Source: Rhizobium rhizogenes (GTDB lineage: Bacteria > Pseudomonadota > Alphaproteobacteria > Rhizobiales > Rhizobiaceae). From it: 64,000 nucleotides of DNA. Location: the NCBI RefSeq assembly GCF_002005205.3, contig NZ_CP019701.2, forward strand, positions 930,001-994,000. The letters run 5' to 3'. Each line of letters starts with the position of its first letter. Position 1 is the first letter of the stretch. The translations under genes were made by a program, and so were the position numbers. The notes beneath the pieces are model-generated. The model saw only the letters and a list, made by a program, of their open reading frames with translations. It was not told where the DNA came from and did not search any database. Shown here in pieces: positions 1 through 64,000 of this stretch.

Positions 1-10
1 CCAGAAGAAC

Positions 11-46
11 AAAGCCCCTCGCAGCAACGGCTGCGGGGGGCTTTTC
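11..46 (+). terminator. Rho-independent terminator of an upstream gene outside the window
   Basis: A strong GC-rich hairpin (left arm about 11-25, loop AACG at 26-29, right arm about 30-43) is followed by a T-rich stretch. It ends a plus-strand transcript that enters from the left. Because lon follows, the upstream gene could be clpX, as in many alphaproteobacteria, but that gene is not in the window. Confidence 0.85.
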
Positions 47-191
47 TTTGCGTGGCGTCTGCCCGGCATTCGCGGCATTTCCGATGAAACGGCGGCGTCC
101 GGCGCCTGAACAATACGTAAAAACAACGCGATGGAGCGCCTTTGCTTTTCATGGAGAAGCAGAAGGGCTCCAGTCAATATTCGGTATCTCG

Positions 192-560
192 ATGAACCCT
201 GTAACCGCAATCCTTGTTCATGTGTCCGACCCCGCCGAGGGGTTGCTCTGGTACGGCAAGGCGTTTCCGGAGGCCGTCCCGTCCGTCAGCCTTCCATCCG
301 GCTTCGAATTTTTGCGGATCGGCGATATCCAGCTGGAAATCGTTCCCGCCGACGAAAAGGTTGCGAGCGGGGCGGCCGGGTCCGTCGTCTATTGGTGGAC
401 GGGTGATTTCGGGCGGTCCCTGACGCATCTGCGTGAGGCGGGTGCTGTTCTTTATCGCGGTCCGATGAAAATCGATGATGAACTCTGGATGTGCCAGTTC
501 CGCGACCCCTGGGGCAATTGCATCGGCATTCGCGGCCCCATGGTCGCGGAGATGCTGTAA
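192..560 (+). CDS. VOC (glyoxalase/bleomycin-resistance) family protein
   Basis: A 122-residue single-domain protein that looks like a vicinal-oxygen-chelate fold member. It opens with a beta strand (AILVHV), has a WY.KAFPEA helix, and ends with the typical closing motif FRDPWGNCIGIRGP. VOC proteins bind a metal or small ligand and include glyoxalases, dioxygenases and antibiotic-binding proteins; the substrate here cannot be told. The ATG at 192 is chosen because the domain begins there; the frame stays open to 48, but those extra residues are arginine-rich and do not look like the family. No clear ribosome site is visible. It is a lone gene between a terminator and the lon promoter region. 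Confidence 0.75.
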   Translation: MNPVTAILVHVSDPAEGLLWYGKAFPEAVPSVSLPSGFEFLRIGDIQLEIVPADEKVASGAAGSVVYWWTGDFGRSLTHLREAGAVLYRGPMKIDDELWMCQFRDPWGNCIGIRGPMVAEML

Positions 561-831
561 CGCTCTTTGATGTTCCAAGTATCTCGCAGCTACATTTCGA
601 CAATCAGGTGGAGGAAAGCTTCGTCTGCCATTTTGCGTTTGGAGCGGATTGCGCTTTGCTGATAAAGTCTTACAACTGATTTGCAGCGCGATGTGACGGA
701 AATGTGAATTGCCGTCGGCGACCCGGTTCCTGATCCCTTGGGATAACCGGAAATGTCGGGAGTAGTAGCCAGCGCTGGGTTTTGTTGAATTTCACGGTCC
801 TGCCGCTTCGCGGGACCGTCTGTTCCGGCGA

Positions 832-860
832 CTTGAAATCGGTGTTTCGAAACTCCACTT
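832..860 (+). promoter_or_regulatory. Sigma-32 (RpoH)-like heat-shock promoter of lon
   Basis: CTTGAA at 832-837, a 17-bp spacer, and CCACTT at 855-860 fit the CTTGAA-N17-CCANNT pattern known for heat-shock promoters in alphaproteobacteria. It lies about 80 bp before the lon start codon. Lon is a classic RpoH target, which supports the call. The rest of the 561-941 gap shows nothing I can name. Confidence 0.5.
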
Positions 861-941
861 TCAGTCTCGAGAAATGAATATGCCGGATGCCCCAAGCTGT
901 CCGGCAAGGTGTCCCGAAAGGGACCATGGAAAGGAAATGAT

Positions 942-3359
942 ATGACGAACATCACGTCTGCGGCATCTGGCGGTACCTATCCGGTACTTCCCCTGCGCGA
1001 CATTGTCGTTTTCCCGCATATGATCGTTCCCCTGTTCGTCGGGCGGGAAAAATCCATTCGCGCTCTCGAAGAGGTCATGGGTTCGGACAAGCAGATCATG
1101 CTTGTCACCCAGATCAACGCCAGCGATGACGATCCGGCCCCGGACGCCATTCACAAGGTTGGCACGGTCGCCAACGTCCTGCAGCTCCTGAAGCTGCCCG
1201 ACGGCACGGTCAAGGTGCTGGTGGAAGGCAAGGGCCGCGCCCAGATTGATTCCTACACCGACCGCGAGGACTTCTACGAAGCCTCCGCGACGCCGCTGCA
1301 GGAACCCGCCGAAGACCCGGTTGAAATCGAAGCGCTGTCGCGTTCCGTCGTGTCTGAATTCGAGAGCTATGTGAAGCTCAACAAGAAGATTTCGCCCGAG
1401 GTTGTCGGCGCTGCCGGCCAGATCGACGATTATTCGAAGCTTGCCGACACGGTCGCTTCGCACCTGTCGATCAAGATCACCGAAAAGCAGGAAATGCTGG
1501 AAACCGTCAGCGTGAAGCAGCGGCTTGAAAAGGCGCTCGGCTTCATGGAAGGCGAGATTTCCGTGCTGCAGGTCGAAAAGCGCATCCGCTCGCGCGTCAA
1601 GCGCCAGATGGAGAAAACCCAGCGCGAATATTACCTGAACGAGCAGATGAAGGCGATCCAGAAGGAACTCGGCGACGGCGAGGACGGCCGTGACGAGATG
1701 GCCGAGCTGGAAGAGCGCATCGCCAAGACCAAGCTTTCCAAGGAGGCCAAGGAAAAGGCCGAGGCGGAAATGAAGAAGCTTCGCCAGATGAGCCCGATGT
1801 CCGCGGAAGCGACCGTCGTGCGCAACTATCTGGACTGGCTGCTCGGTCTGCCCTGGGGCAAGAAGTCGAAGATCAAGACCGACCTCAACAGCGCCGAGAC
1901 GATCCTCGATCAGGATCATTTCGGTCTGGACAAGGTGAAGGAACGTATCGTCGAGTATCTGGCCGTACAGGCGCGCGCCTCGAAGATCCGCGGACCCATC
2001 CTGTGCCTCGTCGGCCCGCCCGGCGTTGGCAAGACCTCGCTCGCCAAGTCGATCGCCAAGGCGACCGGCCGAGAATATGTCCGCATGGCGCTTGGCGGCG
2101 TGCGTGACGAGGCGGAAATCCGCGGTCATCGCCGTACCTATATCGGCTCCATGCCCGGCAAGATCGTCCAGTCGATGAAGAAGGCCAAGAAGGCGAACCC
2201 GCTCTTCCTGCTCGACGAAATCGACAAGATGGGCATGGATTTCCGTGGCGACCCGTCATCCGCACTGCTGGAGGTTCTCGATCCGGAACAGAACTCCACC
2301 TTCATGGATCACTACCTTGAAGTGGAATATGACCTGTCCGACGTGATGTTCGTAACCACGGCCAACACGCTGAACATTCCAGGCCCGCTGATGGACCGTA
2401 TGGAAGTGATCCGCATCGCCGGTTATACGGAAGACGAGAAGCGCGAAATCGCCAAGCGTCACCTGTTGCCGAAGGCGATCAAGGAACATGCCCTGCGTCC
2501 GGAAGAGTTCTCGGTCACCGATGACGCTCTGATGATCGTCATCCAGCAGTACACCCGCGAGGCGGGCGTGCGCAGCTTCGAACGCGAGCTGATGAAGCTG
2601 GCGCGCAAGGCTGTCACCGAGATCATCAAGGGCAAGGTCAAGTCCGTCGAGGTTACCGCTGCCAACGTTCCGGATTATCTGGGCGTTCCGCGGTTCCGCC
2701 ACGGTGAGGCCGAGCGTGAGGATCAGGTCGGTGTCGTCACGGGTCTTGCCTGGACGGAAGTTGGCGGTGAGCTGCTCACCATCGAAGGCGTGATGATGCC
2801 GGGCAAGGGCCGCATGACGGTTACCGGCAACCTCAAGGAAGTGATGAAGGAATCCATTTCGGCGGCGGCATCTTATGTCCGTTCGCGCGCAGTGGACTTC
2901 GGCATCGAGCCGCCGCGCTTCGACAAGAGCGACATCCACGTCCACGTTCCGGAAGGCGCAACCCCGAAGGACGGACCCTCCGCCGGTGTTGCCATGGCGA
3001 CCGCCATCGTCTCCATCATGACCGGCATTCCGGTCTCGAAGGATGTGGCGATGACGGGCGAGATCACGCTTCGCGGTCGCGTGCTGCCGATCGGCGGCCT
3101 GAAGGAAAAGCTGCTTGCGGCACTGCGCGGCGGCATCAAGAAGGTGCTGATCCCGGAAGAGAACGCCAAGGATCTGGCGGAGATTCCGGACAACGTGAAG
3201 AACGAGATGGAGATCATCCCGGTTTCGCGCATGGGCGAAGTCATTAAGCACGCGCTCATCCGCCAGCCGGAGCCCATCGAGTGGGACGGCAGCATCGAGA
3301 CGCCTGTTATCGCCACCGTCGAAGGTGTCGACGACGGCGGCCAGACAATCGCGCATTGA
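942..3359 (+). CDS. lon: ATP-dependent protease La (Lon)
   Basis: An 805-residue cytoplasmic AAA+ serine protease that degrades misfolded and selected regulatory proteins. The order is N-terminal substrate-binding domain ([15 protein letters not shown] at the start), coiled-coil linker, AAA+ module with Walker A GPPGVGKT near residue 358 and Walker [11 protein letters not shown], then the protease domain. The catalytic dyad is Ser680 in [11 protein letters not shown] and Lys723 in [10 protein letters not shown], from alignment by eye with E. coli Lon (Ser679, Lys722). The start at 942 follows an AAGGAAA ribosome site; an in-frame ATG-less extension upstream was rejected. Length matches the family. 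A heat-shock-like promoter lies upstream and a terminator follows at 3493. Confidence 0.98.
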
Positions 3360-3492
3360 TACATGCCGGCGACGCGGAAGCCGGAATCGGTTTCCGCAAA
3401 GCGGGTGCATGGAATCAATATGTTAGGTGTCTGAAGAGACATGCGGCGCTGCGGCCCCGCGCAAGTGATGCCAAATTGGCACGATTATGGGG

Positions 3493-3520
3493 AAGGCCGG
3501 CAGAAATGTCGGCCTTTTTT
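3493..3520 (+). terminator. Rho-independent terminator after lon
   Basis: The 7-bp stem AAGGCCG/CGGCCTT with a 10-nt loop is followed by TTTT and more T. It separates lon from hupB. Confidence 0.85.
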
Positions 3521-3648
3521 GTGAAAAAAACCGTAGACCCCTTGTTTTTCAGGCGATTCCAGCGCTTTTGAGTTGCTGCGCGCGGATGCGAACGTATTCT
3601 GCGCCGGCTTAATTTGAGTCGTTTCAAACCATTGAAAGGGGTGGAAAC

Positions 3649-3924
3649 ATGAACAAGAACGAGCTCGTCTCTGCTGTTGCCGAAAAGGCTGGTCTCACGA
3701 AGGCAGATGCTGCTTCCGCGGTTGATGCAGTATTCGAAACCGTACAGAGCGAACTGAAGAACGGTGGCGACATCCGCCTGGCCGGCTTCGGCAGCTTCTC
3801 CGTAAGCCGCCGTGAAGCCTCCAAGGGCCGTAACCCTTCCACGGGTGCTGAAGTCGATATCCCGGCTCGCAACGTGCCGAAGTTCTCCGCAGGCAAGGGC
3901 CTGAAGGACGCCGTCAACTCGTAA
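3649..3924 (+). CDS. hupB: DNA-binding protein HU
   Basis: A 91-residue HU/IHF-family nucleoid protein that bends and compacts DNA as a dimer. The start MNKNELVSAVAEKAGL, the beta-arm region GFGSFSVSRREASKGRNPSTG (the HU signature) and the ending VPKFSAGKGLKDAV match HU along the whole length. A GAAAGGGGTGG ribosome site precedes the ATG. It stands as its own unit between two terminators. A weak promoter (TTGCTG at 3573, 16-bp spacer, TATTCT at 3595) may drive it. The lon-hup order is common in proteobacteria. The paralogue name hupB is by convention; it could equally be named hup or hupA. Confidence 0.96.
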   Translation: MNKNELVSAVAEKAGLTKADAASAVDAVFETVQSELKNGGDIRLAGFGSFSVSRREASKGRNPSTGAEVDIPARNVPKFSAGKGLKDAVNS

Positions 3925-3933
3925 GGTTTCCGG

Positions 3934-3969
3934 AAGGCCATGACGCCCGGCGGCGGGCGGATGGCTTTT
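3934..3969 (+). terminator. Probable terminator of hupB
   Basis: An imperfect hairpin pairs GCCAT (3937-3941) with ATGGC (3961-3965) and GCCCG (3945-3949) with CGGGC (3954-3958). It is followed by TTTT. The bulges lower confidence. Confidence 0.5.
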
Positions 3970-4162
3970 CAGGTTCACGAGGAAGCATGTTTTGACGCGC
4001 TGACCCATCAGCAGGCACAAAGACGGGCAGGCCTTCCGAAAATCTTTCGGATGGCCAGACTTCTTAGCCGGTATGGTGTGGATTGAAAGTATCGATGCGC
4101 GCCTGTGTAGCTTCCATCCGGACACACGGCGTTTCGATACGCGGAATGTGCGCATAAACACG

Positions 4163-4191
4163 AAAGCCCGGCCTTCATGGCCGGGCTTTTT
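4163..4191 (+). terminator. Rho-independent terminator between hupB and the phytase-like gene
   Basis: Perfect arms AAAGCCCGGCC (4163-4173) and GGCCGGGCTTT (4179-4189) with a 5-nt loop and a T run. The flanking A and T runs would let it work in both directions. The 3970-4162 stretch before it holds no recognisable gene, so it may back up hupB termination or end an unrecognised short transcript. Confidence 0.8.
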
Positions 4192-4208
4192 GATTCCGCC
4201 GCAAGGAA

Positions 4209-4226
4209 ATGTCATGCCACTGTCAT
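4209..4226 (+). promoter_or_regulatory. PHO box (PhoB-binding site)
   Basis: ATGTCATGCCACTGTCAT is two 7-bp TGTCAT-type repeats separated by 4 bp, 13 of 14 positions matching the direct repeat CTGTCAT-N4-CTGTCAT known for PhoB sites in rhizobia. It ends 50 bp before the phytase-like start codon, a usual distance for a PhoB-activated promoter. Confidence 0.6.
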
Positions 4227-4276
4227 GTCTTTGACGCAGAAGCCATGGGGTATTTTTGGACCCAAGGGGGATTATA

Positions 4277-6475
4277 ATGGCGTTCCGATTTTCTCATATG
4301 GCTTTGACTGCTGCGCTGCTTACATCCGCAGCTTTTCCGGCCGCTGCCGAGCCGGTTTTCAACCGCATCGCATCTTTCCCGGTGGCGCAGAACCTGCCTG
4401 CCGACAAGGATGCAAAGTCCGTCACGTCGGCTGAAATCATCACCGCCAGCGAAGATGGCAAGACCCTGATCTATTCGGACAGCCCGCTTGGTGGCATCGG
4501 CTTCATCGACATCACCGATGCGAAGGCCCCGAAGGCAGGCGGCGCGTTGCTGCTCGAAGGCGAGCCGACCTCGGTTGCCGTCGCCGGCGTCAAGGTTCTG
4601 GCCGGCGTCAACACGTCGGAAAACCGCGCCAAGCCGTCCGGCAAGCTGGTAACGGTCGATATCGCCACCAAGAAGATCGAGGCAAGCTGTGATCTGGGCG
4701 GCCAGCCCGATTCGGTTGCCGTCTCTCCGGACAAGACCTTTGCCGCCATCGCAATCGAAAACGAGCGCGACGAAGAGGTGGATGAAGGTGCGCTGCCGCA
4801 GATGCCGGCTGGCTATCTGGTAACGGTCGGCCTGAAGGACGGCGTTGCCGACTGCGCGACGCTGAAGAAGATCGAACTCACCGGTCTCGCTGAAATCGCC
4901 CCGGAAGATCCGGAGCCGGAATTCGTTTCGATCAACGCCAATGGCGAGATCGCGCTCACGCTGCAGGAAAACAACCATATCGTCATTCTCGACGGCAAGA
5001 CCGGCACGGTGAAGACGCATTTCTCCGCCGGCACGGTTGATCTCGAAGGCATCGACACGAAGTCCGATGGCCAGCTGAAGTTCACCGACAAGCAGGAAGG
5101 CCGCAAGCGCGAGCCGGACGCGGTGAAGTGGCTGGACAACGACCGCATCGTCATCGCCAACGAAGGCGACTGGCAGGGTGGTTCGCGCGGCTTTACCATC
5201 TTCGACAAGACGGGCAAGCTTCTCTATGAATCCGGCGCCTCGCTCGAGCATGCGGTTGCGGCCATCGGCCACTATCCGGAAAAGCGCTCCAAGGCCAAGG
5301 GCATCGAGCCGGAAGGTCTGGAAGCGGCAACATTCGGCGACCAGAAGTACTTCTTCGTGCTTTCCGAGCGTGCCTCCGTCGTCGCTGTCTACAAGGACAC
5401 CGGCAAGGAGCCGGAACTGACCCAGCTCCTGCCTTCGGGCGTTTCGCCGGAAGGCGCAGTCGCCATCCCGTCGCGCAATCTGCTCGCCACGGCCAACGAG
5501 GTCGATCTGGTCGAGGACGGCGGCGTCCGCTCGCACGTCATGCTCTATGAGCGCGCTGAGGGCGAAGCAGCCTATCCGCAGCTGGTTTCCGCCACCGTTG
5601 ACGGCGCACCGATCGGCTGGGGTGCTCTTTCGGGCCTGGTCGGCGATGCCGAGAAGCCTGGCATTCTTTATGCCGTTTCCGACTCGGTCTATGGCAACCA
5701 GCCGTCGATCTACACCATCGACGCGACGAAGAAGCCCGCCACCATCACCAGCGTGCTGCGCATCAAGCGTGACGGTATCGCTGCCCAGAAACTCGATATC
5801 GAAGGTATCACGCTGGACGGCAAGGGCGGCTTCTGGCTGGCCTCGGAAGGCGACAGCGCCAAGCTCGTTCCGCACGCGCTCTACAACGTCAACGCCAAGG
5901 GTGAAATCAAGGCCGAGATCGCGCTGCCGAAGGAACTTCTCGCCGGTGAGACCCGCTTCGGTTTCGAAGGCGTGACCATGATCGGCAAGGGCGACGATGC
6001 GACGCTGTGGATGGCCGTTCAGCGTGAATGGGGCACGGACGAGAAGGGCTTCGTCAAGCTCGTCTCCTACAAGCCGAAGTCCAAGGAATGGGGCGCGGTG
6101 CGTTACCCGCTCGACAAGACCGAGGCAGGCTGGGTCGGTCTCTCCGAAATCACCGCGCAGGGTGAATATGTCTATATCGTCGAGCGTGACAACCAGATCG
6201 GTGACAAGGCCAAGATCAAGAAGCTCTACCGCGTTGCAATCGCGGACCTGAAGCCGGGCAAGATTGGCGGCGAGCTGCCGCTGGTGGCCAAGCAGGAAGC
6301 CCATGATTTCCTGCCGGACCTCAAGGCCCAGACCAACGGCTACGTCGTCGACAAGCTGGAAGGCTTCACCTTCGACAAGGCTGGAACGGCCTATGCCGTG
6401 ACCGACAATGACGGTGTGGACGATTCGTCCGGTGAGACGCTGTTCTTCACGGTCAATCTGAAGGCGATCAACTGA
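4277..6475 (+). CDS. Secreted esterase-like/phytase-like beta-propeller protein
   Basis: A 732-residue exported protein. Residues 1-24 form a signal peptide (cut probably after Ala-Ala-Ala before Glu25). The rest is built from repeated blade-like segments (for example SVAVSPDKTFAAIAIENE and ILYAVSDSVYGNQPSIYTID), and the C-terminal half carries the phytase-like/esterase-like pattern (RFGFEGVTMIGKGDDATLWMAVQREW, EGFTFDKAGTAYAVTDNDG). Such proteins are proposed to hydrolyse phosphate esters in the periplasm, but activity cannot be read from sequence. The ATG at 4277 has an AAGGGGG site just upstream. A PHO box at 4209 suggests phosphate-starvation control, and a terminator follows, so it is a single-gene unit. 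Confidence 0.85.
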   Translation: MAFRFSHMALTAALLTSAAFPAAAEPVFNRIASFPVAQNLPADKDAKSVTSAEIITASEDGKTLIYSDSPLGGIGFIDITDAKAPKAGGALLLEGEPTSVAVAGVKVLAGVNTSENRAKPSGKLVTVDIATKKIEASCDLGGQPDSVAVSPDKTFAAIAIENERDEEVDEGALPQMPAGYLVTVGLKDGVADCATLKKIELTGLAEIAPEDPEPEFVSINANGEIALTLQENNHIVILDGKTGTVKTHFSAGTVDLEGIDTKSDGQLKFTDKQEGRKREPDAVKWLDNDRIVIANEGDWQGGSRGFTIFDKTGKLLYESGASLEHAVAAIGHYPEKRSKAKGIEPEGLEAATFGDQKYFFVLSERASVVAVYKDTGKEPELTQLLPSGVSPEGAVAIPSRNLLATANEVDLVEDGGVRSHVMLYERAEGEAAYPQLVSATVDGAPIGWGALSGLVGDAEKPGILYAVSDSVYGNQPSIYTIDATKKPATITSVLRIKRDGIAAQKLDIEGITLDGKGGFWLASEGDSAKLVPHALYNVNAKGEIKAEIALPKELLAGETRFGFEGVTMIGKGDDATLWMAVQREWGTDEKGFVKLVSYKPKSKEWGAVRYPLDKTEAGWVGLSEITAQGEYVYIVERDNQIGDKAKIKKLYRVAIADLKPGKIGGELPLVAKQEAHDFLPDLKAQTNGYVVDKLEGFTFDKAGTAYAVTDNDGVDDSSGETLFFTVNLKAIN

Positions 6476-6501
6476 TCGCGCCGAACGGCACTGCAAATGG
6501 G

Positions 6502-6528
6502 AAAAGCCGGGCATAGCCCGGCTTTTTT
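6502..6528 (+). terminator. Rho-independent terminator of the phytase-like gene
   Basis: The stem GCCGGGC/GCCCGGC (6506-6512 with 6516-6522) has a 3-nt loop and is followed by TTTTTT. Confidence 0.9.
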
Positions 6529-6664
6529 ATTGCGGAAGCGATACGGCGACAGGTCAGCACTTTGCGCGAAGCAACACAATTCACGGCCGTTTAGCGGGCC
6601 GTGCGGCGTCGGTATCTGATAGGAGCGGGTTTATGCGGGAAAATACGCTGACGACCGTGGCGGG

Positions 6665-6802
6665 TCACCGTCCCATGGAATTCTTGTTTTTGGGAGTGTC
6701 CTGCTTTTCCGAATCCTGCTGGACCCAGCGGAAAAAAATATAAACAGGCAGCGCTATAAGCGCGAGCGTCACAAACGCGTCGATCGTCATGGTTTCATCC
6801 AT
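6665..6802 (-). CDS. Small single-span membrane protein (45 aa), unknown function
   Basis: I do not recognise this 45-residue ORF. It has a short acidic N-terminus (MDETMTID), one hydrophobic segment at about residues 9-24 (LALIALPVYIFF), then a charged, lysine-rich tail ending NKNSMGR. That gives the look of a small inner-membrane protein with a cytoplasmic tail. A GGTGGA ribosome site lies 4 nt before the ATG at 6802; a second in-frame ATG at 6790 is possible. It is convergent with the phytase-like gene. Nothing else explains the 6529-7127 gap, and 6803-7127 shows nothing I can name. Confidence 0.5.
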   Translation of the reverse strand: MDETMTIDAFVTLALIALPVYIFFRWVQQDSEKQDTPKNKNSMGR

Positions 6803-7127
6803 CAGTTCCACCGTTCATCATGAAACGGTGCAAAAACAATGCCCGAAATCCCTTTAAAAAGTCTGAATCCGCTTATTTTCCGGTATGTTACGGAGTGGAA
6901 CAGAGGGGAGGCGGAGCTGTCGGAATCTGGAGCAGAAGTGCCGATTTGGAATAGATTCGGACCATAAGAACGATTCCGGTGCTGCGAAGCCGAAATCCTG
7001 CCCCGAGAGCCACGTCTCGGGGGGGGCGGGGGGATCATGGCGCACGAAGCCGGAAACTCGAGCGACGCGGCACGTCACCTGAAATATCTACCGGTCAACA
7101 CATTCGTAGTCTGGAAAGGGAGATAAA

Positions 7128-7203
7128 TGGTGGGCGATGAGAGACTCGAACTCCCGACATCCTCGGTGTAAACGAGGCGCTCTACCAACTGAGCTAATCG
7201 CCC
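7128..7203 (-). tRNA. tRNA-Val (anticodon UAC)
   Basis: A full cloverleaf is readable on the minus strand. The acceptor GGGCGAT pairs with ATCGCCC, the D arm is GCTCAGTTGGTAGAGC, the anticodon stem CCTCG/CGAGG encloses TTTACAC (anticodon TAC), the T arm carries GTTCGAGTC, and CCA is encoded. Length is 76 nt with CCA. Confidence 0.96.
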
Positions 7204-7557
7204 TTCGCGTGCCTCGGATCATGTCCGCCGCGTCGGTGGCCGTGATGTATTCGGATCGGAAAAAAACCGCAAGAGCTTTTGTGAAGTTTTTTTGTTTTTT
7301 TTGCCGAGAGATTTTTCCGTCGCCGCGGCCATGCGGCAAAAAGCCGGGAACTGCGGGCTTTTTGCCTGAAACAGGACCCTAAGATGCCTTGATGGCCTTG
7401 TGGAAATCCCGTTACGGAAGCCTGCGGCTGTGGACAAGTTTTTTGTTTTCGTTGGGAAAAGCCCGGAAAATAGCGGCTCTGCGCCATTCGCCTTCAGCGG
7501 CCTTCCGGTTTTTCCCGATCAAAATGAAGAAGCTTATTCTTTTGTCGTGAAACCTGC

Positions 7558-7586
7558 TTGACACCCCCGCACGAACGCCGTAGTTA
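7558..7586 (+). promoter_or_regulatory. Sigma-70 promoter of the tRNA-Asp pair
   Basis: TTGACA at 7558-7563, a 17-bp spacer and TAGTTA at 7581-7586, followed by a GC-rich discriminator typical of stable-RNA promoters. It sits about 60 bp before the first tRNA-Asp. The remaining part of the 7204-7648 gap shows only T-rich and A-rich runs with no gene I can support. Confidence 0.65.
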
Positions 7587-7648
7587 GCCGCTCATCGAAC
7601 AGCCGAGGCTGGTTCGAGCGGCGGGACAAGGTTCTGTCGTCAGGAGAT

Positions 7649-7725
7649 GCGGGTGTAGCTCAGTCGGTTAGAGTGCCGGCCTGTCACGCCGGAGGTCGCG
7701 GGTTCGAGCCCCGTCACTCGCGCCA
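7649..7725 (+). tRNA. tRNA-Asp (anticodon GUC), copy 1
   Basis: A 77-nt cloverleaf. The acceptor GCGGGTG pairs with CACTCGC, the anticodon stem GCCGG/CCGGC encloses CTGTCAC (anticodon GTC), the T arm has GGTTCGAGCC, and CCA is encoded. It is the first of two identical copies that share an upstream promoter. Confidence 0.97.
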
Positions 7726-7764
7726 TCCTGTTCCTCGGAAAACGCAGATGAATATCTGTGGTGC

Positions 7765-7841
7765 GCGGGTGTAGCTCAGTCGGTTAGAGTGCCGGCCTGT
7801 CACGCCGGAGGTCGCGGGTTCGAGCCCCGTCACTCGCGCCA
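7765..7841 (+). tRNA. tRNA-Asp (anticodon GUC), copy 2
   Basis: Identical over its full 77 nt to the copy at 7649, with 39 bp between them, so the pair is a tandem duplication and probably one transcript. A 7-bp hairpin (CATTTCA/TGAAATG, 7840-7858) begins at the CCA end, but no T run follows. Confidence 0.97.
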
Positions 7842-8277
7842 TTTCATTTCCTGAAATGTCCCTTCACAATACAGACCAATGCGCCATCGGCGCGCTTCGC
7901 CATTGGCGATTCAGGCGGCTGATTCCAGTCGTTTTTGGCGTGATTTTTCCTGCTTTTTTTAGTCAGGTTTCGATTTCTGAAAATCGTCACTTCGCTGTCT
8001 TTCTGACATAAAATTCGTGTGACTTTTTTGCGGTTGCGTCGTTCAATCGATTATTATTGTATTTGAGGGGCTTAGGTCGGAATTGTGGCCCAAATTTGCG
8101 TCAATTCCGGCAATATTGTTGCCAATCAATGCGGCAGGTGTCTTGAAATGGTGCCTAAACTCTTGCAGAGAGGGCGCGGCTGCGCTAACCACTTTGGCGT
8201 TGCAACATATTTGTCCGCTCTTTGAGACTTAAGGTCACAAAGGCAGGCCCGGCACCCGGCCGGGCAGGGAAGAGACC
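7842..8277 (+). other. Leader region of the nuo operon, no gene seen
   Basis: A 436-bp gap without a supportable ORF. It holds an imperfect inverted repeat (CCAATG near 7879 with CATTGG near 7903) and T-rich tracts around 7945-8060. The nuo promoter should lie here, but no match to a -35/-10 pair is convincing. A ribosome site AGGGAAG precedes nuoA. Confidence 0.5.
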
Positions 8278-8643
8278 ATGACTGAACTCCTCAGTTCCTA
8301 CATTCCGATCGCAATCTTCATCGGTATCGCTCTCGTCATCGGCCTGGCGCTTCTCATCGCGCCTTTCGCGGTTGCCTACAAGGCGCCGGACCCGGAAAAG
8401 CTTTCTGCTTTCGAGTGCGGTTTCAACGCCTTCGACGATGCCCGCATGAAGTTCGATATCCGCTTTTACCTGGTGTCGATCCTCTTTATCATCTTCGATC
8501 TGGAAGTCGCCTTCCTGTTCCCATGGGCGGTGTCTTTCGGCGAGATGGGCTGGTTCGGTTTCTGGTCGATGATGGTGTTCCTCCTCGTCCTCACCATCGG
8601 CTTTATCTATGAGTGGAAGAAGGGAGCGCTGGAATGGGCATGA
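8278..8643 (+). CDS. nuoA: NADH-quinone oxidoreductase subunit A
   Basis: A 121-residue membrane subunit of complex I with three hydrophobic segments. The conserved loop [36 protein letters not shown], near the quinone chamber, is intact (read as shorter pieces: FECGF, FDIRFY, FDLEVAF). The conserved Cys of FECGF and the Glu of FDLE are present. It opens the nuo operon; its stop overlaps the nuoB start region (ATGA at 8640). Confidence 0.97.
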
Positions 8644-9218
8644 GCCAGAACAACACCACGCTCGTTGCGCCGCAGCCGAAGGGGATCATCGATCCCTCGA
8701 CCGGCAAGCCGGTTGGCAGCAACGATGCCTACTTCACGGAAATCAATGACGAACTGGCCGACAAGGGCTTTCTCGTCACCTCGACCGACGAACTGATCAC
8801 CTGGGCCCGTACCGGCTCCCTGATGTGGATGCAGTTCGGTCTTGCCTGCTGCGCCGTCGAAGGCCTGATGCAGGCGTCCGGTCCCCGTTACGACATGGAG
8901 CGCTTCGGTGTCGCCCCGCGCGCCTCGCCGCGCCAGTCGGACGTGATGATCGTCGCCGGCACGCTGACCAACAAGATGGCGCCCGCGCTGCGCAAGGTCT
9001 ATGACCAGATGCCTGAGCCGCGTTACGTCATCTCCATGGGCTCCTGCGCCAATGGCGGCGGTTATTACCATTATTCCTACGCTGTCGTGCGCGGCTGCGA
9101 CCGCGTCGTGCCGGTGGATATCTACGTTCCGGGCTGTCCCCCCACGGCGGAGGCGCTGCTTTACGGCGTGCTTCTGCTGCAGAAGAAGATTCGTCGTACC
9201 GGTACGATCGAGCGCTAA
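8634..9218 (+). CDS. nuoB: NADH-quinone oxidoreductase subunit B
   Basis: A 194-residue peripheral-arm subunit that carries iron-sulfur cluster N2, the last electron carrier before quinone. The ligands are visible as the tandem cysteines of GLACCAVEG, the Cys of GSCANGGG and the Cys of GCPPTAEAL. The ATG at 8634 has GGGAG 7 nt upstream; another ATG at 8640 overlaps the nuoA stop as ATGA and could also be used. Both starts overlap nuoA, indicating coupled translation. Confidence 0.97.
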
Positions 9219-9239
9219 GGGCAAAGGACGGATTAAGTA

Positions 9240-9842
9240 ATGAGCGAAGCTCTCAACGATCTTGCTGCTTACGTTAAGGAAGCGCGCGGTTCCCTCTTGG
9301 TGTCGGCTGACATCGCCTATGGCGAGCTGACGCTGAACACGACGCCTGAAAGCGTTATCGCGCTTTTGACCTTCCTGCGTGACGACGTGCAGTGCGGTTT
9401 CGTCAACATCATCGATATCTGCGGTGTCGACTGGCCGCAGCGCGAAAAGCGTTTCGATGTCGTTTATCACCTGCTGTCACCGCGCCAGAATTTGCGCGTG
9501 CGCGTCAAGCTGCAGGTGGCGGAAGACGAGGGCGTACCGTCTTCGACCTCCGTTTATATGGGTGCCGAATGGTTCGAGCGCGAAGCCTGGGACATGTATG
9601 GCATTCCGTTCGAAGGCCATAAGGATCTTCGCCGTATCCTCACCGACTACGGTTTCGAAGGCCACCCGCTGCGCAAGGATTTTCCGGTTACCGGCTTTGT
9701 GGAAGTGCGTTACGATGACGTTCTGAAACGGGTTCTTTATGAACCGGTCGAACTGAAGCAGGAATTCCGCAACTTCGATTTCCTCTCCCCCTGGGAAGGA
9801 ACCGAATATGTTCTCCCGGGCGACGAAAAGGCCAAGCAATGA
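9240..9842 (+). CDS. nuoC: NADH-quinone oxidoreductase subunit C
   Basis: A 200-residue, 30-kDa-type subunit of the complex I connecting module. The family signature is seen in [22 protein letters not shown] followed by [14 protein letters not shown] (split here as two motifs, WDMYGI and GHPLRKDFP). It is separate from nuoD, unlike the fused nuoCD of enterobacteria. Its stop overlaps the next gene's start (ATGA at 9839), an unusual neighbour in this operon. Confidence 0.97.
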
Positions 9843-10267
9843 GCCAAGCCCCCGCGACAGAGCAGGCACAATGTCTTTGCGGCGCCGTCGGCCTCAAGGC
9901 CGTCATCGGTGCCCGCGAATTCGGCGCTTGCCATTGCTCCATGTGCCGCCGCTGGTCCGGCGGTGCGTTTCTGGCTGTCGAATGCGCTGATATCTCCGTC
10001 GAAAACGAAGAGAACCTCGGCGTCTATTCCTCGTCGGAATGGGGTGAGCGCTGCTTCTGCAAGAATTGCGGCAGCACGCTGATGTGGCGCTCGAAGGACG
10101 GCAAGCATTTCGCCGTTTCGCTGCAGGCGTTCGACAACCCTTCCAGCTTCACGTTCGCGTCGCAGATTTTCACGGATGAGAAGCCTTCGAGCTATTCCTT
10201 CGCAGAAACCACACAGAACATGACCGGCCCCGAATTCATCGCCATGATCACCTCGGCGGAGCACTAG
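9839..10267 (+). CDS. GFA-family zinc-binding protein inside the nuo operon
   Basis: A 142-residue protein of the glutathione-dependent formaldehyde-activating (GFA/CENP-V) family. The zinc ligands are in order: CLCG near residue 12, CHCSMCRR near residue 32, then CFCKNCGS near residue 71. The family contains a few enzymes acting on glutathione adducts, but most members have unknown substrates, so function is open. It overlaps nuoC by 4 nt and ends 1 nt before nuoD, so it must be co-transcribed and probably translationally coupled. It is not a complex I subunit by sequence. Confidence 0.88.
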
Positions 10268-10268
10268 A

Positions 10269-11459
10269 ATGACTGAGCATAACGTCCGCAATTTCACGAT
10301 CAACTTCGGTCCGGAACATCCGTCCGCGCACGGCGTGCTGCGTCTGGTTCTGGAACTGGACGGCGAAATCGTCGAACGCGTCGATCCGCATATCGGTCTC
10401 CTGCATCGCGGCACCGAAAAGCTGATCGAGACCAAGACCTATCTGCAGGCCGTTCCCTATTTCGATCGTCTCGACTATGTCGCGCCGATGAACCAGGAAC
10501 ACGCTTTCGCGCTCGCCGTTGAAAAGCTGCTGGGCCTCGAAATCCCGATGCGCGGCCAGCTGATCCGCGTTCTCTATTCGGAAATCGGCCGCATCCTGTC
10601 GCACATCATGAACGTGACGACGCAGGCCATGGACGTCGGCGCCATGACGCCGCCGGTCTGGGGCTTCGAAGAGCGCGAAAAGCTGATGGTGTTCTATGAG
10701 CGCGCCTGCGGCGCCCGCATGCACTCGGCTTACGTTCGTCCAGGCGGCGTGCATCAGGACCTGCCGCCGGAACTGGTCGACGATATCGGCAAGTGGTGCG
10801 ACCCGTTCCTGACCGTTCTCGACAATATCGAGGGCCTGCTGACCGACAACCGCATCTACAAGCAGCGTAACGTCGATATCGGCGTCGTCTCGCTTGAAGA
10901 CGCCTTCGCCTGGGGTTTCACGGGCGTGATGGTGCGTGGTTCGGGCGCTGCCTGGGATTTGCGCCGCGCGCAGCCCTATGAGTGCTATTCCGATCTCGAA
11001 TTCGACATTCCCGTCGGCAAGAACGGCGACTGCTATGATCGTTACCTGATCCGCATGCAGGAAATGCGCGAATCCGTGAAGATCATGAAACAGTGCGTCG
11101 ACCTTCTCTCCGGCAAGCATCGCATCGGCCCGGTCTCCTCGCTTGACGGCAAGGTGGTTCCACCCAAGCGCGGCGAGATGAAGCGTTCGATGGAAGCTTT
11201 GATCCACCACTTCAAGCTTTACACCGAAGGTTACCACGTTCCGGCCGGCGAAGTTTACGCCGCCGTCGAAGCGCCGAAGGGCGAGTTCGGCGTTTACGTG
11301 GTCGCTGATGGTTCCAACAAGCCCTATCGCTGCAAGATCCGCGCGCCGGGCTACGCACATCTGCAGGCCATGGATTTCCTGTGCAAGGGCCATCAGCTTG
11401 CTGACGTTACAGCCGTGCTCGGCTCCCTCGACATCGTGTTCGGGGAGGTCGACCGCTGA
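10269..11459 (+). CDS. nuoD: NADH-quinone oxidoreductase subunit D
   Basis: A 396-residue, 49-kDa-type subunit that with NuoB forms the quinone-reduction site. The start ([19 protein letters not shown]) and the motif [14 protein letters not shown] are intact, including the HPSAHG histidines that line the quinone pocket. The end shows [10 protein letters not shown], the normal family C-terminus. Its stop overlaps the next ATG (TGATG at 11457). Confidence 0.98.
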
Positions 11460-11719
11460 TGCGTCTGCCGCTGGCCATACCGGCTTTTCTCGCAGCGATG
11501 TCTGCTCCCGCTCTCGCCCAGACGGCGACGGGCGAGGGTGGCGTATCGCTGTCGAGCGGCGGCTCTTCGACCATCAAGCAGCTTCTGTCGTCGGGATACG
11601 AGATCAAGGCCTCGGTTCCCAATGGCAGCAAGTTCATCGTGTTCATGCAGAAAGACAAGGCGGCTTACGCCTGCGAATTCGTCACGGTGGCGAGATCGCG
11701 TTGTGAGACGTTAAACTGA
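11459..11719 (+). CDS. Small exported protein of unknown function within the nuo operon
   Basis: I do not recognise this 86-residue protein. Residues 1-20 form a clear signal peptide ending ALA before Gln21. The mature part of about 66 residues contains STIKQLLSSGYEIKASVP and CEFVTVARSRCETLN, with two cysteines near the C-terminus that could form a disulfide in the periplasm. It overlaps the nuoD stop by one base and lies 16 bp before nuoE, so it is a true member of the operon. Its location suggests a link to complex I assembly or simply hitch-hiking; neither can be shown here. Confidence 0.82.
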   Translation: MRLPLAIPAFLAAMSAPALAQTATGEGGVSLSSGGSSTIKQLLSSGYEIKASVPNGSKFIVFMQKDKAAYACEFVTVARSRCETLN

Positions 11720-11735
11720 AAAGGCGTGAGGAAGT

Positions 11736-12833
11736 ATGTCCGTTCGTCGACTAGCCGAAGATCAGTTCCAGCCCGTGGCATTTGCCTTCAATGCGGAAAA
11801 CACCGCATGGGCGGAAAAGACGATCAAGAAATATCCCGAGGGACGCCAGCAATCGGCGGTTATCCCGCTGCTCATGCGTGCGCAGGAGCAGGACGGCTGG
11901 GTTACCCGCGCCGCCATCGAAAAGATCGCCGACATGCTGGATATGGCCTATATCCGCGTCATGGAAGTGGCGACCTTCTATACCCAGTTCCAGCTGAAGC
12001 CGGTCGGCACGCGCGCCCACGTTCAGGTGTGCGGCACCACGCCCTGTATGCTCCGCGGTTCCGAAGCGCTGATGGATGTCTGCCGCAAGAAGATCCACCA
12101 CGATCCGCTGCACACCAATGAGAGCGGCACGCTGTCCTGGGAAGAAGTGGAATGTCAGGGCGCCTGCGTCAACGCGCCGATGGTCATCATCTTCAAGGAT
12201 GCCTATGAGGATTTGACGCCCGAGCGTCTGGAAGAGATCATCGACACGTTCGAGGCAGGCAAGGGCGACACCGTCAAGACCGGCCCGCAGATCGACCGTC
12301 ACCAGTCGGTCCCGGTCGGTGGCCTGACGACGCTGACGGAAGAGATCAAGCCGGATCGTTCCAATCTCGACAAACCGGCCGAAGCGCCTGCGGACGCCGC
12401 ACCGGTTCCGCCGTCCAACGCTGCCAAGCCGAAGACGGACGCCCCGGAAACCGATCCGAAGCTGAAGACGCCTGCGACCGCGCCGAAGGCTGCCGAAGCG
12501 AATGTGAAGACCGCCGAAAAGGAAGCTGCTGGATCTGCGAAGCCGTCGCTCGATTCCAAGGATCGTCCGGCCGGCATCGAAAAGCCCGCAACGCCCGACG
12601 ACCTGAAGCTCATTTCCGGCGTTGGTCCGAAGATCGAAGGCACGCTGCACGAACTCGGCATCTTCACCTTTGCGCAGGTCGCCGGCTGGAAAAAAGCCGA
12701 ATGCGACTGGGTCGATGGTTATCTGAATTTCAAGGGCCGCATTGAACGCGATGAGTGGATCAAGCAGGCCGAGGCGCTCGCCAAGGGTGGCGAAGCCGAG
12801 TATATCAGGGTCTTCGGCAAGAAGCCGCGGTAA
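11736..12833 (+). CDS. nuoE: NADH-quinone oxidoreductase subunit E with long C-terminal extension
   Basis: A 365-residue protein, about twice the usual 160-170 residues. Residues 1-190 are the 24-kDa thioredoxin-like domain with the [2Fe-2S] N1a ligands CGTTPC (about residue 98) and CQGAC (about residue 140). Residues about 190-290 are an Ala/Pro/Lys-rich low-complexity linker. The last 80 residues (from DDLKLISGVGPKIEGTL) look like a helix-hairpin-helix domain of the kind that often contacts nucleic acid or protein. The ribosome site is GTGAGGA. Domain 1 is certain; the role of the extension is unknown. Confidence 0.96.
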   Translation: MSVRRLAEDQFQPVAFAFNAENTAWAEKTIKKYPEGRQQSAVIPLLMRAQEQDGWVTRAAIEKIADMLDMAYIRVMEVATFYTQFQLKPVGTRAHVQVCGTTPCMLRGSEALMDVCRKKIHHDPLHTNESGTLSWEEVECQGACVNAPMVIIFKDAYEDLTPERLEEIIDTFEAGKGDTVKTGPQIDRHQSVPVGGLTTLTEEIKPDRSNLDKPAEAPADAAPVPPSNAAKPKTDAPETDPKLKTPATAPKAAEANVKTAEKEAAGSAKPSLDSKDRPAGIEKPATPDDLKLISGVGPKIEGTLHELGIFTFAQVAGWKKAECDWVDGYLNFKGRIERDEWIKQAEALAKGGEAEYIRVFGKKPR

Positions 12834-12843
12834 GAGGTGAAGC

Positions 12844-14148
12844 ATGTTAAAAGATCAGGATCGCATCTTTACCAATCTCTACGGCCTCAAGGACAAGTCC
12901 CTGAAGGGCGTGAGAGCGCGCGGCCATTGGGACGGTACCAAGCAGATCATCGAAAAGGGCCGTGACTGGATCATCAACGAGATGAAGGCTTCCGGCCTTC
13001 GCGGTCGCGGCGGCGCTGGCTTCCCGACGGGTCTCAAATGGTCCTTCATGCCGAAGGAAAATGACGGCCGTCCGCATTATCTCGTCGTTAACGCCGACGA
13101 ATCCGAGCCCGGCACCTGCAAGGACCGCGAAATCCTGCGCAACGATCCGCATACGTTGATCGAAGGCTGCGTGATCGCCGGTTTCGCGATGGGCGCGCAT
13201 ACCGCCTATATCTACGTGCGCGGCGAATATATGCGTGAGCGTGAAGCGCTTCAGGCGGCCATCGACGAATGTTACGATGCCGGCCTGCTTGGCAAGAACA
13301 ACAAGAACGGCTGGGATTTCGACATCTACGTCCATCACGGCGCGGGTGCCTATATCTGCGGCGAAGAGACGGCTCTGCTCGAAAGCCTTGAAGGCAAGAA
13401 GGGCCAGCCGCGCCTCAAGCCGCCGTTCCCGGCCAATATGGGTCTTTACGGCTGCCCGACGACCGTCAACAACGTTGAATCCATCGCCGTTGCGCCGACC
13501 ATTCTGCGTCGCGGTGCGGCCTGGTTCTCGTCGATCGGCCGTCCGAACAATGTCGGCACCAAGCTGTTCATGGTGTCAGGCCATGTCGAGCGTCCCTGCA
13601 CCTTCGAAGACGCGCTGGGCCTGTCCTTCCGCGAGCTGATCGAACACCATTGCGGTGGCATTCGCGGCGGCTGGGACAATCTGCTCGGCGTCATCCCCGG
13701 CGGCGCATCCTGCCCCATCGTTCGCGGTGAGGACATGAAGGACGCCATCATGGATTTCGATGGCATGCGCGAAGTGAAATCCTCCTTTGGCACTGGCGGC
13801 ATGATCGTCATGGACAAGTCCACCGACGTCATCAAGGCGATTGCCCGCATTGCGGCCTTCTTCAAGCATGAAAGCTGCGGCCAGTGCACGCCGTGCCGCG
13901 AAGGCACCGGCTGGATGTGGCGCGTGCTGGAGCGCATGGTCAAGGGCAACGCCCAGAAGCGCGAAATCGACATGCTGTTTGAAGTGACGAAGCAGATCGA
14001 AGGCCACACCATCTGTGCGCTCGGCGACGCCGCGGCATGGCCGGTGCAGGCGCTGATCCGCAATTTCCGTCCGGAAATCGAAAAACGTATCGACCAATAT
14101 ACCTACAGGGCCATGGATGATGGCGCTGTTCTGGAAGCCGCTGAATAA
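12844..14148 (+). CDS. nuoF: NADH-quinone oxidoreductase subunit F
   Basis: A 434-residue, 51-kDa-type subunit that oxidises NADH. The NADH-binding motif [16 protein letters not shown] and the FMN-binding segment [16 protein letters not shown] are intact. Cluster N3 ligands are [10 protein letters not shown] near residue 345 plus the later Cys of HTICALGD. It starts 10 bp after nuoE with an AGAGGTGA site. A 148-bp gap with a small palindrome (14169-14183) follows before nuoG. Confidence 0.98.
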
Positions 14149-14296
14149 GCATTAAGGCTTCAGGCGGAGCCGGAATTTCCGGCCTCGCGACACCATGAAG
14201 CGTCTGGCAGACGATATCAGTGCCGGGCGCGATTAAGGATTTGTTGCGGACCGTGTGAGACATGGGACGAACAGGCAACAGGACGTAAGTAGAACC

Positions 14297-16378
14297 ATGG
14301 CAAAGCTCAAGGTTGACGGTAAAGAGATCGAGGTTCCGGATCATTTCACGCTGTTGCAGGCGTGCGAAGAGGCGGGTGCTGAAGTTCCGCGCTTTTGTTT
14401 TCATGAGCGCTTGTCGGTCGCGGGTAACTGCCGCATGTGTCTCATCGAGGTGAAGGGCGGACCGCCCAAGCCAGCCGCCTCCTGCGCCATGGGCGTGCGC
14501 GATGTTCGCGGCGGCCCGAACGGCGAATTGCCTGAAGTTTTCACCAATACGCCGATGGTCAAGAAGGCCCGCGAAGGCGTGATGGAATTCCTGCTCATCA
14601 ACCATCCGCTGGATTGCCCGATCTGCGACCAGGGCGGCGAATGCGACCTGCAGGACCAGGCCATGGCCTTCGGTATCGCCGGTTCGCGTTACGCGGAAAA
14701 CAAGCGCGCGGTTGAAGACAAATATATCGGCCCGCTCGTCAAGACGGTCATGAACCGTTGCATCCACTGCACGCGCTGCGTCCGTTTCACCACGGAAGTG
14801 GCCGGCATTGCCGAACTTGGCCTTATCGGCCGCGGCGAAGATGCCGAAATCACCACCTATCTCGAGCAGGCGATGACCTCGGAGCTGCAGGGCAACGTTG
14901 TCGACCTCTGCCCGGTCGGCGCGCTTACCTCGAAGCCCTTCGCCTTCACCGCCCGTCCGTGGGAACTGAACAAGACCGAAACCATCGACGTGATGGACGC
15001 GCTCGGTTCGGCCATCCGCGTCGATACCCGCGGCCGCGAAGTCATGCGCGTCATGCCGCGTGTCAACGAGGCGATCAACGAAGAGTGGATTTCCGACAAG
15101 AGCCGCTTCATCTGGGACGGCCTGAAGACGCAGCGCCTCGACCGGCCTTATGTGCGCAAGGATGGCCGTCTGCAGCCCGCCACCTGGGGCGAAGCCTTCG
15201 GTGCGATCAAGCAGGCTGTTGCCGCAACATCCGGCAACAAGATCGGTGCGATCGCCGGCGATCTGTCTTCCGTTGAAGAAATGTTCGCGCTGAAGTCGCT
15301 TCTTGCCTCGCTCGGCTCGGCCAATGTCGATTGCCGTCAGGATGGCGCAGCGCTTGACCCGTCTCTGGGTCGCGCCAGCTACATCTTCAATTCCACCATT
15401 GAAGGCATCGAGCAGGCGGACGCATTGCTGATCGTTGGCGCGAACCCGCGTTTCGAAGCGGCCGTGCTCAACGCCCGCATCCGCAAGCGCTGGCGTCGTG
15501 GCGGTTTCCCGATCGGCGTGATCGGCGAAGCGGGTGAACTGCGCTACAATTACGAATATCTCGGCTCGGGTGCTGAAACGCTCTCCGATCTGGCCAACGG
15601 CTCGCACAGCTTCGTTGACAAGCTGAAGTCCGCCAAGAACCCGCTGATCATCATCGGTCAGGGCGCTCTTGCCCGCGCCGATGGTGCCGCCGTGCTCGCT
15701 GCTGCTGCAAAGCTTGCCGTTTCGGTTGGCGCTGTCAGCGAAGAGTGGAACGGCTTCTCGGTTCTGCACACTGCCGCTGCCCGCGTTGGCGGTCTCGATA
15801 TCGGCTTCGTACCGGGCGAGGGCGGTGTTGCTGCAGCCGACATGGTCGCCTCCATGGATGTTCTGTTCCTGCTCGGCGCCGATGAACTCGATCTGTCGAA
15901 CAAGGGCGCCAAGTTCACCGTTTATATCGGCAGCCATGGCGATCAGGGCGCGATGAACGCCGACGTCATCCTTCCGGGCGCGGCCTATACCGAAAAATCC
16001 GGTATCTGGGTCAACACCGAAGGCCGCGTGCAAGTGGGCAACCGCGCCGGTTTCGCACCGGGCGAAGCTCGCGAAGACTGGGCGATCCTGCGCGCGCTAT
16101 CCGACGTTCTCGGCAAGAAGCTGCCGTTCGATTCGCTGTCGGCCCTGCGTGGCCAGCTCTTCGTCGCGCATCCGCATCTGGCGGAAACCGACGAGATCGT
16201 CGCCGGCAACGGCAAGGATATCGAGGCTTTGGCCGGCAAGGCCGGCTCGCTCAACAAGTCGGCGTTTGCCTCGCCGGTAAAAGACTTTTATTTGACGAAC
16301 CCGATTGCGCGCGCCTCCGCCGTCATGGCCGAGTGTTCCGCATTGGCCCGCAACAATTTCAAGGCTGCGGCAGAGTAA
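14297..16378 (+). CDS. nuoG: NADH-quinone oxidoreductase subunit G
   Basis: A 693-residue, 75-kDa-type subunit carrying several iron-sulfur clusters. The order is a ferredoxin-like [2Fe-2S] domain (CFHERLSVAGNCRMC), the HPLDCPICDQGGECDLQD region, a 4Fe-4S site CIHCTRCVRF, and a molybdopterin-oxidoreductase-like domain without cofactor residues. The ATG at 14297 was chosen because MAKLKVDGKEIEVP starts the ferredoxin fold; the open frame upstream to 14255 has no family likeness. An AGTAGAA ribosome site precedes it. Confidence 0.97.
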   Translation: MAKLKVDGKEIEVPDHFTLLQACEEAGAEVPRFCFHERLSVAGNCRMCLIEVKGGPPKPAASCAMGVRDVRGGPNGELPEVFTNTPMVKKAREGVMEFLLINHPLDCPICDQGGECDLQDQAMAFGIAGSRYAENKRAVEDKYIGPLVKTVMNRCIHCTRCVRFTTEVAGIAELGLIGRGEDAEITTYLEQAMTSELQGNVVDLCPVGALTSKPFAFTARPWELNKTETIDVMDALGSAIRVDTRGREVMRVMPRVNEAINEEWISDKSRFIWDGLKTQRLDRPYVRKDGRLQPATWGEAFGAIKQAVAATSGNKIGAIAGDLSSVEEMFALKSLLASLGSANVDCRQDGAALDPSLGRASYIFNSTIEGIEQADALLIVGANPRFEAAVLNARIRKRWRRGGFPIGVIGEAGELRYNYEYLGSGAETLSDLANGSHSFVDKLKSAKNPLIIIGQGALARADGAAVLAAAAKLAVSVGAVSEEWNGFSVLHTAAARVGGLDIGFVPGEGGVAAADMVASMDVLFLLGADELDLSNKGAKFTVYIGSHGDQGAMNADVILPGAAYTEKSGIWVNTEGRVQVGNRAGFAPGEAREDWAILRALSDVLGKKLPFDSLSALRGQLFVAHPHLAETDEIVAGNGKDIEALAGKAGSLNKSAFASPVKDFYLTNPIARASAVMAECSALARNNFKAAAE

Positions 16379-16390
16379 GGGTAGGGGATT

Positions 16391-17437
16391 ATGGAATCGT
16401 TTTTCTGGAGCTACGTCTGGCCCGCGCTGATCATGGTCGGCCAGTCCCTGCTGCTTCTCGTTTGCCTTCTGGTGGCCATCGCCTTCCTGCTGCTTGCCGA
16501 CCGCAAGGTCTGGGCGGCCGTGCAGCTGCGCCGTGGTCCGAACGTTGTTGGTCCCTTCGGTCTCTTCCAGTCCTTCGCCGACCTCTTGAAGTTCATCCTG
16601 AAGGAGCCCGTCATTCCGGCCGGCGCCAACAAGGCCGTCTTCCTTCTGGCGCCGCTGGTCGCCGTGACACTGGCGCTCGCCACTTACGCGGTCATTCCCT
16701 TCAATGAAGGCTGGGTGGTCGCCAACATCAATGTCGGCATTCTCTACATCTTCGCGATTTCCTCGCTTGAAGTGTACGGCATCATCATGGGCGGCTGGGC
16801 TTCGAACTCGAAGTACCCGTTCCTCGGCGCGCTGCGTTCCGCCGCGCAGATGGTGTCCTACGAAGTGTCGATCGGTCTCGTCATCGTCACCGTTCTGCTC
16901 TGCGTCGGCTCGCTTAACCTGACGGATATCGTGCTTGCCCAGAAGACCGGTCTCGGCACCATGCTCGGCCTGCCGGCCTCGTTCCTCGACTGGCACTGGC
17001 TGTCGCTGTTCCCGATGTTCATCGTGTTCTTCATTTCGGGCCTTGCCGAAACCAACCGTCCGCCCTTCGATCTTCCGGAAGCGGAATCGGAACTGGTCGC
17101 CGGTCACATGGTCGAATACGGTTCCACGCCTTACATGATGTTCATGCTCGGCGAATATGCTGCGATCGTGCTGATCTGCTGCCTGACGACGATCCTGTTC
17201 ATGGGCGGCTGGTTGCCGATCGTGGATGTGTGGTTCCTCAACTGGGTTCCGGGCATCGTCTGGTTCGCGCTGAAGGGCTGCATGGTCTTCTTCATGATCG
17301 CGCTCACCAAGGCTTTCGTTCCGCGTTACCGTTATGACCAGCTCATGCGTCTTGGCTGGAAGGTGTTCCTGCCGCTGTCGCTCGCCATGGTCGTTATTGT
17401 TGCATTCGTATTGAAGCTGACGGGGTGGGCTGGTTGA
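16391..17437 (+). CDS. nuoH: NADH-quinone oxidoreductase subunit H
   Basis: A 348-residue membrane subunit with about eight hydrophobic spans that joins the peripheral arm to the membrane arm and forms the quinone tunnel. The signatures [21 protein letters not shown] (read as RGPNVVG and FGLFQSFAD) and [19 protein letters not shown] (read as NRPPFD and EAESELV) are both intact. The ribosome site is GGGTAGGGG. Confidence 0.98.
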
Positions 17438-17473
17438 TGTCCGAACTCCTCGCTCAAAGATCTGGAGACTGAG

Positions 17474-17965
17474 ATGGCAAGCCTCTCCCAAGCCGTCAAT
17501 TCGCTGTTCCTCAAGGAGTTCGTCGGCGCGATCCTGCTGACGATGCGCCACTTCTTCAAACAGAAGGCAACGGTGAACTATCCTTTCGAAAAGGGCCCGG
17601 TCTCTCCGCGTTTCCGTGGTGAACATGCGCTGCGCCGTTATCCGAATGGTGAAGAACGCTGCATCGCCTGCAAGCTGTGTGAAGCGATCTGTCCCGCTCA
17701 GGCGATCACCATCGAAGCCGGCCCGCGCCGCAATGACGGCACCCGCCGCACGGTGCGTTACGATATCGACATGGTGAAGTGCATCTATTGCGGCTTCTGC
17801 CAGGAAGCCTGCCCGGTGGATGCCATCGTTGAAGGCCCGAATTTCGAATTCGCGACGGAGACCCGCGAGGAGCTTTATTTCGACAAGCAGAAGCTTCTCG
17901 ACAATGGCGACCGCTGGGAGCGTGAAATCGCACGCAACCTCGCACTGGATGCGCCTTACCGTTAA
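17474..17965 (+). CDS. nuoI: NADH-quinone oxidoreductase subunit I
   Basis: A 163-residue ferredoxin-type subunit holding two [4Fe-4S] clusters (N6a and N6b). Both ligand sets are complete: [12 protein letters not shown] near residue 60 and [12 protein letters not shown] near residue 99. The N-terminal amphipathic stretch that lies on the membrane arm is present. A GGAGACTGAG site precedes the ATG. A 136-bp gap follows, without a recognisable gene. Confidence 0.98.
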
Positions 17966-18101
17966 GGTGCAACCGTCTTTCCGGGGGCGACCCCGGAGAG
18001 CGATGAAAAGTAAAATGCCTGCGCGGTTTTCGCCGGCGGGGACGAAACGGGTGAGGGGCCTTCGAGCCATCTTTGCCCGATGAGGACAAGAAGGCACCAA
18101 G

Positions 18102-18716
18102 ATGGGTCTGCACGCTGTATTCTTTTATATATTCGCTTTCGTCGCCGTGGCGTCTGCGTTCATGGTCATCGCATCGAAGAACCCTGTTCATTCGGTGCTG
18201 TTTCTGATCTTGACCTTCTTCAACGCAGCCGCGCTGTTCCTGCTGACGGGCGCCGAGTTCCTCGGCATGATCCTGCTGGTGGTTTATGTCGGCGCGGTGG
18301 CGGTGCTCTTCCTCTTCGTCGTCATGATGCTGGATGTGGATTTCGCCGAGCTTCGCTCGGGCGTGCTGCAATATGCGCCTGTCGGAGCGCTGATCGGTGT
18401 CATCCTGGCGGCCGAGCTGATCGTTGTGGTCGGCGGCAGCATGCTGAACCCGATTGCGGCCAAGTCCATCACCATGCCGATCCCGCCTGTCACCGAACGC
18501 ACCAATACGGCCGCGCTCGGCGACGTGCTCTATACCAATTACGTCTACTTCTTCCAGCTCGCCGGTCTCGTGCTGCTGGTGGCCATGATCGGCGCCATCG
18601 TGCTGACGCTGCGTCATCGCACCGACATCAAGCGGCAGGATATCTCCACGCAGGTCGGCCGCGACCCGAAGACCGCCGTCACCACGGTCAAGGTCAAGCC
18701 GGGCCAGGGCATCTGA
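18102..18716 (+). CDS. nuoJ: NADH-quinone oxidoreductase subunit J
   Basis: A 204-residue membrane-arm subunit with five hydrophobic segments. The conserved third helix reads [21 protein letters not shown], with the pi-bulge glycine region intact (VYVGAVAV). The hydrophilic tail after residue 175 ([16 protein letters not shown]) is typical of alphaproteobacteria. Confidence 0.97.
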
Positions 18717-18744
18717 GGCGCGAACGGATCCAAGGAAACAGAAC

Positions 18745-19053
18745 ATGGAAATCGGTCTTTCCCACTACCTGACGGTCAGCGCCATCCTCTTCACGATCGG
18801 CGTCTTCGGCATCTTCCTCAACCGGAAGAACGTCATCGTCATCCTGATGTCGATCGAACTCATCCTGCTTGCGGTCAATATCAACATGGTGGCCTTCTCG
18901 GCCTTCCTGAACGATATTGTCGGCCAGGTCTTCGCTTTGTTCATTCTGACCGTCGCAGCCGCCGAAGCGGCCATCGGTCTTGCAATACTCGTTGTCTTCT
19001 ACCGCAACCGCGGATCGATCGCCGTCGAAGACGTCAATATGATGAAGGGCTGA
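18745..19053 (+). CDS. nuoK: NADH-quinone oxidoreductase subunit K
   Basis: A 102-residue protein with three membrane helices. It retains the two conserved membrane glutamates, in [10 protein letters not shown] and [11 protein letters not shown], that take part in proton transfer. It starts 28 bp after nuoJ behind AAGGAAACAG. Confidence 0.98.
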
Positions 19054-19060
19054 TAAGGCT

Positions 19061-21058
19061 ATGATCTACAAGGCTATCGTCTTTCTTCCACTGATCGGCT
19101 TCCTGATCGCCGGCCTGTTCGGCCGCTCGATCGGCGCCAAGGCTTCGGAATATGTCACCACCGGTCTGATGATCGTGGTCGCCATCCTGTCGTGGATCGT
19201 CTTCTTCACCGTGGCACTCGCCCATGGCGAGCCGGGCGAGGTGATCAAGGTCACCGTGCTGCGCTGGATCCAGTCCGGCGGCATCGATGTCGAATGGGCC
19301 TTCCGCATCGATACGCTGACGGCCGTCATGTTCGTCGTGGTCAACACGGTCTCGACGCTCGTGCACCTCTATTCGATCGGATACATGCACCACGATCCGC
19401 ATCGTCCGCGCTTCTTTGCCTATCTGTCGCTCTTCACCTTCGCCATGCTGATGCTGGTGACCTCCGACAACCTGCTGCAGATGTTCTTCGGCTGGGAAGG
19501 CGTGGGTCTGGCGTCCTACCTGCTGATCGGCTTCTGGTTCAAGAAGCCGTCCGCATCGGCCGCCGCCATGAAGGCCTTCATCGTCAACCGCGTCGGTGAC
19601 TTCGGCTTCATTCTCGGCATTGGTGGCGTGTTCGTGTTGTTCGGCTCGATCAATTTCGAAACGATCTTCGCTGCCGCCGCGACCTATCTGCCGGCTGAAG
19701 GCGCTGCCTCATCGGAAACCGTCATCAACCTGTTCGGTATGCATCTGGACAAGGCCAATGCAATGACGGGCGTCTGCCTGCTGCTCTTCATGGGCGCCAT
19801 GGGTAAATCGGCGCAGTTCCTGCTGCACACCTGGCTGCCGGACGCGATGGAAGGCCCGACGCCTGTTTCGGCCCTCATTCACGCCGCAACCATGGTCACG
19901 GCTGGCGTCTTCCTCGTCGCCCGCATGTCGCCGCTGTTCGAACTGTCGCATGACGCGCTGACCGTCGTGACGCTGATCGGTGCGATCACCGCCTTCTTCG
20001 CGGCAACCGTCGGCCTCGTGCAGAACGACATCAAGCGCGTCATCGCCTACTCGACCTGCTCGCAGCTCGGTTACATGTTCGTGGCGCTCGGCGTCGGCGC
20101 TTATGGTGCCGCCGTGTTCCACCTCTTCACGCACGCCTTCTTCAAGGCCCTGTTGTTCTTGTGCGCCGGTTCGGTCATCCATGCCGTCGATGGCGAGCAG
20201 GACATGCGTTACATGGGTGGCCTGCGCAAGCATATCCCCATTACCTTCTGGACCATGACCGTTGGCACGCTGGCGCTGACCGGCGTTGGTATTCCGGGCA
20301 CGATGATCGGTTTTGCCGGCTTCTTCTCGAAGGACGTCATCATCGAATCCGCTTACGCGTCCCATTCGGTCCTGTCCGGTTTCGCCTTCACGCTGCTGGT
20401 CATCGCCGCGCTGTTCACCAGCTTCTATTCCTGGCGTCTGGCTTTCATGACCTTCTTCGGCAAGCCGCGCGCGTCCGCCGACGTCATGCACCATGTGCAT
20501 GAATCGCCGATGGTCATGCTGATCCCGCTTTTCATCCTCACGGTTGGCGCGATCTTTGCCGGTGTTGCCTTCGAAGGTTATTTCTTCGGCCATGAATATG
20601 CCGAGTTCTGGAAGGGCGCGCTGTTCACGCTTCCAGAAAACGAAATCCTCGAAGAGTTCCACCACGTGCCGCTGTGGGTGAAGTGGAGCCCGTTCTTCGC
20701 CATGGCCCTTGGTTTCGTGACCGCCTGGTACATGTATATCAAGTCGCCGGAGACGCCGAAGCGTCTGGCCGAGACCCATCGTGGCCTCTACCAGTTCCTT
20801 CTCAACAAGTGGTACTTCGACGAACTCTATGACTTCCTCTTCGTTCGTTCCGCAAAGGCGCTCGGTCGCTTCCTGTGGAAGAAGGGCGACGTCGCCGTCA
20901 TCGACCACTATGGACCGAACGGCATTGCAGCGCGTGTGGTTGACGTGACCAACCGCATGGTCCGCCTGCAATCCGGTTACCTCTATCATTATGCCTTTGC
21001 GATGCTGATCGGCATCGCGGCGCTTGTCACCTGGATGATGCTCGGGAGTGCCCTCTGA
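19061..21058 (+). CDS. nuoL: NADH-quinone oxidoreductase subunit L
   Basis: A 665-residue antiporter-like proton-pumping subunit. The family core is present: [16 protein letters not shown], the lysine-bearing [26 protein letters not shown] region, and [18 protein letters not shown]. The long C-terminal amphipathic helix typical of NuoL is implied by the extra length. Its stop shares one base with the nuoM start (TGATG at 21056). Confidence 0.98.
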
Positions 21059-22569
21059 TGACCGATTGGCCTATTCTTTCAACGGTCACCTTTCTGCCGC
21101 TCGTCGGCGTGGTGCTCCTGCTGCTGACAAATGAGAACGGCCCTTATGGACGCCGCAACATTCTCAATGTCTCGCTGCTGACGACCGTTTTCACCTTCCT
21201 GGTGTCGCTGTTCATCTGGATCGGTTTCGACAATTCGAACCCCGGTTTCCAGATGGTGGAAAAACACGCCTGGTTCGGTAACATCGCCGCCTATCATCTG
21301 GGCGTCGACGGCGTTTCCATGCTGTTCGTCATCCTCACCACCTTCCTCATGCCCTTCTGCGTGCTGGCAAGCTGGGAATCGGTTGAAAAGCGCATCAAGG
21401 AATACATGATTGCCTTCCTGCTTCTGGAAGTCGTCATGATCGGCGTCTTCGTGGCGCTGGATACGGTTCTCTTCTACGTCTTCTTCGAAGCGACGCTGAT
21501 CCCGATGTTCATCATCATCGGCGTCTGGGGCGGCAAGGATCGCGTCTACGCATCCTACAAGTTCTTCCTCTACACGCTGCTCGGCTCGGTTCTGACCATG
21601 CTCGCCATCATGGCCATGTACTGGCAGGCCGGCACGACCGACATGACGGAACTGTTGAAATACGGCTTCCCGGCCGGCATGCAGACCTGGCTCTGGCTCG
21701 CCTGTTTCGCCGCCTTCTCGGTGAAGATGCCGATGTGGCCGGTGCATACCTGGCTGCCGGATGCCCACGTTCAGGCGCCGACCGCCGGTTCCGTCATCCT
21801 TGCCGGCGTCATGCTGAAGCTCGGCGGTTACGGTTTCATCCGCTTCTCGCTGTCGATGTTCCCGCTGGCTTCGGATTATTTCGCCCCCTTCGTCTTCACG
21901 CTGTCGGTACTCGCCATCATCTACACCTCGCTGGTGGCGATGATGCAGGACGACATCAAGAAGCTGATCGCCTATTCCTCCGTGGCCCACATGGGTTACG
22001 TGACCATGGGCATCTTCGCCGCCAACGTTCAGGGCGTGCAGGGCGCGATCTTCCAGATGCTGTCGCACGGTATTGTGTCGGGTGCGCTCTTCCTCTGCGT
22101 CGGCGTTGTCTATGATCGTCTTCATACCCGCGAAATCGCGGCCTATGGCGGCCTCGTCAACAACATGCCGAAATATGCCGTCGCCTTCATGATCTTCACC
22201 ATGGCCAATGTCGGTCTACCCGGCACCTCCGGCTTCATCGGTGAATTCCTGACGCTGGTCGGCGTCTTCCGTGCCAACACGCTGGTCGCACTGTTTGCGG
22301 CAACCGGTGTCATCCTCTCGGCAGCCTATGCGCTGTGGCTTTACCGCCGTGTGATCTTCGGTGCGCTGGAGAAGGAAAGCTTGAAGTCGATGCTCGATCT
22401 GTCGACCCGCGAAAAGGTCATCCTTTATCCGCTGGTTGCGCTGACGATCTTCTTCGGTGTCTATCCGGCGCCGGTGTTCGATGCGACAGCCGCATCGGTC
22501 GATCTTCTGGTAAACAACTATTCGGCTGCATTGCAGGCGGCGCAAAATGTTGCGCTCTCTATGAATTGA
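21058..22569 (+). CDS. nuoM: NADH-quinone oxidoreductase subunit M
   Basis: A 503-residue antiporter-like subunit with about fourteen hydrophobic spans. The motifs [38 protein letters not shown] (read as [11 protein letters not shown]) and [18 protein letters not shown] are intact. It is translationally coupled to nuoL by a one-base overlap. Confidence 0.98.
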
Positions 22570-22587
22570 CGACAGGACCCGTTGGAC

Positions 22588-24030
22588 ATGACCGCTGAAA
22601 TCCTTTTTGCCAGTCTGCACATTGCGACGCCCGAGCTGATCCTTGCGGTCGGCGCGCTGGCGCTGCTCATGATTGGCGTCTTCTCGGGCGACAAGTCGAC
22701 AACGACGGTCACCGGCCTTGCCGTTGCCCTCCTGCTCGTCGTCGGTCTCTGGATCATCTTTGCCCCCGCCTCGGGCGTGGCCTTCGGCGGTGTCTATATC
22801 GCCGATGCCTTCGGCAACTTCATGAAGGTGCTGGCGCTGATCGGCTCGATCACCGCCATGATCCTCGCCGTCGGTCAGGGCCGTTTCGAGCCGATCGGCC
22901 GTTTCGAATATCCGGTGCTTCTGGTCCTCGCGACGCTTGGCATCCTGCTGATGATCTCGGCCAACAACCTGATCTCGCTTTACATGGCGCTGGAACTGCA
23001 GTCGCTGGCACTCTACGTCGTCTGCGCGATCAACCGTGAAAGCCTGCGCTCCACGGAAGCTGGCCTGAAGTATTTCGTTCTCGGTGCGCTCTCCTCCGGC
23101 ATGCTGCTTTACGGCATGTCGCTGGTCTACGGCTTCACCGGCAATACCGGCTTTACCGAAATCGCCCAGGTTCTGGCGTCGGAAACCCGTTCGCTCGGTC
23201 TGGTCTTCGGTCTGGTCTTCGTTCTCGCCGGTCTGGCATTCAAGATTTCGGCCGTGCCGTTCCACATGTGGACGCCGGACGTTTATGAAGGCGCGCCGAC
23301 CCCGGTAACGGCGTTCCTGTCGGCTGCACCGAAGATCGGCGCCATGGCGATCCTCGTTCGTATCGTCATCGAGGCGTTCCAGCCGGTCTTTGCCGACTGG
23401 CAGCAGATCGTCGTCTTTATCTCCATCGCCTCCATGCTGCTCGGTTCCTTCGCCGCCATCGGCCAGAAGAACATCAAGCGCCTGATGGCCTATTCCTCCA
23501 TCGGCCACATGGGGTATGCGCTGGTCGGTCTTGCCGCCGGCACCGAGGCCGGTGTAGCCGGCGTCATTCTCTACATGACCATCTACATGGTCATGACGCT
23601 CGGCACCTTCGCCTGCATTCTCTCCATGCGCCGCAAGGAAATCGGCAATGTCGAGACTGTAGAGGATCTGGCCGGCCTTTCGTCCTCCAACCCCTTCATG
23701 GCGGTTGTGCTGACGATCCTGATGTTCTCGCTTGCCGGCATTCCGCCGCTCGCCGGCTTCTTCGGCAAGTATTACGTCTTCCTCGCTGCCATCGAGGCGA
23801 AGCTTTATCCGCTCGCGGTTATCGGTGTGATCGGGTCGGTCGTCGGCGCCTATTATTATATCCGCGTCGTCAAGGTCATGTGGTTCGATGAGGCCAAGGG
23901 CAGCTTCGAGCGTCCGGCGGGTGAGCTGAAGGTCGTTTATGCCCTTTCGGGTCTCTTCGTTCTTGCCTTCGTCGTCTTCGGCGGTGCGCTTGGCAATGCG
24001 GTCACGGCCGCAGCAAAGACGTTCTTTTGA
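22588..24030 (+). CDS. nuoN: NADH-quinone oxidoreductase subunit N
   Basis: A 480-residue third antiporter-like subunit. It has the membrane glutamate in [14 protein letters not shown], the [21 protein letters not shown] motif (read as [11 protein letters not shown]) and [18 protein letters not shown]. The ATG at 22588 is preferred; a TTG at 22582 would add two residues and sits at better spacing from AGGA, so the start is not certain. It ends the nuo genes, and its stop lies within a possible early birA start. Confidence 0.97.
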
Positions 24031-24056
24031 TCGATACGCCGCAGCATACGGGCCGG

Positions 24057-24797
24057 ATGTCCATCGATGATTTCCGGCACGAGGCGATGGTGGAAACGCC
24101 ATCGACCAACATAGAGTGTTTCGCCCGGGCGCGGGCGGGTGATGGCGGTAATCTCTGGATCACCGCCATCCGCCAGACCGGCGGTCGCGGTCGCCGCGGC
24201 CGGCCCTGGGTTTCCGAGCCCGGCAACCTCTACGCCTCGCTTCTTCTCATTGATCCCGCTCCGATGGATCGTATCGGCTCCTTGCCGCTTGCCTTTGCGC
24301 TGGCCGTCTATCGCGCCATCCGCGCGGTCCTGCCGGCAGGTGGTGCTCCGCTTGAAATCAAATGGCCAAACGACGTATTGATCGGTCGCCAGAAAACCTG
24401 CGGCATTCTGATGGAAGCGGAGCTTCTGCCGGATGGGCGGCGGGCAATCGTCATCGGCATCGGTATCAATATCGCCCACAAGCCGGACAATCCGCTTTAT
24501 CCCGTCACAATGCTCTCCGAACACGGCGCTTCCTGTTCGCCCGACGAACTCTTCGCGCATCTTTTTCGCGAGACGGCGGATGTGCTGCGAGACTGGGACG
24601 AGGGCAGGGGTGTGGCCGGCGTCATGGCTGGCTGGCGGGCCGCTGCCTGCGGTATCGGCGAACATATCACCGTCAACTTTCCGGATCGCTCGATCGGCGG
24701 GCGTTTCGTCGGAATTGATGATAATGGTTATCTGCTGCTGGATGAGGATGAGGGCGCAAGGCGCTCCATCGCCGCCGGCGACGTGTTTTTCGGATGA
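24057..24797 (+). CDS. birA: Biotin--[acetyl-CoA-carboxylase] ligase
   Basis: A 246-residue biotin protein ligase, which activates biotin with ATP and attaches it to carboxyl-carrier proteins. The catalytic signature GGRGRRGRPWVSEPGNLYAS (ATP/biotin loop), the KWPNDVLIGRQKTCGILMEAE segment (read as KWPNDVL and KTCGILME) and a short C-terminal SH3-like domain are seen. It lacks the N-terminal helix-turn-helix of E. coli BirA, so it is an enzyme only. An alternative TTG start at 24027 overlaps the nuoN stop. The gene follows complex I and is probably in the same transcript. Confidence 0.93.
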   Translation: MSIDDFRHEAMVETPSTNIECFARARAGDGGNLWITAIRQTGGRGRRGRPWVSEPGNLYASLLLIDPAPMDRIGSLPLAFALAVYRAIRAVLPAGGAPLEIKWPNDVLIGRQKTCGILMEAELLPDGRRAIVIGIGINIAHKPDNPLYPVTMLSEHGASCSPDELFAHLFRETADVLRDWDEGRGVAGVMAGWRAAACGIGEHITVNFPDRSIGGRFVGIDDNGYLLLDEDEGARRSIAAGDVFFG

Positions 24798-25001
24798 GGC
24801 GAACGGTGCGGTCCAGCAACTCGCGCCGAACCCTGTCCCACAGGTTGGAGCTTTCCTGCGGCTCATGAAAAGCAGGGTGGCAGACCGGCTCCGCATCGGC
24901 CCGGTCGATCAGATGGTTCAACAGGTCCGATGCTGAAAACCGGCGCGGGGCGGGGCATGATGCCGTCGTCCGTGCGCTTTTATGAATGGATAAAAACAAC
25001 A

Positions 25002-26669
25002 ATGGCTAAACAGGACGAACTGGTCTTCCTGCCGCTTGGCGGCGTCGGTGAAATCGGCATGAATCTGGCGCTTTACGGCTACGGTCCGGAAAGCAAGCGC
25101 CAATGGATCATGGTGGATTGCGGCGTGACCTTCGCCGGACCCGACCTGCCGGGCGTCGATCTGGTGCTGCCCGATATCAGCTATATCGCCGAGCAGAAGA
25201 AAAACCTCAAAGGCATCATCATCACCCACGCCCATGAGGATCACTACGGCGCGCTGAATGACCTGTGGCCGGGTCTCAACGTGCCGGTCTATGCCTCGGG
25301 CTTCACCGCCGGCATGCTGGAGGCGAAGCGTGCTTATGAGGGCACGCGCGCCGAAATTCCGGTTACGCCGTTCAAGGCGGGCGACCGCATCAATGTCGGT
25401 CCGTTTGAAATCGAGGCTGTCGGCGTCAATCACTCCATCCCGGAGCCGATGTCGCTGGTCATCCGCACACCGCTCGGCAACGTCATCCACACCGGTGACT
25501 GGAAAATCGATGAGGCGCCCTCGCTCGGGCCGTTGACGGATGAAGCCCGCTTCCGCGCCATCGGTGAAGAGGGCGTGCTGGCGCTGATGTGCGACAGCAC
25601 CAATTCGGTGCGCGATGGCGTATCGCCCTCCGAACACGAGGTTTCCGAAGGTCTGCGGCAGATCATCGAAAATGCCGAAGGCCGCGTCGCCGTCACCACC
25701 TTCTCCTCCAATGTCGGGCGCATCCGCTCGATTGCCCAGGCGGCGGAGGCGGCGGGCCGCGAGGTTCTGCTGCTGGGCTCGTCACTGAAGCGCGTCGTTC
25801 ATGTCTCGCAGGATCTCGGTATCATGGAAGGCATCAAGCCATTCCTCGCCGAAGACGAATATGGCTACATCCCGCGCGACAAGGTGGTGCTGATCCTGAC
25901 GGGTTCGCAGGGCGAACCGCGTGCCGCACTCGCCAAGCTGTCGCGTGACGAGATGCGCAATGTGGCGCTGGCTGCGGGAGACACGGTGGTGTTTTCCTCG
26001 CGCGCCATTCCCGGCAACGAAAAGGCCATCATCGATATCAAGAACGGCCTGATCGAGCAGGGCGTCCATATCGTCACAGACAACGAGGCTCTTGTTCACG
26101 TTTCCGGCCATCCGCGCCGCAATGAACTGCTGAAAATGTATGAATGGACGAAGCCGCAGATTGTCGTGCCCGTTCATGGCGAGGCGGCGCATCTGGTGGC
26201 GCAGAAGGAACTGGCGGAACAGGCCGGCATTTCGCAGGTGCCGAAGGTGCGCAACGGTAATATTCTGCGGCTTGCGCCGGGCCCGGCGGAAGTCATCGAT
26301 GACGCGCCGCATGGCCGCGTCTTCAAGGATGGCAATCTCATCGGCGACATGGATGAGATGGGCATCAGCAATCGCCGCAAGCTCTCCTTTGCCGGCCACG
26401 TCTCCGTCAATGTCGTGCTGGACAGCCGTTACGATTTCCTCGGCGATCCGGATGTCGTGCCTTTCGGCCTGCCTGAATTCGACGATGAGGGCGAGGATAT
26501 GGAGGACACGCTTTATGACGCCGTTCTCGGCGCCGTTGAGAGCATTCCCCGCGCGCGACGTAAGGATCTGGAACTGCTGCGCGAAGCGGTGCGCCGCGCC
26601 GTGCGCGCCGCCGCCAACCAGACATGGGGCAAGAAGCCCATAGTAACGGTTTTTGTCACGAAGGTGTGA
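25002..26669 (+). CDS. rnj: Ribonuclease J
   Basis: A 555-residue metallo-beta-lactamase/beta-CASP nuclease for rRNA maturation and mRNA decay. The zinc motif THAHEDHYGAL has His76, His78, Asp80 and His81; beta-CASP motifs follow (MCDSTNS, TGSQGEPRAALAKLS, VHVSGHPRRNELL). The start MAKQDELVFLPLGGVGEIG is chosen over the upstream open frame because the fold begins there. It lies 204 bp after birA and ends before a terminator at 26750. Confidence 0.96.
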   Translation: MAKQDELVFLPLGGVGEIGMNLALYGYGPESKRQWIMVDCGVTFAGPDLPGVDLVLPDISYIAEQKKNLKGIIITHAHEDHYGALNDLWPGLNVPVYASGFTAGMLEAKRAYEGTRAEIPVTPFKAGDRINVGPFEIEAVGVNHSIPEPMSLVIRTPLGNVIHTGDWKIDEAPSLGPLTDEARFRAIGEEGVLALMCDSTNSVRDGVSPSEHEVSEGLRQIIENAEGRVAVTTFSSNVGRIRSIAQAAEAAGREVLLLGSSLKRVVHVSQDLGIMEGIKPFLAEDEYGYIPRDKVVLILTGSQGEPRAALAKLSRDEMRNVALAAGDTVVFSSRAIPGNEKAIIDIKNGLIEQGVHIVTDNEALVHVSGHPRRNELLKMYEWTKPQIVVPVHGEAAHLVAQKELAEQAGISQVPKVRNGNILRLAPGPAEVIDDAPHGRVFKDGNLIGDMDEMGISNRRKLSFAGHVSVNVVLDSRYDFLGDPDVVPFGLPEFDDEGEDMEDTLYDAVLGAVESIPRARRKDLELLREAVRRAVRAAANQTWGKKPIVTVFVTKV

Positions 26670-26749
26670 GGCAGGGATGCCGATCTTTGAATGATCGCGG
26701 CCGGTGGGTGGCACAATGATCGTCGTCCATCATCCTGTGGGTTGAGAAC

Positions 26750-26781
26750 AGGGGCTGCGCCGCAAGGCGCGGCCCTTTTTT
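26750..26781 (+). terminator. Rho-independent terminator after rnj
   Basis: The hairpin pairs GGGC-T-GCGCC (about 26752-26761) with GGCGC-G-GCCC (about 26766-26775) and is followed by TTTTTT. Confidence 0.8.
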
Positions 26782-26868
26782 AACGCGGCTTTTTACGCAT
26801 CTTGCAGGGATTTGATTCCGCTTTACGGATGAATGCGTTACAAGCAACGCATTGCGCAGGAGGACGTC

Positions 26869-27138
26869 ATGCCGCTTCTTTCGGTCTTCGCCGTTTATTT
26901 CATCGTCTGGTGGACAGTGCTTTTTATCGTACTGCCGATCGGGCTTCGCACCCAGGCGGAAGAGGGCGATGTGGCGCTCGGCACCGTGGCCAGTGCGCCC
27001 TCACGGTTTCGGGGCGGGCGCATCGTCCTGTGGACGACACTGATATCGGCGCTGATCTGTGGCGTCTGGTACGGCGGGTCCTGGTGGTTCGGCTTCAGTC
27101 TTGATGATCTGCCGAGAATTGTCCCCGTTTACGACTGA
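26869..27138 (+). CDS. DUF1467 family small membrane protein
   Basis: An 89-residue protein with two hydrophobic spans (LLSVFAVYFIVWWTVLFIVL near the N-terminus and LWTTLISALICGVWYGG in the second half) and a short loop with QAEEGDVALGTVASAP between them. This is the DUF1467 pattern, an alphaproteobacterial family of unknown function. The start at 26869 has a perfect AGGAGG 5 nt upstream; the in-frame ATG at 26833 has none. It follows the rnj terminator and precedes proS, the usual neighbour in rhizobia. Confidence 0.85.
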   Translation: MPLLSVFAVYFIVWWTVLFIVLPIGLRTQAEEGDVALGTVASAPSRFRGGRIVLWTTLISALICGVWYGGSWWFGFSLDDLPRIVPVYD

Positions 27139-27282
27139 AGCATCGGAACTTAATCCCGCTGAGCTTTTGATTTGGGAAGCGTGGCTCCGTTGCGTTTACG
27201 ACGTATCGAGTGCATTCCGCTCTAAACCGGGATGACTGAAAACAGGGCAGCATTGTCCCGGTCGCCGCAAGGTGCATCGACA

Positions 27283-27300
27283 CTGTCATATGGATGTCAT
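27283..27300 (+). promoter_or_regulatory. PHO-box-like direct repeat
   Basis: CTGTCATATGGATGTCAT is two TGTCAT-type repeats with 4-bp spacing, 13 of 14 positions fitting the PHO box. It lies in the DUF1467-proS gap, pointing to the right. No obvious phosphate gene follows, so a chance match is possible. Confidence 0.4.
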
Positions 27301-27392
27301 CTCCGTCGTGCACACAGCATAGGCGTCGTGAGCGGCTGATTCACCGTCACAATTGCCGGAATAACGGGCCGGGGCGCTGTTGTGTGTTTGAA

Positions 27393-27540
27393 GCAAAAAA
27401 AAACAAGGCCTTTCAGCCTTGTTTTCCAGGTTTCGCGTGATCTGTAACCGTTGCCGGGGCTGCGAACGAGCGCGCCTAAGATCTGATCCTCCCAAGACTG
27501 ACCGCGAAAATGACAAGAATTTAAACTTCTTGCCTCTTTT
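27393..27540 (-). ncRNA. Candidate trans-encoded small RNA between the DUF1467 gene and proS
   Basis: On the minus strand a 9-bp perfect hairpin (27401-27424) is followed by a run of nine T, the form of an Hfq-type sRNA terminator. About 100 bp upstream of it an inverted repeat CAAGAA/TTCTTG (27514-27532) could form a 5' hairpin. The gap is 699 bp with no convincing ORF. From memory, the alpha-r9 (Smr9C) sRNA family of rhizobia sits beside proS, and this may be its homologue. The 5' end is a guess and no clear promoter was found. Confidence 0.45.
27401..27425. terminator. Bidirectional terminator hairpin in the DUF1467-proS gap
   Basis: AAACAAGGC (27401-27409) pairs with GCCTTGTTT (27416-27424) around a 6-nt loop. 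The minus-strand side has the longer T run (nine), the plus side four. Confidence 0.85.
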
Positions 27541-27837
27541 GTAAGCTAAAGCTAGCTCAATCACCCCTGCTTGTCATCTCATTTTTTGCATATTTGTTAC
27601 AGTCGGCAAAAAATTCCCTGTGGTGCAATTTGTCGCACCGGATCAAGAATAATATTCCGGCCAAAGCGTTTTGACGCGAATTAGCTATCGCGAAAATGCC
27701 ACGAAATCGCCTTTAAGGCTCTTTTCATGGCGGGTTTTCTTCTTGGCGGGAAACGGCTATATCCGGCGCCAATATCCCTTTATTCGGGGCGATTCCCGCG
27801 CTTTTGCGCGCTGTCGCCCATATCAATGGAAGCCGTC

Positions 27838-29160
27838 ATGCGTCTCAGCCGTTATTTCATGCCCATCCTGAAGGAAAACCCCAAGGAAGCCGAGATTGTC
27901 TCCCACCGCCTGATGCTGCGTGCGGGCATGATCCGGCAGCAATCGGCGGGCATCTATTCCTGGCTGCCGCTCGGCAAGCGCGTGCTGGACAAGGTGAACC
28001 GCATCATCCGCGAGGAGCAGGATCGCTCCGGCGCCATCGAGCTTCTGATGCCGACGCTGCAGACCGCCGAGCTCTGGCAGGAAAGCGGCCGTTATGACGA
28101 TTACGGCAAGGAGATGCTGCGCATCAAGGACCGTCAGGACCGCCAGATGCTTTACGGTCCCACCAACGAGGAGATGATCACCGACATCTTCCGTTCCTAT
28201 GTGAAGTCCTACAAGAACCTGCCGCTGAACCTTTATCACATCCAGCTGAAGTTCCGCGACGAGGTGCGTCCGCGCTTTGGCACGATGCGCTCGCGCGAGT
28301 TCCTGATGAAGGACGCCTATTCCTTCGACCTGACCAAGGAAGACGCGATCCATTCCTATAACAAGATGTTCGTCGCCTATCTGCGCACCTTCGAGCGCCT
28401 TGGTCTGCGCGCCATTCCCATGCGCGCCGATACCGGCCCGATCGGCGGCAACCACAGCCACGAATTCATCATTCTGGCCGATACCGGCGAATCCGAGGTT
28501 TTCTGCCACAAGAGCTTCCTCGACCGCGCCATTCCTGCCGAAAATACCGATTTCGACGACGTCGAAGCCCTTCAGGGCGTATTTAACGAGTGGACGGCCG
28601 ACTACGCCGCCACCTCCGAAATGCATGATGAAGCCGCCTATGATGCCATTCCCGAAGGCGAACGCCTCTCGGCGCGTGGTATCGAAGTCGGTCACATCTT
28701 CTATTTCGGCACCAAATATTCCGAGCCGATGGGCGCGAAAGTGCAGGGCAAGGACGGCAAGGAACACCCTGTCCACATGGGTTCCTACGGCATCGGGCCG
28801 ACACGCCTTGTTCCCGCCATCATTGAAGCATCGCATGACGAGAACGGAATCATCTGGCCGGCCTCGGTCGCGCCTTTTGATGTCGTCATTGTCAACATGA
28901 AGGCTGGTGACGAGGCCTGCGATGCGGCTTGCGAAAAGCTGTATTATCAGCTCTCCAACGCCGGCAAGGATGTTCTTTACGACGATACCGACGACCGTGC
29001 GGGCCAGAAGTTTGCGACCGCCGATCTGATCGGCGTGCCGCTGCAGATCATCGTCGGTCCGCGTTCGGTCGCGAATGGCGAGGTCGAGGTAAAGGATCGC
29101 AAGAGCGGCGAGCGGGAAACCGTCACGATCGAGGCGGCAATGAACAGGGTGCTTGGCTAA
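27838..29160 (+). CDS. proS: Prolyl-tRNA synthetase (short alphaproteobacterial form)
   Basis: A 440-residue class II synthetase that charges tRNA-Pro. Class II motifs are visible: motif 2 in [21 protein letters not shown] (FRDE, RSREF) and motif 3 in [15 protein letters not shown]. The anticodon-binding domain follows (from [12 protein letters not shown]). It is short because the editing insertion of about 180 residues found in E. coli ProS is missing, as is normal in this group. The start [15 protein letters not shown] is chosen by fold; a GGAAG lies upstream. It is followed by a hairpin and lolC. Confidence 0.97.
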
Positions 29161-29233
29161 GCGCGGACGGGAAGGCGGGAGCGGCTTCACCGGAACCGCT
29201 TCGCTTCCAAAGTGCCGATGTCACGGAAATAGG

Positions 29234-29258
29234 GGCCGGTTTTCGGAAAAGACCGGCC
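29234..29258 (+). terminator. Weak terminator-like hairpin between proS and lolC
   Basis: GGCCGGT (29234-29240) pairs with ACCGGCC (29252-29258), followed only by TTGTGG. It may slow transcription rather than stop it. Confidence 0.35.
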
Positions 29259-29284
29259 TTGTGGTATGAGATCAGGGAGACGAC

Positions 29285-30592
29285 ATGGCAAAAGCCGAGG
29301 CTGAAAAGAGTGCGGCTCCTGCTGTCCGGGAAAAAACCGCACGGCCTTTTTCCGCTTTTGAACGTATGGTGGCCTGGCGTTATCTGCGGTCGCGACGCAA
29401 GGAAGCCTTCATTTCCGTCATCGCCGGGTTTTCCTTTGTCGGCATCATGCTGGGCGTCGCGACGCTCATCATCGTCATGGCTGTGATGAACGGTTTCCGC
29501 ACGGAGCTGATCTCGCGCATTCTCGGCATCAACGGCCATATGATCGTGCAGCCGATCGACCAGCCCTTCAACAATTATGATGAGCTGGCAAAGAAGTTCG
29601 CCGCCGTTCCGGGTGTCACCATGGCCCTGCCGCTGGTGGAAGGGCAGACGCTCGCTTCCGGCCGTGGCGGCGCGGGCTCCGGCGCGCTGGTGCGCGGCGT
29701 GCGCCAGGAGGATATCGACAAGGTCAAGGAAGTCGCCAACAACATCAAGACCGGTGATCTCGTCGGCTTCATGGCGGGTGATGGCGTCCTTGTCGGCTCA
29801 AGGCTTGCCGCCCAGCTCGGCGTGACGGCGGGCGATGATATCACCCTCATTTCGCCGGAGGGCGACGTGACGCCGATGGGCGTCAATCCGCGCGTCAAAT
29901 CCTACAAGATATCGGGCGTCTTCGAGATCGGCATGTCGGAATATGACGCCTCGATGATCTATATGCCGCTGTCCGAGGCCCAGCTCTATTTCAATGCCGA
30001 CGGCATCGTGCAATCCATTGAGCTTTACGTGAGCCGTCCCGATGATGTCGACGGCATCCGGCCGCTGGTGGAACAGGCAGCCGGAAGGCAGATCTATATC
30101 ACCGACTGGAGACAGCGGAACCAGACCTTCTTCTCCGCCCTGCAGGTGGAAAGAAACGTGATGTTCATGATCCTCACCCTCATCGTTCTGGTGGCGGCGC
30201 TGAACATCATTTCCGGTCTCATCATGCTGGTGAAGGACAAGGGCAGCGACATCGCCATTCTGCGCACCATGGGCGCCAGTTCCGGCGCTGTCATGCGCAT
30301 CTTCTTCATGACCGGGGCGGCCATCGGCATGGTCGGCACCTTTGCCGGCGTGGCGCTCGGCGTCATTGTCTGCCTTAACGTGGAATCCATCCGGCAGTTC
30401 TTCTCCTGGATATCAGGCACGGTGCTGTTCGATCCGCAGCTTTATTTCCTGAGCCAGCTGCCGGCCGAAATGGATATCAGCGAGACCATTACCGTTGTCA
30501 TCATGGCGCTGACGCTTTCTTTCCTGGCAACGATCTTTCCGGCATGGCGGGCCTCCAGGCTCGATCCGGTGCAGGCCCTGCGTTACGAATAA
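29285..30592 (+). CDS. lolC: Lipoprotein-releasing system permease (LolC/LolE family)
   Basis: A 435-residue inner-membrane protein with one span near residue 45 (FISVIAGFSFVGIMLGVATLI), a large periplasmic domain, and three spans in the last 150 residues. This is the MacB/LolC topology. With LolD it extracts lipoproteins from the inner membrane for transfer to LolA. Only one permease gene is here, so the complex may be a homodimer (LolF-like) as in other bacteria with a single gene. LolD follows 15 bp later. Confidence 0.95.
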   Translation: MAKAEAEKSAAPAVREKTARPFSAFERMVAWRYLRSRRKEAFISVIAGFSFVGIMLGVATLIIVMAVMNGFRTELISRILGINGHMIVQPIDQPFNNYDELAKKFAAVPGVTMALPLVEGQTLASGRGGAGSGALVRGVRQEDIDKVKEVANNIKTGDLVGFMAGDGVLVGSRLAAQLGVTAGDDITLISPEGDVTPMGVNPRVKSYKISGVFEIGMSEYDASMIYMPLSEAQLYFNADGIVQSIELYVSRPDDVDGIRPLVEQAAGRQIYITDWRQRNQTFFSALQVERNVMFMILTLIVLVAALNIISGLIMLVKDKGSDIAILRTMGASSGAVMRIFFMTGAAIGMVGTFAGVALGVIVCLNVESIRQFFSWISGTVLFDPQLYFLSQLPAEMDISETITVVIMALTLSFLATIFPAWRASRLDPVQALRYE

Positions 30593-30607
30593 GGACCGCT
30601 TCGCAAT

Positions 30608-31291
30608 ATGGCAAAAAAAACAGTGCTGCGGCTTACTGGCGTTGAGAGGACCTATGGTCAGGGCGAGACGTCGCTATCGATCCTGCGCAAGGCCGATTTT
30701 GAATTGAGGAGCGGCGAGATGGTGGCGCTTGTCGCCCCTTCCGGCACGGGTAAATCCACGCTCCTGCATCTGGCCGGGTTGCTGGAGCATCCCGATGCAG
30801 GCGAGATCTTCATCAATGGTGCGCCCTGTCAGGGGCTGCCGGACGAGACGCGCACCGCGATCCGTCGCAGCGATATCGGCTTTGTCTATCAGTTCCATCA
30901 CCTCCTGCCGGAATTTTCCGCCGTGGAAAACGTGATGATGCCGCAGCTGATCGCCGGCCTTGCTCCGGCGGAGGCGCACAAGCGCGCCAGCGCGCTGCTC
31001 GACTACATGCGTGTCGGCCATCGTGGTGAACACCGTCCGGCCGAACTTTCCGGCGGTGAACAACAGCGTGTGGCCATTGCGCGTGCCGTCGCCAATGCGC
31101 CACTGCTGCTGCTTGCGGACGAGCCGACCGGCAACCTCGACCCCGAGACCGCGCATTATGTCTTCGACGCGCTGGAGGCGCTGGTGCGGCAATCCGGCCT
31201 TGCGGCACTGATCGCCACCCATAACCACGAACTCGCGGCCCGGATGGACCGACGCGTGACGCTCGCCGACGGCAAGATCGTCGATTTCTGA
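30608..31291 (+). CDS. lolD: Lipoprotein-releasing system ATP-binding protein
   Basis: A 227-residue ABC ATPase that powers lipoprotein release. The Walker [13 protein letters not shown] (about residue 42), Q-loop region [16 protein letters not shown], signature [14 protein letters not shown] and Walker [13 protein letters not shown] are all intact. It is 15 bp downstream of lolC and is followed by a terminator. Confidence 0.97.
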
Positions 31292-31414
31292 TCGGCCGAA
31301 CATTCCTCCGAATTGCCGTGCCGCCGCCAGCGCGGATAGCGTGCGCGGCCGGGATTCGCTCCGGTCCTGATCAGTAGGGTCGGCATCAGCTCTTTCATAT
31401 CTGCATTTTTTGGC

Positions 31415-31446
31415 AACCCGGAGGTGTTTTTTCCTCCGGGTTTTTT
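31415..31446 (+). terminator. Rho-independent terminator after lolD
   Basis: AACCCGGAGG (31415-31424) pairs with CCTCCGGGTT (31433-31442) and is followed by a run of T to 31446. It insulates lolCD from the LexA-controlled unit downstream. Confidence 0.9.
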
Positions 31447-31534
31447 CGCTTTGGAGTCAGGGGTTTGCCGAAAATGTGAACGGAACCGCGGCTGATTCTG
31501 CGGCGTTAGCAAGGGGAATATCAGCAAAACCCTG

Positions 31535-31569
31535 TTGACAATCGAACAAAATGAGAACAAAGTTGGAAC
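31535..31569 (+). promoter_or_regulatory. Promoter with tandem LexA (SOS) boxes
   Basis: Three GAAC repeats at 31544, 31555 and 31566 are each separated by exactly 7 bp. Read on the minus strand this is GTTC-N7-GTTC twice, the known alphaproteobacterial SOS box. A TTGACA at 31535-31540 would serve as the -35 element, so LexA bound here should block RNA polymerase. The -10 is less clear. The first ORF after it is a 28-residue peptide, then dnaE. Confidence 0.8.
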
Positions 31570-31590
31570 ATAACGAGTAAGGAGAGACCA

Positions 31591-31677
31591 ATGACTGATT
31601 TCATCCGTGACGTTGCCGCTTTCGCCTCCATCGCTGTCTTTGTGGCCAGCTTTTCGGTGATCCTCACCGCCCTGTGA
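31591..31677 (+). CDS. SOS-controlled 28-residue membrane peptide
   Basis: A short ORF starting MTDFIRDVAAFAS with a hydrophobic stretch filling residues 8-28 (SIAVFVASFSVILTAL at the end). The shape is a charged head with one membrane helix. An AAGGAG ribosome site lies 6 nt before the ATG, and tandem LexA boxes lie 22 bp upstream. The Caulobacter SOS protein SidA is a 29-residue inner-membrane peptide that blocks division; size, topology and control match, but I have not compared sequences. It is separated from dnaE by 105 bp with no terminator, so dnaE may be read from the same promoter. Confidence 0.7.
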   Translation: MTDFIRDVAAFASIAVFVASFSVILTAL

Positions 31678-31782
31678 AGGAGATACCGGCGCAGAAGCCT
31701 GTATGGCCACCGCAAGGCTGTAGACTTTGAGCGCCGGAAATCGGAAAATCGCCCCCTCGATTCAGAATGACAGGATGACGAT

Positions 31783-34700
31783 ATGGGCGATACGGTTGTG
31801 CGTGCAGAGATCTCTGACAAAACGCTGAAGACGCCGGGTTTTGTTCATCTGCGGGTTCATTCTGCCTATTCCCTGCTTGAGGGGGCGTTGCCCCTCAAGA
31901 AAATCATGTCCAAGGCCGTCGCGGATGGCCAGCCGGCCATCGCCATTACCGATACCAACAACCTCTTCGTCGCGCTGGAGTTTTCCGAAAAAGCGCGCGA
32001 TGAGGGTCTGCAGCCGATCATCGGCTGCCAGCTGTCGATCGACATGCAGGATGCGGCGGAGGACCGCCGCAGCCACAACAGCCATCTTCAGAAACTTCCC
32101 GCCATCGTCCTTCTGGCCGCCGATGCCGAGGGTTATGAGCGGCTGGTGGATCTCGTCAGCCGCGCCTATCTGGAAGGCGAGGGCAGTGGCCATTCCGTGC
32201 ATATCACCCGCGCATGGCTGGAGGAGGCCTCCAATGCCGGGCTGATCGCGCTCACGGGTGCTACCGGCGGTCCGGTCGATATGGCACTGAAGGAAGGCCA
32301 TGCCGCGCAGGCGAAAGAGCGGCTGCTGGCACTGAAGTCGCTCTTCGGTGACAGGCTTTACATCGAGTTGCAGCGTCAGTCCGGTTATGACCGCTCCCAT
32401 GAGCGGCGCCTGATCGGCCTTGCTTATGAACACGATATTCCCCTCGTTGCCACCAACGAGGCGTTTTTCCCTTCCAAGGCCGATTACGAGGCGCACGACG
32501 CGCTGATGGCGGTGGCGCATAACGCCATCGTTTCCGATGACAACCGGTTTCGCCTGACGCCGGATCATTACCTCAAAAGCCGCGAGGAGATGACGGCGCT
32601 TTTTGCCGACCTGCCCGAGGCGCTGGAAAATACCGTCGAGATTGCGCTGCGCTGCTCCTATGTGCTGAAGAAGCGCGGGCCGATCCTGCCGCGTTTCACC
32701 GGCGCCAGCGACGACCCGGAGGCGGCGGAACGCGCCGAAGCCGAGGAGCTTCGCCGGCAGGCGGTGGAGGGGCTGGATCAGCGTCTCGCCGCACTTGGCA
32801 TGGCGCCGGGTTATACGGAGCAGGAATATCGCGAGAGACTGGATTTCGAACTCGGCGTCATCTCGCGCATGAAATTCCCCGGCTATTTCCTCATCGTTGC
32901 CGACTTCATCAAATGGGCCAAGCAGCATGACATTCCGGTTGGCCCGGGCCGTGGTTCGGGTGCCGGCTCGCTCGTCGCTTATGCGCTGACGATCACCGAC
33001 GTCGATCCGCTGCGTTTCTCGCTGCTGTTCGAACGCTTCCTCAATCCTGAACGCGTATCGATGCCCGACTTCGATATCGACTTCTGCCAGGATCGCCGCG
33101 AAGAGGTGATCCGCTACGTGCAGGCCAAATATGGCCGTGAGCAGGTGGCGCAGATCATCACCTTCGGTTCGCTGCAGGCACGTGCGGCCTTGCGCGACGT
33201 CGGCCGCGTGCTGGAAATGCCCTATGGGCAGGTGGACAAGATCTGCAAGCTGGTGCCCAACAACCCGGCCAACCCGACGCCGCTGTCAAAAGCGATCGAG
33301 GAAGAGCCGCGCCTGCAGGAAGAGGCGGACAAGGAGCCGGTCGTCGCCCGCCTGCTGGATATCGCCCAGAAGATCGAAGGGCTTTACCGCCACGCTTCCA
33401 CCCATGCCGCCGGTATCGTCATCGGTGACCGGCCGCTCTCCAAGCTGGTGCCGATGTATCGCGATCCGCGATCCGATATGCCGGTCACCCAGTTCAACAT
33501 GAAGTGGGTCGAAAGCGCCGGTCTCGTCAAATTCGACTTCCTCGGTCTGAAGACGCTGACGGTGCTGAAGGTCGCCGTCGATTTTGTCGCCAAGCGCGGC
33601 ATCACGGTCGATCTTGCCGCCATTCCGCTGGAAGACGCCAGGACCTACGAGATGCTGTCGCGCGGCGAAACCATCGGCGTGTTCCAGGTGGAAAGTGCCG
33701 GCATGCGCAAGGCGCTGATCGGCATGCGCCCCGACTGCATCGAGGACATCATCGCGCTGGTGGCGCTTTATCGTCCCGGCCCGATGGAGAACATCCCGGT
33801 CTATAATGCCCGCAAGCATGGCGAGGAGGAGCTGGAATCGATCCATCCGACCATCGACCATCTGCTCAAGGAAACGCAGGGTGTTATCGTCTATCAGGAA
33901 CAGGTGATGCAGATCGCCCAGGTTCTGTCGGGTTATTCGCTCGGCGAAGCCGATCTTCTGCGCCGCGCCATGGGCAAGAAGATCAAGGAGGAGATGGACA
34001 AGCAGCGCGAGCGCTTTGTCGATGGCGCCATCGAGAACGGCGTCTCGAAGCCGCAGGCCAACACCATCTTCGACCTTCTCGCGAAATTCGCCAATTACGG
34101 CTTCAACAAGAGCCACGCCGCCGCCTACGCCATCGTGTCCTACCAGACCGCCTATATGAAGGCGCATTATCCGGTGGAGTTCCTGGCGGCCTCCATGACA
34201 CTCGATATGGCCAACACGGAAAAGCTCAACGATTTCCGTCAGGATGCCGGCCGCCTTGGCATCGAGGTCGTCGCACCTTCGGTGCAGACCTCGTTCCGGC
34301 AATTCGAGACGGGCGAGAACCGCATCTATTATTCGCTGGCGGCCATCAAGGGTGTGGGCGAGGGCGCGGTGGAGCACATCGTTCAGGTACGCGACGGCAA
34401 GCCGTTCACGAGCCTTGAGGATTTCTGCCTGCGCATCGATCCCAAGCAGATCAACCGGCGTGTGCTGGAAAGCCTCATCAATGCCGGCGCTTTCGATTGC
34501 TTCGGCCGTGATCGCGCCGAACTGATCGGTGGGCTGGACCGCATCATCGGTTATGCCCAGATGGCGCAGAACAACCGCACCATCGGCCAGTCGGACATGT
34601 TCGGCTCGGGTGGCGGCAATGGCCCGGAGAAGCTGGTCCTTCCCGCCTTCCAGCCCTGGCTCGCCTCGGAAAAACTGCTGCGTGAATATCAGGTGCTCGG

Positions 34701-35283
34701 TTTTTACCTCACCGCCCATCCGCTCGATACCTATCGTCCCGTGCTGGAAAAACTGCGCGTGCAGAATTTCGCCGATTTTTCCGCCGCGGTGAAACAGGGC
34801 GCCACCGCCGGGCGTCTGGCCGGCACCGTCACCGGCAAGCAGGAACGCAAGACCCGCACCGGCAACAAGATGGGTATCGTCACCTTCTCGGACGCATCGG
34901 GCCAATACGAAGCGGTGCTGTTTTCCGAAGGGCTCGGCCAGTTTCGCGATCTGCTGGAGGTCGGCAAATCGCTTGTTATCACCGTGCAGGCCGAAGAGCG
35001 TCCGGAGGGCATCGGCCTGCGTATCCAGACGGCGCAGTCGCTGGAAGAAAAATCCGTGCAGATGCAGAAGGCGCTGCGCGTTTATGTGCGCGATTCCGGC
35101 CCGCTGAAAACCGTTGCCCGCCACCTCAACACCAGGGGCGACGGCTCTGTCTATTTCATCGTCATCAAGGATGAAGGCAGCCGCGAGATCGAGGTGGAAT
35201 TGACGGAGAAATACCGTATTTCACCCGAGATCGCCGCTGCCCTGCGGTCCGCGCCCGGTGTCGTGGATGTGGAACTGGTGTGA
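31783..35283 (+). CDS. dnaE: DNA polymerase III alpha subunit
   Basis: The 1166-residue replicative polymerase. The N-terminal PHP domain starts HLRVHSAYSLLEGALPL; the palm carries the catalytic aspartates in MPDFDIDFCQDRREEV (Asp-x-Asp) and GPGRGSGAGSLVAYAL; a helix-hairpin-helix, beta-binding and OB-fold region make up the end. Length and the PHP residues fit housekeeping DnaE1 rather than the shorter error-prone DnaE2. An AGGATGACG site precedes the ATG. The upstream LexA boxes may add SOS control to its transcription. Confidence 0.97.
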   Translation: MGDTVVRAEISDKTLKTPGFVHLRVHSAYSLLEGALPLKKIMSKAVADGQPAIAITDTNNLFVALEFSEKARDEGLQPIIGCQLSIDMQDAAEDRRSHNSHLQKLPAIVLLAADAEGYERLVDLVSRAYLEGEGSGHSVHITRAWLEEASNAGLIALTGATGGPVDMALKEGHAAQAKERLLALKSLFGDRLYIELQRQSGYDRSHERRLIGLAYEHDIPLVATNEAFFPSKADYEAHDALMAVAHNAIVSDDNRFRLTPDHYLKSREEMTALFADLPEALENTVEIALRCSYVLKKRGPILPRFTGASDDPEAAERAEAEELRRQAVEGLDQRLAALGMAPGYTEQEYRERLDFELGVISRMKFPGYFLIVADFIKWAKQHDIPVGPGRGSGAGSLVAYALTITDVDPLRFSLLFERFLNPERVSMPDFDIDFCQDRREEVIRYVQAKYGREQVAQIITFGSLQARAALRDVGRVLEMPYGQVDKICKLVPNNPANPTPLSKAIEEEPRLQEEADKEPVVARLLDIAQKIEGLYRHASTHAAGIVIGDRPLSKLVPMYRDPRSDMPVTQFNMKWVESAGLVKFDFLGLKTLTVLKVAVDFVAKRGITVDLAAIPLEDARTYEMLSRGETIGVFQVESAGMRKALIGMRPDCIEDIIALVALYRPGPMENIPVYNARKHGEEELESIHPTIDHLLKETQGVIVYQEQVMQIAQVLSGYSLGEADLLRRAMGKKIKEEMDKQRERFVDGAIENGVSKPQANTIFDLLAKFANYGFNKSHAAAYAIVSYQTAYMKAHYPVEFLAASMTLDMANTEKLNDFRQDAGRLGIEVVAPSVQTSFRQFETGENRIYYSLAAIKGVGEGAVEHIVQVRDGKPFTSLEDFCLRIDPKQINRRVLESLINAGAFDCFGRDRAELIGGLDRIIGYAQMAQNNRTIGQSDMFGSGGGNGPEKLVLPAFQPWLASEKLLREYQVLGFYLTAHPLDTYRPVLEKLRVQNFADFSAAVKQGATAGRLAGTVTGKQERKTRTGNKMGIVTFSDASGQYEAVLFSEGLGQFRDLLEVGKSLVITVQAEERPEGIGLRIQTAQSLEEKSVQMQKALRVYVRDSGPLKTVARHLNTRGDGSVYFIVIKDEGSREIEVELTEKYRISPEIAAALRSAPGVVDVELV

Positions 35284-35300
35284 GGCGAAAGCCCTCACAC
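35278..35300. terminator. Shared hairpin across the convergent dnaE and L,D-transpeptidase stop codons
   Basis: GTGTGAGG (35278-35285) pairs perfectly with CCTCACAC (35293-35300) around 7 nt. It contains both stop codons. Neither side has a T run, so any termination would be factor-assisted. Confidence 0.4.
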
Positions 35301-36533
35301 GGGTCCTTCCTTCGTGACGGTGATGAAGTCGGTTCCGGTTCCCGTCTCCATCTGGTGACTGAGGTCGGAGATGGTGATCGAGCTGCCGGTTGAAAGCTCC
35401 TGCTCGATCCGGGTGCGTATCGCCGCCGGTATATCGAGACGGCTGAGCACGGCGCTCAACTGGTCGAAGCCGCCGGGTGCTTCGGTAACCGTAATGCCGA
35501 GGCGTTTGCGGGCGGCGGCCGGCAGGTGGTTTTCAAGCGTCACGCCGTTCCATTCGGCGGTTCCCGCGGTGCGATCCACGGCAACGGCCTCGAAGAAATG
35601 GGTTCCGAGCGCGATGTCGGGATCCCTGATGTCGATAGCCGCTTCAAACAGTGGTTTGAAATCCTGCCGCACCATGATCTGGCCATTTGGCGGATGATCT
35701 TCACCGGCGGATTCGTAGAGCGCTTTCACAAAGGCGTCGGTCAGAAGCGGCCCGGTCGTCTTCAACCCTTTCCAGCGCTTGAAACCGTTCGCGGCACTGA
35801 TCGTCATCTCCCCGGCGTAACCATCCGCAGAACCGGCGTCGAAGCCGAGCCGGGTCAGTACGGCCTGAACATCCATCACCTTTTCCCGCTCACCACGCCG
35901 GGTAATGAGAATGCGCAGGGGCGAGGGGGCCTTGGCCTTCGCCGCCGGTCTGACGGCCTGCGTTTTTTCATTGACGGCAACCTCGACCGCACCCAGTGCG
36001 GCATCGAAGGTCGCCGGGCGCAGCTCGACATCCGAGAGAAGCAGCTTGCCGTCATCGGCATCGTCACGCGGGGAAAACAGCGCGGGATGTTGCACGAAGC
36101 GCAGCGAAACCGGGCGATCGGTGATGATGACATGCACCCCGGCCCGCGTATCACCAAACAGTGACTTGGCGAATTTCGAGGGCAGGCGCACGCAGCCATG
36201 CGAGGCCGGATAGTTCGGCACCTTGCCTTCGTGCAGCGCGATGCCGGACCATGTCAGCCGCTGCATGAAGGGCATGGGGGCTGCCGAATAGATATTCGAC
36301 TCGTGATATTTGCGCTTTTCCAGAATGGAGAAGATGCCGCTCGGCGTCTCATGCCCGGCCTTGCCGGTGGAGACTTTCGAGGTGGCGATGATCTCGCCGT
36401 TTTCATAAAGCGAGAGCGACTGGTCGCTTTTTGATACCAGAATTTGCAGGGCCCTGCCGTCGGCGGCGAGTGCCGGAAAGGCAAGAAAACTGGCCGACAG
36501 CATGCCGGCCGCAAGACGGAAGCGAAGGGACAT
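35295..36533 (-). CDS. L,D-transpeptidase (YkuD domain) with peptidoglycan-binding domain
   Basis: A 412-residue exported protein that crosslinks peptidoglycan or anchors proteins to it. Residues 1-24 are a signal peptide (ends ALAADG). The YkuD domain follows, with its catalytic motif SHGCVRLP (His112, Cys114). A peptidoglycan-binding-like segment (VMDVQAVLTRLGFDAGSADGY, read as LTRLGFDAGSADGY) lies near the middle. The start at 36533 is preferred to the upstream ATG because the signal peptide begins there. It is convergent with dnaE, 11 bp apart. Confidence 0.9.
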   Translation of the reverse strand: MSLRFRLAAGMLSASFLAFPALAADGRALQILVSKSDQSLSLYENGEIIATSKVSTGKAGHETPSGIFSILEKRKYHESNIYSAAPMPFMQRLTWSGIALHEGKVPNYPASHGCVRLPSKFAKSLFGDTRAGVHVIITDRPVSLRFVQHPALFSPRDDADDGKLLLSDVELRPATFDAALGAVEVAVNEKTQAVRPAAKAKAPSPLRILITRRGEREKVMDVQAVLTRLGFDAGSADGYAGEMTISAANGFKRWKGLKTTGPLLTDAFVKALYESAGEDHPPNGQIMVRQDFKPLFEAAIDIRDPDIALGTHFFEAVAVDRTAGTAEWNGVTLENHLPAAARKRLGITVTEAPGGFDQLSAVLSRLDIPAAIRTRIEQELSTGSSITISDLSHQMETGTGTDFITVTKEGPV

Positions 36534-36578
36534 GACGCAATACACCACATGCACAAAACTTCACTTACTCAATCATGC

Positions 36579-36597
36579 GAAGTTTAATGAAGTTTAA
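36579..36597 (-). promoter_or_regulatory. Direct repeats upstream of the L,D-transpeptidase
   Basis: GAAGTTTAA occurs twice with a 10-bp period (36579 and 36589), and an inverted copy AAACTTC lies at 36556-36562. Ten-base phasing is typical of OmpR-family response-regulator sites. No regulator can be named. Confidence 0.35.
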
Positions 36598-36697
36598 GGA
36601 CTGCGCGGTCGCAACATCACTAATTTGTGTAAAATCTAAAATAAACACATCCGGCACCGGCAGACTGCCGACAGGCAGCCCGCGCCGATGGCGGCTA

Positions 36698-37981
36698 CTA
36701 TTTTCGTGAACCGAACGTATAGCCGGTCTCGACGCTGCCCTTGCCGAACCTGTCGCGCAGCTTGTCCATGGCCGCTTCCGCCGCCGCCCTCCGTCCCGCC
36801 TGCCTGTCGACGAGATCGGGCGGATCGGCAAGGCCCGCATCGCGCAGATCGCTGACACCAATGCCGAGCAGGCGGAATTTCGTGCCGTCGGTTTCCTTTT
36901 CCAGCAGCGAAAGGCCGGTGCGGAATATCCGGTCGGCAAGCTGGGTGGGGTCATCGAGCCTGCGATTGCGGGTGCGGAGCTTGAAGTCGGCCGTTTTCAT
37001 CTTCAGCACCACCGTCTGGCCCGAAATACCGTTCTTCTTCAGCCGCCAGGCAACCTTTTCGGAGAGTGAGCGCAGGATCGGCACGAGATCCTCGTGGCGG
37101 GAAATATCGTTGAAGAAGGTGGTTTCGGACGATACGCTTTTGACCGGATCGTTATTGTGCACGTGCCGCTCGTCAATGCCGCGCGCAAGGCGGAAAAGGC
37201 GCTGTCCCATCACGCCGTAACGGCGCATCAGCTCGCTTTCCTCCATTTCCTGCAGCTGCGCGATCATGCGGATGCCGTCCGCCTCCAGCGTCGCCGCAAA
37301 GGCCTTGCCCACGCCCCAGATCGTCGTTACCGGCCGCGTCGCCAGAAAGGAAAGCGCTTCCGCCTCGCCGATCACCGAAAAGCCGCGCGGTTTCCTGAGG
37401 TCGGATGCGACCTTGGCCAGAAACTTGCAGTAGGAAAGCCCGGCCGATACGGTGACCCCCACTTCCTTTTCCACGCGTCTTGCGAATTTCGCCAATACGC
37501 GGGCCGGCGGATCGTGGTGGAGTTTCTCGGTTCCGGAAAGATCGAGAAAGGCTTCATCTATGGAAAGCGGCTGCACCAGCGGCGTCAGCTCCTGCATCAT
37601 GGCACGGATTTCCCGCCCGACACGGCTGTATTTCTCCATGTCCGGCTTGATGACCACCGCATCCGGACAGGCTTCCAGCGCCTTGAACATCGGCATGGCG
37701 GAGCGCACGCCCTGAATACGGGCGATGTAGCAGGCCGTCGAAACCACTCCACGCTTGCCGCCGCCGACGATCACCGGCTTGTCGGCAAGTTCGGGATTGT
37801 CGCGTTTTTCAACCGAGGCGTAAAAGGCGTCGCAATCGATATGGGCGATGCTGAGACTGTAGAGCTCGTCATGATAGACAAGGCGCGGACTGCCGCAGGT
37901 ACGGCAACGCCTTGATCCCGCTGGCTGGCCGGCCAGACAGTCGCGGCAAAAACCGGGATCATAGGAGTGCGACGTGGACAT
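36698..37981 (-). CDS. dinB: DNA polymerase IV with N-terminal zinc ribbon
   Basis: A 427-residue Y-family translesion polymerase. The catalytic motifs [20 protein letters not shown] (read as [12 protein letters not shown]) near residue 48 and LSIDEAFLD near residue 147 are intact; the little-finger domain follows. The first 40 residues hold two CxxC pairs (CRDCLAG, CRTCGSP), a small zinc ribbon not found in E. coli DinB. I see no LexA box in the first 120 bp upstream. It lies between the transpeptidase and DUF3572 genes, all on the minus strand. Confidence 0.95.
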
Positions 37982-38051
37982 GGGCCGAAAACAAAACCAG
38001 AACGTTGCCGACCATACTCCGGCTGCGGCGATGGCTCAAGGGGCGAGCCTG

Positions 38052-38360
38052 TCAATACACCCCTGAATCGAGTCCCGGGCCGGAAAAATGATGCCAGGCT
38101 GCGGCCACCGTTTCGGGCGATGTGTCGGTCGCGGCGCAAAATGCCATGAGGTCCGGTTCGTGGCTCATCAGGAAATCGGTGAGGCCGGCCAGAAAGCCGG
38201 GATCGTTGACGGCCTGGCGCAGCATATTGGCCTGCAATCCACTCAGCGCCAGAAAACGCGCCAGCATTTCCGGCTCGTTTGCAAGCCAGCCAAGTATGGC
38301 GGCCGCTGTTTCTTGCGGATCCTGACCGGCATTGCCTTTGTTTTTCGTATCGCGCAGCAT
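38052..38360 (-). CDS. DUF3572 family protein
   Basis: A 102-residue soluble, mostly helical protein, with AILGWLANEPEMLARFLALSG and FLMSHEPDLMAFCAATD segments (read as WLANEPEMLARFL and HEPDLMAFCAA). This matches the rhizobial DUF3572 family, of unknown function. It is divergent from divK, with 131 bp between the start codons, which is its usual position. Its product may share that promoter region with divK. Confidence 0.85.
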   Translation of the reverse strand: MLRDTKNKGNAGQDPQETAAAILGWLANEPEMLARFLALSGLQANMLRQAVNDPGFLAGLTDFLMSHEPDLMAFCAATDTSPETVAAAWHHFSGPGLDSGVY

Positions 38361-38491
38361 TTCTTCCCCGAAGTTACCTATTTTGAAACCAAATCCCTCT
38401 AGCCTTGCGCAACAAATGGACGATGGAATCGGTTCTTAGGCAACTTATATGTCTGGATGATGGTTTCAAAGCGAAACGGGGACTGCCCACC

Positions 38492-38863
38492 ATGCCCAAG
38501 CAGGTCATGATAGTCGAAGACAACGAGCTGAACATGAAGCTCTTTCGCGACCTGATCGAGGCGTCCGGCTATACGACGATCCAGACGCGCAACGGCATGG
38601 AAGCACTTGATCTTGCCCGCAAGCACCGCCCGGATCTCATTCTCATGGATATCCAGCTGCCGGAGGTTTCGGGACTGGAGGTGACGAAATGGCTGAAGGA
38701 GGATGACGAATTGCACGTCATTCCCGTCATCGCCGTCACGGCATTTGCCATGAAGGGTGACGAGGAGCGGATTCGTCAGGGCGGATGCGAGGCCTATGTG
38801 TCGAAGCCGATTTCCGTCCCGAAATTCATTGAAGTCATCAAGACCTATCTGGGCGATGCGTAA
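38492..38863 (+). CDS. divK: Cell-cycle response regulator DivK
   Basis: A 123-residue single-domain receiver. The phosphoacceptor is Asp53 in [13 protein letters not shown]; the acidic pair is Glu9-Asp10 in MIVEDNELN; the conserved Thr and Lys are in AVTAFAM and VSKPIS. In Caulobacter DivK links PleC/DivJ to CtrA control of the cell cycle. The start [11 protein letters not shown] is chosen because receivers begin there. pleD follows 18 bp later, as in other alphaproteobacteria. Confidence 0.96.
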
Positions 38864-38881
38864 GGCGACTGAGGAACGGTT

Positions 38882-40252
38882 ATGACGGCGAGAGTTCTGG
38901 TTGTTGACGACATTCCTGCCAATGTGAAGCTTCTCGAGGCCCGGCTTCTGGCTGAGTATTTCGATGTCGTCACCGCAGAGGATGGCTTCAGGGCGCTGGC
39001 GATCTGCGAAGAGGAGCAGGTCGATATCATCCTGCTCGACATCATGATGCCGGGCATGGACGGTTTCGAAGTCTGCGAAAGGCTGAAGGCCGACCCGAAG
39101 ACGGCGCATATTCCCGTGGTGATGGTCACCGCGCTCGATCAGCCTTCCGACCGTGTGCGCGGCCTCAAGGCCGGCGCGGATGACTTCCTGACCAAACCGG
39201 TCAACGACCTTCAGCTGATCGCCCGTGTCAAAAGTCTGGTGCGCCTCAAGGCCGTCAGTGACGAATTGCGGCTGCGCGCCGAAACCGCAAGGCAGATCGG
39301 TATCGAGGAGATGCTGCGCAGCGACGGCCTGATGCAGACGCCCGGCCGCGTTCTCGTCGCGGATGGCCGCGCTAGCTCGCAGGAGCGTATCGTCCGTGCG
39401 TTGAAGCCGATTGCCGAGGTGGATGCGGTCACCGAGCCGCAGGCGGCGCTGCTGAAGGCCGCGGGCAATCCGTTCGAACTTGTCATCGTCAATTCCAATT
39501 TCGAGGATTACGATCCCCTGAGACTGTGTTCGCAGCTACGGTCGCTGGAACGCACCCGTTTCCTGCCGCTGCTTCTGGTGGCGGAGCAGGGGGCGGACGA
39601 CATGGTGGCACGTGCGCTCGATCTCGGCGTCAATGATTATATTCTGCGCCCGATCGATCCCAACGAGCTTGTTGCCCGCTCGCTGACGCAGATCAGGCGC
39701 AAGCGTTACAACGAACATCTTCGGCTCAATCTGCAGCATACGATGGAGCTTGCGATTGTCGACGCGCTGACCGGCCTCAACAATCGCCGTTATCTCGACA
39801 ATCACCTCAAGATACTGTTCGACCGCGCCGCCGTCCGTGGTCGCCCGATCTCCATCTGCATGACCGACATTGACCGCTTCAAGCTGGTCAACGATACCTA
39901 TGGCCACGATGTCGGCGACGAGGTGCTGCGGGAATTTGCGGCGCGTATCCGCAGCACGGTGCGCGGCGCCGATCTCGCATGCCGTTATGGCGGCGAGGAA
40001 TTCGTGGTTGTGATGCCCGACACGCCGATGGAGCTTGCCGCAAGCGTCGCCGAACGCCTGAGGGCAATCGTTGAAGACAAGCCGTTCTATGTGCGCTCCA
40101 TCGACCGCGAACTGAGCATTACGGCCTCGCTCGGTATCGCGACCAGCAGCGGCGCCTTCGGAACGCCGGACGAATTGCTGAAGCAGGCCGACAAGGCGCT
40201 CTACGAGGCCAAACACGCCGGGCGCAACCGGGTGGTGGCCGCGGCCGCCTGA
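38882..40252 (+). CDS. pleD: Diguanylate cyclase response regulator PleD
   Basis: A 456-residue protein with two receiver domains and a GGDEF domain, making cyclic-di-GMP on phosphorylation. Receiver 1 has Asp53 in LLDIMMPGMDG. In receiver 2 the acceptor position reads Asn (IVNSNFED), so it is a degenerate adaptor domain as in Caulobacter. The cyclase site is GGEEF, and the inhibitory RxxD (RGAD) lies 5 residues before it, so product inhibition should work. It forms an operon with divK. Confidence 0.96.
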   Translation: MTARVLVVDDIPANVKLLEARLLAEYFDVVTAEDGFRALAICEEEQVDIILLDIMMPGMDGFEVCERLKADPKTAHIPVVMVTALDQPSDRVRGLKAGADDFLTKPVNDLQLIARVKSLVRLKAVSDELRLRAETARQIGIEEMLRSDGLMQTPGRVLVADGRASSQERIVRALKPIAEVDAVTEPQAALLKAAGNPFELVIVNSNFEDYDPLRLCSQLRSLERTRFLPLLLVAEQGADDMVARALDLGVNDYILRPIDPNELVARSLTQIRRKRYNEHLRLNLQHTMELAIVDALTGLNNRRYLDNHLKILFDRAAVRGRPISICMTDIDRFKLVNDTYGHDVGDEVLREFAARIRSTVRGADLACRYGGEEFVVVMPDTPMELAASVAERLRAIVEDKPFYVRSIDRELSITASLGIATSSGAFGTPDELLKQADKALYEAKHAGRNRVVAAAA

Positions 40253-41030
40253 AGGCGGCCATGGACGCCTGGCGCGAAAAGCCGGGCGGGCCTGGCCAGG
40301 GATACTTGCCATCCAAGGGACGAAAAGCCGCTCGGGGCACTTAAGTGCCTGACCTTGCCCGTATTTTAACTTTTTGCAATGAATGGGCGAAGTTGGGTAG
40401 GGTTAATACAGTTCAAGTTGAAAAATATATTGAATTCAATCCCGCTGGAAACTATAGTGTGCCAGCGTTGTATATTTAACCATGTTTTCCGGGTTATGTA
40501 TCGCTGGCTTAAGAATTTGTTGATTTTTATTTTACTTCTGCGCACACTCATTATCGAGAATAACAGTTCTTCCGGCGGTTTTTCCGTCTCGTGATGATGG
40601 AATGATGGCGGCTCGCACCGCTGCTTTTTCGCTCGTCAGGGGCTGGTATTGCGTAGTTCGAATGCCCCATGATGCTCAGGTCCGCCGCATCTCCTGAATC
40701 GTGGGGTCGGTCGGCTGACGATGTCCGAATCGGTTCCTCGTGCCGTAGTCACATCGTCGGCCGACCGCCTTCTCCCGACAAAACTGTCTGACCGGGAAGC
40801 CGGTTTGCCGCGTCAGGTCCGTTATGGCGGTTTGACGCCGTTTGCGGTTTTCCTGCCGGGAGGGAGGGGAGGCGCTAGGCGCGGGGAACAAGGCGCAGAT
40901 GCCTTGGTGGGTCCGGAATACCTGTGGGCTACCCGCTGTATTCCTTCATCGCGCATTCTCGGGCTATCGGAGCGCAATATATGAAGGCCGGCGGCATCTC
41001 CCCTGGAAAAGCCTGAAGACCCGCACAAAC
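40253..41030. other. Long intergenic gap with an AT-rich island
   Basis: No convincing gene. From about 40361 to 40575 the base composition drops to AT-rich, unlike its surroundings. This part has an inverted repeat CGCTGG/CCAGCG (40443-40467) and a CtrA half-site TTAACCAT (40476-40483). A 32-codon hydrophobic ORF (40496-40594, with LLIFILLLRTLII) has no good ribosome site. From 40600 to 41030 the sequence is GC-rich, and no known RNA motif was recognised. Confidence 0.5.
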
Positions 41031-41056
41031 AAAAAACGCGCCCGTTGGGCGCGCTT
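41031..41056 (-). terminator. Terminator of rpmG
   Basis: Read on the minus strand, GCGCGCCC pairs with GGGCGCG(T) around AAC and is followed by TTTTTT. Confidence 0.85.
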
Positions 41057-41080
41057 TTGCCGGAGACCCGATCAAGAAGA

Positions 41081-41248
41081 TTACTTGATCTTGGTTTCCT
41101 TGAATTCAACGTGCTTGCGTACAACCGGGTCGTACTTCGTCTTCGTCATCTTGTCCGTGAATGTGCGGCTGTTCTTGGTGGTGACGTAGAAGGTACCGGT
41201 GTCGGCTGTCGACAGCAGCTTGATCTTGATTGTTGTAGCTTTCGCCAT
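41081..41248 (-). CDS. rpmG: 50S ribosomal protein L33
   Basis: A 55-residue L33. The start [21 protein letters not shown] and the ending [11 protein letters not shown] match the family. It has no cysteines, so it is the non-zinc (C-minus) form. An AGGCAGGAC ribosome site precedes the ATG. It is the last gene of the long minus-strand run and is followed by a terminator. Confidence 0.97.
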
Positions 41249-41337
41249 GGTCGTCCTGCCTTTAAACAAAAGAGAAGCCGCAGGCGCTTCTCACCTCGGC
41301 TAAATCTGGCGCGAAACTACGTATCGCGCCTGAAAAG

Positions 41338-42510
41338 TCAAGTCTGTTTTGCCCGGAAAACAAAACGGAACCCATAAAGCACCACGTAAAGCCCGAAAAA
41401 TACGGCAAGCGCCCAGGCGAAACCGTCGGTGCCTGCGACATCCATGGAAATGCCGACCGCCTGTGGCCCTGCAATCGTCCCCATGGCGTAACAGAAGATG
41501 AAGGCGGCATTGGCAGCCACCAGATCGGCGCCTTTCAGGCGTGAGCCGAGATGGGTAAGGCCGACGGTATACATGCCGGAGACGAGGCCGCCCCAGAACA
41601 GCAGCAGCGCCGCCACCAGAAGCCAGCTCTCCACCAGGACCGGCAGCGCAAGCGTGCCGCAAACGCCCGCAAAGGCCATCAGGGCGAGCAGGGTGCGCCG
41701 ATCCTTCATCCGGTCGGAAAGCAGGCCGATCGGTATCTGGAAGACCATGTTGCCGATTCCCATCACGGTCAGCAGCAGCGCCGCCTGCGATTCGTTGAAG
41801 CCCTCGCGGGTGGCGTAGATAGGAAAGAGCGACAGGCCGCCCGCCTGCACGGAACCGAACACGAAGGCCGCGGCCGACGCCATCGGCACCAGCCAGACGT
41901 AACGGACGAAATGGTGGTTGGGCCGCTCGTCCAGCTCCGGGCTTTCGCCACGCGCCATGAAGATCGGGATGGCCGCCAGAAGGATGATCGCGGCTCCGAC
42001 GAGGAAGGGCAGGATGCCTTCGCTGCCGACGACGGAGAACAACAGGGGCCCGACAGCGAAGCCGACCGCCAGTCCCGTGGCATAGATGCCGAGAACCATG
42101 CCGCGTTTCTTCGGCGGCGCGGTCATGTTGATCCAGTATTCGGAAAGGATGAACAGCGTGGTTGTGGCGCCATGGAAAACGATTCTGAGGGGGAACCACA
42201 TCCAGAAGGCCTCGGCGAAATAAAAGCCGAGTGCGCTCACCGCGGAAATCACGACCGCCAGCAGCATGGTCCGGGCAACCCCGAAATCATGGGCGATCTT
42301 GCTGGCGACCGGGGCGGCCATCATGGCCGCGATGCCGGCCATCGCCGAATTCACCCCGATCATGGTGGAGGAGATGCCACGCTTTTCAAGAATGATCGAC
42401 AGGAGCGGCAGCCCGAGACCGATGGCGACGCCGACCGCGCTGATGGCGGATATGGCGGCGATCAGTGAGGGCCAGTGAATGGCGTCCGCTTCGCATTTCG
42501 TTTGTGACAT
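41338..42510 (-). CDS. MFS transporter
   Basis: A 390-residue membrane protein with about twelve hydrophobic spans. The loop after span 2 and the ATGLAVGFAVGPLLF and QIPIGLLSDRMKDRRTLL segments (the second a classic MFS loop motif GLLSDRMKDRR) support the family. It resembles the YcaD/YfkF-type group by length and ending. Substrate unknown. It follows the Nudix gene by 8 bp, so the pair is probably co-transcribed. Confidence 0.88.
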   Translation of the reverse strand: MSQTKCEADAIHWPSLIAAISAISAVGVAIGLGLPLLSIILEKRGISSTMIGVNSAMAGIAAMMAAPVASKIAHDFGVARTMLLAVVISAVSALGFYFAEAFWMWFPLRIVFHGATTTLFILSEYWINMTAPPKKRGMVLGIYATGLAVGFAVGPLLFSVVGSEGILPFLVGAAIILLAAIPIFMARGESPELDERPNHHFVRYVWLVPMASAAAFVFGSVQAGGLSLFPIYATREGFNESQAALLLTVMGIGNMVFQIPIGLLSDRMKDRRTLLALMAFAGVCGTLALPVLVESWLLVAALLLFWGGLVSGMYTVGLTHLGSRLKGADLVAANAAFIFCYAMGTIAGPQAVGISMDVAGTDGFAWALAVFFGLYVVLYGFRFVFRAKQT

Positions 42511-42518
42511 GACGGCCT

Positions 42519-43193
42519 TTATACAAAGTCTCGAATGAATCGGCCGTGGCGCGTGACATAGAGCCGCGCGGGGCTTTCAAAGGGCAATGACGGATCACCT
42601 ATCATGAGTTTTGTGACATCTTCGAGAACCGTGCGGGTGATTTTCGGCATGTTCAGACCGGAAAGGTCTGTTATGTCAAGCCATTGCACGTCATGCAGCT
42701 CTTCGGAATCCCGACTTAGCCGGGTATCCAGCCGCAATTCGTCGGCATAACAGCAAAAGAATCGCGTGTCGTAGCGTCTGATATTGCCGGGCGGGGTGAT
42801 GGCGCGCGCCACATAGCGAAAACGCGAAAGGTCGGCGCCGCCCGTCCCGAGCCCCATGTCCATGCCGGTTTCCTCGACGAGTTCACGCGCGGCGGCAAGT
42901 GCCAGCGCCCGGGCGCCGGCCGCACTCATGCGGCGCGAAGCCGATGTGGTCAGGCTTTGCAGCACGGCGGGATGAAGATCGCCCGAAAAGGGCAGGGCGT
43001 GGTCGCGCGGATCGCGCTTGCCACCCGGAAACACGTAAGCGCCCGGCATGAACACATGGGCGTTGCTACGCTGACCCATCAGGACACGGATGGCTGGGCC
43101 GGAGCGGTCAAACAGGATAAGGGAGGCGGCATCGCGCGGCCGCAGGCGCGGGCTTGCCACGGCGGCGCTCTCGGGAAGCTGGGTCACGCGCAC
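42519..43193 (-). CDS. Nudix hydrolase family protein
   Basis: A 224-residue protein with a Nudix domain. The box is split by an insertion, with VFPGGKRD near residue 55 and AARELVEETGMDMG near residue 110, which is the arrangement of the NUDT19/NUDT8-like group that acts on CoA-type diphosphates. Substrate is not certain. It lies between DUF983 and the MFS gene, 16 and 8 bp away, in one operon. Confidence 0.85.
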   Translation of the reverse strand: MRVTQLPESAAVASPRLRPRDAASLILFDRSGPAIRVLMGQRSNAHVFMPGAYVFPGGKRDPRDHALPFSGDLHPAVLQSLTTSASRRMSAAGARALALAAARELVEETGMDMGLGTGGADLSRFRYVARAITPPGNIRRYDTRFFCCYADELRLDTRLSRDSEELHDVQWLDITDLSGLNMPKITRTVLEDVTKLMIGDPSLPFESPARLYVTRHGRFIRDFV

Positions 43194-43209
43194 GTTGCCT
43201 TGCCTGCCG

Positions 43210-43653
43210 TCAGTGCGAGGAACCGTCTATCTGCACTTTTTGCTGTTTATCATCGAAGCCATGCATGCGCAGGGCCCATTGCAGGCCGATGACGCCACCC
43301 TTGATCGGTTGCAGCGTCAAGAGCGCGGCCAGAATGGTGATTGGTACCCAGATGGCGAAATGCACCCACATGGGAACGGAAAACACCATGTCCGTCATCA
43401 TGAAGCCGCCAACGGCGATATGGCCGATAATGACGATGGAAATATAAGGCGGCAGGTCATCGGAACGGTGGTGATGCATTTCGGCGCCGCAGGCGGCACA
43501 GTTGTCCACCGGCTTCAGAAAGGCGCGAAACAGGCGTCCGCCGCCACAGGCGGGGCAACGGTTCGCCATGCCCCGCATGATCGAGCGCCCAAGCGGCCGC
43601 TCCGCGCTGTTGTCGCCGAAGGTGACTGTTTCCGAGCCCTGATGTGCACTCAT
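43210..43653 (-). CDS. DUF983 membrane protein
   Basis: A 147-residue protein. A zinc ribbon (CPACGGGRLF and CAACGAEMHH) is followed by two hydrophobic spans (ISIVIIGHIAVGGFMMTDMVF and VHFAIWVPITILAALLTLQP, given as the cores IVIIGHIAVGGF and WVPITILAALL). This is the DUF983 family; its function is not established. The start at MSAHQGSETV is preferred over the upstream MNEREK, but either is possible. It sits between rnr and the Nudix gene. Confidence 0.88.
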   Translation of the reverse strand: MSAHQGSETVTFGDNSAERPLGRSIMRGMANRCPACGGGRLFRAFLKPVDNCAACGAEMHHHRSDDLPPYISIVIIGHIAVGGFMMTDMVFSVPMWVHFAIWVPITILAALLTLQPIKGGVIGLQWALRMHGFDDKQQKVQIDGSSH

Positions 43654-43712
43654 CCTTAAGTCCTTCTCCCGTTCGTTCAACCGCCTGAAGCGGTCCTGTT
43701 GTCGTCGTCGCC

Positions 43713-46067
43713 CTAACGCCGCCTTCTCGGCGGCCGCGTTCCGGGCTTGGCGGCAGGACGTGACGTCCGCCGGCCTGCCTTGTGGAACGAGCGCGTGCCG
43801 ACCGGCATCTTGCGCCCCGGGCTCAGCATATCGAAACGCAGCGCGCCCGCCAGTGGCACGGCTTCGGCAAGCCGTACCTGAACCGTGTCGCCAAGCTGAT
43901 AACCGAGACCGGTCTTTTCCCCCGTAAGCGCCTGATGGGCTTCGTCATAGAGGAAATAGTCGGTTCCAAGCGTAGATATAGGAACAAAGCCGTCGGCGCC
44001 AAATTGCGGAAGCGCGACAAAAAGTCCCGCCTTGGTGACACCGGAAACACGGCCCTCGAATTCTTCACCCACCCGTTCGGAGAGATGATGCGCGATCAGC
44101 CGGTTGATGGTGTCGCGCTCGGCGGCCATGGCGCGGCGCTCGAAGGTGGAGATTTCGGCGGCGATATCGTCGAGCGTCGCCTCTTCCTGCGGCGTGATGC
44201 CGCCTTCACCGAGGCCAAGCGACCCCACCAGCGCGCGGTGCACGATCAGATCGGCATAACGGCGGATCGGTGAGGTGAAATGCGCGTATTTCATCAGGTT
44301 GAGGCCGAAATGCCCGATATTTTCCGGGCTGTAGATCGCCTGGCTCTGGCTGCGCAGCACCATCTCGTTGACCATGATCTGGTGCGGCGTGTCGAGCGCG
44401 CGGGCCAGAATGCCGTTGAAGGAATTTGCGCGCATGGCCGCACCCTTGGCCATGGATATGCCGATGGTGCCGAGGAATTCGCGCAGCACCTCCTGTTTGG
44501 AAAGCGTGGGCGCATCGTGGACGCGATAGACCAGCGGCTGCTTCTTCTTTTCCAGCGTTTCAGCGGCGGCGACATTCGCCTGGATCATCATTTCCTCGAT
44601 CAGCTTGTGCGCGTCGAGGCGTTCGGGAATGACGACCTTGTCCACCGTACCGTCTGGCCGAAGCAGGATCTTGCGCTCCGGCATGTCGAGTTCCAGCGGC
44701 TGGCGACGGTCGCGGCCGCGCTTCATCACGGCATAGGCGTGCCACAGCGGCTTCAGGATCGGTTCCAGCAGCGGGCCGGTCTTGTCGTCGGGCCGCCCAT
44801 CAATCGCAGCCTGCGCCTGCTGGTAGGAGAGCTTGGCCGCGCTCTTCATCATGATGCGATGGAAGGTGTGGCCGGCCTTGCGGCCTTCTTTCGAGAAGGT
44901 CATGCGCACGGCAAGGGCAGGGCGGTCGACGCCTTCCTTCAGCGAGCAGAGATCGTTGGAAATCCGCTCCGGCAGCATCGGCACGACGCGATCCGGGAAA
45001 TAGACCGAATTGCCGCGCTTCAGCGCCTCTCGGTCGAGCGGCGAACCGGGCCGCACATACCAGGAGACATCGGCAATGGCGACGGTGACGATGACACCGT
45101 CAGGGTTGTCGGGCGAGGTGTCGGGTTCGGCATAGACCGCGTCGTCATGATCCTTGGCGTCGGCCGGATCGATGGTGATGAGCGGCAGGTCGCGCCAGTC
45201 CTCGCGGTGGGACATGGTCGCCGCCCTGGCGGCATCCGCCTCGGCCAGAACGCTCGAGGGGAAGATATGTGGAATGCCGTGGGAATGGATCGCGATCATC
45301 GAGATCGCCTTTTCCGAAGCGACGGAGCCGACGACCGACAGAACTTTCGCGCGCGTCAGCCCGTAACGGCCGCTGTTGCGTGAGGTTTCCACCTCGATCA
45401 GATCGCCGTCCTTCGCATCGCCGACGCCATCGGGGTCGATGACCATTTCCTCGCCGCGCCGGTCGATCGGCATCAGCCTCCCGCCACCGCCTGCCGTCTC
45501 CTTGAACACGCCGAGCAGCGCGTTCTGGCGGCGGTCGATCAGCTTGACGACGCGTGCCGTATAGGCCGGGCCGGTGCTTTCCTTGGAGGGAAAGATCTTT
45601 GCCAGAACACGGTCGCCAAGACCGGCCGCCGGGGCCTTCTTGCCGCGATCCTGCGACGACTGGCGGATGAGAACGGCCGGTGCCGCACCCATATCCTCCG
45701 GCCATTCGGCCGGGCGGCCGATCAATTCGCCATCCTTGTCGCGGGTGGTGATATCGAGAACCGTGACCGGCGGCAGGCCGCCCGGCCGCGTCAGCGACTT
45801 GCGGCTCTTTTGCACCATGCCGTCGGTTTCAAGTTCTTTCAGAAGCGCCTTGAGGACGACGCGGTTCTCACCCTTCAGCCCGAAAGCCTTGGCGATCTCG
45901 CGCTTGGAGGCCTGCTGCGGGTGGTCTGCGATGAATTTCAGCAGCACGTCGCGGGAAGGCACCTCACCATGGATGATGCCTTCACCTTCGCTCACACGCT
46001 TGCCGCGCCCGGTGCGTCCGAAACCGTCGCTGGCGGAACCCTGTCTCTGACGCGGCGCCTTGCTCAC
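43713..46067 (-). CDS. rnr: Ribonuclease R
   Basis: A 784-residue 3'-5' exoribonuclease. It has an N-terminal winged-helix-like region (SKREIAKAFGLKGENRVVLKAL), cold-shock domains, the RNB catalytic centre with TIDPADAKDHDDAVY (metal-binding aspartates), and an S1 domain near the end (EFEGRVSGVTKAGLFVALP). The tail is basic (PAAKPGTRPPRRRR). It overlaps topA by 4 nt (ATGA), as in other alphaproteobacteria, indicating coupled expression. Confidence 0.97.
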   Translation of the reverse strand: MSKAPRQRQGSASDGFGRTGRGKRVSEGEGIIHGEVPSRDVLLKFIADHPQQASKREIAKAFGLKGENRVVLKALLKELETDGMVQKSRKSLTRPGGLPPVTVLDITTRDKDGELIGRPAEWPEDMGAAPAVLIRQSSQDRGKKAPAAGLGDRVLAKIFPSKESTGPAYTARVVKLIDRRQNALLGVFKETAGGGGRLMPIDRRGEEMVIDPDGVGDAKDGDLIEVETSRNSGRYGLTRAKVLSVVGSVASEKAISMIAIHSHGIPHIFPSSVLAEADAARAATMSHREDWRDLPLITIDPADAKDHDDAVYAEPDTSPDNPDGVIVTVAIADVSWYVRPGSPLDREALKRGNSVYFPDRVVPMLPERISNDLCSLKEGVDRPALAVRMTFSKEGRKAGHTFHRIMMKSAAKLSYQQAQAAIDGRPDDKTGPLLEPILKPLWHAYAVMKRGRDRRQPLELDMPERKILLRPDGTVDKVVIPERLDAHKLIEEMMIQANVAAAETLEKKKQPLVYRVHDAPTLSKQEVLREFLGTIGISMAKGAAMRANSFNGILARALDTPHQIMVNEMVLRSQSQAIYSPENIGHFGLNLMKYAHFTSPIRRYADLIVHRALVGSLGLGEGGITPQEEATLDDIAAEISTFERRAMAAERDTINRLIAHHLSERVGEEFEGRVSGVTKAGLFVALPQFGADGFVPISTLGTDYFLYDEAHQALTGEKTGLGYQLGDTVQVRLAEAVPLAGALRFDMLSPGRKMPVGTRSFHKAGRRTSRPAAKPGTRPPRRRR

Positions 46068-48745
46068 TCTGCTGCCTTCTTGGGTTTGGCCGCTGCCTTC
46101 GGCTTGGCGGCCGCCTTGCTCTTCGTTGCGGCCTTGGCCTTTGTCGCCTTCGGCTTTGCGGCGTCGCCATCAGCCTTCTTGGCAGTGGTCTTCTTTGCCT
46201 TGGCAGGCTTGCCGCCGGTGCCGGTCTTGGCGATGCGCTCGGCGATCAGCACCAGCGCCTCGTCCAGCGTCACCGAAGTCGGATCCTGACCCTTGGGAAT
46301 GGTGGCGTTGACCTTGGCCCAGTTGACGTAAGCGCCATAACGCCCGTCGCGAACGGTGATCGCGCCGCCATCGGGGTGGTCGCCCAGTTCCTTCAGGGCA
46401 GCCGGCGTGCCGCTGCGTCCGCGTCCGGGACCCTTGCTCTGCTTCTCGGCAATGACGGTCACGGCACGGTTGAGGCCGATGGAAAACACATCCTCTATGC
46501 TTTCGAGGTTGGCATAGGAACCGTCATGCAAAAGGAACGGCCCGTAGCGGCCGAGACCGGCCGATATCATCTTGCCGGTTTCCGGATGTTTGCCGATGTC
46601 ACGCGGCAGGTTGATGAGCGCCAGCGCCTTCTCGTGGTCGATATCTTCAGGCTTCCAGCCCTTGGGCAGGGAGGAGCGCTTGGCTTCCTTGCCATCGCCG
46701 CGCTGGATATAGGGCCCGAAACGGCCCGACCGCAGCGTCAGCTCCTCGCCGGTCATCGGATCGGCGCCGAGCGCCTTCGGCTCGTTCAGCGCCGCAGCTT
46801 CCGCTTCCGCACCGTCGGAGGTGAGCTGGCGGGTGTAGTTGCATTCCGGATAGTTGGAGCAACCGACGAAGGCGCCGTATTTGCCGAGCTTCAGCGAAAG
46901 ATTGCCGGTGCCGCAAACCTGACAGATGCGCGGATCGGAACCGTCTTCGCGTTTCGGGAAGACCAGCGGTGCCAGAACCTCGTTCAGCGCATCCAGCACG
47001 TTGGTGACGCGCAGTTCCTTGGTGTCTTCGATCTGCGCGAAGAAATCCTTCCAGAAATCGCGCAGCACCTGCTTCCAGTCCAGTTCGCCGGCAGAGATGC
47101 GGTCGAGCTTTTCTTCGAGGGCGGCGGTGAAGTCGTATTCCACATATTTCGAAAAGAAGCTTTCGAGGAAAGCCGTCACCAGCCGGCCGCGCGAATGCGG
47201 CACCAGCTTGCGCTTGTCGATGACGATATATTCGCGGTCGCTCAGCGTCTTCAGTGTCGCCGCATAGGTGGAAGGACGGCCGATGCCGAGTTCTTCCATC
47301 TTCTTGATCAGCGAGGCTTCCGAATAGCGCGGCGGCGGTTCGGTGAAGTGCTGGCTGGCGTTGATCTTCTGCTTGGCGAGGTTTTCGCGCTCGTTGATCG
47401 GCGGCAGACGGCCTTCGTCATCACCGTCGTCGCTCTGTTCACCGTCTTCCTTCTGGTCGGTATAGGCGGCGATGAAGCCGTCGAAGCGGATCACCGAACC
47501 GACGGCGCGCAGGCCCGCCTTTTCGCCGCCATTGCCGGCGAGGATTTCCACTGTGGTACGCTCGATTTCGGCCGACGCCATCTGGCTGGCGATACCGCGC
47601 TTCCAGATCAGGTCGTAAAGGCGCAGCTGATCGGGATCGAGGAAACGCTTCACCTGATCCGGCGTGCGGTTGAAATCGGTCGGGCGGATCGCCTCGTGCG
47701 CTTCCTGTGCGTTCTTGGCCTTGGTGGAGTAGAAACGCGCCTTTTCCGGCACGTAACGGTCACCGAACTGCTCGCCGATGGCCCGGCGTGCGGCGTCGAT
47801 CGCCTCCGGCGCCATCTGGACGCCGTCGGTACGCATATAGGTGATCAGACCGACGGTCTCGCCGCCGATATCGATGCCTTCGTAAAGCTTCTGCGCCACC
47901 TGCATGGTGCGCGAGGCGGAAAAGCCCATGCGCGAGGAGGCCGCCTGCTGCAGCGTCGAGGTGGTGAAGGGCGGGCCGGGATTGCGCTTGACGGGTTTGG
48001 CCTCGACGGAATCCACCACATAGGTGGCGCCTTCCAGCAGCACCTTCAGCCGGTTCGCCTCTTCGCCGGTCTTGATTCCGCGGTTTTGCAATCGCTTGCC
48101 GTCGGCGGAAACCAGCTTTGCCTCGAACTCGTCACCGCGCGGTGTCTTCAACAGCGCGCTGATATTCCAGTATTCCTCGGAGACGAAACGCTCGATCTCG
48201 GATTCGCGGTCGCAGACGAGGCGCAAGGCAACGGACTGTACGCGGCCGGCGGAACGTGCGCCCGGCAGCTTGCGCCACAGCACGGGCGACAGGTTGAAGC
48301 CGACGAGATAATCCAGCGCGCGGCGGGCGAGATAGGCATCCACCAGCGGCACGTCGATGTCGCGCGGATTGGCCATGGCGTCCAGCACCGCCTTTTTGGT
48401 GATGGCGTTGAAGACCACGCGCTTCACCGGCTTGTCGCCGAGGACGCGCTTCTTCTTCAAAAGATCGAGAACGTGCCAGGAAATCGCCTCGCCTTCGCGA
48501 TCAGGGTCGGTTGCGAGAATGAGGCCGTCGGAGGATTTCACCGCATCGGCAATATCCTTCATGCGCTTGGCGGAAGCGCTGTCGACCTCCCAGGACATTT
48601 CGAAATCCTGGTCGGGCAGCACCGATCCGTCCTTGGCAGGAAGGTCTCTGACGTGGCCAAAGGATGCAAGAACCTTGTAGCCGGAACCAAGATACTTGTT
48701 GATCGTCTTGGCTTTGGCAGGAGATTCTACGACGACGACATTCAT
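46064..48745 (-). CDS. topA: DNA topoisomerase I
   Basis: An 893-residue type IA topoisomerase that relaxes negative supercoils. The TOPRIM domain starts MNVVVVESPAKAKTINKYLGS; the active-site tyrosine is Tyr303 in TYMRTDG. A zinc-finger repeat is seen (CQVCGTGNLSLKLGKYGAFVGCSNYPEC, of which CQVC and CSNYPEC hold the ligands). The last 50 residues are Lys/Ala-rich (repeats of KAAAKPKA type), an extra DNA-binding tail common in this group. rnr overlaps its stop. Confidence 0.97.
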   Translation of the reverse strand: MNVVVVESPAKAKTINKYLGSGYKVLASFGHVRDLPAKDGSVLPDQDFEMSWEVDSASAKRMKDIADAVKSSDGLILATDPDREGEAISWHVLDLLKKKRVLGDKPVKRVVFNAITKKAVLDAMANPRDIDVPLVDAYLARRALDYLVGFNLSPVLWRKLPGARSAGRVQSVALRLVCDRESEIERFVSEEYWNISALLKTPRGDEFEAKLVSADGKRLQNRGIKTGEEANRLKVLLEGATYVVDSVEAKPVKRNPGPPFTTSTLQQAASSRMGFSASRTMQVAQKLYEGIDIGGETVGLITYMRTDGVQMAPEAIDAARRAIGEQFGDRYVPEKARFYSTKAKNAQEAHEAIRPTDFNRTPDQVKRFLDPDQLRLYDLIWKRGIASQMASAEIERTTVEILAGNGGEKAGLRAVGSVIRFDGFIAAYTDQKEDGEQSDDGDDEGRLPPINERENLAKQKINASQHFTEPPPRYSEASLIKKMEELGIGRPSTYAATLKTLSDREYIVIDKRKLVPHSRGRLVTAFLESFFSKYVEYDFTAALEEKLDRISAGELDWKQVLRDFWKDFFAQIEDTKELRVTNVLDALNEVLAPLVFPKREDGSDPRICQVCGTGNLSLKLGKYGAFVGCSNYPECNYTRQLTSDGAEAEAAALNEPKALGADPMTGEELTLRSGRFGPYIQRGDGKEAKRSSLPKGWKPEDIDHEKALALINLPRDIGKHPETGKMISAGLGRYGPFLLHDGSYANLESIEDVFSIGLNRAVTVIAEKQSKGPGRGRSGTPAALKELGDHPDGGAITVRDGRYGAYVNWAKVNATIPKGQDPTSVTLDEALVLIAERIAKTGTGGKPAKAKKTTAKKADGDAAKPKATKAKAATKSKAAAKPKAAAKPKKAAE

Positions 48746-48912
48746 ATTGTTTTTCTCTGGAACTGGTCCGTTAACATAGCCGGGTCACGGAGGAAGGCCG
48801 CAACAAGGCTTCTTTATAATTCGACATGGACAGGTAATGCGCGCGGGTCAAGAGGCAAGCCCCATTTTATCGCTCCAAGGCGTATGCAACCTATGGATAA
48901 TCTATTGTTGTA

Positions 48913-48940
48913 TTGCAATCTTTGGTAAATTGGTTATGAT
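48913..48940 (+). promoter_or_regulatory. Candidate sigma-70 promoter
   Basis: TTGCAA at 48913-48918, a 16-bp spacer and TATGAT at 48935-48940. It would drive the small plus-strand gene at 49004. Confidence 0.4.
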
Positions 48941-49003
48941 GGGCAACATCATTTGAATCTACTTAATGCTCTTCGTTTCAGGCGGAATCTTTAGGATAAA
49001 TAT

Positions 49004-49237
49004 ATGGTCCCGAACGCGACAAACAATAATGCCGACAATGAAGGGACCAGAGAGAGCTTGGCTTACATTCGCCAGATGCTGGCGGAGCTGCGGCAGGTCG
49101 CAAGCCGTGAGGGCGCCGACATGCTGTGTTATCTGATCGAGATGGCCTATGTCGAAGTCGGCGATATCCAGAGCGGACGGCGCAAGCTGTCAATCCGCGA
49201 TGACGAGCGACACACGCCCCCCGGCATGCCGGTTTAG
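49004..49237 (+). CDS. Conserved-looking small protein (77 aa), unknown function
   Basis: I do not recognise this soluble protein. After a polar head (ATNNNADNEGTRESLA) it is helical: AYIRQMLAELRQVASREGADM and CYLIEMAYVEVGDIQSG. The tail is charged. The ATG follows AGGAT at short spacing, and a plausible promoter lies upstream. It runs convergently into dprA, overlapping its last 48 nt on the other strand. The good codon use over the helical part argues that it is real. Confidence 0.72.
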   Translation: MVPNATNNNADNEGTRESLAYIRQMLAELRQVASREGADMLCYLIEMAYVEVGDIQSGRRKLSIRDDERHTPPGMPV

Positions 49238-50332
49238 ACGGCCGGCTATATCAAGCTCCAGCAAGACCAGATGAACGGTGGCCGCGGAAAAGCCCGTGTG
49301 GCGGATGACGTCGTCAATCTCGACGGGCGAGGGACCGAGAGCGGAAGCTATGACGCTACGCTCGTCATCTCCGGGCGGTGACATTTCGTTTTCAGATCGC
49401 GGTTCCTCAATCTTGCGGTCATAGGGCAATTGCGGCTCTATCAGCGGTCGCAGCGCTTCGAGAATATCGGCCGCGCCGGTGGTCAGCATCGCGCCTTCCT
49501 TGATCAGCCGGTTTGTTCCCTCGCAGCGCGGATCGAGCGGGGAACCGGGCACCGCAAAAACCAGCCGTCCCGCTTCGCCTGCAAGCCGCGCCGTGATCAG
49601 CGAGCCCGAGCGCTCCGCCGCTTCGACGATGACGACGCCAAGCGAGACGCCGGCGATCAGCCGGTTGCGGCGGGGAAAATCCCGGGCGCGGGGTTCCCAG
49701 CCGAACGGCATTTCGCTGATCGTCGCGCCGCCCTGATCGTATATGTCCTGCAATAACCCGAAATTTTCCTGCGGGTAGGGCCGGTCTAGACCGCCCGCCA
49801 GCATCGCCACTGTGCCGGTTGCAAGGCTTGCCCGGTGTGCGGCGGCGTCAATGCCGCGTGCCAGCCCGGAAGCGATCGTGTATCCAGCCCGGCCGCAGTC
49901 GCGTGCCAGCATGGCGGCGAATTTCGCGCCGTTGATGGAGGCATTACGCGAGCCGACGATGCCGACGCAGGCTCTTGTTGCGGCATCGGCCGGTCCCTTC
50001 ATGGCGATCAGCGGCGGCGCGCCATCCAGCTGCCGCAGGGCAGGCGGATAATCCGGTTCGCCGATGCCGACGAAACGCGCGCCGAATTTCTCTGCGGTCT
50101 CGATCTCGCCTTCCGCCTCCGCCTGCGCGGCGATGCGCGGGCTGCGCGACGAGCCGCCGCGCCTTGACAGCTCGGGCAGGGCATCGAGCGCCTTTTCGGC
50201 GCTGCCGAAATGATTGATCAGTTCGCGAAAGGTGACGGGGCCGATATTGTCGCTGCGGATCAGCCGCAGCCATGCGACCCGCTGCCGCGCGGAAAGCTCT
50301 ATGCCCTGCCGTTTCGTTTCCTCATGCGGCAT
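49190..50332 (-). CDS. dprA: DNA processing protein DprA
   Basis: A 380-residue protein that binds incoming single-stranded DNA and loads RecA during transformation. A SAM-like N-terminus is followed by the Rossmann domain with VGSRNASINGAKFA and the conserved ASGLARGIDAAAHRASL and PSGSL-like ERSGSLITARLA stretches, and by a C-terminal winged helix (IDDVIRHTGFSAATVHLVLLEL). It lies 22 bp after plsY in the same operon. Confidence 0.95.
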   Translation of the reverse strand: MPHEETKRQGIELSARQRVAWLRLIRSDNIGPVTFRELINHFGSAEKALDALPELSRRGGSSRSPRIAAQAEAEGEIETAEKFGARFVGIGEPDYPPALRQLDGAPPLIAMKGPADAATRACVGIVGSRNASINGAKFAAMLARDCGRAGYTIASGLARGIDAAAHRASLATGTVAMLAGGLDRPYPQENFGLLQDIYDQGGATISEMPFGWEPRARDFPRRNRLIAGVSLGVVIVEAAERSGSLITARLAGEAGRLVFAVPGSPLDPRCEGTNRLIKEGAMLTTGAADILEALRPLIEPQLPYDRKIEEPRSENEMSPPGDDERSVIASALGPSPVEIDDVIRHTGFSAATVHLVLLELDIAGRLNRHAGGRVSLVIAD

Positions 50333-50354
50333 GGCATATCCTCTATATGGGGTT

Positions 50355-50972
50355 TCAGCCCTTTTGACCGATCCTGCTTTCGGTGCCCGCGAGCAGGCGT
50401 GCGATGTTCTCGCGGTGCTTCCACCAGGAAATAACGCTGAGCAGCGTCACCAGCAGCGCCGTCTTTTCAGGCCCGAGTATCCAGAGCGCCACGGGAATGA
50501 CCAGCATGGCCAGCAATGCCGACAGCGAGGAATAGCGGGTGATGAAGGCCGTTGCGAGCCAGATCAGCGCAAAGGCAAGCATCATCAGCGGTGCTGCACC
50601 CAGAAGTACGCCGATATAGGTCGCCACACCCTTGCCGCCCTTGAAGCCGAGCCACACCGGAAACAGGTGGCCGAGGAAGGCGAAGAAACCGGCGACCAGC
50701 GAGGCTTCGTAACCCCAGAGCGCATTGGCAACCAGCACCGCCGCCGTGCCCTTCAGCGCATCGAGCAGCAGGGTCGCGGCGGCAAGCTTCTTGTTGCCGG
50801 TACGCAGCACGTTGGTGGCGCCGATATTGCCGGAGCCGATCTTGCGCACGTCGCCCAGCCCCGCCATGCGGGTGAGAATGAGGCCGAAGGGGATGGAACC
50901 GAACAGATAGCCGATCAGCGCCGCAAGCGCGAGAAGGGCAGGCGCCGTCTGCCAGTCAGTCAAAGCACTCAT
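50355..50972 (-). CDS. plsY: Acyl-phosphate glycerol-3-phosphate acyltransferase PlsY
   Basis: A 205-residue inner-membrane enzyme that makes lysophosphatidic acid from acyl-phosphate in phospholipid synthesis. It has the three conserved loops: [19 protein letters not shown] (GSIPFGL), [16 protein letters not shown] and [15 protein letters not shown]. There are five or so hydrophobic spans. It follows the pyrC homologue by 48 bp. Confidence 0.96.
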
Positions 50973-51020
50973 TCAGATGTCCCCTCTGTCGCGCCGTCAG
51001 CGTGATCTCTGTTGCTGATC

Positions 51021-52313
51021 TTATGCCAAGGAATGAACGGCTTTGCCAGCCACATAAGTGGCCACAGCGCGGCCGCTGAAACGGGCATCCTCGAACGGCG
51101 TATTCTTGGATTTCGACACCAGCTGGTCGCGTGCCACGAGCCAGGGCTCATCGAGATCGATCAGGGTGATATCGGCCTTCGCACCGACTTTAAGCGTTCC
51201 GGCGTCGAGACCGAAAATCTTCGCCGGGCGGGTGGAAAGCGCATCGATCAGCCGCATCAGCGGAACTTCACCGCTGTGGTGCAGGCGCAGGGCCGCCGCC
51301 AGCATGGTCTCCAGCCCCACTGCGCCGCTCGCCGCATCCGAAAACGGCAGGCGCTTGGTGTCGACATCCTGCGGGTCGTGCGAGGAGACAATGATGTCGA
51401 TGGTGCCGTCCTTCAGCGCTTCCACCATGGCCTTGCGGTCGTCTTCGGCGCGCAGCGGCGGGGAAAGCTTGAAGAAGGTGCGGTATTCGCCGATATCGTT
51501 CTCGTTGAGCGTCAGATGATTGATCGAAATGCCACAGGTCGCTTTCACGCCCCGCTGCCGGGCAAGGCGGATCGCATCCGCCGATTCCGGTACGGAAATC
51601 TTGGCGGCGTGGTAGATCGCTTGTGTCAGCCCGGCAATGCGCAGGTCACGCTCCAGCGGAATGATCTCGGCTTCCTTCGGAACGCCTGACAGCCCGAGCC
51701 AGCTTGCAAAAAGCCCCTCGTTCATGTCACCGCCGCCGATATATTTGTCGCGGGTCTCGAGCGCGATGACAGCACCCAGCTCGCGCGCATAAGTCATGGC
51801 GCGGCGCAGCACCAGCGTGTCGGAAAGCGCCTTGCGGCCATTGGTGAAGGCAACCGCACCGGCTTCCTTCAGCATGCCGAATTCGGTCATTTCCTCGCCA
51901 TTGAGGCCCTTGGTCAGGGCCGCTGCCGGATGGACATTGACGATTGCCTTGTCGCGCGCCGTTTTCTTCACATATTCGACGAGTGCGATGTCATCGATGA
52001 CGGGGTCGGTGTCCGGCATCACGATGATGCTGGTCACACCGCCGGCCGCTGCCGCGCGCGAGGCGGATTCGATGGTTTCGCGATGTTCCGCGCCCGGTTC
52101 ACCCACGAAGACGCGGGCATCCACCAGACCGGGAACGGCCAGGAGCCCCTTGCAGTCGCGCACCGCCGCCCCTTCCGGCGCACCCTGATTGTGCGCATCC
52201 TTGCCTGCCGCCAGAATGATGCCATCGGCACCGATGACGATGCTGCCGGTCTCATCCAGATTGCGGGAGGGATCAACGATGCGGAGATTGTTGAGAACGG
52301 TCACGGCACTCAT
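51021..52313 (-). CDS. Dihydroorotase-like protein, probably non-catalytic (PyrC')
   Basis: A 430-residue amidohydrolase-fold protein coupled to pyrB by an ATGA overlap. The usual DxHxHxR zinc motif is replaced by [11 protein letters not shown], with both histidines lost. The usual AHxS segment reads HAAKIS, and the catalytic Asp of the DHAPH motif reads SSHDPQD. These losses point to an inactive homologue. In pseudomonads such a PyrC' protein is needed to build active aspartate transcarbamoylase with PyrB. A true dihydroorotase should then be encoded elsewhere. Confidence 0.85.
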
Positions 52314-53251
52314 ACGCGCTCACCCTGATTTTGCGAGACAAGCAGGGTTTCCATGACCGCCATGCGCACGGCAACCCCCATTTCCACCTGGCTTTCGATC
52401 ACGCTCTGCGGACCGTCGGCCACGTCTGAGGCGATTTCCACGCCGCGGTTCATCGGGCCGGGATGCATGACCAGCGCATCCTCTTTCGCCGCCTTCAGCT
52501 TTTCGGCGTCGAGACCGTAATAATGGAAATATTCGCGCACCGAAGGCACGAAGGAGCCGGACATGCGCTCGCGCTGCAGGCGCAGCATCATCACCACATC
52601 GGCGTTCTTCAACCCTTCCTTCATGTCGTGGAAGACTTCCACGCTCATGTCGCGAATGCCGGAGGGAAGAAGCGTGGCGGGGGCGACGACGCGAACGCGC
52701 GCGCCCATCTGGTTAAGCAGGATAATGTTGGAGCGGGCAACGCGTGAATGCAGCACGTCACCGCAGATCGCCACCGTGATGCCTGATAGCTCGCCCTTGG
52801 CGCGGCGGATGGTCAGCGCATCGAGCAGCGCCTGTGTCGGGTGCTCGTGCTGGCCGTCGCCGGCATTGACCACGGAGCAGGCGACCTTTTGCGCGAGAAG
52901 CGCTGCCGCCCCTGCGGAGGAGTGGCGCACGACAAGCACATCCGGGCGCATGGCGTTCAGCGTCATCGCCGTATCGATCAGCGTTTCGCCCTTCTTCACC
53001 GAGGAATTGCCGACCGACATGTTCATCACATCGGCACCGAGGCGTTTTCCGGCCAGCTCGAAGGAGGATTGCGTGCGCGTCGAGGCTTCGAAAAACAGGT
53101 TGATCTGCGTCAGACCCCTAAGCGTCGAGGTCTTTTTCTCGCGCTGGCGGCTGATTTTCACCGCCTCGTCGGCCTTGTCGAGAAGCAGGGTGATATCCTG
53201 ATGGGAAAGCCCCTTGATGCCGAGGAGATGGCGATGGGGGAAGAAGACCAT
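52310..53251 (-). CDS. pyrB: Aspartate carbamoyltransferase catalytic chain
   Basis: A 313-residue enzyme of pyrimidine synthesis joining carbamoyl phosphate and aspartate. The carbamoyl-phosphate motif [13 protein letters not shown] (STRT) near residue 55, HPTQALLD near residue 137 and the closing MHPGPMNRG are intact. It overlaps the pyrC-like gene by 4 nt. No regulatory pyrI is seen nearby, fitting the PyrB-PyrC' class. Confidence 0.97.
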
Positions 53252-53549
53252 GCGGTTTGCCTCCTGACGGGCGCCGCATTTTCCCGTGAAAATGCCCGGA
53301 ACGCCCGAATGCTGATCCGCGCGCTCCCTTTCGCTGTGAACACGCCTCAGGAGTGCGGCGGAATTCGGTCTTGCGCTCTATAGAGATTGCTTGCCTCAGG
53401 GGCAAGCACCCGTCACCCCTCGAAATGAAAACATGGCGATGTTTCCCCGCTTGCTTTATATCAAGGCACGATCCTGCGGCATCGGCCAGTTTCGGGGTGG
53501 AACTCGCGGACAATCCCGGTCTGCGACGCAGGTGATCGGACCCATCGCA

Positions 53550-54128
53550 ATGCACGCCTATTCTGTTTTTGCCCTTGCCGTTCTGGGCCTGCTTTTGACG
53601 CCCGGCCCGACCAACACGCTTCTTGCGCTTTCCGGTGCCGGGCGCGGCGTTCGCGCGTCGCTCCCGCTGATGCTGGGTGAAATCGCCGGCTATCTGCTGG
53701 TCATTCTCGCGCTTGTCGTGTTGTTTTCCGATTTTCTGAAGACACATGCGGGTCTCGCGCAGGCCATCAAGCTTTGCGCCGCGATCTGGGTCGCGTTTCT
53801 GGCGGTTCGGCTATGGACCCTGCCATCCTCCGCACCGGTCGGTGCGGCGATCACGCCTCGTCGGGTTTTCGTCACCACCTGCCTCAACCCCAAAGGTCTT
53901 ATCGTCGGCCTTGTCCTGCTGCCACAGGCGCCGCTGCCCCGGATATGGCCGTATATCCTGCTGTTTTCTGCGCTGGTGGCTTTCGCGGCCCTTATGTGGC
54001 TGTGCGTCGGGGCGTTTCTCATCCGCCATGCGGATCAGTCTTCGCCACGCCTCGTGCGCGGCACCGCGTCGGGCTTCCTTCTGGTGCTGTCGCTCGGTCT
54101 TGCCGGAAACGTGTTTGGCATTCTCTAG
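53550..54128 (+). CDS. LysE-family exporter
   Basis: A 192-residue membrane protein with about six spans. The LysE/RhtB signature is at the start (LLLTPGPTNTLLALSGAGRG) and TTCLNPKGLIVG is in the middle. Members export amino acids or similar small molecules; the substrate is unknown. The start is taken at 53550, where the first span begins; the long open frame upstream overlaps the leader. The ribosome site is weak. It is a lone gene, divergent from pyrB. Confidence 0.85.
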   Translation: MHAYSVFALAVLGLLLTPGPTNTLLALSGAGRGVRASLPLMLGEIAGYLLVILALVVLFSDFLKTHAGLAQAIKLCAAIWVAFLAVRLWTLPSSAPVGAAITPRRVFVTTCLNPKGLIVGLVLLPQAPLPRIWPYILLFSALVAFAALMWLCVGAFLIRHADQSSPRLVRGTASGFLLVLSLGLAGNVFGIL

Positions 54129-54265
54129 GCTGGGTACCTAAATCAGGGCCACTCCCGAAAAATGCTGAAAGCGGCGGTTTAATCGTCCCGATCGCTTCCT
54201 GCGGGTGGAATTATGCAATATCACCCCACTATGCAATGCCAGTACAAAACAGCTAGAAGCAGCGG

Positions 54266-55918
54266 ATGACCCAGAACTCCCGGACAGAAGAATCGCTCGC
54301 CGAACTGAACCAGCCAAGCCTCTGGTCCGGCATCAACGCCTATCGTTCCGATCCGCTGATCGTCGACCTCACCTCCGGCCTGTCGCGCAATCTGAGGGAC
54401 GAGTTCGACCAGCTCGGCCGTTATGTCACCTCGCACGAGGCGCAGGAACTGGCACGCATGGCCAATCAGGGCGTGCCGCAGCTGCATACCCATGGCCCGC
54501 GCGGCGAACGTCTCGACCAGGTGGAGTTCCATCCCGCATGGCACGCGCTGATGCGCCGCTCCATGTCATCAGGCCTGCATTCCAGCGTCTGGGAAAATTC
54601 CCCTGATACGCGCGGCAATGAGCACAAGGCACGCGCCACGAAATTTTACCTGACCTCGCAGCTGGAGGCCGGGCATCTCTGCCCGCTGACCATGACCAGC
54701 GCCTCCGTTGCCGCCATCATGGCCTCGCCGCGCGTGCAGAAGGAATGGGCGCCGAAGATTCTCTCGCGCAAATATGACAGCTCGCAGAAACCGGCCCTGC
54801 AGAAAACCGCCGTCACCATCGGCATGGGCATGACGGAAAAGCAGGGCGGCACGGATGTGCGCGCCAACCGCACCACCGCCGAGCGGGTGGGCGAGGGCAT
54901 CTATCGCCTGTCCGGCCACAAATGGTTCCTCTCCGCGCCGATGAGCGACGGTTTCGTCATGCTTGCCCAGATGGGCGACGGCATGGGTTGCTTCCTGGTG
55001 CCGCGTTATCTGGAGGACGGTTCGAAGAACGGCCTGCACTTCCAGCGCCTCAAGGACAAGCTCGGCAATCGCTCCAATGCGTCGGCCGAAGTCGAATTCA
55101 CCGATGCCTTCGGATATCTGCTGGGTGATCCCGGCAGCGGTATCCGCACCATTCTCGACATGGTGACGTTGACGCGGCTCGATTGCGCGCTGGCATCGTC
55201 AGGCATGATGCGCGCTTCGCTTGCCGAAGCGGTGCATTACGCGCGCGGCCGTTCGGTTTTCGGCAAGATGCTGGTCACCCAGCCGATCATGACGCGGGTT
55301 CTCGCCGACATGGCGCTGGATGTGGCCGCGGCCACTGCGCTCTCCTTCCGGCTGGCGACGGCATTCGACGCCGCCCGCAACAATCCGGCCGAAGCCGCCT
55401 ATGCGCGGGTGATGACGCCCATCGTGAAATACTGGTGCTGCAAGATCGCGCCGGCGCTTATCTACGAGGCGATGGAGTGCCTTGGCGGCAATGGTTACGT
55501 GGAAGAGCGGCCGATTGCCCGCCACTACCGCGAGGCGCCCGTCAACGCCATCTGGGAAGGCTCCGGCAACGTCATGGCGCTGGATGTGCTGCGGGTTCTC
55601 CAACGCGGCAAGGACCTGTTCGATCTCGTCTTCCAGACGCTGGAGCGCGATCTTGGGGCAGCGGGCAAGAAGACCACCGACGTGCTGCGCGCCGCGATCG
55701 CCCTTGCCGAACGGGATGAGGGGGCGGCCCGCCTGCTGGTGGAGCAGTTCGCGCTTGCGGCCGCTGCCGCCGAGCTTTGCCGCCTCGGTGCCGGCAAGAT
55801 CGCCGATGCCTTCCTTGAAACCCGTCTCGCGGGCGGTTGGCGGCACACTTACGGCATGCTCGATTCCCGTTTCGATCCGACGTATATAATCGATCTCCTT
55901 TATCCGCCCGCGTCCTGA
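54266..55918 (+). CDS. aidB: AidB-like acyl-CoA dehydrogenase family flavoprotein
   Basis: A 550-residue flavoprotein closely following E. coli AidB, which is induced in the adaptive response to alkylating agents. Shared blocks include RLDQVEFHPAWHALM, GMGMTEKQGGTDVRAN, SGHKWFLSAPMSD, LKDKLGNRSNASAEVEF and EAMECLGGNGYVEE. FAD-binding residues of the acyl-CoA dehydrogenase fold should lie in the middle. The exact role of AidB (dehydrogenase or DNA-binding protector) is unsettled. No ada gene is nearby, and no Ada site was recognised. Confidence 0.9.
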   Translation: MTQNSRTEESLAELNQPSLWSGINAYRSDPLIVDLTSGLSRNLRDEFDQLGRYVTSHEAQELARMANQGVPQLHTHGPRGERLDQVEFHPAWHALMRRSMSSGLHSSVWENSPDTRGNEHKARATKFYLTSQLEAGHLCPLTMTSASVAAIMASPRVQKEWAPKILSRKYDSSQKPALQKTAVTIGMGMTEKQGGTDVRANRTTAERVGEGIYRLSGHKWFLSAPMSDGFVMLAQMGDGMGCFLVPRYLEDGSKNGLHFQRLKDKLGNRSNASAEVEFTDAFGYLLGDPGSGIRTILDMVTLTRLDCALASSGMMRASLAEAVHYARGRSVFGKMLVTQPIMTRVLADMALDVAAATALSFRLATAFDAARNNPAEAAYARVMTPIVKYWCCKIAPALIYEAMECLGGNGYVEERPIARHYREAPVNAIWEGSGNVMALDVLRVLQRGKDLFDLVFQTLERDLGAAGKKTTDVLRAAIALAERDEGAARLLVEQFALAAAAAELCRLGAGKIADAFLETRLAGGWRHTYGMLDSRFDPTYIIDLLYPPAS

Positions 55919-56056
55919 GCAGCGACGTGGAGGTGAAGGTGTTGCAGTCCCGGCGGGAGGGGTCTCGGATTTGAAAAACAGCAATGGCGTTAGGCGTGTT
56001 CTGATCTGTCGTGACACTTTCGCGTGTCGATGCGCGGCAAGGGAAGGTGGCTGCCA

Positions 56057-56668
56057 ATGCTGATCTTCCGTTCCGCCCGCGCCGAGGATGAAGAAGCGCT
56101 CTACGCCATAAGCCTTGCCACCGGCGATGCCGGGCAGGATGCCACCCCGCTTTACAACGATGGTCGCATGGTCGGGCATATCTACGCCGTGCCCTATCTG
56201 CATCTGTGGCCCGATGCCGTTTTTGTGGCCGAGGACGAGGACGGTGTGTGCGGCTATATCGTCGGCGCGCTTGATACGGCACGGCATGAGGAGCGGCTGG
56301 AGCGGGAATGGTGGCCGCATCTACGCTCTCTTTACCCCGACCCCGGCGGTGACCCGCAGACGTGGGACGCCGACCAGCGCCGCGCGCATTTTATCCACCA
56401 TCCGCGCCGCACACCGGTATGGCTCACCGATCCGTTCCCGGCCCATATCCACATGAACCTCCTGCCGCGCACGCAAGGGAAGGGCGGCGGCACCCGGCTT
56501 CTGTCGCGCTGGCTGGATATGGCAAGGCAGAACAACGTCTACGGCATCCATCTCGGCGCCAGCGAACGCAACCATGCGGGCATGCGTTTCTGGGAAACCC
56601 GCGGGTTCAAACGCCTTGAAAGCCACGAAACGCCCGGCAGTGTCTGGTTCGGCATGGCGCTGGAGTAA
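56057..56668 (+). CDS. GNAT family N-acetyltransferase
   Basis: A 203-residue acetyltransferase-fold protein. The N-terminal strand is MLIFRSARAEDEEALYAIS. The acetyl-CoA motif region is NLLPRTQGKGGGTRLLSRWLD (Q/R-x-x-G-x-G/A type, QGKGGG), and the end SERNHAGMRFWETRGFKRLE is typical. Substrate unknown; the family relatives act on amines or glucosaminides. An AAGGTGG site precedes the ATG at 56057. It is convergent with the toxin gene, 1 bp apart. Confidence 0.85.
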   Translation: MLIFRSARAEDEEALYAISLATGDAGQDATPLYNDGRMVGHIYAVPYLHLWPDAVFVAEDEDGVCGYIVGALDTARHEERLEREWWPHLRSLYPDPGGDPQTWDADQRRAHFIHHPRRTPVWLTDPFPAHIHMNLLPRTQGKGGGTRLLSRWLDMARQNNVYGIHLGASERNHAGMRFWETRGFKRLESHETPGSVWFGMALE

Positions 56669-56669
56669 T

Positions 56670-57092
56670 TCAGGTTCTGATGACCCGCGCTGCCCCCGCC
56701 GCCAGAAACGGTGCAAAGGCAGTGCGGATGTCTTCAAGAAATGTCTCGCTGAAACGCCCGATGGGCTGTTGAAGAGCGTTGAAATGGTAGGATCGTTCGA
56801 TCACGTCGTAATTGCATTCGCTGACGGTGATCCACCCGCGATCATAGCCGGTTAATTTTGCGCACCGAAGCTCGAGTTTCGGTATTTCGATTGCCCGCTG
56901 CTGGCTGTCCTGCGACGGTTTCGATGAAATGAGCAGCAGCAATATATGCGACAAGCCCTGCGCGTCCGTAATCGTCAGGATCATGCAGACGGGGCGATCT
57001 TTTTCCCCATGGTCACGCGTTGGATTAGCCGCAGACTGCCATCGCCACAAATAGGGATAGGAAACGATATCACCGCGTCTGAACTTGGACAT
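56670..57092 (-). CDS. PemK/MazF-like toxin of a type II toxin-antitoxin pair
   Basis: A 140-residue basic protein. The start SKFRRGDIVSYPYLW and the KDRPVCMILTITD strand resemble the PemK/MazF fold, whose members are mRNA endonucleases. The gene follows the Phd/YefM-like antitoxin with a one-base overlap (TAATG), the usual layout. Family assignment is from pattern only; catalytic residues are not certain, so activity is inferred from context. Confidence 0.7.
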   Translation of the reverse strand: MSKFRRGDIVSYPYLWRWQSAANPTRDHGEKDRPVCMILTITDAQGLSHILLLLISSKPSQDSQQRAIEIPKLELRCAKLTGYDRGWITVSECNYDVIERSYHFNALQQPIGRFSETFLEDIRTAFAPFLAAGAARVIRT

Positions 57093-57367
57093 TATCTGTC
57101 CTGCTCATCGCGGGATGTCCGATATTCTTCGGAGTCTTTCTCCAGTTGGGTGTTGAACATGGCGGCCAATTCATCGGGCATTTCACCAGCGGCGTAAGAC
57201 CTGCGCGGATCGTCGCTTCCCAGCATTTTTTCGAAAAGTTCGACCGGCATCACCACGACAGAAGGTCGCCCATGCTTCGTCAGCAAGATGGGCGATTTCT
57301 GCGCTTCGTCATGGTAGCGACCGAAATGTCGCATAAACTCCGCAGTGGAAATAGATTTTCTTTTCAT
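57092..57367 (-). CDS. Phd/YefM-like antitoxin
   Basis: A 91-residue protein. Residues 1-50 (STAEFMRHFGRYHDEAQKSPILLTKHGRPSVVVMPVELFEKML, read as ISTAEFMRHFGRYHDEA and TKHGRPSVVVMP) are the Phd/YefM DNA-binding domain; the acidic tail would bind the toxin. An operator-like repeat cluster lies just upstream at 57383, suggesting autoregulation. It is the first gene of the pair. Confidence 0.82.
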   Translation of the reverse strand: MKRKSISTAEFMRHFGRYHDEAQKSPILLTKHGRPSVVVMPVELFEKMLGSDDPRRSYAAGEMPDELAAMFNTQLEKDSEEYRTSRDEQDR

Positions 57368-57382
57368 GAGGAATCCTCAAAT

Positions 57383-57413
57383 CTGTATTTCCTGAATAAT
57401 ACAGAAAATACAG
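57383..57413 (-). promoter_or_regulatory. Operator-like repeats of the toxin-antitoxin operon
   Basis: CTGTATT at 57383-57389 is an inverted copy of AATACAG at 57398-57404, and AATACAG repeats at 57407-57413. The cluster starts 16 bp before the antitoxin start codon. It is the likely autoregulatory site of the pair. Confidence 0.55.
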
Positions 57414-57553
57414 AAAATTTAAAGCCGTCCATTTTGGCCTTGCGGCCGGCTCATCCACAAAAACCTTCCGTCCATCCGCTCCGCCACATTGTTCTTGCCT
57501 TCATGCTTTGTTAACCCCTGTGGTCAGGCCTTTCAGAAAACGGGTAGGGAATC

Positions 57554-58198
57554 ATGCTGGCGACCGCAGAGGCGATTTCAGCCGACAGACCGGAAAAGCG
57601 CATCAAGGATCGCGCTCAGACCGAAAAGGCGATTTTTAACGCGGCGCGGTCGCTGCTTGCCGAAGAGGGATTTCAGGGCTTTGGCATCAATGCCGTTGCC
57701 CGCCGCGCCGGCTGCGACAAGCAGCTGATCTATCGTTATTTCGGCGGCCTTGACGGTCTGATCGAGGCGATCGGCGAGGACCTCGGCTCGTGGGTGAAGG
57801 ATCGCATTCCGGAAGATACTGGCGGCATGTTTCTCCTGACCTACGGCGATCTCATGGAAAAGCTGGCGCTTTATTTCATGGATGCGCTGCGCAGCGATCC
57901 TCTCGTCTGCAAGATCATCGCCTGGGAAGTGTCTGATGGTTCACCGCAGGTGCGCCAGCTGGCCGAGGCCCGCGCCAAGTCGCTGGCCAAGTGGCTGGAG
58001 CGCATGCGTGGTTCGCTCGCGGCTCCCAAGGGTGTGGACACCGCCGCCGTCAACGCCGTGCTGTTCGCGGCCATCCAGCACCTCGTCATTTCCGCTGCCA
58101 CCAGCGGCCAGTTCGCTGGCGTGCCGCTGAAATCCGAGCGGGACTGGGAGAAGATCACCACTGCCGTCAAAAGGCTGGTACGCGGCGTTTACGGCTGA
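57554..58198 (+). CDS. TetR family transcriptional regulator
   Basis: A 214-residue regulator. The helix-turn-helix domain spans about residues 20-70 (AIFNAARSLLAEEGFQGFGINAVARRAGCDKQLIYRYFGG, with the recognition helix near CDKQLIYRYF). The C-terminal ligand domain has no assigned ligand. A TAGGGA site precedes the ATG. Its target genes are not obvious; the nearest are the toxin-antitoxin pair (divergent) and the small membrane genes downstream. Confidence 0.9.
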   Translation: MLATAEAISADRPEKRIKDRAQTEKAIFNAARSLLAEEGFQGFGINAVARRAGCDKQLIYRYFGGLDGLIEAIGEDLGSWVKDRIPEDTGGMFLLTYGDLMEKLALYFMDALRSDPLVCKIIAWEVSDGSPQVRQLAEARAKSLAKWLERMRGSLAAPKGVDTAAVNAVLFAAIQHLVISAATSGQFAGVPLKSERDWEKITTAVKRLVRGVYG

Positions 58199-58345
58199 AA
58201 CCGCTGCCGGGTGGGGAGAGATCGCAATCCCGCGCGAGCGCCGTATTAAAGAAAAATCAGCTATGTTTTCACCGGCCCGGCAACCACCCGGCAGGTCCGT
58301 CCGTTCACGTCTCCACATTGTTTTCCACATGTCCCCCGCCCGCCG

Positions 58346-58353
58346 TTAACCAT
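58346..58353 (+). promoter_or_regulatory. CtrA half-site
   Basis: TTAACCAT matches the CtrA half-site. It lies 55 bp upstream of a complete CtrA box, so the pair may form a cluster. Confidence 0.4.
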
Positions 58354-58400
58354 AATGGCAGCTTTCATTTGCGTCGCCACGGCTGCGGGTCCAGTGTGGG

Positions 58401-58419
58401 TTAACGAAATGTTAACCAT
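58401..58419 (+). promoter_or_regulatory. CtrA-binding site (TTAA-N7-TTAACCAT)
   Basis: TTAACGAAATGTTAACCAT is a full match to the CtrA box of alphaproteobacteria. It also forms a perfect 7-bp inverted repeat (GGTTAAC/GTTAACC). It lies 30 bp before the GTG of the first small membrane gene and should regulate the two-gene unit. Confidence 0.7.
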
Positions 58420-58449
58420 GCGCAATGACTGCGCATAAGGGAGCCGCAA

Positions 58450-58611
58450 GTGAGCCGCTGGACAGCCTTGGGCGTCATGATGACGTTTTTTGTGTTGCTG
58501 CCGTTGGATATCGACGCGCCGGCGCTGAACCTCTGCCTGATGGCAGCGGTGCGCTGGGCGGTGCTTGCCGGCCTTCCCGATACGTTTTTTGCGCGGGGGC
58601 AGGCGGCATGA
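58450..58611 (+). CDS. Small membrane protein (53 aa), first gene of a CtrA-box unit
   Basis: I do not recognise this 53-residue protein. It has a hydrophobic head (WTALGVMMTFFVLLPL) and a second hydrophobic helix (LNLCLMAAVRWAVLAGL). The GTG start has an AAGGGAG site 6 nt upstream, a strong match. It overlaps the next gene by ATGA. Its promoter holds a CtrA site. It is preceded by no ORF that competes with it. Confidence 0.72.
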   Translation: MSRWTALGVMMTFFVLLPLDIDAPALNLCLMAAVRWAVLAGLPDTFFARGQAA

Positions 58612-58925
58612 AGTGGTTTCTGATCCTGTGGGCCGGCCCCGTCGCACTGCTGGGCAGCTGGTACTGGCTGTCCTACTACGACATGAGCTTCGGCTTTTAC
58701 ATGCTGACGCGCCAGACGCATGATCTGGTGTTCGAAATTTACGGCAATATTCTCGGCCTGCCGCCGGAAAGCCTGCCGCCGCTGGTGGCGCGCGCCATCG
58801 CGATCGATAGCCTGATTGTCTTTGCGATTGTCGCTTTCCGCAGGAGAAAGCAGATTGCCGCCTGGTGGCGGGGCCGTCAGTCGGCCGCGCGGGCGAGTGC
58901 GGAAAGCCTGTCCAGCGCCCCCTGA
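58608..58925 (+). CDS. Small membrane protein (105 aa), DUF6105-like
   Basis: A 105-residue protein with two hydrophobic spans ([21 protein letters not shown] at the start, and [14 protein letters not shown] near residue 70) and a basic tail (RRRKQ). It may belong to DUF6105, but I am not certain. It overlaps the upstream gene by ATGA, so the two are translationally coupled. Its 3' end overlaps ruvX by 49 nt on the opposite strand. Confidence 0.75.
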
Positions 58926-59356
58926 AGAATAAAGCTCGCGGCAGCCGAATCGATGCGTTCGGCCCGCTTGGCGCGCGAAACATCCATTTCCAGCAGCGCG
59001 CGCTCTGCGGCGACCGTGGAAAGCCGCTCATCCCAGAAAATGAAGGGCAGGGCGGTTTTTTCGCCCATGGTGCGCACGAAGGCGCGTGTTGCCTGTACGC
59101 GTGGCCCGGCTGATCCATCCATGTTCATCGGCAGTCCGATGATGAAGGCGGAAACCTTTTCCTTTTCGGCGAAGGCCAGCAGCACTTCCGCATCCTGCGT
59201 GAATTTCACCCGTTTGATGACGGGACGCGGCGTCGCGAAACGCCGCGACAGGTCCGACATGGCAAGCCCGATGGTCTTCGTGCCAAGGTCGAGGCCGGCA
59301 ATCGCCTGTGCGGGCTGAAGGGTTTCCGCCAGTTCCTCGATGGTGAGTATTGCCAT
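58877..59356 (-). CDS. ruvX: Putative pre-16S rRNA nuclease / Holliday junction resolvase (YqgF family)
   Basis: A 159-residue RNase H-fold protein. The first catalytic Asp is in [18 protein letters not shown] ([10 protein letters not shown]), the Glu in [14 protein letters not shown] (WDERLST) and a final Asp in [11 protein letters not shown]. The family is linked to 16S rRNA 5'-end maturation. It lies 14 bp from the PhnA-domain gene and runs into the small membrane gene at its 3' end. Confidence 0.93.
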
Positions 59357-59370
59357 GTCGCGTGCCGTCC

Positions 59371-59673
59371 TTATCGCTTGCGGACGAATTCGGTGCGCAG
59401 CACCAGACCCTTCACCGCATCATGCCTGCAATCGATCTCTTCCGGATTGTCGGTCAGGCGGATCGACTTGATGACGGTGCCCTGCTTGATGACCGTATTG
59501 GTGCCCTTGACCTTCAAATCCTTGATCAGCGTCACCTGATCGCCATCCGCCAGCACGTTGCCGGCGGCGTCGCGCACCTCATTCGCACGCGCCGCTTCTG
59601 CAGCCAGTTCGGAAGCCGGTCGCCATTCGCCGGTCGCCTCGTCATATACGTACTCGTCATCATTTGCGGCCAT
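59371..59673 (-). CDS. PhnA/YjdM C-terminal domain protein
   Basis: A 100-residue protein. The last 65 residues ([33 protein letters not shown], then [22 protein letters not shown], read as [15 protein letters not shown] and NPEEIDC) match the PhnA domain closely. The N-terminal zinc ribbon of longer members is missing. Despite the name, no clear role in phosphonate use is known. It precedes ruvX on the minus strand. Confidence 0.88.
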
Positions 59674-59757
59674 GGTCGCCTCTCTTAAATATTGGTAGTG
59701 CGGTTGTTCAGGCCGTCCTATGTCATAATATACCGGCAATACAAAGGAGAACTTCCC

Positions 59758-60462
59758 ATGAAAATCACCTGGCTCGGCCATTCCGCCTTCCGCCTTGAAA
59801 ACGGCAGCGCGAAGATCCTTATCGATCCGTTCCTCACCGGCAACCCCGGTTTTGCCGGTCAGGACGGGAAATCGGCGGCCGAGGGCATTACCCATATTCT
59901 CCTGACCCACGGCCATGGCGACCATGTCGGCGATACCGTTCAGCTAGCCCGCGAGACGGGCGCCACCGTGCTGGCGAACGCCGATCTTGCCGCATGGCTT
60001 TCCGCAAAGGGTGTTTCTAAGGTCGATATGGGAAATACCGGCGGCACGGTGCATTTCGATGGTTTTTCCGTCACCTTCACCAATGCGCTGCATTCCTCTG
60101 CCCAGATCACCGAGGATGGCGTCTCCCATTCGCTTGGCAATGCCAATGGCCTGATGTTGCATTTCGAGGACGGTCCGGCCGTCTATCACATGGGCGATAC
60201 CGATATCTTCTCCGACATGAAGCTCATCAATGAATTGCACCAGCCGGATATCGGCCTCGTGCCGATCGGCGACCGCTTCACCATGGGTGGTGCGGTGGCG
60301 GCGCTTGCCTGCCAGCGCTTCTTCAAGTTCGAGCATGTGCTCCCCTGCCACTACGGTTCCTTCCCGATCATCGACCAGACACCGGAGAAATTCGTGGCCG
60401 GCATGGAAGGGGCGCAGACGCGTGTTCACACGCCGAAGGCAGGCGATACGCTGTCCTTCTGA
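59758..60462 (+). CDS. Metal-dependent hydrolase, UPF0173/metallo-beta-lactamase fold
   Basis: A 234-residue protein of the UPF0173 family. The metal motif [12 protein letters not shown] is near residue 48; later ligands are in [12 protein letters not shown] and PCHYGSFPI. The start [14 protein letters not shown] is typical and has AAGGAG just upstream. Substrate unknown. It is divergent from the PhnA-domain gene. Confidence 0.92.
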
Positions 60463-60587
60463 TATTTCGCCTGTGCATGTCGCGACTGCAAAACCGCCAT
60501 ACAGTTTGACGCGACATGCTTTCTACCGTTGCGAAGGACGGACATGGTCATTATAGCGGGTAGGAAAATTCTGACCGGAGTAGAACC

Positions 60588-60875
60588 ATGTCCGTCGATC
60601 TCGCCACCGTAAAGCGCGTTGCGCGCCTTGCCCGTATCGCTGTCAGCGAAGAAGAAGCACAGAATATGCTCGGCCAGCTGAACGGCATACTCGGTTTCGT
60701 GGAGCAGCTTTCGGAAGTGAATGTCGACGGCGTCGAGCCGATGACATCGGTGACCCCGGTGGACATGAAAAAACGCGCCGACGTGGTGACCGACGGTAAC
60801 AAGGCGGAAGACATTGTCGCCAATGCGCCTGCGACCGACCGGGACTTCTTCATGGTCCCGAAAGTGGTCGAATAA
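60588..60875 (+). CDS. gatC: Aspartyl/glutamyl-tRNA amidotransferase subunit C
   Basis: A 95-residue stabilising subunit of GatCAB, which turns Glu-tRNA(Gln) and Asp-tRNA(Asn) into the amide forms. The start [21 protein letters not shown] and the end [27 protein letters not shown] (ends FFMVPKVVE) match the family. A CCGGAGTAGAACC site precedes the ATG. gatA follows 53 bp later; gatB is not in this window. Confidence 0.96.
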
Positions 60876-60928
60876 GCGACCGCCTCTGCCGCCCGTTTTT
60901 TCCAAGATTTCGAAAGCCGTTGCCGACC

Positions 60929-62406
<1,478 letters not shown>

Positions 62407-62410
<4 letters not shown>

Positions 62411-62898
62411 GCAGCCTCAAGCTCAGACAGATGAACAAAGCCGACCGCGACGCGGTCGGCTTTGTCGGTTTTGCCGCCTGGCGTTCCGGTGAAGCCTTCG
62501 ACGAAAGCTATCTCGATCCTGCCGTCATCGAGCGGGTGAGGGGTGAATTCGAGAATTTCGCCAAGTCTCCGACCGGTGATATCGCCGTTGCCGAAATCGA
62601 TGGTATTGTCGTCGGCTGGGGCGCTTGCGACGCCGCGCCTCATCATATTTCCGATCTCTGGGTGGACCCGAACTGGCAGGGCAAGGGGATCGGCAAAGCC
62701 CTGATCCTTCATTTTCTCGACAGGATGCGCGCGCAAGGCCTGCCGTTTGCCACCATCGATACCCATGCCGGAAACCAGACCGCCATCGGTCTTTATGAGC
62801 GTTGCGGTTTTCAGATCGTCTGGCGCGGCATGGAATGGTCCGACATCATGAAGGTCGAGCTTGAAAAGGTGAAGCTGGAGCGCAGGCTCACACCATAA
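62407..62898 (+). CDS. GNAT family N-acetyltransferase coupled to gatA
   Basis: A 163-residue acetyltransferase. The first strand reads [14 protein letters not shown]. The acetyl-CoA site is [21 protein letters not shown] ([11 protein letters not shown]), and [14 protein letters not shown] is the usual C-terminal motif. The GTG at 62407 overlaps the gatA stop as GTGA; GTG at 62401 and ATG at 62431 are alternatives. Substrate unknown. A terminator follows. Confidence 0.88.
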
Positions 62899-62938
62899 TC
62901 CGGTTGATTACACCGCATTCGCCGGTTTGTATCGTGAC

Positions 62939-62970
62939 GGGCGGCGGCGAGTGGGCCGCCGCCCTTTCTG
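62939..62970. terminator. Terminator between convergent genes
   Basis: GGGCGGCGG (62939-62947) pairs with CCGCCGCCC (62956-62964) and is followed by TTTCTGTT. It should stop plus-strand transcripts from gatA and the acetyltransferase. Confidence 0.65.
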
Positions 62971-63228
62971 TTATCGATTGTCCAGCTCACCCCGCACGAG
63001 TTCCAGACCGCGCATGGTGATGCGGTAGGGTTTGCCGCCGGAAGAGGCGATGGCTCTTTTCCGTTTCAGCTTGCGGAAGGTGAGGAGATCGAGACCGCTG
63101 AAAATCCAGCCGTCGCGCGTATAAAGCGCGAGTTTTTCGATTTTGCGGGCGTCGTCTCGAACGAGTTCAATTCTGCCGCCCTGGGCGAGCAGATGTAGAA
63201 TGCGCTGTTCGGCGCGGGAAATGTCCAT
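62971..63228 (-). CDS. YjhX/UPF0386 family protein
   Basis: An 85-residue protein. The start MDISRAEQRILHLLAQGGRIEL and the later WIFSGLDLLTFRKLKRKRAI and MRGLELVRGELDN (ends LVRGELDNR) match the UPF0386/YjhX family, which looks like a winged helix. E. coli YjhX is described as a putative toxin, but no antitoxin is seen here. The ATG at 63228 is preferred over an upstream open frame. It runs convergently toward the GatA-linked acetyltransferase. Confidence 0.82.
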   Translation of the reverse strand: MDISRAEQRILHLLAQGGRIELVRDDARKIEKLALYTRDGWIFSGLDLLTFRKLKRKRAIASSGGKPYRITMRGLELVRGELDNR

Positions 63229-63503
63229 TTTTGGAAGTCCGGTCGGCGTCATATGGACGCGTGAAAGCAAATCCGGGTGCCGCTAAGGCAGCCGGCTCGG
63301 TTTCAGCATGGCCCGGCGCGCAATAAATTTGCGGGCAGGGCCTTTACCGGGACTCCGATTGAGCGAACATAAAAACTCCGTTCTTGCCGGTTCTGGTTAG
63401 CGGGCAAGACCGTCACGGTCAAGTCTGCTGCGCGCCCGGTAAAACCACACTGGCCGAATCGCGCCGCCGGTGTTCTAATTTCCGTGGCCATGGAGGGCGC
63501 GGC

Positions 63504-64000
63504 TTGATCGTCATTCGCAATGCGCATGAGCAGGAAGCGGAGGTTCTGGCGGCCATCGGCCTCAGGGCATGGCGACAGGCCACGATTGCGCTCGGCATAA
63601 CCACGACGCTTTACGACAACGCAGCCAGCGCCTTTTCCAATTTCACGCGTTCCTCATGGCTTGCCATCCGCGTGGCGGAACTGGGCGGCACGGTTGCGGG
63701 ATGGGCGGCGCGGGAACATTTCGACGACCGGATTTCCGATTTCTGGGTCGATCCGGATTTTCAGCGCCGGCGTGTCGGCACCCTGCTGCTTGCGGATATG
63801 GAACGGCTGATACGGGACAAGGGTTTTGACGCCATCCGGCTTGAAACCCATGCGCAGAACGAACCGGCCGTCGCGTTTTTCCGGCACCACGACTACAATG
63901 TCCGCTGGCTCTCGGTTTCCTACGCGCCGAAGCTCGACCGCGACGTCCAGTCGGTCGGCCTGCAGAAGCAACTGGTCGAAGCCGATAGCGGCCTTTACGG
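63504..64000 (+). CDS. GNAT family N-acetyltransferase (incomplete at window edge)
   Basis: At least 165 residues, cut by the end of the window. The TTG start has GGAGGG 6 nt upstream. The fold is visible: IVIRNAHEQEAEVLAAIGLRAW, then SDFWVDPDFQRRRVGTLLLADME (acetyl-CoA motif QRRRVG) and NEPAVAFFRHHDY. It resembles the 62407 acetyltransferase in layout, with about the same WVDP and FFR-type motifs, so the two may be distant paralogues. Substrate unknown. Confidence 0.85.
   Translation, partial: MIVIRNAHEQEAEVLAAIGLRAWRQATIALGITTTLYDNAASAFSNFTRSSWLAIRVAELGGTVAGWAAREHFDDRISDFWVDPDFQRRRVGTLLLADMERLIRDKGFDAIRLETHAQNEPAVAFFRHHDYNVRWLSVSYAPKLDRDVQSVGLQKQLVEADSGLY

What the first reader, a model, noticed from the sequence alone, without database searches (positions are those of the whole stretch)
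31535..31677. LexA-controlled 28-residue membrane peptide upstream of dnaE, a possible SidA-type SOS division inhibitor
Three GAAC repeats spaced by exactly 7 bp overlap a TTGACA promoter element and form two interlocked GTTC-N7-GTTC boxes. A 28-codon ORF with a perfect ribosome site follows; its product is a charged head plus one membrane helix. In Caulobacter, SidA is a 29-residue SOS-induced inner-membrane inhibitor of division. Size, topology and control match; sequence similarity was not tested. A terminator after lolD makes this an independent unit, and dnaE could be read through from it, which would tie replicative polymerase supply to DNA damage.
Basis: partly seen in the sequence, partly recalled or inferred. 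Interest (0 to 1): 0.75.

Follow-up and report, generated by a model that had tools for sequence, protein, structure and literature searches.

The report
SidA division inhibitor beside dnaE
An unannotated 28-residue membrane peptide gene sits behind a DNA-damage switch just upstream of the replicative polymerase gene, and it looks like the long-diverged counterpart of SidA, the peptide that stops cell division in Caulobacter after DNA damage, so this checkpoint may be old and shared by several groups of Alphaproteobacteria.

Summary
GAAC occurs three times at 7-bp spacing (31544-31569) just after TTGACA (31535-31540); a 28-codon ORF with a ribosome site follows (31591-31677), then dnaE. It is a real gene: in 25 of 25 same-genus genomes, pN/pS 0.14, variable sites 9/0/22 by codon position. 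Caulobacteraceae-like genomes carry a ~29-aa ORF at this place; in one, the order nucleoside hydrolase-ORF-dnaE fits published tags (CCNA_02005 hydrolase, CCNA_02004 sidA), so it is very probably SidA. SidA-site and rhizobial profiles align ungapped from residue 1 (hhalign 86-91%; 0 of 600 column shuffles reach the score), and each finds the other lineage's ORFs before dnaE (19 of 32; 22 of 30; 0 antisense, 0 shuffled at 6 bits). In the order sample 27 of 29 ORF-positive loci have an exact LexA box (Fisher p 7e-10). Outside these lineages it is rare: 7 of 94 class loci. Best reading: a SidA ortholog, LexA-repressed, halting septation through FtsW, probably co-transcribed with dnaE. Binding, induction and division arrest are untested here.

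The parts
31415..31442 (+). terminator-like hairpin plus T tract after lolD, separating the unit from upstream transcription
   Evidence: 10-pair stem, the only terminator-like site found in 31280-31800 (0.8 expected in shuffles)
31535..31540 (+). TTGACA, -35-like element; TTGAC invariant in 25 of 25 same-genus loci
31544..31558 (+). LexA box 1, GAAC-N7-GAAC (GTTC-N7-GTTC on the other strand)
   Evidence: exact in 15 of 25 same-genus loci
31555..31569 (+). LexA box 2, interlocked with box 1
   Evidence: exact in 24 of 25 same-genus loci
31579..31584 (+). ribosome-binding site AAGGAG
   Evidence: read; GGAGAG (31580-31585) invariant in the 25 loci
31591..31677 (+). sidA ortholog: 28-aa single-helix membrane peptide MTDFIRDVAAFASIAVFVASFSVILTAL
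31686..31737 (+). spacer hairpin (CCGGCGC 31686-31692 with GCGCCGG 31731-31737), no T tract
   Evidence: (z -1.74; 11 of 200 shuffles fold as well, so weak)
31783..35283 (+). dnaE (replicative DNA polymerase III alpha), next gene, likely co-transcribed
   Evidence: TIGR00594 match of 1216.7 bits at G000:C1:961840-964923

Best explanation
The ORF is the ortholog of Caulobacter sidA. LexA bound at the interlocked boxes blocks the promoter between -35 and -10. After DNA damage, RecA-stimulated LexA cleavage frees it, the 28-aa peptide is made, inserts as one helix in the inner membrane and holds the late divisome (FtsW/FtsI/FtsN) inactive, so septation waits for repair. Transcription probably continues into dnaE, raising polymerase III alpha supply at the same time. 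Shown here: gene reality, conservation, LexA-type box, gene order, homology with the peptide at the Caulobacteraceae sidA site. Inferred: LexA binding, induction, FtsW as target, read-through.
For: Purifying selection: pN/pS 0.137 over 23 distinct sequences from 25 loci, variable sites by codon position 9/0/22; 25 of 25 same-genus genomes match. Cross-recognition at 6 bits: the Caulobacteraceae-only profile A2 finds an ORF upstream of dnaE in 19 of 32 family genomes, and the Hyphomicrobiales-only profile A3 in 22 of 30 Caulobacteraceae-like loci, each with 0 antisense and 0 shuffled hits. hhalign A2 against A3: probability 85.8 (91.3 reversed), columns 1-20 on 1-20 without gaps; 0 of 600 column shuffles reach the score. 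ORF+box / ORF only / box only / neither: family 20/2/0/10 of 32; order 27/2/5/26 of 60, Fisher p 7e-10. Identity of the Caulobacteraceae ORF as SidA: SidA is a 29-aa inner-membrane SOS-induced inhibitor that interacts with FtsW (PMC4211646 passages); sidA is CCNA_02004 (PMC10769358); CCNA_02005 is an inosine-uridine nucleoside hydrolase (PMC3667746); in L296 a PF01156 nucleoside hydrolase, on the opposite strand, neighbours the 29-aa ORF, which precedes dnaE. Translation of a dnaE1 5'-UTR sORF in S. meliloti (PMC10117765). The genome has lexA with GTTCCATATGTGTTC upstream and ftsW.
Against: Pairwise identity is low (hand count 7 of 28 against the L296 peptide), the C-terminal third does not align, and W19 of Caulobacteraceae is absent here. 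C. vibrioides itself was not fetched, so SidA's letters rest on relatives and gene order. 10 of 32 family loci have neither ORF nor box; in the class sample 7 of 94 have a scoring ORF and 80 have neither; there A2 does no better than shuffles (3 against 3 at 6 bits) and A3 has 7 sense against 1 antisense. In the Caulobacteraceae-like sample 10 of 26 ORF-positive loci lack an exact box and the association is not significant (Fisher p 0.29); the named Caulobacter record L212 is also without an exact box. No expression, binding or phenotype data for this organism.
Confidence: 0.8

Rival explanations
1. The ORF is a leader/upstream ORF whose translation regulates dnaE (attenuation or coupling), and the peptide sequence matters little.
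For: It lies in the dnaE 5' region; the S. meliloti authors raise the uORF idea for sORFs in 5'-UTRs and name sORF25 (PMC10117765 passage); a spacer hairpin exists.
Against: The amino-acid sequence is under selection; the distance from ORF start to the DnaE signature varies from 156 to 794 bases in the 46 loci where it was found; the hairpin is weak against shuffles; the ORF tracks the LexA box.
Confidence: 0.1
2. A LexA-controlled membrane peptide of another type, such as a DinQ- or TisB-like depolarising peptide, convergent with SidA.
For: Small SOS-controlled single-helix peptides of other function exist (DinQ, PMC3567139: abstract in the search listing; TisB recalled).
Against: Reciprocal profile recognition, shared start register and shared place before dnaE are not expected from convergence.
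Confidence: 0.08
3. Orthologous to SidA but retargeted: in polar-growing Rhizobiales it may act on another septal partner.
For: The C-terminal part differs and the W19-M20 stretch of Caulobacteraceae is replaced; Rhizobiales growth is unipolar (PMC9022086: abstract in the search listing).
Against: No direct evidence; ftsW is present in the genome.
Confidence: 0.15

Closest known systems
SidA of Caulobacter crescentus (CCNA_02004)
   Same: SOS-type box, 28 versus 29 aa, one membrane helix, place before dnaE, ungapped similarity over residues 1-20 with peptides at the Caulobacteraceae sidA site (R6, acidic 7, A10, S13, A15, F17, V18)
   Different: About 25% pairwise identity to the L296 peptide; divergent C-terminal third; no W19; function untested here
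sORF25 of Sinorhizobium meliloti, in the dnaE1 5'-UTR (PMC10117765)
   Same: Same location in the same order of bacteria; reported as a translated novel sORF; probably the ortholog (by position)
   Different: Sequence not compared here; the paper's main text has no occurrence of SidA or LexA
LexA control of dnaE in alphaproteobacteria (PMC3323433)
   Same: Comparative genomics there counts dnaE among SOS-regulated genes of alphaproteobacteria, reported before in C. crescentus
   Different: The section read names dnaE as the regulated gene and no peptide between box and dnaE
DidA of Caulobacter (71 aa)
   Same: Damage-induced membrane inhibitor acting on FtsW/I/N (PMC4211646 passages)
   Different: Longer and SOS-independent
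YneA (Bacillus), SosA (Staphylococcus), ChiZ (Mycobacterium)
   Same: Small damage-induced membrane inhibitors of late division; contact with FtsW shown (YneA) or modelled (PMC13396833 passages)
   Different: YneA and ChiZ carry a LysM domain; no homology claimed

Membership tests
[quoted passage not shown]
   28 aa; 15-residue hydropathy maximum 2.53; topology itself not measured
[quoted passage not shown]
   tested against Caulobacteraceae peptides at the sidA site, not C. vibrioides SidA itself
[quoted passage not shown]
   (sequence and conservation only)
[quoted passage not shown] crescentus from tags and relatives) | tested here: met
[quoted passage not shown]
   needs expression data
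[quoted passage not shown]
   needs overproduction, deletion and interaction assays; ftsW is present
Any Pfam or NCBIfam family | match to a curated model | tested here: not met
   9 members of A1 scanned: Pfam none; NCBIfam one weak match of one member, not the window's (YmiC, E 0.068)

The most novel reading that the evidence does not exclude
sidA-dnaE is an ancestral DNA-damage checkpoint operon of Alphaproteobacteria: one LexA-controlled promoter both halts septation (SidA) and raises the replicative polymerase (DnaE). It was kept in Hyphomicrobiales, Caulobacterales and some other lineages, lost or diverged beyond recognition elsewhere, and went unnamed outside Caulobacter.
Probability: 0.55. 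Interest if true: 0.75.

Novelty: new member of a known kind. Interest (0 to 1): 0.6.

Why it matters
The passages I read treat SidA as the Caulobacter SOS division inhibitor, and none of the papers listed by five searches (lists partly capped) names it in rhizobia or agrobacteria as far as titles, abstract starts and the passages read show. If right, the SOS division checkpoint of a large plant-associated group becomes directly testable, a Ribo-seq sORF in Sinorhizobium gets a function, and the reported SOS control of dnaE gains an explanation: it sits behind sidA. The natural variation also shows which residues are kept (basic 6, acidic 7, A10, F17).

Tried and rejected
Box pattern by itself: not significant in the window, and genome-wide 170 matches against 74 for the backward-read control; conservation carries the argument. 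Profile hits at E up to 10 (176 of 199 genomes; 175 of 249) include chance matches; I did not use those totals and re-counted on dnaE-anchored samples (counted in 88 and 90). L029 is taken as a chance match inside a 332-aa frame. In one search, 46 of the 59 loci L026-L084 matched my DnaE pattern and 13 did not; three genomes behind those misses (G039, G052, G278) were later seen to have the ORF before dnaE. In one search the frame one base over gave pN/pS 1.20; the third frame stopped the script with a division by zero, apparently because no synonymous difference was counted. In the class sample A2 does no better than shuffles (7 against 6 at 4 bits, 3 against 3 at 6 bits) and A3 gives 7 of 94 at 6 bits against 1 antisense and 0 shuffled; 7 class loci have a box but no scoring ORF, four of which (L095, L105, L144, L175) show a small hydrophobic ORF by eye, which I did not count. 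Survey gaps: 47 of 142 class genomes gave no DnaE match at the threshold; one of 61 order genomes gave none, 55 of 60 genomes of the G525 family matched, of which I surveyed the 30 returned loci and looked at two more (G637, G649). A2 is partly built from those 30 loci and A3 from family and order loci, so only the crossed tests are independent.

Papers: for those cited I saw search listings, abstract starts or term passages, plus section 8 of PMC3323433; none was read whole. The original SidA paper (Genes Dev 2011) is not held, so what it says about conservation is unknown to me. That CC1926 (dnaE, PMC1839093) is about CCNA_02003 is my inference from recN = CC1983 and ccna_02062. In some searches the 'sida' hits were the Sidak test. 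Search lists were capped (20 of 21 shown; 20 of 45; 12 of 22).

Full report
What is there. Between lolD and dnaE the window holds a self-contained unit: a terminator-like hairpin behind lolD (31415-31442), TTGACA at 31535-31540, three GAAC words at 7-bp spacing (31544-31569), AAGGAG at 31579-31584, a 28-codon ORF at 31591-31677, a 105-bp spacer, and dnaE at 31783. The window lies in an unnamed 5.48-Mb genome in 3 contigs; from size and neighbours I take it for an Agrobacterium-like member of the Rhizobiaceae (inference, not a tool result).

Is it a gene? Yes. The peptide search matched 25 of 25 genomes of the genus, own included, at 81-100% identity. Over 23 distinct sequences pN/pS is 0.137; of 31 variable sites 22 are third, 9 first and none second codon positions; the same calculation one frame over gives 1.20. 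The downstream LexA box is exact in 24 of 25 loci, the upstream one in 15 of 25, and TTGAC is invariant. The box pattern alone is no evidence: 2 found in the window, 2.36 expected.

How far does it reach? Samples anchored on dnaE, and so drawn independently of the peptide, gave denominators. Counting an ORF if either profile scores at least 6 bits, ORF plus exact box / ORF only / box only / neither are: own family 20/2/0/10 of 32; order 27/2/5/26 of 60; class 6/1/7/80 of 94; Caulobacteraceae-like family 16/10/1/3 of 30. ORF and box go together in the first three samples (Fisher p 1e-6, 7e-10, 1e-5) but not in the fourth (p 0.29); in L296, one of the genomes without an exact box, GAAC-N7-GAAT stands at the place. 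Exact GAAC-N7-GAAC upstream of dnaE exceeds shuffled sequence: class sample 13 of 95 (window included) against a mean of 0.86, Caulobacteraceae-like 16 of 30 against 0.28, named loci 20 of 80 against 0.67; the reversed word gave 1, 0 and 0. Most class loci have neither ORF nor box, so the gene is patchy or unrecognisable outside these lineages.

Is it SidA? Its members carry small ORFs, mostly readable as about 29 residues, right before dnaE, such as [29 protein letters not shown]. Named records agree: Phenylobacterium (L214, L218) and Brevundimonas (L215) have ORF and box, Caulobacter sp. (L212) the ORF without an exact box, and Maricaulis, Hellea, Stappia, Sneathiella and Bauldia records small hydrophobic ORFs behind a box. 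Published facts tie the ORF to SidA: SidA is a 29-aa SOS-induced inner-membrane protein that interacts with FtsW (PMC4211646); sidA is CCNA_02004 (PMC10769358); the next tag, CCNA_02005, is an inosine-uridine nucleoside hydrolase (PMC3667746). In L296 this order is seen: lolC- and lolD-like frames (by eye), a PF01156 nucleoside hydrolase on the opposite strand (E 1.8e-78), the 29-aa ORF, dnaE. I call this very probable, not proven, since C. vibrioides itself was not fetched.

Homology between the two peptides. Profiles built separately from 15 Caulobacteraceae (A2) and 19 Hyphomicrobiales (A3) peptides align without gaps from residue 1 to 20 (hhalign probability 85.8, reversed 91.3). None of 600 column-shuffled profiles reached the score; among the 200 in which only the helix columns were shuffled the best came close (22.06 against 23.67), so much of the signal is the head. 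Each profile finds the other lineage's ORFs at 6 bits: A2 in 19 of 32 family loci and A3 in 22 of 30 Caulobacteraceae-like loci, with 0 antisense and 0 shuffled hits; A2 also finds 9 of 60 in the order sample. A2 does not reach further: 3 of 94 class loci against 3 shuffled. The shared core is a basic residue 6, acidic 7, A10 and F17.

Mechanism. Shown: gene, box, homology, synteny. Known for SidA: LexA control and inhibition of the FtsW/FtsI/FtsN complex (PMC4211646 and PMC12700426 passages). Inferred here: the same switch and target; the genome has lexA, with GTTCCATATGTGTTC about 67 bp beyond the upstream edge of the lexA match, and ftsW. Read-through into dnaE is likely: no terminator-like site was found between the two, dnaE is named among SOS-regulated genes of alphaproteobacteria, reported before in C. 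crescentus (PMC3323433 section 8), and in S. meliloti a translated sORF25 lies inside the dnaE1 5'-UTR (PMC10117765), which I take to be this gene without having compared letters.

Novelty. SidA is a known kind, and a LexA site before dnaE in such bacteria was already predicted. New here is that the site belongs to a distant set of SidA members, without a Pfam or NCBIfam model. Paper searches with SidA and LexA, Agrobacterium, Sinorhizobium, Rhizobiales or homolog terms (capped lists in three) showed no paper that, from titles, abstract starts and the passages read, names SidA outside Caulobacter; the original SidA paper could not be read.

Noticed in passing
window 31759-31763 (GATTC), about 20 bp before dnaE: A GANTC site (the CcrM methylation motif) is kept at this place in 25 of 25 same-genus loci while its middle base varies among T, C and A: the motif itself seems selected, hinting at a separate methylation-linked dnaE promoter downstream of sidA. 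25 of 32 family loci have a GANTC near the dnaE match; this wider count was not tested against chance.
   Followed up: partly
family genomes G045, G046, G083, G111, G130, G132 (1.1-2.0 Mb): Several small genomes of the family gave no match or only a poor one to the peptide profile, which may mean loss in reduced genomes; some larger genomes (such as G057, G067, G079) also gave none.
   Followed up: no
window 31686-31737: CCGGCGC/GCGCCGG inverted repeat enclosing a second stem in the sidA-dnaE spacer, seen in several same-genus loci but not in the more divergent ones.
   Followed up: partly
L014 (same genus): The one same-genus locus without an exact LexA box: its outer GAAC words read AAAC while the central one is kept.
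   Followed up: no
G069: peptide match on C52, dnaE on C35: The best peptide match of this family genome (E 2.1e-5) is on a different contig from its dnaE: a relocated copy or a chance match.
   Followed up: no
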